Origin: a virus
Virus record (IMG/VR): IMGVR_UViG_3300012944_000002
Location: 64,001-86,311 of that record
Reading direction: 5' to 3' (one strand)
Length of the DNA stretch: 22,311 bases
Below, one piece after another: positions 1-22,311 of this stretch. Below the pieces are notes generated by a model. It did no database searches. It saw nothing but the letters and a program-made list of their open reading frames with translations, and had not been told where the DNA came from. Position numbers and translations under genes: made by a program. Positions within the stretch are counted from its first letter, which is position 1; every line of letters begins with the position of its first letter.

Positions 1-308
1 ATGACCCGACTCTGGGCGAACTCGCGCGGCGCTTCGAGGACCGGGTCGGCGACATTCGCGACGACATCAAGCAGCTCAGCGTCCTCATCGACAAGCGCGT
101 CAGTGTCGAGCGGTACCTGCTGGAGCAGCAGGCACGCGATGAGGGCAACCGGCTGCTCGTCGAGCGCGTCAAGGCGCTGGAAGAGGCAGCCCGCGAGAAG
201 GAGAAACAGCGGGCCCAGGACCGACGTCTGATCCTGACCGCGCTGGTCGTGCCCGTTCTGATGGTGCTGCTCGCGGCGTACCTCTCGGCGAAGGGAGCCA
301 GTTCGTGA
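1..308 (+). CDS. Coiled-coil protein with C-terminal membrane anchor (5' end outside window)
   Basis: The open codon phase begins at base 3 and runs 101 codons to a TGA at 306-308; the N-terminus lies outside the window. Residues about 5-75 of the visible part are charged and heptad-like, with many Arg, Glu and Lys, so a coiled coil is likely. Residues about 76-93 form one hydrophobic helix (core LILTALVVPVLMVLLAAYL) followed by a short polar tail. Many phages carry such tail-anchored coiled-coil proteins near their lysis genes, where they may act as holin-like or spanin-like partners, but no diagnostic motif is present. Its stop overlaps the next start (GTGA), so the two are probably translated together. 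Function is not recognised; the membrane topology is well supported. Confidence 0.7.
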   Translation, partial: DPTLGELARRFEDRVGDIRDDIKQLSVLIDKRVSVERYLLEQQARDEGNRLLVERVKALEEAAREKEKQRAQDRRLILTALVVPVLMVLLAAYLSAKGASS

Positions 309-1042
309 GTTCCCATCGCACGGTCGAGCCGCCGGCGGAGCCGGTCAAGAAGACGGCCGAGCATCGCCGTGGGGACGCCGCGTTCGCGGTAGGCGTCGTG
401 GCGGCCGTGGGCGTGCTGGCGTGGATCGTCATCACCATGCAGGGCCTGTCGCACGACCTGCGTAGCGCCAACGCCGCCCGGGATGCCTTGGCTCAGCAGG
501 TGCAGGGTCTCGGCGCCTCCCCGGTGGCCGGGCCACCCGGCAGCCGCGGCGAGCCGGGGCCCGCGGTTGTCGGGCCGTCCGGACCGGCTGGGTCGCCAGG
601 TGCAGCGGGCCGTGCCGGCACGTCGGCATCTCCCGTACCGGGTCCGAGCGGTCCGGCCGGGCGCGCAGGTTCGCCGGGCGCTGACTCGACAGTGCCCGGC
701 CCAACCGGCGCTGCGGGCGCCCCCGGTGCGGACTCGACCGTTCCCGGACCCAAGGGCGACCAAGGCGTAGCCGGGGTGGACGGAGCTCCGGGCAAGGACG
801 GTACGGACGGTGCCCCCGGCAAGGACGGCACCAACGGATCGCCTCCCGCCGGCTGGACGTATACCGACCCGTCCGGCGTGGCGTACACCTGCTCGCCGGC
901 CGCCGGCTTCGACCCGACCGCCCCCCGGTACACGTGCACGGCCGACGCCGCCGCGACGCCCACCCCGTCCGGCTCGCCGACGTCCAGCGGCATCCTCGGC
1001 GTGGGCATGCTCGCCGCGACCGCGGCGTACCGGCGGCTGTGA
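305..1042 (+). CDS. Membrane-anchored collagen-like protein
   Basis: A GTG start overlaps the previous stop by four bases. The 245-residue product has a polar N-terminus, one membrane segment at about residues 27-47 (VGVVAAVGVLAWIVITM), and a short helical linker. A collagen-like Gly-X-Y region follows at about residues 76-172 and contains near-repeated units such as GADSTVPGP and GAPGKDGT. The tail has a pair of cysteines (YTCSPAAG and RYTCTADA) and a Thr/Pro/Ser-rich stretch ending in a weakly hydrophobic C-terminus. Collagen-like stretches are common in phage fibre and structural proteins and form trimers. Here the N-terminal anchor points to a surface or envelope role in the infected cell rather than a free tail fibre. 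It could be a lysis-side accessory protein; the exact role is unknown. Confidence 0.8.
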   Translation: MSSHRTVEPPAEPVKKTAEHRRGDAAFAVGVVAAVGVLAWIVITMQGLSHDLRSANAARDALAQQVQGLGASPVAGPPGSRGEPGPAVVGPSGPAGSPGAAGRAGTSASPVPGPSGPAGRAGSPGADSTVPGPTGAAGAPGADSTVPGPKGDQGVAGVDGAPGKDGTDGAPGKDGTNGSPPAGWTYTDPSGVAYTCSPAAGFDPTAPRYTCTADAAATPTPSGSPTSSGILGVGMLAATAAYRRL

Positions 1043-1066
1043 CCGCGCACCGACCCCGAACCACCG

Positions 1067-1101
1067 AGCCCCCGCTCTGGCCTCACGGCCGGGCGGGGGC
1101 T
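1067..1101. terminator. Bidirectional hairpin terminator between convergent genes
   Basis: A 9-bp perfect stem (AGCCCCCGC at 1067-1075 with GCGGGGGCT at 1093-1101) is followed by TTCT. It lies 25 bases after the collagen-like gene and 25 bases before the end of the leftward gene at 1126, so it can serve both directions. Confidence 0.7.
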
Positions 1102-1125
1102 TCTCGTCATGCCCCGACGCTCCCG

Positions 1126-1419
1126 TCAGCGTTCCCCGCCGTGGTGCGAGCAGGTCCCGGACCCGGTCGAGTGGGAGACCCAGCCGTCCACGCAGACGGT
1201 GAATGGCGGAAGGGGCGTGTAGGCAATGGGCGGCGGAGTCCACGGCGTGGACGTTGCCGCCATGGGCGCCGGGGGCGGTGTGGTCTGAGGGTGGAAGCCG
1301 GCGAGCCGACCGAGTGCGCCGATGCCGAGGAGCATGCCGGCCGCGAGCGGGAAGCCAATGATGATGGCGAACCATCCGTGCCATCCCAGTGACCCGTCAC
1401 GGACTGCTTCGTCGTCCAT
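1126..1419 (-). CDS. Small membrane protein with DUF3761-like C-terminus
   Basis: The start at 1419 is chosen because a G-rich Shine-Dalgarno (GGGGGGAA) lies just upstream; the frame is open further upstream, but there it runs antisense to the PP2C-like gene. The 97-residue product has a short acidic N-terminus and one membrane helix at about residues 15-40 (WFAIIIGFPLAAGMLLGIGAL). A Pro/Thr-rich linker follows, then a C-terminal Cys motif (CVDGWVSHSTGSGTCSHHGG). That ending resembles the DUF3761 pattern C-x-DG-x-S...GTCSHHGG found in small secreted or membrane proteins of actinobacteria and their phages. It should place a small disulfide or metal-binding tail outside the membrane. The gene stands alone and convergent to the late operon, as moron genes often do. 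Function is unknown. Confidence 0.65.
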   Translation of the reverse strand: MDDEAVRDGSLGWHGWFAIIIGFPLAAGMLLGIGALGRLAGFHPQTTPPPAPMAATSTPWTPPPIAYTPLPPFTVCVDGWVSHSTGSGTCSHHGGER

Positions 1420-1485
1420 CGTTCCCCCCGGTGGCGTCGTGCCGGTCATCCTGCTCCACCCGCCCCCGCCGCGCCCCACGTCGCC

Positions 1486-2028
1486 ATGCTGCTCGCCGAG
1501 ACCGCGACCCGCGTCGGCGCCCAACTCGGCGGCCGGGCCGGACTGCTGTCCGCAGCGCTCCTCGTCCGCGACCCCGGCAACGGCGACGAGCCAGAGCCGT
1601 CCGGCGTGGGAGTCGCCGCCACCCGCCGAGCCGGCGGCCACTACGTGATCTCCTGGATCGGCGACGCCCACGCCCTCAGCTGGGACGGCGAGCGGCTGAT
1701 CCGCCGCACCACCCCGCATACGCTGGCCGAGCAGTTGCGCGTCCATGGATTCGTCGTGGATCCCGCGACTGCGGACTGGATCACGACTGCGCTGCCGCAG
1801 GCCACTCCCGCCACGGTCCTGTCTGTCGAATGTGACGACTCGCTGGTCCTGTTGTGCAGCGACGGCATCGACTGCATCCCCGCCAACGAGCTGGAAGGGA
1901 TCGTCCGCGACTTCGCCCATGAGCCGCAGGCCCTGGCCGACTCGATCGTCGCCGCGGCTAGCGAGGATGCGGAGGGGTACCGGGACGACGTGACCGTGGT
2001 CGTCATCCGGGCGCCCGAAGAGGGCTGA
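1486..2028 (+). CDS. PP2C-family phosphatase-like protein, N-terminally short
   Basis: The C-terminal half of the PP2C (PPM) fold is clear: a GD at residues 59-60 (ISWIGDAHAL), a metal-binding SDG at 125-127 (LVLLCSDGID) and the closing DD-V-T-V-V-V-I at 167-173. PP2C enzymes remove phosphate from Ser/Thr using two metal ions held by Asp residues. The usual N-terminal blocks, including the first metal-binding DG-x-G strand, are missing. The frame has a stop at 1390 and no start before 1486, so the protein is 180 residues instead of about 240. No convincing Shine-Dalgarno precedes the ATG. It may be a decayed fragment captured from the host or a non-catalytic regulator. A catalytically active enzyme is unlikely. 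Confidence 0.6.
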   Translation: MLLAETATRVGAQLGGRAGLLSAALLVRDPGNGDEPEPSGVGVAATRRAGGHYVISWIGDAHALSWDGERLIRRTTPHTLAEQLRVHGFVVDPATADWITTALPQATPATVLSVECDDSLVLLCSDGIDCIPANELEGIVRDFAHEPQALADSIVAAASEDAEGYRDDVTVVVIRAPEEG

Positions 2029-2104
2029 TCTTCACCCCGGGTTGAAAACGGGCGGGGCGAATTCAAGGTTCGGGCCGCAGACTTTAACTCAGCCTCCCCG
2101 GCCG

Positions 2105-2127
2105 CCCCGTCCTCTTCGGAGGCGGGG
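2105..2127 (+). terminator. Hairpin with TTCG tetraloop
   Basis: CCCCG plus CCTC pairs with GAGG plus CGGGG around a TTCG loop, with one bulged T at 2110. It lies 77 bases after the PP2C-like gene and probably ends its transcript. Confidence 0.55.
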
Positions 2128-2467
2128 GCGTTGCGCTGTGCCACACTGGCCCGGCGGCATCCTGCGAGCCCTGTCGGTGGATCTCATCGAGGGTCGGGCA
2201 GGGCCCCGGGTGCCGCCCCTTGAGGTCCCGAACAGTGCTGCCGCTCTCCCGCGAACGTGGTGCACCCGGCTGTGGCTACGGGATGCGGTATCCGTGAGGA
2301 CCGTGGCGGCCGGGCGGGGTACCCAACGCCCGGCCGATCAGCTGGGGCTCGTGCCACACTGACCGTGGCGGTGCACGCAAGGTGGCCGGACCGCGAATCC
2401 GGTTGAGGTGAGAGTCCTTCCCGCCGCTCGTCTGCCGGATCGGGCCGGGCTCGCGCAACCGGGCCCG

Positions 2468-2533
2468 CCACCCCGTTGGGTGGTTACAGCCCCGGGAGAC
2501 ACCCCGCCTTCGCCCCTGTCGCCCCGTTGGGCG
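2468..2533 (-). terminator. Tandem hairpins downstream of the 2540 gene
   Basis: Two hairpins share the same CGTT loop: CCACCC/GGGTGG at 2468-2483 and CGCCC/GGGCG at 2520-2533. They sit immediately downstream of the leftward gene that stops at 2540. Confidence 0.45.
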
Positions 2534-2539
2534 GCCGGA

Positions 2540-2848
2540 TCAGTGCCAGACCGAGGCCGCGCCCGGGTCGAGGTCGGGCCAGCCGGGCAGCAACTTGATG
2601 ACCTTGCCGGCGGGGATGGTCACGCCGGCGACGCCCTCCACCCGGGCTTCGATGAGCATTCGCGTGTAGGCGGTGTCGTCCAGGACGTGCGTGTAGACGT
2701 CTCCGTCGAAATCGGCGGCGAGGATCACCCCGTACCCGTCGGGCGTCTCGGGGAGCCCGGCGCCCCAGCAGAACTCCCGGTAGGCGTCCGCAGTCAGGGT
2801 GCGGGGTGTGGCGAGGTGGACCGCCCCGATCATCTCTGTCTCGGTCAT
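2540..2848 (-). CDS. Hypothetical protein, 102 residues
   Basis: An ATG at 2848 opens a 102-residue acidic protein with no cysteine cluster or membrane segment. Predicted strands around residues 40-55 (YGVILAADFDGDVYTHVL) and the ending VIKLLPGWPDLDPG suggest a compact alpha/beta fold, but I do not recognise the family. Upstream, TAGCCT lies six bases before the ATG, which fits a -10 box of a leaderless transcript; the intervening CAGGGA could instead act as a weak ribosome site. A 20-bp palindrome at 2893-2912 lies 45 bases upstream of the start and may be its operator. Codon use is typical of a real gene, and two hairpins follow the stop. Confidence 0.6.
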   Translation of the reverse strand: MTETEMIGAVHLATPRTLTADAYREFCWGAGLPETPDGYGVILAADFDGDVYTHVLDDTAYTRMLIEARVEGVAGVTIPAGKVIKLLPGWPDLDPGAASVWH

Positions 2849-2892
2849 TCCCTGAGGCTACCCACGCGCGGGGCGGTACAGGCGCCACGTTC

Positions 2893-2912
2893 GGGTGACG
2901 GCACCGTCACCC
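2893..2912. promoter_or_regulatory. Palindromic candidate operator
   Basis: GGGTGACGG and CCGTCACCC form 9-bp perfect arms around a CA centre. It lies upstream of the leftward gene starting at 2848 and 80 bases from the rightward operator pair, in the divergent intergenic region. Confidence 0.4.
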
Positions 2913-2980
2913 CCGCCTCGCAGGCTGGCCCTCCATCCGGTGCTGGGTGGTGCCCTCGCTGGTTGAGCAGCGGGGGCTCT

Positions 2981-3040
2981 TGTGTAGCGCGCTTGACAAC
3001 CCTCTCCGATGGGAGCACTCTATGTGTAGCGCGCTACACA
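2981..3040 (+). promoter_or_regulatory. Promoter flanked by two copies of an 18-bp palindromic operator
   Basis: Operator 2 (3023-3040) is the perfect palindrome TGTGTAGCGCGCTACACA. Operator 1 (2981-2998) is the same sequence with two mismatches in its right arm. Those changes create a consensus -35 box, TTGACA at 2993-2998. A -10 candidate CACTCT lies at 3016-3021 after a 17-bp spacer, putting the start of transcription inside operator 2. The centres are 42 bp apart, four helical turns. This is a textbook layout for a cooperatively binding repressor that shuts its own promoter. Confidence 0.7.
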
Positions 3041-3064
3041 AGGTGGCGTCGGAGGGGGAGCCCC

Positions 3065-3439
3065 ATGGAAATCACGGCCGAGAGCATCGAAGACCTCTAC
3101 AACCGCGGCGGCAGCCTCGAACTCGCCGACGGCGACACCTTCACCCGCGACGACCTCATCACCTACATCGGTGCGTGCGACATCGACACCGACGACCACG
3201 GCACCCCACTGACCGACCAGTGGCAACTCCTCGCCGACGTCCTCGGAGCCCCCAACCCCAGCGACACGACCGGACTCGCCAACGTCATCGCCGCCGCACA
3301 CAAACTCTCCCTCGCCGAGACCGCACGAGACGAAGCCATCCGGGCCGCCATCACCGCCGGGTACCCCGTCATCGGCATCGCCAACGCCGCCCGCCTCAGC
3401 CGCGCCCGCATCTACCAGATCCGCGACGGGCGCCGCTGA
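3065..3439 (+). CDS. Small protein with C-terminal helix-turn-helix, probable autoregulator
   Basis: The ATG at 3065 follows a strong Shine-Dalgarno (GGAGGGGGAG at 3051-3060). The 124-residue protein has an acidic N-terminal half (residues 1-60) and a basic C-terminal end. Residues about 85-124 (core AAITAGYPVIGIANAARLSR) have the helix-turn-helix pattern of small phage and plasmid regulators, ending RIYQIRDGRR. It is the only gene behind the duplicated palindrome at 2981-3040, so it likely represses its own promoter and perhaps others carrying the same site. The N-terminal part is not recognised. A terminator follows 15 bases after the stop, making this a single-gene unit. Assignment as a DNA-binding protein is fairly sure; its targets are inferred. 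Confidence 0.7.
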   Translation: MEITAESIEDLYNRGGSLELADGDTFTRDDLITYIGACDIDTDDHGTPLTDQWQLLADVLGAPNPSDTTGLANVIAAAHKLSLAETARDEAIRAAITAGYPVIGIANAARLSRARIYQIRDGRR

Positions 3440-3454
3440 CCCTGTCCGCACGCG

Positions 3455-3480
3455 AGCCCCCGCCGAACGGGCGGGGGCTT
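3455..3480. terminator. Hairpin terminator
   Basis: AGCCCCCGCC (3455-3464) pairs perfectly with GGCGGGGGCT (3470-3479) and is followed by a short T run (TTCGT). It ends the 3065 gene and may also stop transcripts from the leftward integrase ending at 3570. Confidence 0.75.
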
Positions 3481-3569
3481 CGTCGTGCCCGCCTACGCCG
3501 CGCCCCGTTCCGCGTCCACCGCGGCCCGCCACCCCGCGCGCAGGCGGGCGAGCTCGGCCAGGGCGGTTG

Positions 3570-4730
3570 TCAGTTGGCCTCATCCTTCGGCGGCCGGGCC
3601 AGCTTGAGCCACGGATTGTTCGCCCGGGACTGCGCCCGGTCCAGGTACTCACGCTTCACCGTCGCCGAGCCCGCGTTCCATCGCCCCTGCGCGGTCGGGT
3701 CGCCTCCCGCATCGGCGATGGCCTGAGCACCACCTCGGCGCAACCCGTGCGCGGTCACCTTCTTCCAGTTGTCCAGGCCGGCGGCCCGCGCCCGGCCGCG
3801 TACCCACTCGTTGACGGCGTCGCCGGTGACGTGCTCGCCGCGTTCGGTGGCCCGCGCCCGCGACTGCAAGGTGCCGCCCTTGGTGAGGGCGCGGAACAGG
3901 GCGCCGTCGTGGACACCGAGGTGGTGCAGCACGTCGAGCCACGCCCGGGTCGCGCGCACCGGGTCGATGGCCGGGTCGTCCCAGGAGGGGATGAACGTCT
4001 CTGCGCCCTTGGCCTCTTGGTCGGTCTTGGACGCGGAGATGTGGAGCGCGACGCCGTCGGCCTCGATGGTGACGTTGCCGATGGTGAGGTCGGCCAGCTC
4101 GATGCGCCGGTTGAGGGCGCCGCGGCCGAGGAGGAGGGCGCACCGGTCGCGGATGCCGATGGGGTCGGTCGGGTCGCAGGTGGCGACCATGGCCCGCAGC
4201 ATCTCTTCGGTGATGGCCGGTGCCTTCTTTACGCCGACGCGCTTGTTCCACTCCTTGCGGTACTCGTTGAGCATCCCGCGGGCCTCGGTGGTGCCGGGCT
4301 TCTTGTCGTCGGGCATCCACGTGCGGATCGCGGACATGGCGACGCTGATGGCGTTGGGGGAGCGGCCGGCGTCGATGAGGTGGTTGACGTACTCGACGTA
4401 GGTGGCCGTGGTGCACGGCCGGACTACGCGGCCGTGCTGCGCGCACCACGCCTCGAACGTGTCCCGCTGGTTCTTGTACGTCCGGGAGGTGTTCTTCGGC
4501 TTCGACTTGTTCTTCAGCCGCTCGGCGGTGGCGTCGGAGACGTACAGGTCCCGCTTGGTGTACGTCGGCCGGTCGGCCTCGGTGGGGATGTCCTGGCCGG
4601 GCAGGAGGATCGTGTGCTGATCCACCAGTGGGCGGGCGGCCATCGCTTCCCCAGATGGCGAAGCGATGGCGGGGAGGCGGTCATCAACCACCAACTCGGC
4701 GTCGATGACCTCGTCGGGTTCGTTGGTCAC
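3570..4730 (-). CDS. Tyrosine recombinase/integrase (first integrase)
   Basis: The GTG at 4730 overlaps the upstream stop (GTGA) and follows a GAGGGG ribosome site, giving 386 residues. Residues about 75-175 form the SAM-like core-binding domain (SRTYKNQRDTFEAWC). The catalytic domain keeps the full set: Arg near 208-209 (GALNRRIELADL), Lys about 235 (SASKTDQ), His 328 and Arg 331 (AHGLRRGG), Trp 351 (GRWN) and the nucleophile Tyr 362 (KREYLDRA). There is no N-terminal arm-binding domain. Such integrases cut and rejoin DNA between short identical sites. It is the last gene of a three-gene leftward operon. No attachment site is obvious beside it, unlike the second integrase at 8882. It may have arrived with another mobile element. 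Confidence 0.9.
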   Translation of the reverse strand: MTNEPDEVIDAELVVDDRLPAIASPSGEAMAARPLVDQHTILLPGQDIPTEADRPTYTKRDLYVSDATAERLKNKSKPKNTSRTYKNQRDTFEAWCAQHGRVVRPCTTATYVEYVNHLIDAGRSPNAISVAMSAIRTWMPDDKKPGTTEARGMLNEYRKEWNKRVGVKKAPAITEEMLRAMVATCDPTDPIGIRDRCALLLGRGALNRRIELADLTIGNVTIEADGVALHISASKTDQEAKGAETFIPSWDDPAIDPVRATRAWLDVLHHLGVHDGALFRALTKGGTLQSRARATERGEHVTGDAVNEWVRGRARAAGLDNWKKVTAHGLRRGGAQAIADAGGDPTAQGRWNAGSATVKREYLDRAQSRANNPWLKLARPPKDEAN

Positions 4731-4903
4731 GACTGGCCCCTCGATTCGGCCAGACGGAGCGCAACGTGCTTGTCGATCGCGCCCATCAGGAGGTCGATCT
4801 CCCACTGCACGGCAGGGCTCATCCGTGTGTGGCAACAGATGGTGGCGGCGACCGTCTCTTCCAACTCTTCGCGGGTCATGGGGACGTCGTGCTCGGCGCT
4901 CAC
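4727..4903 (-). CDS. Small hypothetical protein of the integrase operon
   Basis: The GTG start at 4903 overlaps the upstream stop and its own stop overlaps the integrase start, both as GTGA, so it is locked between two coupled genes. The 58-residue product is mostly helical and acidic at its N-terminus (TREELEETVAATICCHTRMS), with a Cys pair and a helix around WEIDLLMGAIDKHVALRL. There is no recognisable helix-turn-helix. Its size and position next to an integrase make a directionality factor possible, but that is only an inference from context. Confidence 0.6.
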   Translation of the reverse strand: MSAEHDVPMTREELEETVAATICCHTRMSPAVQWEIDLLMGAIDKHVALRLAESRGQS

Positions 4904-5328
4904 CGTGCACCACCGGTGGGCCACTCGTTCCCTTCGGGGATGATGCCCGAGACGATCGGCAGGCCAGCCTCCCTGCGCATGGCGTTCGTCCGTATCAGGG
5001 CGTCCATCTCCTCGGCGCGCTGGCGCCCCACCTCGCGCATCTGCTCCTTGATGACGCCGTTGGCCACGTCCATCGAGATGTCGGCCAGGCAGTCGATGCA
5101 CCGGAGGTACGTGACGTTGTCCGACCACTCGGCCTTCTTGTTGCTGAGCGGGAAGAAGCGCAGATGGTCCGCGTAGGCGATGACGGCACCGATGACGACT
5201 CCGCGGTTGCACTCGCAGTAGTCCAGTGGCTCAGCCTGCGGCATTCCAGCGCTCTCAGTTCGCTGTACTCCCGTCACCCGTCCGTTGTGCCGTCGCGCGG
5301 CCAGTTCATCGCCGATTCGAGCAGTCAT
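4900..5328 (-). CDS. Hypothetical protein with two Cys pairs, first gene of the integrase operon
   Basis: The ATG at 5328 follows GGGGAG, a good ribosome site. The 142-residue product has a C-x-C (DYCECNRG, about residues 38-40) and a C-x-x-C (YLRCIDC, about 76-79), a spacing that could bind zinc. A long charged helix follows (about residues 90-115, EQMREVGRQRAEEMDAL). The N-terminal 28 residues are Arg-rich and may not be essential; a second ATG at residue 29 is possible. It is co-transcribed and translationally coupled with the 58-residue gene and the first integrase, so it probably serves integration, excision or their control. Family not recognised. Confidence 0.65.
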   Translation of the reverse strand: MTARIGDELAARRHNGRVTGVQRTESAGMPQAEPLDYCECNRGVVIGAVIAYADHLRFFPLSNKKAEWSDNVTYLRCIDCLADISMDVANGVIKEQMREVGRQRAEEMDALIRTNAMRREAGLPIVSGIIPEGNEWPTGGAR

Positions 5329-5350
5329 GACTCCCCATCAAAGTAGGCCC

Positions 5351-5368
5351 GTATAAGGGAAATTATAC
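5351..5368 (-). promoter_or_regulatory. Promoter with overlapping palindrome for the first integrase operon
   Basis: A perfect TATAAT (-10) reads leftward at 5367-5362. It is embedded in the inverted repeat GTATAA-gggaaa-TTATAC (5351-5368), flanked by GCCC and GGGC. No good -35 box is visible. The palindrome covers the -10 box, so a bound repressor would silence the integrase operon. The stretch is AT-rich against the local background. Confidence 0.55.
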
Positions 5369-5424
5369 TGGGCTACCGGTGGTAACGCGGACTCTGGAGT
5401 CGAAAGAGGGGGGCGGCTGGGTGG

Positions 5425-5485
5425 TGGACGGGAAGACGATCGCGATGATATCCTTAGATCAACATTTTTCTTTAACCCTAAGGAT
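5425..5485 (+). promoter_or_regulatory. Promoter and inverted repeat upstream of the 5495 gene
   Basis: TGGACG (5425-5430) and TATCCT (5449-5454) are 18 bp apart and resemble -35 and -10 boxes. ATCCTTAG (5450-5457) and CTAAGGAT (5478-5485) are perfect inverted copies separated by 20 AT-rich bases. The left arm covers the -10 box and the right arm carries the ribosome site (AAGGATGG), so the repeat could act as a DNA operator or as an mRNA hairpin hiding the start. Confidence 0.5.
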
Positions 5486-5494
5486 GGATACTCA

Positions 5495-5887
5495 ATGACC
5501 GTTACCAACATCGCGCCCGATCCGGCCGCGTTCGAAGTGGAGACCTGGGATGAACTTCGCAAGGCCGTCGAAGGGGCCGGCGGCGTGCTGCGCATCTTCA
5601 TGGGCGACCTGCGCAACCTGGCCGCTGCCGGACGGCTCGGGATCAACGTCCGCAACGACATCAGCCGCCGCCTCGCAGGAGCGGGCCTCGGCCACCTCCC
5701 TGCCGAGCTTCCGGCCTACCAGGAGAACGAAGTGGTCGTCTACCAACTCGGCACCCCTGCTGCCGATGTCGTAGAGGCGGTTCGAGGCGACAACTTCTCC
5801 CGCGCTGAAAACGCGTTGCGCCGCCTCAACACCAAGGGCGACGCGGAGAAGCTCGCCGCCATCGCCGCCATCATCAACGAAGAGTGA
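5495..5887 (+). CDS. Hypothetical protein, 130 residues
   Basis: The ATG at 5495 follows AAGGATGG with good spacing. The 130-residue product looks soluble and mixed alpha/beta, with a helical middle (residues about 17-50, TWDELRKAVEGAGGVLRIFMGD) and a helical C-terminus (ALRRLNTKGDAEKLAAIAAI). I see no catalytic motif, membrane segment or cysteines and do not recognise the family. It is divergent from the first integrase operon and shares with it an unusually AT-rich, repeat-bearing control region. By position it could be the regulator of that module, but there is no clear DNA-binding helix. A 15-bp terminator follows, so it is transcribed alone. Confidence 0.65.
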   Translation: MTVTNIAPDPAAFEVETWDELRKAVEGAGGVLRIFMGDLRNLAAAGRLGINVRNDISRRLAGAGLGHLPAELPAYQENEVVVYQLGTPAADVVEAVRGDNFSRAENALRRLNTKGDAEKLAAIAAIINEE

Positions 5888-5905
5888 GCTGACTCTGCGC
5901 GAAAA

Positions 5906-5942
5906 GCGACGCCCCCGCCACTTGACCTGGCGGGGGCGTCGC
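5906..5942. terminator. Strong bidirectional hairpin terminator
   Basis: A 15-bp perfect stem (GCGACGCCCCCGCCA at 5906-5920 with its complement at 5928-5942) closes a 7-base loop. It sits between the convergent genes ending at 5887 and 5981. Confidence 0.8.
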
Positions 5943-5980
5943 CGCGCCAGCATACCGACGCCTTTACTCCCGCCCCTCCT

Positions 5981-6364
5981 TCACGGCTTCGGCCGGCACA
6001 CCTCGCACGCGATGGCCCCTTCCCGGATCAGGTCGGCCGCTTCCTCGGCGGTGTCGACGGGGGTGGTGAGGAGTGGGTCGCGCGTGTACATCCAGCAGTT
6101 CCCGGTGTGGAGTTCTCGCCGGGGCTTGCCGTTGAGCGGCGCCATGCGCTGGACGACGTACCGCGGCCCGGCCGGCGTCCGGGGCACCTGGCTGTAGTCC
6201 TCGCCGGCCACGCGCGTCACGGCCCCAGCGGGCACCTCGATGGCGACCGCGGGCACCCACCCGCCGTCCGGGTCCTGCCGCCAGCCGAGGAGGAGTCCGT
6301 CAACAACGCGGCCCCCGGGAAGGGTGACGCGGACGCGCGGCGGTTCGGGAAGTGGATCGGTCAT
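5981..6364 (-). CDS. DUF6233-like protein
   Basis: The 127-residue product starts at the ATG at 6364. It opens with a beta-rich stretch (RVRVTLPGGRVVDGLLLG), continues with EVPAGAVTRVAGEDYSQVP and RYVVQRM, and ends with Cys residues at 90, 120 and 123 (HTGNCWM and ACEVCRP). This order, and the C-x-x-C ending, matches my memory of the DUF6233 family, common in Streptomyces and its prophages; its function is unknown and the cysteines may bind zinc. TACGCT lies seven bases before the ATG, a -10 box placed for a leaderless transcript, and no Shine-Dalgarno is present. A 20-bp palindrome lies about 95 bases upstream. The frame extends upstream, but that part does not look coding. Confidence 0.65.
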   Translation of the reverse strand: MTDPLPEPPRVRVTLPGGRVVDGLLLGWRQDPDGGWVPAVAIEVPAGAVTRVAGEDYSQVPRTPAGPRYVVQRMAPLNGKPRRELHTGNCWMYTRDPLLTTPVDTAEEAADLIREGAIACEVCRPKP

Positions 6365-6458
6365 GTGTTCGAGCGTAGTGGCGGGGTGGCGCCCAGGCCT
6401 CCATCGGGTGACTGCCCGATCGCTTTGCGGATGTTCGCTAAGTGATCCTGACCAGCCG

Positions 6459-6478
6459 TTTTCCTGGTACCAGGAAAA
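6459..6478. promoter_or_regulatory. Perfect 20-bp palindrome
   Basis: TTTTCCTGGTACCAGGAAAA is a perfect, spacer-free palindrome. It lies four bases after the stop of the 6483 gene and 94 bases before the DUF6233-like start. A spacer-free palindrome is a poor hairpin and a good protein-binding site, so an operator is more likely than a terminator. Confidence 0.5.
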
Positions 6479-6482
6479 AGTC

Positions 6483-6683
6483 TCATGCCACCTCGGCGAC
6501 GTCCCCGCGCTGTAGCCGCTCCTCGTCCCGCTGCGCCGCCACGAACGCGGCCACCAACCCGCGCCACTCCGCCAGCGCCTCCCGCGACCAGACAACCCGG
6601 CCGGCGGTCAGCTCCCGGATCTGCGCGTCAATGTCCGCCGCAGACGGGCGCGCGGCAGGGCCAGGGGGCGGAGCGGGGGACAT
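6483..6683 (-). CDS. Small hypothetical protein
   Basis: A 66-residue product with a Pro/Ala-rich N-terminus and a helical remainder (IDAQIRELTAGRVVWSREAL, then LVAAFVAAQRDEERLQRGDV). The family is not recognised. No Shine-Dalgarno precedes the ATG at 6683, but TACGCT lies six bases upstream, so the transcript may begin at the start codon itself. The same -10 hexamer occurs in front of the next leftward gene at 6364. Length and composition are consistent with a real small gene, but the call rests mostly on codon use and the promoter. Confidence 0.5.
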   Translation of the reverse strand: MSPAPPPGPAARPSAADIDAQIRELTAGRVVWSREALAEWRGLVAAFVAAQRDEERLQRGDVAEVA

Positions 6684-6748
6684 GGATCAAGCGTAGGTGC
6701 CGGGTGTGACAGGAGCCCACACCGGCAGGCGGGACGGCATATGCCGAG

Positions 6749-6988
6749 TCAACCGGCGTCCGGCTGGGCCACGAACGAGCCCAACCCAGGCACGGTGTAG
6801 ATGACGCCCTCCTCGCGCAGCCGGCTCAGCACCTTCTGCCCGGTCGCCTGCGCGATCCCGAACTCCGCCTGGAGTCCAATCACGGACGGAACCCGGTCGC
6901 CGGGGCCGTAGGTGCCGTCGGCGATGCGCGCCCGGATCACGTCGGCGACCTGCCGCCAGCGCGGAACGTCGGACGCGTAATCGATCAT
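6749..6988 (-). CDS. Short GntR-family winged helix-turn-helix regulator
   Basis: The 79-residue protein is almost only a GntR DNA-binding domain: an N-terminal helix (PRWRQVADVIRARI), the family signature GTYGPGDRVPSVIGLQAEFG, the recognition helix region (AQATGQKVLSRLREEG) and the wing (VIYTVPGLGSFVA). It has no effector domain, as is typical of small GntR regulators in actinobacterial mobile elements. The start at 6988 lacks a Shine-Dalgarno; TAGCGT lies six bases upstream, fitting a leaderless transcript. That box overlaps the first of three GCCTAGC motifs, so autorepression is likely, along with control of the divergent Cys-rich micro-operon starting at 7141. Confidence 0.85.
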   Translation of the reverse strand: MIDYASDVPRWRQVADVIRARIADGTYGPGDRVPSVIGLQAEFGIAQATGQKVLSRLREEGVIYTVPGLGSFVAQPDAG

Positions 6989-6995
6989 GCGGCCA

Positions 6996-7049
6996 CGCTA
7001 GGCACACCACGGACATACCGCGAGATAAGCAGTGCCTAGCGCGCCTAGC
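6996..7049. promoter_or_regulatory. Triple GCCTAGC operator cluster between GntR gene and micro-operon
   Basis: CGCTAGGCAC (6996-7005) and GTGCCTAGCG (7032-7041) are perfect 10-bp inverted copies. A third GCCTAGC lies at 7043-7049. The first copy overlaps the leftward -10 box TAGCGT of the GntR gene. The third overlaps a rightward TAGCAT (7046-7051) that could be the -10 box of the 7141 operon. One regulator could therefore control both directions. Confidence 0.6.
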
Positions 7050-7078
7050 ATGCTGTGAGTACGCTCGGACAAAAGAGG

Positions 7079-7122
7079 AACCCCCGCGACCGCTGACACG
7101 GCCCGGGGGGTTGGTCAACCCC
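7079..7122 (+). promoter_or_regulatory. Leader with mutually exclusive hairpins
   Basis: AACCCCC (7079-7085) can pair with GGGGGTT (7106-7112) across a 20-base loop. The same G run can instead pair with AACCCC (7117-7122) as a tight hairpin with a GGTC loop. Both copies compete for one partner just before the ribosome site of the 7141 gene, the arrangement expected of an attenuator; alternatively it is just a terminator-like hairpin. Confidence 0.4.
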
Positions 7123-7140
7123 AGCGAGGAGCGGGTCGAC

Positions 7141-7353
7141 ATGACCGAGAATACCCGGCACCCAGTCGAACGGGTGAGCCCCACGACGGCAGCACCGCTG
7201 TACGACATGCGGTCGACGCCCGGCACGATCGTCACCATCCACGCGGATGGCCGGCAGACCGAGGACGCCGCGTGCATCGTCCACGCCCCCGACGAGGCGC
7301 CGCAGACGACCGTCACCGTCCACTGCCTTGGCGTCTGCGCGGGCGGGTCATGA
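7141..7353 (+). CDS. Small hypothetical protein, first gene of a Cys-rich micro-operon
   Basis: The ATG at 7141 has GAGGAG 10-15 bases upstream; a TTG at 7111 in the same frame lies inside the leader hairpin and is less likely. The 70-residue product has a disordered N-terminus, a beta-rich middle (GTIVTIHADGRQTEDAACIV) and a C-terminal H-C-x-x-x-C (VHCLGVCAGG). Family not recognised. It is coupled by ATGA to the next gene and is divergent from the GntR regulator, which probably controls it. Confidence 0.6.
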   Translation: MTENTRHPVERVSPTTAAPLYDMRSTPGTIVTIHADGRQTEDAACIVHAPDEAPQTTVTVHCLGVCAGGS

Positions 7354-7550
7354 ACCGTCCCTGCTCCGTACACGGCGGCGACGTACCGGAGCGCGAGGCG
7401 CAGCTGCTGGAGCCCAAGGACGAGACCACAACCGGTCCGGGCGCCGCGCCGCGGTACGCCTGCCGGGCCTGTGTCCGCGCGAAGGGCCTTGTGCCGCTCG
7501 GCGAACACCGCCTGGACGTGGCGTCGGTCGCATCCGAGGGGCCGGCATGA
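7350..7550 (+). CDS. Small Cys/His-rich putative zinc-binding protein
   Basis: The ATG overlaps the previous stop (ATGA). The 66-residue product has Cys5 and His8 (PCSVHGG) and a C-x-x-C at 38/41 (YACRACVRAKG), enough for one zinc site. Such mini zinc-finger proteins are frequent in actinobacterial prophages and conjugative elements. Their roles are mostly unknown; binding to nucleic acid or host proteins is a reasonable guess. Its stop overlaps the next start in the same way. Confidence 0.65.
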   Translation: MNRPCSVHGGDVPEREAQLLEPKDETTTGPGAAPRYACRACVRAKGLVPLGEHRLDVASVASEGPA

Positions 7551-7714
7551 CCACCTCGACCAACGCCCTGCGCTGCGCCCGCTGCCAGAAACTCATGCCG
7601 CCCGGCGACGCGCAGGAAGTCGCCGTGGAGCAGGGCACCTCGTCCAGCCAGCTGTACATCCACCTGAGCGACTGCCGCGGTACGGACGAGCCGCCGCGGC
7701 GCGTGCTCCACTGA
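7547..7714 (+). CDS. Tiny zinc-ribbon-like protein
   Basis: The ATG overlaps the previous stop (ATGA). The 55-residue product has a C-x-x-C at 10/13 (LRCARCQKLM) and a second half-site with His39 and Cys43 (YIHLSDC), the layout of a compact zinc ribbon. It ends the three-gene micro-operon; two hairpins follow at 7718-7797. Function is unknown. Confidence 0.65.
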   Translation: MTTSTNALRCARCQKLMPPGDAQEVAVEQGTSSSQLYIHLSDCRGTDEPPRRVLH

Positions 7715-7717
7715 GCC

Positions 7718-7797
7718 GGGCCGGCCGGCGCGACGGCAAAGGTCGCCGGCTGGCCCGAACCCTGCCGCCGTCCACGCCCCCCGAGGGCGGCGGCAGG
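7718..7797 (+). terminator. Tandem hairpins ending the micro-operon
   Basis: The first hairpin (7718-7756) is imperfect and GC-rich. The second has a 10-bp perfect stem, CCTGCCGCCG (7761-7770) with CGGCGGCAGG (7788-7797). They begin four bases after the stop at 7714. Confidence 0.6.
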
Positions 7798-7888
7798 CGG
7801 GGGAGCGGGTTGTATGGCGCACGTAACAGATTAGGGATGCACCCTTGCCCCGACTATGCGCGTAGCGGGAGGGTGGGCCCTTACCACT

Positions 7889-7917
7889 GCCCGCCAGGGA
7901 CCCCCGTTCTGGCGGGC
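7889..7917 (-). terminator. Hairpin terminator of the small XRE gene
   Basis: GCCCGCCAG (7889-7897) pairs with CTGGCGGGC (7909-7917). It lies directly after the leftward stop at 7920. Confidence 0.65.
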
Positions 7918-7919
7918 GG

Positions 7920-8174
7920 TCAGCTTTCCGGATCGGTCGAGAGGAGGGTTCCAATGGGCACGCCCAGTGCGTTAGCGACCAGGATGATCGCCGAGAAGCG
8001 GGTCTCTCCGCCGGCCTCGATGCGCTGCCAGCTCGACAGGGACAGCGTCCGCTCGGTGCGTTCGGCCACCTGTTCCTGGGTCAGCCCCTTATGTAGGCGC
8101 CACAGTTGGATGCGGTGTCCGTGGATACGGCGGCGGTCATGAACCCAGTCGGGTAGTGGCGGCTGTACTGGCAC
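7920..8174 (-). CDS. Small XRE-family helix-turn-helix protein
   Basis: The core is a clear XRE/HTH_3 domain: RIHGHRIQLWRLHKGLTQEQ, AERTERTLSLSSWQRIEAG, then ETRFSAIILVANALGVPIGT. It starts at a GTG (8174, 84 residues); a TTG at 8216 would give 98 residues and neither start has a Shine-Dalgarno, so the N-terminus is uncertain. XRE proteins bind short operators as dimers and are typical phage repressors. This one is separate from the main repressor at 10580 and lies left of attP, so it may be a second immunity determinant or a control of the accessory block. A LexA-like box lies about 200 bases upstream. Confidence 0.75.
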   Translation of the reverse strand: MPVQPPLPDWVHDRRRIHGHRIQLWRLHKGLTQEQVAERTERTLSLSSWQRIEAGGETRFSAIILVANALGVPIGTLLSTDPES

Positions 8175-8369
8175 TCGACAAACGCTGTGGTGGCGTTGAT
8201 CATTAAGCCACAGCAACTTTGAAGTGTTTTGCGATCTTGACCGAAGGGCGCCCCGTCCCCCAGCTCCTCGCCCAGGCCCCGCGAGATGAGCAGGCGCCTA
8301 CAACCGCTCCACCGCAGATCGAGCTCCGCGGCATCGAGACGCCGCGAGGCCGGGACGCGTGTGCCAATA

Positions 8370-8385
8370 TCGAACGTGTGTTCAC
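8370..8385. promoter_or_regulatory. LexA/SOS-box-like site
   Basis: TCGAACGTGTGTTCAC matches the actinobacterial SOS pattern (CGAAC-N4-GTTCG) in its full GAAC-N4-GTTC core; only the outer right bases differ. The nearest leftward gene is the small XRE gene about 200 bases away. No rightward gene of useful size follows before the attachment core. Confidence 0.45.
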
Positions 8386-8502
8386 TCGATCGGGTGAAAG
8401 ATTCATGACAGGCGCATCCGGCGGATAGGTAACTGACGTCCCTCAAATTCGTGCCGGGTGTCCTGGGAAGCAGTGCCCCCCCTCGGGGTACTCGGCACTG
8501 AG

Positions 8503-8533
8503 CGCGCCCCGCCCGCCTGTAGGGCGGGGCGCG
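8503..8533. terminator. Strong GC hairpin
   Basis: CGCGCCCCGCCC (8503-8514) pairs perfectly with GGGCGGGGCGCG (8522-8533) around a 7-base loop. It probably insulates the attachment region from neighbouring transcription. Confidence 0.6.
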
Positions 8534-8542
8534 TGCTACGCC

Positions 8543-8598
8543 TGGGAGATGCTGGAGGCCCCGCGGGGGATCTGGGAGATTTCTGGGCGATGATCTTT
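8543..8598 (+). repeat. Left arm-type integrase-site repeats
   Basis: TGGGAGAT occurs at 8543-8550 and 8573-8580. The second copy is followed 11 bp on by TGGGCGAT (8584-8591) and by CGATGATCTTT (8588-8598). The same elements recur right of the core at 8892-8921. Paired direct repeats one helical turn apart on both sides of a core are what arm-binding tyrosine integrases use in attP. Confidence 0.55.
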
Positions 8599-8717
8599 CC
8601 TGGCGAATGCCGTTGGACCCGCTTCGAGGCGTTCGAACACCAACCGAACGCCCACGTTCTGCGCTGATCGCGAATGACCAATGGCCGTGACCTGCCATCA
8701 GGTAACCGTCATCCGCG

Positions 8718-8798
8718 ATCTACACGATCTTCGAGGGCACCAGCGAGATCCAGCGGCTGGTCATCGCCCGTACCCTGTCCGGGCTGCCGATCCGCTGA
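8718..8798 (+). other. attP core carrying the 3' end of an acyl-CoA dehydrogenase gene
   Basis: The 27 codons 8718-8798 translate to the conserved C-terminus of an acyl-CoA dehydrogenase (IYTIFEGTSEIQRLVIARTL, then SGLPIR and TGA). The frame is closed by TAA at 8703-8705 and the upstream DNA is not dehydrogenase sequence, so no gene exists here. Elements that integrate into the 3' end of a host gene often carry such a copy to restore it. With integrase 84 bases away and arm-like repeats on both sides, this is best read as an attP whose core lies in this segment, rather than as a decayed gene. The exact crossover cannot be placed from one sequence. Confidence 0.75.
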
Positions 8799-8842
8799 GG
8801 CTAGTTAGCAGCAGGACGCGCATAGAGTGCTGGCAGAAGCGT

Positions 8843-8870
8843 GGCCCCACCGCCTGAGTGCGGTGGGGCC
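8843..8870. terminator. Bidirectional hairpin terminator
   Basis: GGCCCCACCGC (8843-8853) pairs with GCGGTGGGGCC (8860-8870), followed by GTTTCGGT. It lies between the dehydrogenase 3' copy and the end of the integrase, so it can end both the restored host gene after integration and the integrase transcript. Confidence 0.75.
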
Positions 8871-8881
8871 GTTTCGGTGCG

Positions 8882-10180
8882 TCAAGATCCCCGATGATCT
8901 TTTGGGAGATTTCTTGGAGATCGTTTACGCGGAGGTCTCGGCGGGGGGAACTGGCCGTACTCGCGGACCTCGGGCCGGACCCTCAACGAGTCCTCCCACA
9001 GCTCCTGGAGATGGGCTGAGATATCCAGCTCCATCTGCAGCGTCACGTGCGAGTACGTTCCTTCGACGCCCGGGAGCTCGTGCCCCATGCGCGCTTCTAC
9101 GGCAACCCTAGGGTGCCGGCCGCCATCGAGCCAGACCTTGTGGCTGTGTCGCAGACCGTGAGGAACCATCCCCTCGATGCCGAGCACCGGCCGGAAGCCG
9201 GTCCGGGCCTTCGCACCGCGGCGCACCGGAAGCGGAGCCCGGCCGTCGATGAACACCCCCCACGTGTCCGCGTACCAGTCGCCACTGCGCAGCAGCCGGC
9301 CGCCCTTCGGGGCGGTGAACACCCACTCCGATCCGGGCCGGAAGCCCACCAGGTCCCGCAGCAGCTGCGCCAGGAACGGCGGGACGATCAGCCCCCGACC
9401 CGAGTCGTACTTGGGCTCGATCTCGGTGAACTCGCCGTTGACGTACTGGCTCTGCTGTATCGCGTGAATGCGGGCGCCCTGTCCCTTGTCCTTGAGGGCG
9501 AGCTGATCGCGGTGCAAGCCGGCCACCTCGCCGATCCGCAGGCCCGTGTAGGCGCTGGTGAGGACGAGGGCGTACTCGTTCAGCCCGTGCATCTCCAGGG
9601 CGTTCCTGGCAGCCAGCAGCGCCTGCCGCGGCGTGGCGATGACCTTGTCTTCCTGCTTCGGCTTGGGCCGGTAACGGCCTCGCCGGCCGGACTTTCGCGA
9701 CGCCACCGGGTTGTCGCCCCGGATCTTCTCAGCGACCGCGTCATCGAGCATGGTGCGGAACGTCGAGATGATGGCGTCGACATAGTTCTTGCTGACTTCC
9801 CCACTGATCCGTTTGCGCCAGATGGCGATCGCGGTGGGAGACAGGTCGCGGATGGCGACCGGGCCCCACTGCGGCAGGATCTGGTTCTTGATCCGCAGCC
9901 GGTATTCCTTCTCGGACAGCGGGCCAACGTCGATCATGTCAAGCCAGAGCTTCGACCACTCCGCCACGGTGATCTTCCCGTCGCGGGGGTTGAAGAAGAC
10001 CTTGCGGGCGACGTCCGTCTCCATCGCATGGCCGTAGCTCTCGGCCAACTTCTCCGTCCTGAAGCGGTTGCCGAAGTCGTCCCTGCTCGCAGAGCCGTAC
10101 CTGCCGTTGGGGAGCTTGTACTTGACGCGCCAGTACCAAGCCTTGTCCTTCTTGGAGTAGCGCTTCTCGGCGTGCGCCAT
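8882..10180 (-). CDS. int: Phage tyrosine integrase (second integrase)
   Basis: The ATG at 10180 follows TGGAGGACACCC, a strong ribosome site, giving 432 residues. The N-terminus (residues about 4-40, RYSKKDKAWYWRVKYKLPNG) is the small beta-sheet arm-binding domain. Residues about 70-155 are the SAM-like core-binding domain. The catalytic domain has Arg215 (TGLRIGEV), His341 and Arg344 (PHGLRHSH), His367 (MGHELPG) and the nucleophile Tyr376 (EGTYSHVT). The C-terminal tail is Pro/Arg-rich. It reads toward the attachment core 84 bases beyond its stop, the usual phage arrangement. It would recombine attP with the 3' end of a host acyl-CoA dehydrogenase gene. A strong hairpin upstream suggests it has its own control. 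Confidence 0.95.
   Translation of the reverse strand: MAHAEKRYSKKDKAWYWRVKYKLPNGRYGSASRDDFGNRFRTEKLAESYGHAMETDVARKVFFNPRDGKITVAEWSKLWLDMIDVGPLSEKEYRLRIKNQILPQWGPVAIRDLSPTAIAIWRKRISGEVSKNYVDAIISTFRTMLDDAVAEKIRGDNPVASRKSGRRGRYRPKPKQEDKVIATPRQALLAARNALEMHGLNEYALVLTSAYTGLRIGEVAGLHRDQLALKDKGQGARIHAIQQSQYVNGEFTEIEPKYDSGRGLIVPPFLAQLLRDLVGFRPGSEWVFTAPKGGRLLRSGDWYADTWGVFIDGRAPLPVRRGAKARTGFRPVLGIEGMVPHGLRHSHKVWLDGGRHPRVAVEARMGHELPGVEGTYSHVTLQMELDISAHLQELWEDSLRVRPEVREYGQFPPPRPPRKRSPRNLPKDHRGS
8892..8921 (+). repeat. Right arm-type integrase-site repeats
   Basis: CGATGATCTTT (8892-8902), TGGGAGAT (8903-8910) and TTGGAGAT (8914-8921) repeat the elements left of the core at 8571-8598 in the same orientation. 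They overlap the last codons of the integrase gene. The 11-bp spacing between the two GGAGAT units equals that on the left side. Confidence 0.55.
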
Positions 10181-10221
10181 GGGTGTCCTCCAGGGGTGCC
10201 AGGGGAATGACACCGCCCCGA

Positions 10222-10245
10222 CGGCGGGGTCCCCGGACCCCGCCG
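10222..10245 (-). terminator. Strong hairpin upstream of the integrase
   Basis: CGGCGGGGTCC (10222-10232) pairs perfectly with GGACCCCGCCG (10235-10245). It lies between the stop of the 10262 gene and the integrase start, so it should reduce read-through from the repressor side into the integrase. Confidence 0.55.
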
Positions 10246-10261
10246 CATCGGGACGCTGTGC

Positions 10262-10471
10262 TCACGATGCGAACAGAAACAGTTCGCGTCGACCCTTGAG
10301 GCTGACGCCGGCCAGGCAGCGGGCGATGAGCGACGCCGCTTCCTGTTCATTCTGGTCCTCACGGACCCAGGCGACGATGGCCTCGTTGGGTGGTCCGTCG
10401 ATGAACACCTTCACCCCGTAAGGGATGGAAGGCACGCGTTCAATACGGACCGGTACGCCTTGGACCCGCAT
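10262..10471 (-). CDS. Small hypothetical protein upstream of integrase
   Basis: The ATG at 10471 follows AGGGGGACC. The 69-residue product reads as a small beta-alpha unit (VPVRIERVPSIPYGVKVFID, then AIVAWVREDQNEQEAASLIA). The family is not recognised. It lies between repressor and integrase in the same direction, a place where phages often keep small immunity or excision modulators, but there is no DNA-binding motif. Longer in-frame starts up to 10531 exist without a ribosome site. Confidence 0.6.
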   Translation of the reverse strand: MRVQGVPVRIERVPSIPYGVKVFIDGPPNEAIVAWVREDQNEQEAASLIARCLAGVSLKGRRELFLFAS

Positions 10472-10579
10472 CGAGGTCCCCCTAACCCGCTGAGCGGTGC
10501 CCCCCCTCGCAGGTACCGCGTATCGAACCACACGGCGTCATGATCTGGCAGTCAAACGACGAGACTTGTAGCGAACTGG

Positions 10580-11116
10580 TCAGAACGAGGACGGATCGTC
10601 AGATTCGTTACTGGTGACGATGTTGCGGAGCAGGCGCTGAAGGCGACTCCACTCGCGAAGGTCGTTGCGCATCTGCTCGTCGCTGGGGGGTTCGGCGTCG
10701 GCTTCGCGAGTGACAACGACGACCATCTTCATGCCGCTGCGAGAGAGGTCCAGGACCTCCGTGTCGACGACGACGCCGGCCAGTTCGTGCCGGACGCGCA
10801 GCGGCAGATGACTGAGGGCCGGCTCGGCGACTGGATCCGGGGCGGGGGGTTCGTCTTGCTGAGGCGTGGGGTCGTCTCCGTCGAGTACGGCGTCCACTGA
10901 TCCCGGCTGCCAGAAGACCGCCTCTACGGCGGCCAGGGATGCCCGAGGCTGGCGGCTGTACTCCTTCTTCGGGTCTTCAAGGTTCTGGACCGTGCCGAGA
11001 CTGAGGCCGGTCGCCTCGGCCAACTGGCGCTGCGTCATCGCGGTGCCGTCAGGCATCCGCCGGCTCTTCCGCGCCGCCTGGATGGCGAGTGCGAGCCGAT
11101 CCCACTGCTTACCCAT
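10580..11116 (-). CDS. XRE-family repressor, probable immunity repressor
   Basis: Starting at 11116 the protein has 178 residues; longer in-frame starts up to 11179 are possible. Residues about 5-50 are a helix-turn-helix (DRLALAIQAARKSRRM, then MTQRQLAEATGLSLGTVQNL). A Pro/Asp-rich linker (about 85-100) separates it from a second, beta-rich domain (HELAGVVVDTEVLDL and GMKMVVVVTREADAE) and a helical end (LREWSRLQRLLRNI). It is divergent from the Cro-like gene at 11342 across a 225-base control region, next to integrase and excisionase, the classic place for a phage repressor. There is no LexA-type Ala-Gly cleavage and Ser/Lys protease signature, so induction would not be by self-cleavage. Confidence 0.8.
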   Translation of the reverse strand: MGKQWDRLALAIQAARKSRRMPDGTAMTQRQLAEATGLSLGTVQNLEDPKKEYSRQPRASLAAVEAVFWQPGSVDAVLDGDDPTPQQDEPPAPDPVAEPALSHLPLRVRHELAGVVVDTEVLDLSRSGMKMVVVVTREADAEPPSDEQMRNDLREWSRLQRLLRNIVTSNESDDPSSF

Positions 11117-11255
11117 GCGGCACATCATGCACCAGCCGAAGGCAACGGGGACATAGCGGCTCCCCCTGTTGGCCTGCATTGATCGGTGTGCGCGGGCGCG
11201 AAGTGTTGCCTTTTACGTGCCGTTCGCCCCCTTCTGCGCTCTACATAGCGACCTG

Positions 11256-11334
11256 TCGACACCTAACGAACGCGTGTCGATGCGCATTGGAACCCATCGA
11301 AGACCTTGCGAAGACCCAACGAAGCGCCTACGTT
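11256..11334. promoter_or_regulatory. Lysis-lysogeny control region with phased repeats and promoter
   Basis: TCGACAC (11256-11262) and GTGTCGA (11274-11280) form an inverted repeat. CGAAG then recurs at 11298, 11309 and 11320, three tandem 11-bp units. The rightward promoter TTGCGA (11306-11311) - 17 bp - TACGTT (11329-11334) lies within the repeats and would start transcription at or next to the GTG at 11342. The repeats are candidate operators for the XRE, Cro-like or excisionase proteins. Confidence 0.65.
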
Positions 11335-11341
11335 GAGTCTC

Positions 11342-11581
11342 GTGACACCGAACGGAACCGCAATCAGGGACTTCCGTCAGTTGCGCGGCATCACCCTGCG
11401 GCGGTTTGCGCGACTCATCGAAAAGGACCCCGGTTTCTGGTCCCGAGTCGAGACCAACAAGCAGGGCGCCAGCGACGACACCCTCCACGCAGCAGCCGCT
11501 GTCCTGGACGTCTCCATCAGATCAATTACAAGGGAGAAAACCGGTGACCAGGAAGAACCTGGCCAGCACCCCCGAGGCTGA
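11342..11581 (+). CDS. Cro-like XRE-family protein, leaderless
   Basis: The 79-residue product starts at GTG 11342, seven bases after the -10 box TACGTT, so the mRNA likely begins at the start codon; a TTG at 11306 lies in the promoter and is rejected. The helix-turn-helix spans residues about 8-60 (AIRDFRQLRGITLRRFARLI, FWSRVETNKQGASDDTLHAA, VLDVSIRSI). It faces away from the main repressor, is the first gene of the early transcript and overlaps the excisionase by 38 bases. Its position and size suit a Cro-type switch protein. Confidence 0.75.
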   Translation: MTPNGTAIRDFRQLRGITLRRFARLIEKDPGFWSRVETNKQGASDDTLHAAAAVLDVSIRSITREKTGDQEEPGQHPRG

Positions 11582-11885
11582 CCCCCACATCGACCAGGAC
11601 GTACTGGCCCGACTCGCGTCGGCGCTGGAGGCCCTGGCGGACAAGCCGGTCGACCAGAAGCCCGTCGGGATAGACCCCGAGCTCATCTGCCTGACGCCGA
11701 AGCAGGCCGCAGAGGTTCTCGGCGTGACGGAGAACTGGGTCACCGAGCGGATCACTGCGAGGCGGATTCCGTTCACGCTCATCGGCCGCTTCCCGCGGTT
11801 CCGCGCGAAGCACATTCGAGCCATCGCCGAGGCCGACGAGGTCGACCCCACCCGCATCGGCCGATCAGCCCCCGCCGCCGCCTGA
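11544..11885 (+). CDS. xis: Excisionase-like protein (HTH_17/MerR type)
   Basis: The GTG at 11544 follows AAGGGAG with ideal spacing and lies inside the end of the Cro-like gene. Residues about 49-95 of 113 form an excisionase-family winged helix (LTPKQAAEVLGVTENWVTER, then ITARRIPFTLIGRFPRFRAK, HIRAIAEA). Such proteins bind and bend attachment-site DNA and turn integrase toward excision. The first 45 residues are an extra acidic helix. Being in the early rightward transcript, opposite to integrase, it would be made on induction when the repressor is off. It probably serves the second integrase because of proximity; this is inference. Confidence 0.8.
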   Translation: MTRKNLASTPEADPHIDQDVLARLASALEALADKPVDQKPVGIDPELICLTPKQAAEVLGVTENWVTERITARRIPFTLIGRFPRFRAKHIRAIAEADEVDPTRIGRSAPAAA

Positions 11886-11977
11886 CCCCCCGGGCCGCCG
11901 CCGGTTCCGCCAAGCCCCGGCAGCAGCCCTCGCGCACCACCCACCCGTCTGATGAACCCAGATGAAAGGCGGCACAC

Positions 11978-12634
11978 GTGTCTCCTATTCAACCTGATCA
12001 GCCCGAGCTGATCACCAGCCCCCTGACTCCCGAGCGACTCGCCGAGGTCAGCGAGCAGATCAAGACCGTCCTGTCCGACGCGGGCGCTTTCTGCGGCGAC
12101 TGCTCGTTCGAGCCCGGCGACCGCGGCAAGTGCACCGACTGCGAGCGCTGCTACGACGGCTACGCCAACGCGTTGATGCCGATCGTGGAGGCCCTCCGCG
12201 CCGAGGCGAGCGGGCAGCGCGACTACTGGCACTCCCAGACGATGGCCGCAGACGCCCGTCTCCGCGAGTTGGAGGCACGCGTCGCCGAGCTTGAGGGCCG
12301 CACGTCCACCCCGAAGCCCCCGGCTCGCCGCCCGGTCGACCCGAACTCCCGGGCCGCCCGGTTGGCGCGGATCATCGCCGAGAAGTACCCGAAGGACGCC
12401 ACGGCCGAGCCGGTCGACGACGAGACCCTGACCGTCTACGTCACCCCGGCCAGCCTCGGCGACTGGGACTGGTGGCTGGGCCGCTTCCACATCCCCGCGG
12501 GCCGGATGACCTACCGCGGGTCCTACGCCACCGCGACGGGCGAGCTCGGCCACGTCAAGGTGCTGCTGACCGGCCACGGCGTCGGCGCCCTGTACGCCGC
12601 CGAGCGCAACGCCCAGTCGGGCGGCACCCGATGA
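11978..12634 (+). CDS. Early protein with Cys cluster and coiled coil
   Basis: The GTG at 11978 follows AAAGGCGG and begins the first gene of a 15-gene overlapping chain. The 218-residue product has a Cys-rich block at about residues 38-58 (FCGDCSFEPGDRGKCTDCER), likely zinc-binding. A coiled coil follows at about 85-108, then a Pro-rich linker. The C-terminal alpha/beta domain (about 125-205) contains TLTVYVTPASLGDWDWWLGR and a Gly/Val stretch. I do not recognise the C-terminal domain. As the first early gene it may act on host functions. Confidence 0.7.
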   Translation: MSPIQPDQPELITSPLTPERLAEVSEQIKTVLSDAGAFCGDCSFEPGDRGKCTDCERCYDGYANALMPIVEALRAEASGQRDYWHSQTMAADARLRELEARVAELEGRTSTPKPPARRPVDPNSRAARLARIIAEKYPKDATAEPVDDETLTVYVTPASLGDWDWWLGRFHIPAGRMTYRGSYATATGELGHVKVLLTGHGVGALYAAERNAQSGGTR

Positions 12635-12945
12635 CCGCCCCGACGCCTCCGCTGTCGATCGCGGACCTGGACGTGTCGGTGGAGACGCTGCGCGCGGCGA
12701 TGGCTGCGACGCATTCCGAGTCGGACCGGCTCGCGTACTCCCTGGACCTTGAGCTGCTCGCGCACCCGGAGTGCTGCGCGACTGACGCCGACTATCCGGG
12801 CTGGACCCCCAGCCCTCGTCCCAGCGGTGCAGCCGAGACGACCCGTTGCACGTGCGCCCGCTCCTGGGGCCTGCATTCCAAGGGCTGCGCGAAGTACGTC
12901 CCGGGCCACGATCTCGCCTCTTCCGACGGCGGGGAGTCCCAGTGA
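12631..12945 (+). CDS. Small early protein with Cys/His cluster
   Basis: The ATG overlaps the previous stop (ATGA). The 104-residue product is helical in its first half (LRAAMAATHSESDRLAYSLD), has a Cys pair in HPECCATD, and then a cluster Cys73, Cys75, His82, Cys86 (RCTCARSWGLHSKGCAKYVP) that could bind one zinc ion. Family not recognised. It is fully coupled to both neighbours. Confidence 0.65.
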   Translation: MTAPTPPLSIADLDVSVETLRAAMAATHSESDRLAYSLDLELLAHPECCATDADYPGWTPSPRPSGAAETTRCTCARSWGLHSKGCAKYVPGHDLASSDGGESQ

Positions 12946-13286
12946 CCCCCCTCCTGGTGGACCGCAACGGCGAGGTGTGGCGTCCGGCGGGCGTGGCCGC
13001 TGACGGCGACGTGGTGTTGGCGTGCGACAGCCCGAGCAATCCCGACGACCGGGGCGATGGCCCGTCGTACCCGTGGACGCTGAGCCAGGTCGAGAAGCGG
13101 TTCGGCCCGCTGGTTCAGGCGACGGTCGACGCGGAGATGGCTCAGGTCGCCGCGGTGGACGTGACGCTGCACGAGGTGTTCGGCCGGGATGAGTCGACCT
13201 GGCTGCCGGGGCAGACGGCCGACTACCTGGCCGCGATCGGCGACGTGCACGCCCGGTTCCACCCCGAGTTTCGGGTGGTGGCGTGA
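12942..13286 (+). CDS. Hypothetical early protein, 114 residues
   Basis: The GTG overlaps the previous stop (GTGA). The product opens with a beta-hairpin-like stretch (LLVDRNGEVWRPAGVAADGD, then VVLACDS) and continues with helices (LSQVEKRFGPLVQATVDAEM). There is no membrane segment, cysteine motif or known catalytic pattern. The first part reads like a small beta domain seen in several Streptomyces phage early proteins, but I cannot name it. Confidence 0.65.
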   Translation: MTPLLVDRNGEVWRPAGVAADGDVVLACDSPSNPDDRGDGPSYPWTLSQVEKRFGPLVQATVDAEMAQVAAVDVTLHEVFGRDESTWLPGQTADYLAAIGDVHARFHPEFRVVA

Positions 13287-13558
13287 TGGGTGCCGTTGAG
13301 ATCGCTGAGGCGCGCGCCATGTGCGCCGATGACCCACAGGCGTTTCGCCGGGGATTCCAGCGCGGCCTACACGCGGGCGACTTGCTGGTGGATTCGGAGA
13401 GGGAGCTGCGGGCGCTGATCAAGGTCAGCGACCTGTCCGGCGTCGCCGGCTTCCTGGAGGGCTTGGCTGCGGCGCATGCCGAGGCCGGGATGCCCACTAC
13501 GTCGGCCGACCCGTTCTGGCGGCGCAACGCGATGCGGACCAGGCGGGTGGCCGCATGA
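13286..13558 (+). CDS. Hypothetical early helical protein
   Basis: The ATG shares one base with the previous stop (TGATG); a GTG at 13283 is an equal alternative. The 90-residue product is nearly all helical (VEIAEARAMCADDPQAFRRG and LRALIKVSDLSGVAGFLEGL) with a basic C-terminus (WRRNAMRTRRVAA). No family recognised. Confidence 0.6.
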   Translation: MGAVEIAEARAMCADDPQAFRRGFQRGLHAGDLLVDSERELRALIKVSDLSGVAGFLEGLAAAHAEAGMPTTSADPFWRRNAMRTRRVAA

Positions 13559-13707
13559 TCCGCCGCCTCGCCTCCGCCCCGCGCCGGGCTGCTGCCGCGC
13601 TGGTGACCGCCGTCGTGATCGTCACCACGCTCGGCCAGCCCCCTGAGGGCGCGCTGCCCGAACCGACCCAGACCGCCAACCGCAAGCCCAAGGGGGGAGC
13701 GCGATGA
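13555..13707 (+). CDS. Tiny membrane or secreted peptide
   Basis: The ATG overlaps the previous stop (ATGA). The 50-residue peptide has a basic start (MIRRLASAPRRA), one hydrophobic stretch (AAALVTAVVIVTTLG, about residues 12-27) and a polar Pro/Lys tail. This is the pattern of a signal anchor or of a signal peptide on a very small protein. Its coupled position between two genes argues that it is real. Confidence 0.55.
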   Translation: MIRRLASAPRRAAAALVTAVVIVTTLGQPPEGALPEPTQTANRKPKGGAR

Positions 13708-13892
13708 GCGACATCGCCACGCCGGAAGACCGCATCGAAGAGCTGGATCAGTTGGTCGGCAACCTCGAAGACGAATTGTCGGAACTGCGGGACAACTACG
13801 CGGACGTGGTCCGAGAGCGGGACACGCTCAAGGACAAGCTCGACACCGCGCTGGACGAGGCCAACGAGCTCGTTCGGGGGTTGGCCTCATGA
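13704..13892 (+). CDS. Small coiled-coil protein
   Basis: The ATG overlaps the previous stop (ATGA). The 62-residue product is one continuous, acidic coiled coil with leucine heptads (IEELDQLVGNLEDELSELRD, then ERDTLKDKLDTALDEANELV). Short proteins like this can act as dimerising adaptors or inhibitors. No family assignment. Confidence 0.65.
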   Translation: MSDIATPEDRIEELDQLVGNLEDELSELRDNYADVVRERDTLKDKLDTALDEANELVRGLAS

Positions 13893-14407
13893 CCGCCCCG
13901 ACGATCACCTGCACCGTGAACGTGACGGGCCACCAGTGGCACAACGGCTCCTGCCTCTTCTGCGCCGAGCCCGCGCCGACGGTCCCCCTGTTGACCGACG
14001 AGCAGCGTGCCGAGATCCGGGGCCGCGAGGCCGCCGCGACTAAGGGGCCGTGGGGCGTAGTCGAGGACAGGGAGAGCCTGACTCGCTGGGTGTCCAGTGA
14101 GGACGGGATGCTCGACATCAGCTTCGGCTACGTCGGCAACTGCACTCAGGATGACGCCGCTTTCGTCGCTCACGCCCGCACCGACGTACCCGCGCTGCTG
14201 GCGCACCTGGCGGCCGAGGAGCGGGAATCCGCTCACCAGCGCGCCGAGCGGGTGCGGCAGGCCACGGAAGTCGGCCTCGTCCGCTCCGCCCTCGCCGAGA
14301 TCAACAAGGTCCTGGCCTCGCGCGGTGAGGGCCCGACGGGCGACGCGCTCCTCGGCCGCATCGCCGGGATCGTGCGGCGCGTAGAGGCCGCGGGCGGTGC
14401 CTCATGA
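13889..14407 (+). CDS. Ead/Ea22-like phage early protein
   Basis: The ATG overlaps the previous stop (ATGA). The 172-residue product starts with a small Cys/His block (HQWHNGSCLFC). It then shows the phage pattern LTDEQRAEIRGREAAATKGP-W, an acidic middle, and DAAFVAHARTDVPALLAHLA followed by a long helix. The combination of AAT-x-GPW and D-A-x-F-x-AHAR-x-D-V-P-x-LL is widespread in phage early proteins grouped with Ead/Ea22. Their function is not well known. Full coupling to both neighbours. Confidence 0.7.
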   Translation: MTAPTITCTVNVTGHQWHNGSCLFCAEPAPTVPLLTDEQRAEIRGREAAATKGPWGVVEDRESLTRWVSSEDGMLDISFGYVGNCTQDDAAFVAHARTDVPALLAHLAAEERESAHQRAERVRQATEVGLVRSALAEINKVLASRGEGPTGDALLGRIAGIVRRVEAAGGAS

Positions 14408-14634
14408 CCGCCGTGTCGGGTCGCCGCGCCCGGCTGCTGGCGGCGGCCGCCGACCTTGGCGTGCTGACGCTGGCGAGCGCGCGGGACTGGTACCGACGCC
14501 AAGGCTGGTGGCCGACCGATGCTGCCGCCGACCTTGGCGTGCTGGTCGGGACCGGCGATCTGGCGGCCACCGGTTACGGCGCGGCGCGCACGTGGTCCGT
14601 GAACCTGACGTGGCTCCCGGGCGGTGAGGCGTGA
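14404..14634 (+). CDS. Small early protein with internal duplication
   Basis: The ATG overlaps the previous stop (ATGA). The 76-residue product contains the segment AADLGVL twice, encoded by an exact 21-base direct repeat (14446-14466 and 14524-14544), 26 codons apart. Between them lies LASARDWYRRQGWWPTD. The fold is probably helical with an aromatic-rich surface. Family not recognised. Confidence 0.6.
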   Translation: MTAVSGRRARLLAAAADLGVLTLASARDWYRRQGWWPTDAAADLGVLVGTGDLAATGYGAARTWSVNLTWLPGGEA

Positions 14635-14873
14635 TGTTCATCGGCTCGCTGATCGTCCTCGGCGTCGTGGTCGCGCTCACCCTCGTGGCCTTGTTCTCCG
14701 GCCACATCCCGGGCCTGCGCGAGTGGACCGGCGCGGCGCCGCTTCAGGCCGAAGAGCCCGACACCGCCCACTGCTACCCCAAGTCCGTCACCGACGGCTT
14801 CGAACCGCCCGTCACCTGGGACCCGCCCCCCGTCTACCCGCGGCACCCCGAGATCCCGAAGGAGGGGTCGTGA
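14634..14873 (+). CDS. Small membrane protein
   Basis: The ATG shares a base with the previous stop (TGATG). The 79-residue product begins with one membrane helix (FIGSLIVLGVVVALTLVALF, residues about 2-22) and continues with a Pro-rich tail containing one Cys (AHCYPKSV). It may be membrane-attached with the tail on one face. Together with the next gene it forms a pair of small membrane proteins in the early chain. Confidence 0.6.
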   Translation: MFIGSLIVLGVVVALTLVALFSGHIPGLREWTGAAPLQAEEPDTAHCYPKSVTDGFEPPVTWDPPPVYPRHPEIPKEGS

Positions 14874-15019
14874 TGCCGCACTGGCTTTGGATCTGCCTCG
14901 TGATCGGCCTGCCCGCCTGGGTCTCCCTGTCTGTTCCGCTCGGTGTCGCCGTCGGCATGCGCCTCGGACGCAGCGGCGAGCGGTACCCCGCCACACCGCC
15001 GAAGGGAGACGAGAAGTGA
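14873..15019 (+). CDS. Tiny membrane protein
   Basis: The ATG shares a base with the previous stop (TGATG), with GGAGGGG just upstream. The 48-residue product is one long hydrophobic segment (WLWICLVIGLPAWVSLSVPL, residues about 4-32) and a basic, polar tail ending KGDEK. Too small to classify; its coupled position supports it. Confidence 0.55.
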   Translation: MPHWLWICLVIGLPAWVSLSVPLGVAVGMRLGRSGERYPATPPKGDEK

Positions 15020-15366
15020 GCGCCACCACCGCCCGCGAGGCGCTGGACGCGTACATGGTCCACGAGTCCGACGACGACGCGGCCGAATTCGCCCGGCGCG
15101 TTGAGGCCGTCGTGAACGAGGCGCTGGGTGTCGTGCCCGACTTCTTCCAGCCCGACCGCACCTACGCCCGCCGCGACGGCTGCACCTTCCAGTGCTTCGC
15201 CATCACCACCCACCCGGACGGCGGCAGGCGTCTCGCCATCGGCTGGCTCACCGACACCGCCGACTGGACCTTCCTCGCCCAGCAGAACCTCGGGCAGTGG
15301 CTGCATGAGTACGACTGTACTGAGCCGCCCGCCGAGGTCGCAGTCTCCGACGAGGAGGCGCGCTGA
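15016..15366 (+). CDS. Hypothetical early protein, 116 residues
   Basis: The GTG overlaps the previous stop (GTGA). The product begins with helices (REALDAYMVHESDDDAAEFA). A beta-rich core with several aromatics follows (FFQPDRTYARRDGCTFQCFA and RRLAIGWLTDTADWTFLAQQ), with an acidic end. The core looks like a small nucleic-acid or ligand-binding beta fold, but no signature allows a name. Confidence 0.65.
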   Translation: MSATTAREALDAYMVHESDDDAAEFARRVEAVVNEALGVVPDFFQPDRTYARRDGCTFQCFAITTHPDGGRRLAIGWLTDTADWTFLAQQNLGQWLHEYDCTEPPAEVAVSDEEAR

Positions 15367-15605
15367 TGGCCACCGCAACCACCCCGGCCCTCCACCCGCG
15401 TCTCGTCCTGCTGTGCAGCCTGGTGCGTCGCCAGGGCGGCGAGTGGACCCGGGCCCGCGTCGAGCGCGCCTACGCCCAGCACGGCTACGACACGCCCAAG
15501 CACGCCACCCAGCGCCACGACCTCCGGGCCCTGTGCCGCATGGGCGTTCTCGACCTCCGCAGCACACCCGGCCGCCGCTGGTACGTGCCCGCAGGGAGGT
15601 CGTGA
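15366..15605 (+). CDS. Small winged-helix-like protein
   Basis: The ATG shares a base with the previous stop (TGATG). The 79-residue product has the order of a winged helix: helix (RLVLLCSLVRRQGGEWTRAR), second and third helices (YAQHGYDTPKHATQRHDLRA), then a hairpin (GVLDLRSTPGRRWYV). It is basic, consistent with DNA binding. The specific family is not clear. Confidence 0.65.
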   Translation: MATATTPALHPRLVLLCSLVRRQGGEWTRARVERAYAQHGYDTPKHATQRHDLRALCRMGVLDLRSTPGRRWYVPAGRS

Positions 15606-15847
15606 TGGGTCTTGACCCCCAGCGGATGGGCGCCCACTCGGCGGCCCCGTCCGGGCCCAGCGCCACCCGCGCCGCAGCCGTCCACGTCGCCGACCGGATC
15701 GCCGCCGAGCACCCGCACCCGCTCGACGACCAGATGCCCAAGCTCGCGGGCCGGCTCATCGCCAAAGACCCGGCCGCGCGCACCCACCTGCTGGAACTCC
15801 TCGACGAACTCGGCCTCACCAACCAGACCACCAGGGGGCAGGCATGA
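15605..15847 (+). CDS. Small helical early protein
   Basis: The ATG shares a base with the previous stop (TGATG). The 80-residue product is helical and His/Ala-rich (RAAAVHVADRIAAEHPHPLD, then HLLELLDELGL). No motif recognised. Confidence 0.6.
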   Translation: MGLDPQRMGAHSAAPSGPSATRAAAVHVADRIAAEHPHPLDDQMPKLAGRLIAKDPAARTHLLELLDELGLTNQTTRGQA

Positions 15848-16305
15848 GCCGCCAGACCAAGGGCCGCCGCCGACTGTGCGTGACCCGCCGCCAGTGGCGC
15901 GACCGTGCCCGCACCGCCGAGCAGGGCTGGCGCGACGCCGTGGTGCGTATCGCCCTGCTGGAGGACAAGGTCGCCCGCCGCGACGAGGCCGACAAGGCCC
16001 GGCTCGCACGGAAGAAAGTTGACGCCATCGACGTGGGCTCGCTCCAGCTAGAGCTCAAGGCCGCCGGCGAGGCCAGCGAGAAGCTGACCGCCGCCTACCT
16101 GACGGTAAAGGCCGAGCTGCAAGAGGCCACGTCGATGACCTTGCCGCCAATGGAACGCGACACCACCGAGCCAGATCCGGTGGCGCCCATCTACGAGCGC
16201 ACACTCCTCGACCTTGAGCACGCCCGGAAGCTCCGGGCGGACAGCGAAACGACCCGCGAGATGAGCGTCATGACTCTCCCGGAAGCACTCGGGAGCGCCC
16301 GGTGA
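15844..16305 (+). CDS. Coiled-coil early protein
   Basis: The ATG overlaps the previous stop (ATGA). The 153-residue product has a strongly basic N-terminus (MSRQTKGRRRLCVTRRQWRD). Two helical coiled-coil stretches follow (about residues 27-60 and 68-95), then an acidic Pro-rich linker and a final helix (RTLLDLEHARKLRADSETTR). The basic head could bind nucleic acid. No family assignment. Confidence 0.6.
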   Translation: MSRQTKGRRRLCVTRRQWRDRARTAEQGWRDAVVRIALLEDKVARRDEADKARLARKKVDAIDVGSLQLELKAAGEASEKLTAAYLTVKAELQEATSMTLPPMERDTTEPDPVAPIYERTLLDLEHARKLRADSETTREMSVMTLPEALGSAR

Positions 16306-16523
16306 CCGCCCCCGACGTCCTCTACCGCCACCCCGACGGCGCCCTGTACGACGACACGCGCCGCGCCTGGGACGCCCGCCAACTCAGGCCGCTCGCGCCC
16401 GAGCCGAAGCCGCGCCCGCTCCACCACGGCGAGACCTGCGTGTTCCGAGCCAGCCCCGACCTGGTCGATGTCTGCCCCTGCACCCGGCGGCAGCGCGACT
16501 ACCGCGCCAGCCACCCCCACTGA
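16302..16523 (+). CDS. Small hypothetical protein ending the early chain
   Basis: The GTG overlaps the previous stop (GTGA). The 73-residue product has short repeats of aromatic and Asp residues (VLYRHPDGALYDDTRRAW) and a C-terminal Cys group (LVDVCPCTRRQRDYR) with one earlier Cys (ETCVFRAS), possibly metal-binding. It is the fifteenth and last coupled gene; a 14-bp stem terminator follows. Confidence 0.6.
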   Translation: MTAPDVLYRHPDGALYDDTRRAWDARQLRPLAPEPKPRPLHHGETCVFRASPDLVDVCPCTRRQRDYRASHPH

Positions 16524-16524
16524 C

Positions 16525-16565
16525 GGCCGGCGAGCGGGACTGACCACCCGCCCCGCTCGCCGGCC
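16525..16565 (+). terminator. Hairpin ending the early chain
   Basis: A 14-bp perfect stem (GGCCGGCGAGCGGG at 16525-16538 with its complement at 16552-16565) begins two bases after the stop. There is no T run, as is common in actinobacteria. Confidence 0.7.
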
Positions 16566-16631
16566 CACCAGCCAGCCCAGGCCGCGGCCAACCCGCCAAG
16601 GCCCTACCCGACGCATCCCTGGAGACCTCTC

Positions 16632-16910
16632 ATGCGCTCGACCCGTAACCGCATCATCGCCGCCGCCGTGGCAGCCACGGCCGCCATCGGCCTGCTGGCC
16701 GGCTGCGGCGCCAAGTACACCGAGCCGTTCAAGGACGCGCCGAGAAGCGGCAACGACAACGGCAGCCCGGCCGACCTCATCCGCATGCCCGACGGCTTCT
16801 CCAACGCGGCCACCAAGTGCGATATCGGCAACCGGATCTACCTCGCCTACCACGGCGACAACGCCTACGCCGCGATCGCCGTCGTGCCCGGCGACCCCAC
16901 CTGCAAGTAG
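16632..16910 (+). CDS. Putative lipoprotein, candidate superinfection-exclusion protein
   Basis: The ATG at 16632 follows GGAGA. The N-terminus is a lipoprotein signal: basic start (MRSTRNR), hydrophobic core (IIAAAVAATAAIG) and lipobox LLAGC with Cys25 as the lipid-anchored residue. The mature 68 residues are small and soluble (RMPDGFSNAATKCDIGNRIY, then GDPTCK), with two more cysteines that may form a disulfide. Lipoproteins encoded in temperate phage early regions often block entry of related phages. Here that is an inference from signal and position. It is a single-gene unit with hairpins on both sides. Confidence 0.75.
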   Translation: MRSTRNRIIAAAVAATAAIGLLAGCGAKYTEPFKDAPRSGNDNGSPADLIRMPDGFSNAATKCDIGNRIYLAYHGDNAYAAIAVVPGDPTCK

Positions 16911-16966
16911 CCACCCCCAGACGCCGTGCTCGCAGCGCTCCCCCCAGCGCTCGCACGGCCGCCGGC

Positions 16967-17002
16967 CCCGCGCCGCACTCCCTCCCCGAGAGGCGGCGCG
17001 GG
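16967..17002 (+). terminator. Hairpin after the lipoprotein gene
   Basis: CCCGCGCCGC (16967-16976) pairs with GCGGCGCGGG (16993-17002). A smaller AGCGCT/AGCGCT hairpin precedes it at 16934-16951. Confidence 0.6.
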
Positions 17003-17051
17003 ACCTGGCCCAAACCGACCGACCACATCCACAGCAGACCGGAGCAACACC

Positions 17052-17249
17052 GTGAAACTCCAACTCCGAGCCATCGGCAACAGCGCCGACATCGACCAGC
17101 TCGTCTCCACCTTGACCGCCGGCGGGCTCCGCCTCCTCCGCATTCAGCGGGCCCTCGCCGCCCGCGAGCCCGGCGTAGAGCGGGCCTACGTCGACATCGC
17201 GTTCCCCATCGCCACGGCGGTCGATGACGCCACGGGGAGCGCAGCCTGA
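17052..17249 (+). CDS. Small protein upstream of the Sak4-like gene
   Basis: The GTG at 17052 follows GGAGC. The 65-residue product has a strand-helix-strand order (KLQLRAIGNSADIDQLVSTL, LRLLRIQRALAA, RAYVDIAFPI). It shares a base with the start of the recombination ATPase (TGATG), so the two are made together. Family not recognised; a helper of the ATPase is possible from position only. Confidence 0.6.
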   Translation: MKLQLRAIGNSADIDQLVSTLTAGGLRLLRIQRALAAREPGVERAYVDIAFPIATAVDDATGSAA

Positions 17250-18754
17250 TGACGACCTTCACCTTCGCGCCCGCCACCCGCGAGACCGCCAAAGCCCGCA
17301 TCGCCCTCCAGGGCCCCGGCGGCTCGGGCAAGACCAAGTCGGCCCTGCGCATCGCCGAAGGACTCGCCATGGGCGGCCCCATCGGCGTGGTCGACACCGA
17401 GCGAGGCACCGCCCTCAAGTACGCCCCCGTCCCCGGACGCCCCGACATCGAGTCTCACGAGTTCGCCCACCTGCCGATGGCCGTGTGCAGCCCCGAGAAC
17501 CTGATTGCCGCTGTGGCCGCAGCCGAGCAGGCACGCCTCGCCGTCTTGATCATCGACTCGTGGTCGCACTTCTGGGCCGGCAAGGGCGGCCTGCTGGCTC
17601 GCGTCGACCAGGAGTCGAAGAAGCCCGGCCACTTCGGCGGCTCGTATACCGCATGGGCCCCGGTGAACGAGCTGGAGCAGGACATGTTGGACGCCCTGCT
17701 GAACTTCCCCGGCCACGTCATCGTCACCATGCGCACGAAGAACGACTACGAGATGGAGGGCAAGAAGGTCACGAAGGTCGGCGTCAAGACCGTGCAGCGC
17801 GAGGGCGCCGAGTACGAGGTCGACGTAGTCATCGACATGATCGAGGGCACCGGCACGGTCACCAAGACCCGCTATTCGCCGCTGTACAACCTCTCCGTTC
17901 GCCACCCGGGCGAGGACTTGGCCGAGGTCATCCTCGAACAGCTCGGGCAGGGCATCGACCGGGCGCAGGCCATCGTCGATGAGCTGACGACCAACACGCT
18001 GACGTACCCCCGCGCGCGGGAGCTGTACGGGCAGGCCAAGGAGAAGGGGCTTCTCGGTACGGGCGTTCTGCACCCGGGCACGGCCGCGCCGATGACCCTT
18101 GAGGCGCTGATTCTGGAGCGGGGCACGGCGGTCAAGCCCGCTCCGCCGGTCGCCGCCGACGCGCCCGCCGTGAGCCCGGCGCGGGAGGCGCTCGACCAGT
18201 GGGTGGACTCCATGGCGGGCCCGAGTGACGCGGTCCGCCCCGAGGTCGCTCCGGTGCAGCAGCTCCGCGCGGTGCCCGCCGGCGAGCCGGACCAGTGGAC
18301 TACTCCGGCCCCGCAGGTTCAGGCCGAGCCCGAGCAGTTCCTCGGCGAGCCGCAGGAGACCGCGCAGGTGCTCGCCGACAAGGCGGCCACTGCGGCTGAC
18401 CGTGAGCAGTTCCGGAAGGTGTGGTCGCTGGCCAAGACCGGGCGCCTGATGGAGGCGGCCGTGCTCGCGCCGGACACCAAGGAGGCCGACGAACTCGGCA
18501 AGTACCTGACCCGACGCGCGAAGGACTTCGCCGTGCAGCAGCCTGCGCCGACTGGCCGCGTGCTGACCGGCGAGGCCACGTCCGCCCAGGAGCAGGCCGA
18601 GGCCGCCGAACGCGAACTTCGCCAGTGGGCCGAGAGCGTCGGCCTGCCCACCATCGAGGCCGACTTCGAGCAGGCCAAGGGCCTGCCGCTATCCCAGGCC
18701 ACCGCCGGTCAGATCGGCGGATTCCTCACCGAACTCCGCGGCAGTGCCGCGTAA
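17249..18754 (+). CDS. Sak4-like RecA-fold recombination ATPase with long C-terminal extension
   Basis: The N-terminal 250 residues are a RecA-type ATPase: Walker A GPGGSGKT at residues 22-29, a conserved VVDTERGTALKY after strand 2, and Walker B AVLIID at 98-103. They continue with PVNELEQDMLDALLN and HVIVTMRTKNDY. This order is typical of phage Sak4-like proteins, which bind single strands and aid annealing and recombination. From about residue 250 the protein continues with a helical segment (ARELYGQAKEKGLLG), a long Pro/Ala-rich linker and two more helical domains. At 501 residues it is about twice the usual Sak4 length. It lies with a DEDDh exonuclease two genes on, forming a recombination module. 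Confidence 0.8.
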   Translation: MTTFTFAPATRETAKARIALQGPGGSGKTKSALRIAEGLAMGGPIGVVDTERGTALKYAPVPGRPDIESHEFAHLPMAVCSPENLIAAVAAAEQARLAVLIIDSWSHFWAGKGGLLARVDQESKKPGHFGGSYTAWAPVNELEQDMLDALLNFPGHVIVTMRTKNDYEMEGKKVTKVGVKTVQREGAEYEVDVVIDMIEGTGTVTKTRYSPLYNLSVRHPGEDLAEVILEQLGQGIDRAQAIVDELTTNTLTYPRARELYGQAKEKGLLGTGVLHPGTAAPMTLEALILERGTAVKPAPPVAADAPAVSPAREALDQWVDSMAGPSDAVRPEVAPVQQLRAVPAGEPDQWTTPAPQVQAEPEQFLGEPQETAQVLADKAATAADREQFRKVWSLAKTGRLMEAAVLAPDTKEADELGKYLTRRAKDFAVQQPAPTGRVLTGEATSAQEQAEAAERELRQWAESVGLPTIEADFEQAKGLPLSQATAGQIGGFLTELRGSAA

Positions 18755-18774
18755 CCCACCACCCGACACGGGGT

Positions 18775-18797
18775 CGCCGCAGCTCGAATCTGCGGCG
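18775..18797 (+). terminator. Hairpin after the ATPase gene
   Basis: CGCCGCAG (18775-18782) pairs with CTGCGGCG (18790-18797), with GGGG/CCCC extending it beyond one mismatch. It lies just before the ribosome site of the next gene, so it may be a weak terminator or a transcript-processing site. Confidence 0.45.
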
Positions 18798-18820
18798 CCC
18801 CCGCTCCCCAAGGAGATCAC

Positions 18821-19348
18821 GTGAGCCTCAAAGATGCCGCCCGCCGTGCGGCAGTCCTCTCCGCCCTCGTGGATGCGATCGGCGCCGAACTCAAGACCGC
18901 GAAGGCTGACCTCCAGGCCGAGTTGAAGGCCGCGAAGGAGGAGACGGGCACGCAGCAGGTCGGCGTGACCCTGCCGGACGGGCAGGACGTCGGCAAGGTC
19001 AGCCTCGTACAGCCAAAGGCCGCCGCCGTGGTGACGGACGAGAAGGCGTTCCGCGAGTGGGTTGCGACCGTCCGGCCGGGCGAGGTCGCCAGCCGCGTCG
19101 TCACCGAAGTCCGGCCCGCCTGGGCCGCGCTGGTCCTCAAGGAGGCCACCGCGGCAGGGGTCGCCCGATGGTGCGACAAGGAGACCGGCGAACTGCACGA
19201 CGTGCCCGGCATGGAGATCCAGGGCCGCACCTCATACACCCGCATGACCCTGCCGGACGAGGGCCGGGCCGCCATCGCCGAGGCGTGGCGTACCAGGCAG
19301 ATCGACCACCTGATCCTGCCGCAGCTCACCCAGGGCGGTGCCGCATGA
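18821..19348 (+). CDS. Recombination-module protein of unknown function
   Basis: The GTG at 18821 follows AAGGAG. The 175-residue product has a helical, Lys/Glu-rich N-terminus (residues about 1-45, SALVDAIGAELKTAKADLQA), then a beta-rich stretch (QQVGVTLPDGQDVGKVSLVQ) and helices. It ends with a region containing WCDKETGELHDVPGMEIQGR. It always stays between the ATPase and the exonuclease here, coupled by ATGA to the latter. A Gam-like end-protecting or single-strand-binding role is conceivable from the coiled N-terminus and neighbours, but no signature confirms it. Confidence 0.7.
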   Translation: MSLKDAARRAAVLSALVDAIGAELKTAKADLQAELKAAKEETGTQQVGVTLPDGQDVGKVSLVQPKAAAVVTDEKAFREWVATVRPGEVASRVVTEVRPAWAALVLKEATAAGVARWCDKETGELHDVPGMEIQGRTSYTRMTLPDEGRAAIAEAWRTRQIDHLILPQLTQGGAA

Positions 19349-19953
19349 TCCTCGCCTTCGCCGACACAGAGACGCCCCACCTGAACCCGCGCGGCCGGGT
19401 CCCGTGGGAGATCGCCATCATCCGCCGCCGCCCGGACGGCACCGAGACCGAGCACGTGTGGCAGGTCCGCCCGGACCTGGCGACTGCCGACCCGGTGTCG
19501 CTTCGCTTCGGCCGCTACGGGGAGCGCTTCATCGTCCCCGACGACGCCGAGGCATCCGGAGCGCATCCGGACCATCCGATCATCCGGATGACCCGCGAGC
19601 AGGTGGCCACCGCCATCTCCAACGTCCTGGACGGCGCGGTCATTGTCGGCTCCAACGCCCAGTTCGACGCCAACTGGATCGGCGAACTGCTGCACCGCCA
19701 CGACATCGAGCCGAACTGGCACTACCGGCCCGTGTGCGTTGCCACCCGCGCCGAGGGCTATCTGACCGCCATCGACCCCGAGTGGGTGGCAGAGCAGTCC
19801 GCGAAGGGTCCGATCTCCTCATACGCCCTGTCGCGCCGCCTCGGCGTCGAACCGCCGGCCAAGGACGTGGCGCACACCGCGCTCGGCGATGCCCGCTGGC
19901 ACAAGGCCCTGTACGACGCCCTTCCCAGCCGTCGGGCGGTGAGCGCGCGATGA
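19345..19953 (+). CDS. DEDDh-family 3'-5' exonuclease (DnaQ-like)
   Basis: The ATG overlaps the previous stop (ATGA). The 202-residue product carries the exonuclease motifs: Exo I D7-x-E9 (FADTETPHL), Exo II with Asp108 (IVGSNAQFDANW) and Exo III with His177 and Asp182 (VAHTALGDARWH). These acidic residues hold the two metal ions that cut DNA from the 3' end; the His makes it the DEDDh (epsilon/RNase T-like) type. No polymerase gene is seen, so a recombination, replication-repair or processing role beside the Sak4-like ATPase is more likely than proofreading. Confidence 0.85.
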   Translation: MILAFADTETPHLNPRGRVPWEIAIIRRRPDGTETEHVWQVRPDLATADPVSLRFGRYGERFIVPDDAEASGAHPDHPIIRMTREQVATAISNVLDGAVIVGSNAQFDANWIGELLHRHDIEPNWHYRPVCVATRAEGYLTAIDPEWVAEQSAKGPISSYALSRRLGVEPPAKDVAHTALGDARWHKALYDALPSRRAVSAR

Positions 19954-20195
19954 CCACCCTCCGCCGCCTGCTGGCCGCCGTGACCCACTCCGGCCCCGGC
20001 TACGACCTGCCGCCCCAGCCCCGTCGCGGCGACCACGTCGCGGCGTGGCTCAAAGCGCAGCGGGACCAGCACGTGGACGGCTACGACTCCCCGCCGCCGG
20101 AGTGGCACGCGCTCGACCGCGTGCTCGACGACTACCGGCTGCACGCCGACACCGGGACGCCGCTCGACCAGCCGCTCGGGGATGTGGCGCCGTGA
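19950..20195 (+). CDS. Hypothetical protein of the recombination operon
   Basis: The ATG overlaps the exonuclease stop (ATGA). The 81-residue product has a basic N-terminal helix (TTLRRLLAAVTHSG), a Pro-rich part and two helices (HVAAWLKAQRDQHVDGYDSP, then EWHALDRVLDDYRLHAD). Family not recognised; coupled to both neighbours. Confidence 0.65.
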   Translation: MTTLRRLLAAVTHSGPGYDLPPQPRRGDHVAAWLKAQRDQHVDGYDSPPPEWHALDRVLDDYRLHADTGTPLDQPLGDVAP

Positions 20196-20374
20196 CCGAC
20201 CACCCCGGCAAGTACGCGCAGGCGGGCAACGCCCGGCCGCCGCACTGGTCCCCGCCCAAGCTCACCTCCCGCCAGCGAACCGAGATCTCCCACCGCCTCG
20301 CCGACGGCGAAACCCCCAGAGCCCTCGCCCTCGAATACCGCGTCAGCACCGACACCATCCGCCGCTACCGCTGA
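20192..20374 (+). CDS. Small resolvase-type helix-turn-helix protein
   Basis: The GTG overlaps the previous stop (GTGA). The last 38 residues of 60 form a helix-turn-helix of the Hin/resolvase type (LTSRQRTEISHRLADGETPR, then ALALEYRVSTDTIRRYR). The first 20 residues look disordered. It is basic and likely binds DNA, perhaps as a local regulator. It closes the recombination operon; a hairpin follows. Confidence 0.7.
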   Translation: MTDHPGKYAQAGNARPPHWSPPKLTSRQRTEISHRLADGETPRALALEYRVSTDTIRRYR

Positions 20375-20383
20375 ACCCCGGCT

Positions 20384-20406
20384 GCCCGCGCCCGGAATGC
20401 GCGGGC
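20384..20406 (+). terminator. Hairpin between operons
   Basis: GCCCGCGC (20384-20391) pairs perfectly with GCGCGGGC (20399-20406) nine bases after the stop at 20374. Confidence 0.6.
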
Positions 20407-20443
20407 GGCCACCCACCAGCACAACACACCCGAGGAGGACCCA

Positions 20444-21409
20444 ATGGCCAACGAAGAGCCGATCCAGACCGACGAACTGATCCTCACGGAGTCCCGCACT
20501 CGACGGGATCAGACCATCGCCCACATCGAAGTCCTCGACAAGGTCGGGGCGCTCGCGCTCCTGTCGGACGGCATGCACGTCACCACCGATGGAATCGCGG
20601 CCTTCTACAAGGTCCCCGTACCGACCATCGAGAGCGTCGTTGAAATCCACCGCGCCGAGTTGGAGTCGAACGGACGGCGCGTCCTCAGAGGTGCTGAGCT
20701 GCGTGATTTTGCGGCACCTTTTGGCGGTACCGCAAATCTGGGGATCAGCACCAAGACGCGCTCGCTTGCGGTCTTCTCGCGCCGCGCGATCCTCAACGTT
20801 GGCCAGCTCCTGACCGGCTCCGAGGTCGCGAAGGCTGTCCGCACGCACCTGCTCGACGCCGAAGCCACGAGCTCCGCACGGTTCACGCTCCCGACGTCCT
20901 TCGCAGACGCCCTGGAACTGGCGGCGAAGCAGGCCCGCGAGCTGGAAGACGCCCGGTCGGAGAACGAGGAACTGGCAGAGACCAACGCCCGTCTGTCCCC
21001 GAAGGCCCGGGTCGCCGACCAGTACGCGGCGAACCCCGGCATCACGCCGACCGTGTTCCACAAGACGCACTTCCCGGAGATCAGCGAGCGCGGCTTCTTC
21101 GAGCACCTGTACCGCAAGGACTACCTGATCGATCAGCGCAACACCCGCTGGGACGTGCGCAAGGAGGAGTGGAAGGACGGACCGGAGCACCTGCACCCCA
21201 CCGCAAAGGGGAAGCGCTACTTCTACCTCGCACCCAAGCTCGACCGGAACGGCGTCCGCCGCCAGCAGACGTTGGTGATCCCTGGTGATGCTGAGCACGA
21301 CCTCGTGGCCGCCCTGGAACGCGACCGGCTGCCGTCGCGGAACCGTCCCGCGCTCCCCGATCTCCGGGACGACCGCTTCTGGGGCGCCGGCGAAGCGGGT
21401 GCGGCATGA
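20444..21409 (+). CDS. Phage antirepressor with KilA-C domain
   Basis: The ATG at 20444 follows GAGGAGGAC. The 321-residue product has an N-terminal domain (residues about 20-140, IAHIEVLDKVGALALLSDGM and VPVPTIESVVEIHRAE) and a coiled coil (about 156-184). The C-terminal KilA-C/Ant-type domain lies at about 185-275 (LSPKARVADQYAANPG, RGFFEHLYRKDYLIDQRNTR, HPTAKGKRYFYLAP). KilA-C proteins are antirepressors or DNA-binding early regulators of temperate phages. The N-terminal domain is widespread in Streptomyces elements but I cannot name it. It heads a coupled operon and lies 9 kb from the repressor, so it could act in trans on it. Confidence 0.8.
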   Translation: MANEEPIQTDELILTESRTRRDQTIAHIEVLDKVGALALLSDGMHVTTDGIAAFYKVPVPTIESVVEIHRAELESNGRRVLRGAELRDFAAPFGGTANLGISTKTRSLAVFSRRAILNVGQLLTGSEVAKAVRTHLLDAEATSSARFTLPTSFADALELAAKQARELEDARSENEELAETNARLSPKARVADQYAANPGITPTVFHKTHFPEISERGFFEHLYRKDYLIDQRNTRWDVRKEEWKDGPEHLHPTAKGKRYFYLAPKLDRNGVRRQQTLVIPGDAEHDLVAALERDRLPSRNRPALPDLRDDRFWGAGEAGAA

Positions 21410-21771
21410 CCCACCTCTCCCTCGCCGAACAGCTGGCCGCCCGGCGCCGTGACGCCACCCTCGCGGAGATCGTCGCCGGGTCCGACTGGGACCGGTACGT
21501 CGTCATGCAGGTCGTCCTGCTGTACGGCAGCGACCACGACACGTTCAGCGCCAACGACATCCGCGACCTGCTGCCCGAGCAGGGCCGCGGGTTCCTCGGC
21601 GCGGCCATCAACGGACTGCGCGCCGCCGGGATAACCCGCCGCGTCCCGGTCGACGGTCTGCCGTCCACGCTCGACTCCACGCACGGCCACCGGCTGGCCG
21701 TCTGGACGCTCACCGGCCACGGGCACCGGCTCGCCGCCGAGCGCTACCACGGGACGGACGTGGCGGCGTGA
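21406..21771 (+). CDS. Winged-helix-like early protein
   Basis: The ATG overlaps the antirepressor stop (ATGA). The 121-residue product reads as a winged helix: MQVVLLYGSDHDTFSANDIR, then LPEQGRGFLGAAINGLRAAG, then a hairpin RLAVWTLTGHGHRLAA. In phages such domains often sit in small replication or regulatory proteins. No specific family is certain. Confidence 0.65.
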   Translation: MTHLSLAEQLAARRRDATLAEIVAGSDWDRYVVMQVVLLYGSDHDTFSANDIRDLLPEQGRGFLGAAINGLRAAGITRRVPVDGLPSTLDSTHGHRLAVWTLTGHGHRLAAERYHGTDVAA

Positions 21772-22052
21772 GCGTCAACCGCGCAGTCTCCGGCCGCTTT
21801 CCGCTGCGCCCCGGCCGCCCGCTGGTCTTCCGCTGCCGCCGACGCGGCGCATGGGGCTTCTTCTGCAACTGCCTCCACTTCGCGCCCAACCGTGCCCTGT
21901 CCAGCGAGGAGCCGAACCGCGACGACTGGGCCGACGCCATGCGCGCCGCCATCAACCACGTCCGGTACTGGCACAAGACGCCAGGACAACTCGAAACGGA
22001 GCACCTGGAACGGCTGTTCGCCGCCGACGCATGGGCCGGGAGGGCGGCATGA
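21768..22052 (+). CDS. Hypothetical early protein, 94 residues
   Basis: The GTG overlaps the previous stop (GTGA). The product has a basic, beta-like N-terminus (GRPLVFRCRRRGAWGFFCNC) with three cysteines. A helical second half follows (DWADAMRAAINHVRYWHKTP, QLETEHLERLFAADAWAGR). A metal site is possible. Family not recognised. Confidence 0.6.
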   Translation: MSVNRAVSGRFPLRPGRPLVFRCRRRGAWGFFCNCLHFAPNRALSSEEPNRDDWADAMRAAINHVRYWHKTPGQLETEHLERLFAADAWAGRAA

Positions 22053-22311
22053 ACGGATACCTCGCCCTCGTACTCGTCACCGGCAGCCGCACCTTCAGCG
22101 ACATCCCCGCCATCCACGACACACTGCTCGACACCTGGCACGACGCCCGCCAGGACGGCTGGCCCGGCATCGAGGTCATCGAAGGGCAAGCGTCCGGCGC
22201 GGACAGCATCGCCGCCGACTGGGCAAAGGCCAACCGCGAGCACGGCGTTGGCCACCAGCCGACGCCCGCCCGCTGGGAGCACTGCGCACCCAACTGCCCG
22301 CCCGGCCACCG
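22049..22311 (+). CDS. SLOG-superfamily protein (DUF2493/YspA-like), 3' end outside window
   Basis: The ATG overlaps the previous stop (ATGA); the frame is open to the window end, 87 codons visible. The N-terminal pattern LVTGSRTFSD followed by a helix, then IEVIEGQASGADSIAADWAK, is characteristic of DUF2493, a Rossmann-like SLOG nucleotide-binding family common in phages. The G-S-R and G-x-A-x-GAD loops line the ligand pocket. SLOG proteins bind or process nucleotide-derived ligands; the role in phages is unknown, with links to DNA processing or host-defence signals suggested for relatives. Confidence 0.8.
   Translation, partial: MNGYLALVLVTGSRTFSDIPAIHDTLLDTWHDARQDGWPGIEVIEGQASGADSIAADWAKANREHGVGHQPTPARWEHCAPNCPPGH

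Follow-up and report, generated by a model that had tools for sequence, protein, structure and literature searches.

Phage 21, like the E. coli element e14, integrates at the 3' end of icd, and the gene is restored. As PMC6379469 relates, citing Hill et al. 1989, the attP of e14 carries the 3' end of this metabolic enzyme gene (163 bp in e14); after integration the gene is whole again and a displaced copy remains. The phage attachment site that we analyse here appears to use the same kind of mechanism, but it differs from e14 and phage 21 in the gene, which is that of an acyl-CoA dehydrogenase (ACAD), in the host phylum and in the integrase family. Int-Y prophages of Mycobacterium abscessus, an actinobacterium, also integrate at protein genes, their attB being non-tRNA sites, and some of them replace the C-terminal residues with prophage-derived ones (PMC8092301). 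Those prophages target other genes, their cores are typically 3-25 bp long and their attP often lies in the repressor gene, whereas the core described here comprises 84 bp and lies outside the repressor. A probable ACAD gene, MAB_1851 (fadE) of M. abscessus, is occupied by prophiT49-3 of cluster MabJ, which uses a serine integrase (PMC9934374). However, the insertion point of that phage is near position 280 of 1140, the gene is likely inactivated, and both site and mechanism are different. Finally, the three-part integrase model and the arm sites on both sides of the core resemble those of lambda Int and its attP, although the integrases share only 15-16% identity, the arms of our site lie at the integrase stop codon and the attB of lambda does not correspond to the end of a gene that is restored. 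In the open-access literature searched we found no description of a tyrosine-integrase insertion at the 3' end of an ACAD gene or of sodN. The ACAD target and a family of integrases with constant arms and changing cores thus appear to be undescribed, while the gene-restoring mechanism itself is already known from e14 and icd.

Comparison of the locus with its relatives in bacterial genomes and viral contigs leaves us with little doubt that it is the attP of a temperate phage that restores the host ACAD by a phage-borne 3' end, a reading that is built on sequence comparison throughout.

Results

The window, by which we mean the whole stretch of 22,311 bases analysed, comprises bases 64001-86311 of a viral record of 86,311 bases, and the attP spans window positions 8542-8925. 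Both ends of the record (bases 1-123 and 86189-86311) share an exact 123-bp terminal repeat, and an open gene frame reads across the join once the circle is closed. The record therefore covers the complete genome, circular or terminally redundant; as assembled into a circle it measures 86,188 bp. The virus is known from sequence alone and would be an uncultured, siphophage-like, tailed temperate phage of 86.2 kb with Streptomyces-like bacteria as hosts. Large terminase, portal, major head protein, tape measure and endolysin are recognised by PHROGs to the left of the site, with replication and nuclease genes farther out than the structural genes, and the attP itself is flanked by a helix-turn-helix (HTH) repressor on one side and the integrase on the other (PHROGs). 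A source assembly with the site in a chromosome and host genes on one side would have spoken against the original prediction; the source record instead closes into an 86,188-bp circle in which phage genes adjoin the site left and right, and no host gene was seen beside it. Unintegrated DNA is the best reading of the record. As the window is without a tRNA gene, a tRNA attB was ruled out.

Megablast of the window against the phage collection gave zero matches, and the head protein found only matches of 27% there, that is, no close isolated phage. Against plasmids, the Megablast hits of the window were confined to the ACAD end, a single hypothetical protein and a second recombinase. This second recombinase of the window is an Xer-like tyrosine recombinase (3570-4730, minus strand), accompanied by small ORFs at 4727-4924 and 4900-5244. 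On the plasmids where it has relatives, the relative adjoins another integrase gene. It possibly serves multimer resolution or DNA inversion.

The core region (8715-8798, plus strand) translates to AIYTIFEGTSEIQRLVIARTLSGLPIR and a stop, and matches the last 27 codons of a host ACAD in 35 genomes. Its frame is open for only 30 codons from stop to stop and the 5' part of the gene is absent. The dehydrogenase C-terminus without 5' part that had been read from the window therefore stands, but its length had been given as 26 codons plus stop, counted from a start at 8718, and is corrected here to 27. Aligned with the 3' ends of intact ACAD genes, the segment reaches 99% identity in one genome (L047) and 83-98% in 34 others, so the shared identity on which the original prediction depended is present. 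Among 11 phage-side copies of the ACAD end, 18 of the 25 variable columns fall on codon position 3 (p = 1e-4), and the pairwise codon differences are 385 synonymous versus 86 nonsynonymous. Such a third-position bias would follow from a need for the sequence to function as protein in the integrated state.

The position of strand exchange can be narrowed with the prophage of Streptomyces sp. PH10-H1. In its attL, ACAD sequence gives way to phage DNA immediately 5' of the equivalent of 8718; a difference between its two junctions, attL and attR, is seen at 8756. Barring later mutation at 8756, strand exchange would be confined to 8718-8755 (38 bp, plus strand), which encodes IYTIFEGTSEIQ. The EGTSE of the core aligns to the IYEGTSE of solved ACADs, and its Glu, encoded by the GAG at 8733-8735, is presumably the catalytic base (compare Glu376 of medium-chain ACAD). 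The integrase thus targets a stretch that ranks among the best conserved of the enzyme, a possible reason for the wide availability of the site. Inside the same interval we noticed, by eye only, an imperfect dyad, ATCTTCG...GCGAGAT, the halves of which are candidate inverted core sites around an overlap of 6-8 bp.

The core lies between two arms built of the same elements. In the left arm (P side, 8542-8598) a third, single TGGGAGAT at 8543 precedes the pair TGGGAGATTTCTGGGCGAT (8573-8591) and the AAAGATCATCG element (8588-8598). The right arm (P' side, 8892-8921) lies within the last codons of the integrase gene (KRSPRNLPKDHRGS and stop) and joins CGATGATCTTT to the pair TGGGAGATTTCTTGGAGAT (8903-8921). 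CGATGATCTTT is exact at 8588-8598 and at 8892-8902; both pairs have an 11-bp spacing and one mismatch in the second unit. Allowing at most two mismatches, TCTCCCA-N4-TCTCCCA occurs exactly twice in the 22.3-kb window, in the two arms, where 0.18 occurrences are expected, and none of 100 shuffles reached two pairs. The whole record contains one more site equal in mismatches to the arm pairs, at base 5141.

Two perfect hairpins accompany the arms. The outer one (8503-8533; 12-bp stem, 8503-8514/8522-8533) lies outside the left arm and is a probable terminator; the inner one (8843-8870; 11-bp stem, 8843-8853/8860-8870) lies between the convergent ACAD end and integrase gene and probably terminates both. 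They occupy the same places in relatives, the outer one in other attP forms. Neither passes a U-tract terminator scan as a canonical terminator. Thus the original prediction was right about matching elements on both sides with paired units 11 bp apart (8573-8591/8588-8598 and 8892-8921) and about an integrase 84 bases from the ACAD end, its stop codon at 8882 being 84 nt from the ACAD stop. The overlap of the right arm with the end of the integrase gene goes beyond that prediction. Its terminators on both sides are borne out as perfect hairpins but not by the U-tract scan, which makes termination a probable function.

Between core and inner hairpin lies an 18-bp block, TCTATGCGCGTCCTGCTG (8809-8826, minus strand), which is conserved in the phage-side DNA of all ACAD members aligned and absent from the host side at attL. 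By chance 0.02 occurrences would be expected with up to three mismatches. Our guess is that the block is a putative protein-binding site of attP for an accessory protein. Eight relatives (L010, L012, L016-L020 and L023) have TGTTNCTCCGGGTT-like repeats between core and left arm that are not evident in the window; these are possible candidates for excisionase or accessory sites.

The integrase (P0001, 432 aa; 8882-10180, minus strand) is a tyrosine integrase by Pfam (Phage_integrase, E 5e-6) and PHROGs (PHROG 1, E 9e-42). R215, K257, H341, R344, H367 and Y376 are invariant in 21 members and make up the full catalytic R-K-H-R-H/W-Y set. Its predicted model (mean pLDDT 77.6, pTM 0.54) has strands at residues 3-9, 14-22 and 28-31 and a helix at 43-53 at the N-terminus, and the best fold matches are full-length lambda Int with the N-domain; Pfam profiles name no arm domain in the protein. 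Judged by this model, the enzyme would be a lambda-type integrase, which fits separate binding of arms and core. By tblastn against isolated phages and plasmids no relative at or above 60% was found, and the best-covering matches lie near 25%.

On the other side of the attP, a gene at 7920-8216 (minus strand; start codon uncertain) encodes a probable lysogeny repressor (HTH_31/HTH_3; Pfam and PHROGs). Near it, at 8381-8398, lies the palindrome TTCACTCGATCGGGTGAA (TTCAC-N8-GTGAA), and similar palindromes are found at the same place in L010 and L023; it is a possible repressor operator. Since the repressor gene is about 300 bp away from the attP, we dropped the idea of an integration-dependent immunity, in which attP would lie inside the repressor gene. 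The early region of the window further encodes an anti-repressor-like protein (20444-21409; PHROG Ant, KilAC domain).

Intact host genes and occupied sites were found in bacterial genomes. When 8713-8798 was compared with 35 genomes of the GTDB genus of PH10-H1, every genome gave one match (83-99%) except PH10-H1, which gave two. Intact ACAD genes are present at the empty sites, the best of which (99%) is the 3' end of the intact ACAD gene in L047. A genome scan with a single integrase as query found nothing, while an alignment query found two lysogens; relatives of the integrase at about 66-72% identity come from two Streptomyces genomes and ten viral contigs. Prophages of this integrase family sit at the exact site in Streptomyces sp. 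PH10-H1 and A3M-1-3. At attR of both (L013 and L014) the order is integrase, arm, hairpin and ACAD end, which runs on into a full-length ACAD with a restored frame of 414 codons stop-to-stop. At attL (L024 in PH10-H1, L023 in A3M-1-3) a displaced ACAD 3' end, open for 30 and 35 codons respectively, is followed by the left-arm motif. A single contig of A3M-1-3 contains both junctions, separated by about 58.6 kb, and they enclose terminase, portal, head, tape-measure and endolysin genes, a complete phage gene set. Compared with the portal and head protein of the window phage, the A3M-1-3 genes show no recognisable relation at E 1e-5; therefore the att module travels between different phages. The attR contig of PH10-H1 carries relatives of the window phage's portal (47%) and major head protein (55%), 57.5 kb from int; once the window phage is closed into a circle, the equivalent distance computes to 53.5 kb. 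Since attL and attR of PH10-H1 are on different contigs, the full extent of this prophage is assumed. The nearest integrated relatives share 72% integrase identity with the window phage, and none is the same phage.

A pair of metagenomic contigs captures both states of one phage. L009 matches L010 with 99.5% identity along 9,293 bp, and the two diverge at the core, where L009 continues into the host ACAD and L010 into a second arm, that is, one phage integrated and free. The arms partition accordingly among the relatives. Of the attP forms, all eight show the arm pair left and right of the core, and the four attR, without exception, have it solely on the side of the integrase; the left-arm motif is found on the far side of all eight attP forms and in both attL, and is absent from the four attR. 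As the arm motif was first read from the window, its recurrence in relatives checks the position independently, although the pattern was refined by eye. The core was thus found inside an intact dehydrogenase gene that is restored in lysogens, and the prophage ends each carry one arm set, both as had been anticipated from the window.

The arm motif extends beyond the closest relatives. Of 22 family members tested, 20 have it at the 3' end of the integrase gene; among integrases at 45-60% identity it is kept by seven of nine, with L039 and L040 as the exceptions. The sites of distant members are varied: L039 lies at an ACAD paralogue, and four others precede a TetR-type gene, on its upstream side. 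Another three occupy the 3' end of a gene that is also present as an intact copy in two of their genomes, where it has the sequence of nickel superoxide dismutase, sodN. The names TetR, sodN and ACAD paralogue come from sequence reading and not from profile searches. In L040 it is the opposite side of the integrase that carries the ACAD end. The sodN end also turned up in three viral contigs for which the arm pattern had been the sole query. No more than three changes of target are required on the tree. Near a distant integrase member, intervals of about 35 kb bounded by duplicated sodN 3' ends were seen in L061 (G208) and L062 (G079), which points to use of the sodN gene as an attachment site.

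Discussion

We propose that the catalytic and core-binding domains of the integrase probably bind the core, while the N-terminal domain probably binds the TCTCCCA pairs on both arms. Strand exchange would then take place within 8718-8755 against the matching stretch of the chromosomal ACAD gene (attB). After integration of the window phage, the host 5' part would be continued by the phage's last 27 codons, stop and hairpin at attR, on the integrase side. As attR supplies the 3' end, the dehydrogenase would be intact in the lysogen.

The window phage could instead persist as a circular phage-plasmid, with the record being a stable extrachromosomal prophage and the attP rarely used or a relic. 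The record is circular, and the plasmid collection's closest match to the head protein (63%) is encoded by pAmyja1 (L065, NZ_CP008954.1), a 92.5-kb circular phage-plasmid of Amycolatopsis japonica that combines a terminase-portal-head-tail set with ParB-like genes. The Xer-like recombinase at 3570-4730 points in the same direction, with 74-78% DNA identity to recombinases of circular 92-173-kb Streptomyces plasmids. A replication-initiation-like protein was found in the window phage. However, the phage has an intact att module that shows coding constraint, relatives with this module are integrated, one of them with the same head genes, and ParA/ParB were not recognised among the proteins tested, a subset of the genes. 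We therefore regard a phage-plasmid life with a disused attP as unlikely.

Still less probable is that the site is the central junction of two tandem prophages and that the DNA is chromosomal. In a tandem dimer, too, an attP-like junction would be intact and the assembled ends would overlap, yet host DNA is not seen beside the site, and seven further viral contigs (L010, L012, L016-L020) are in attP form, which makes a tandem in all of them hard to accept. The original prediction had allowed for either unintegrated DNA or the centre of a tandem insertion; the former is the better supported, the latter very improbable. Phages do pick up host fragments, but the idea that the dehydrogenase end was left behind by chance after transduction of host DNA and plays no part in integration is refuted by the PH10-H1 and A3M-1-3 prophage junctions, which fall exactly in the ACAD end, and by the same 3' end being kept at the same place by the integrase, with frame and stop, in all members.

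With the site read as a gene-restoring attP, the family raises a wider question. One actinobacterial integrase lineage may keep the arm motif GATCTCCCA-N3-TCTCCCA in its own gene end and have moved its core among conserved host genes, namely ACAD, an ACAD paralogue, the sodN 3' end and a site upstream of a TetR-type gene; the module would also be exchanged between phages whose heads are unrelated. The moves may have gone through partly similar cores (ACAD ATCTTCGAGGGCACCAGCGAG, sodN ATCTTCTGGGAGACCAAGAAG). We consider the case for this scenario to be evenly balanced.

The attP/attB pair, conserved in every tested genome of one Streptomyces-like genus and leaving its target intact, is a candidate integration vector. 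The natural series of integrases with the same arm motif and four kinds of target offers a setting in which to study how integrases change targets. Finally, the finding assigns a large group of uncultured phages to its host.
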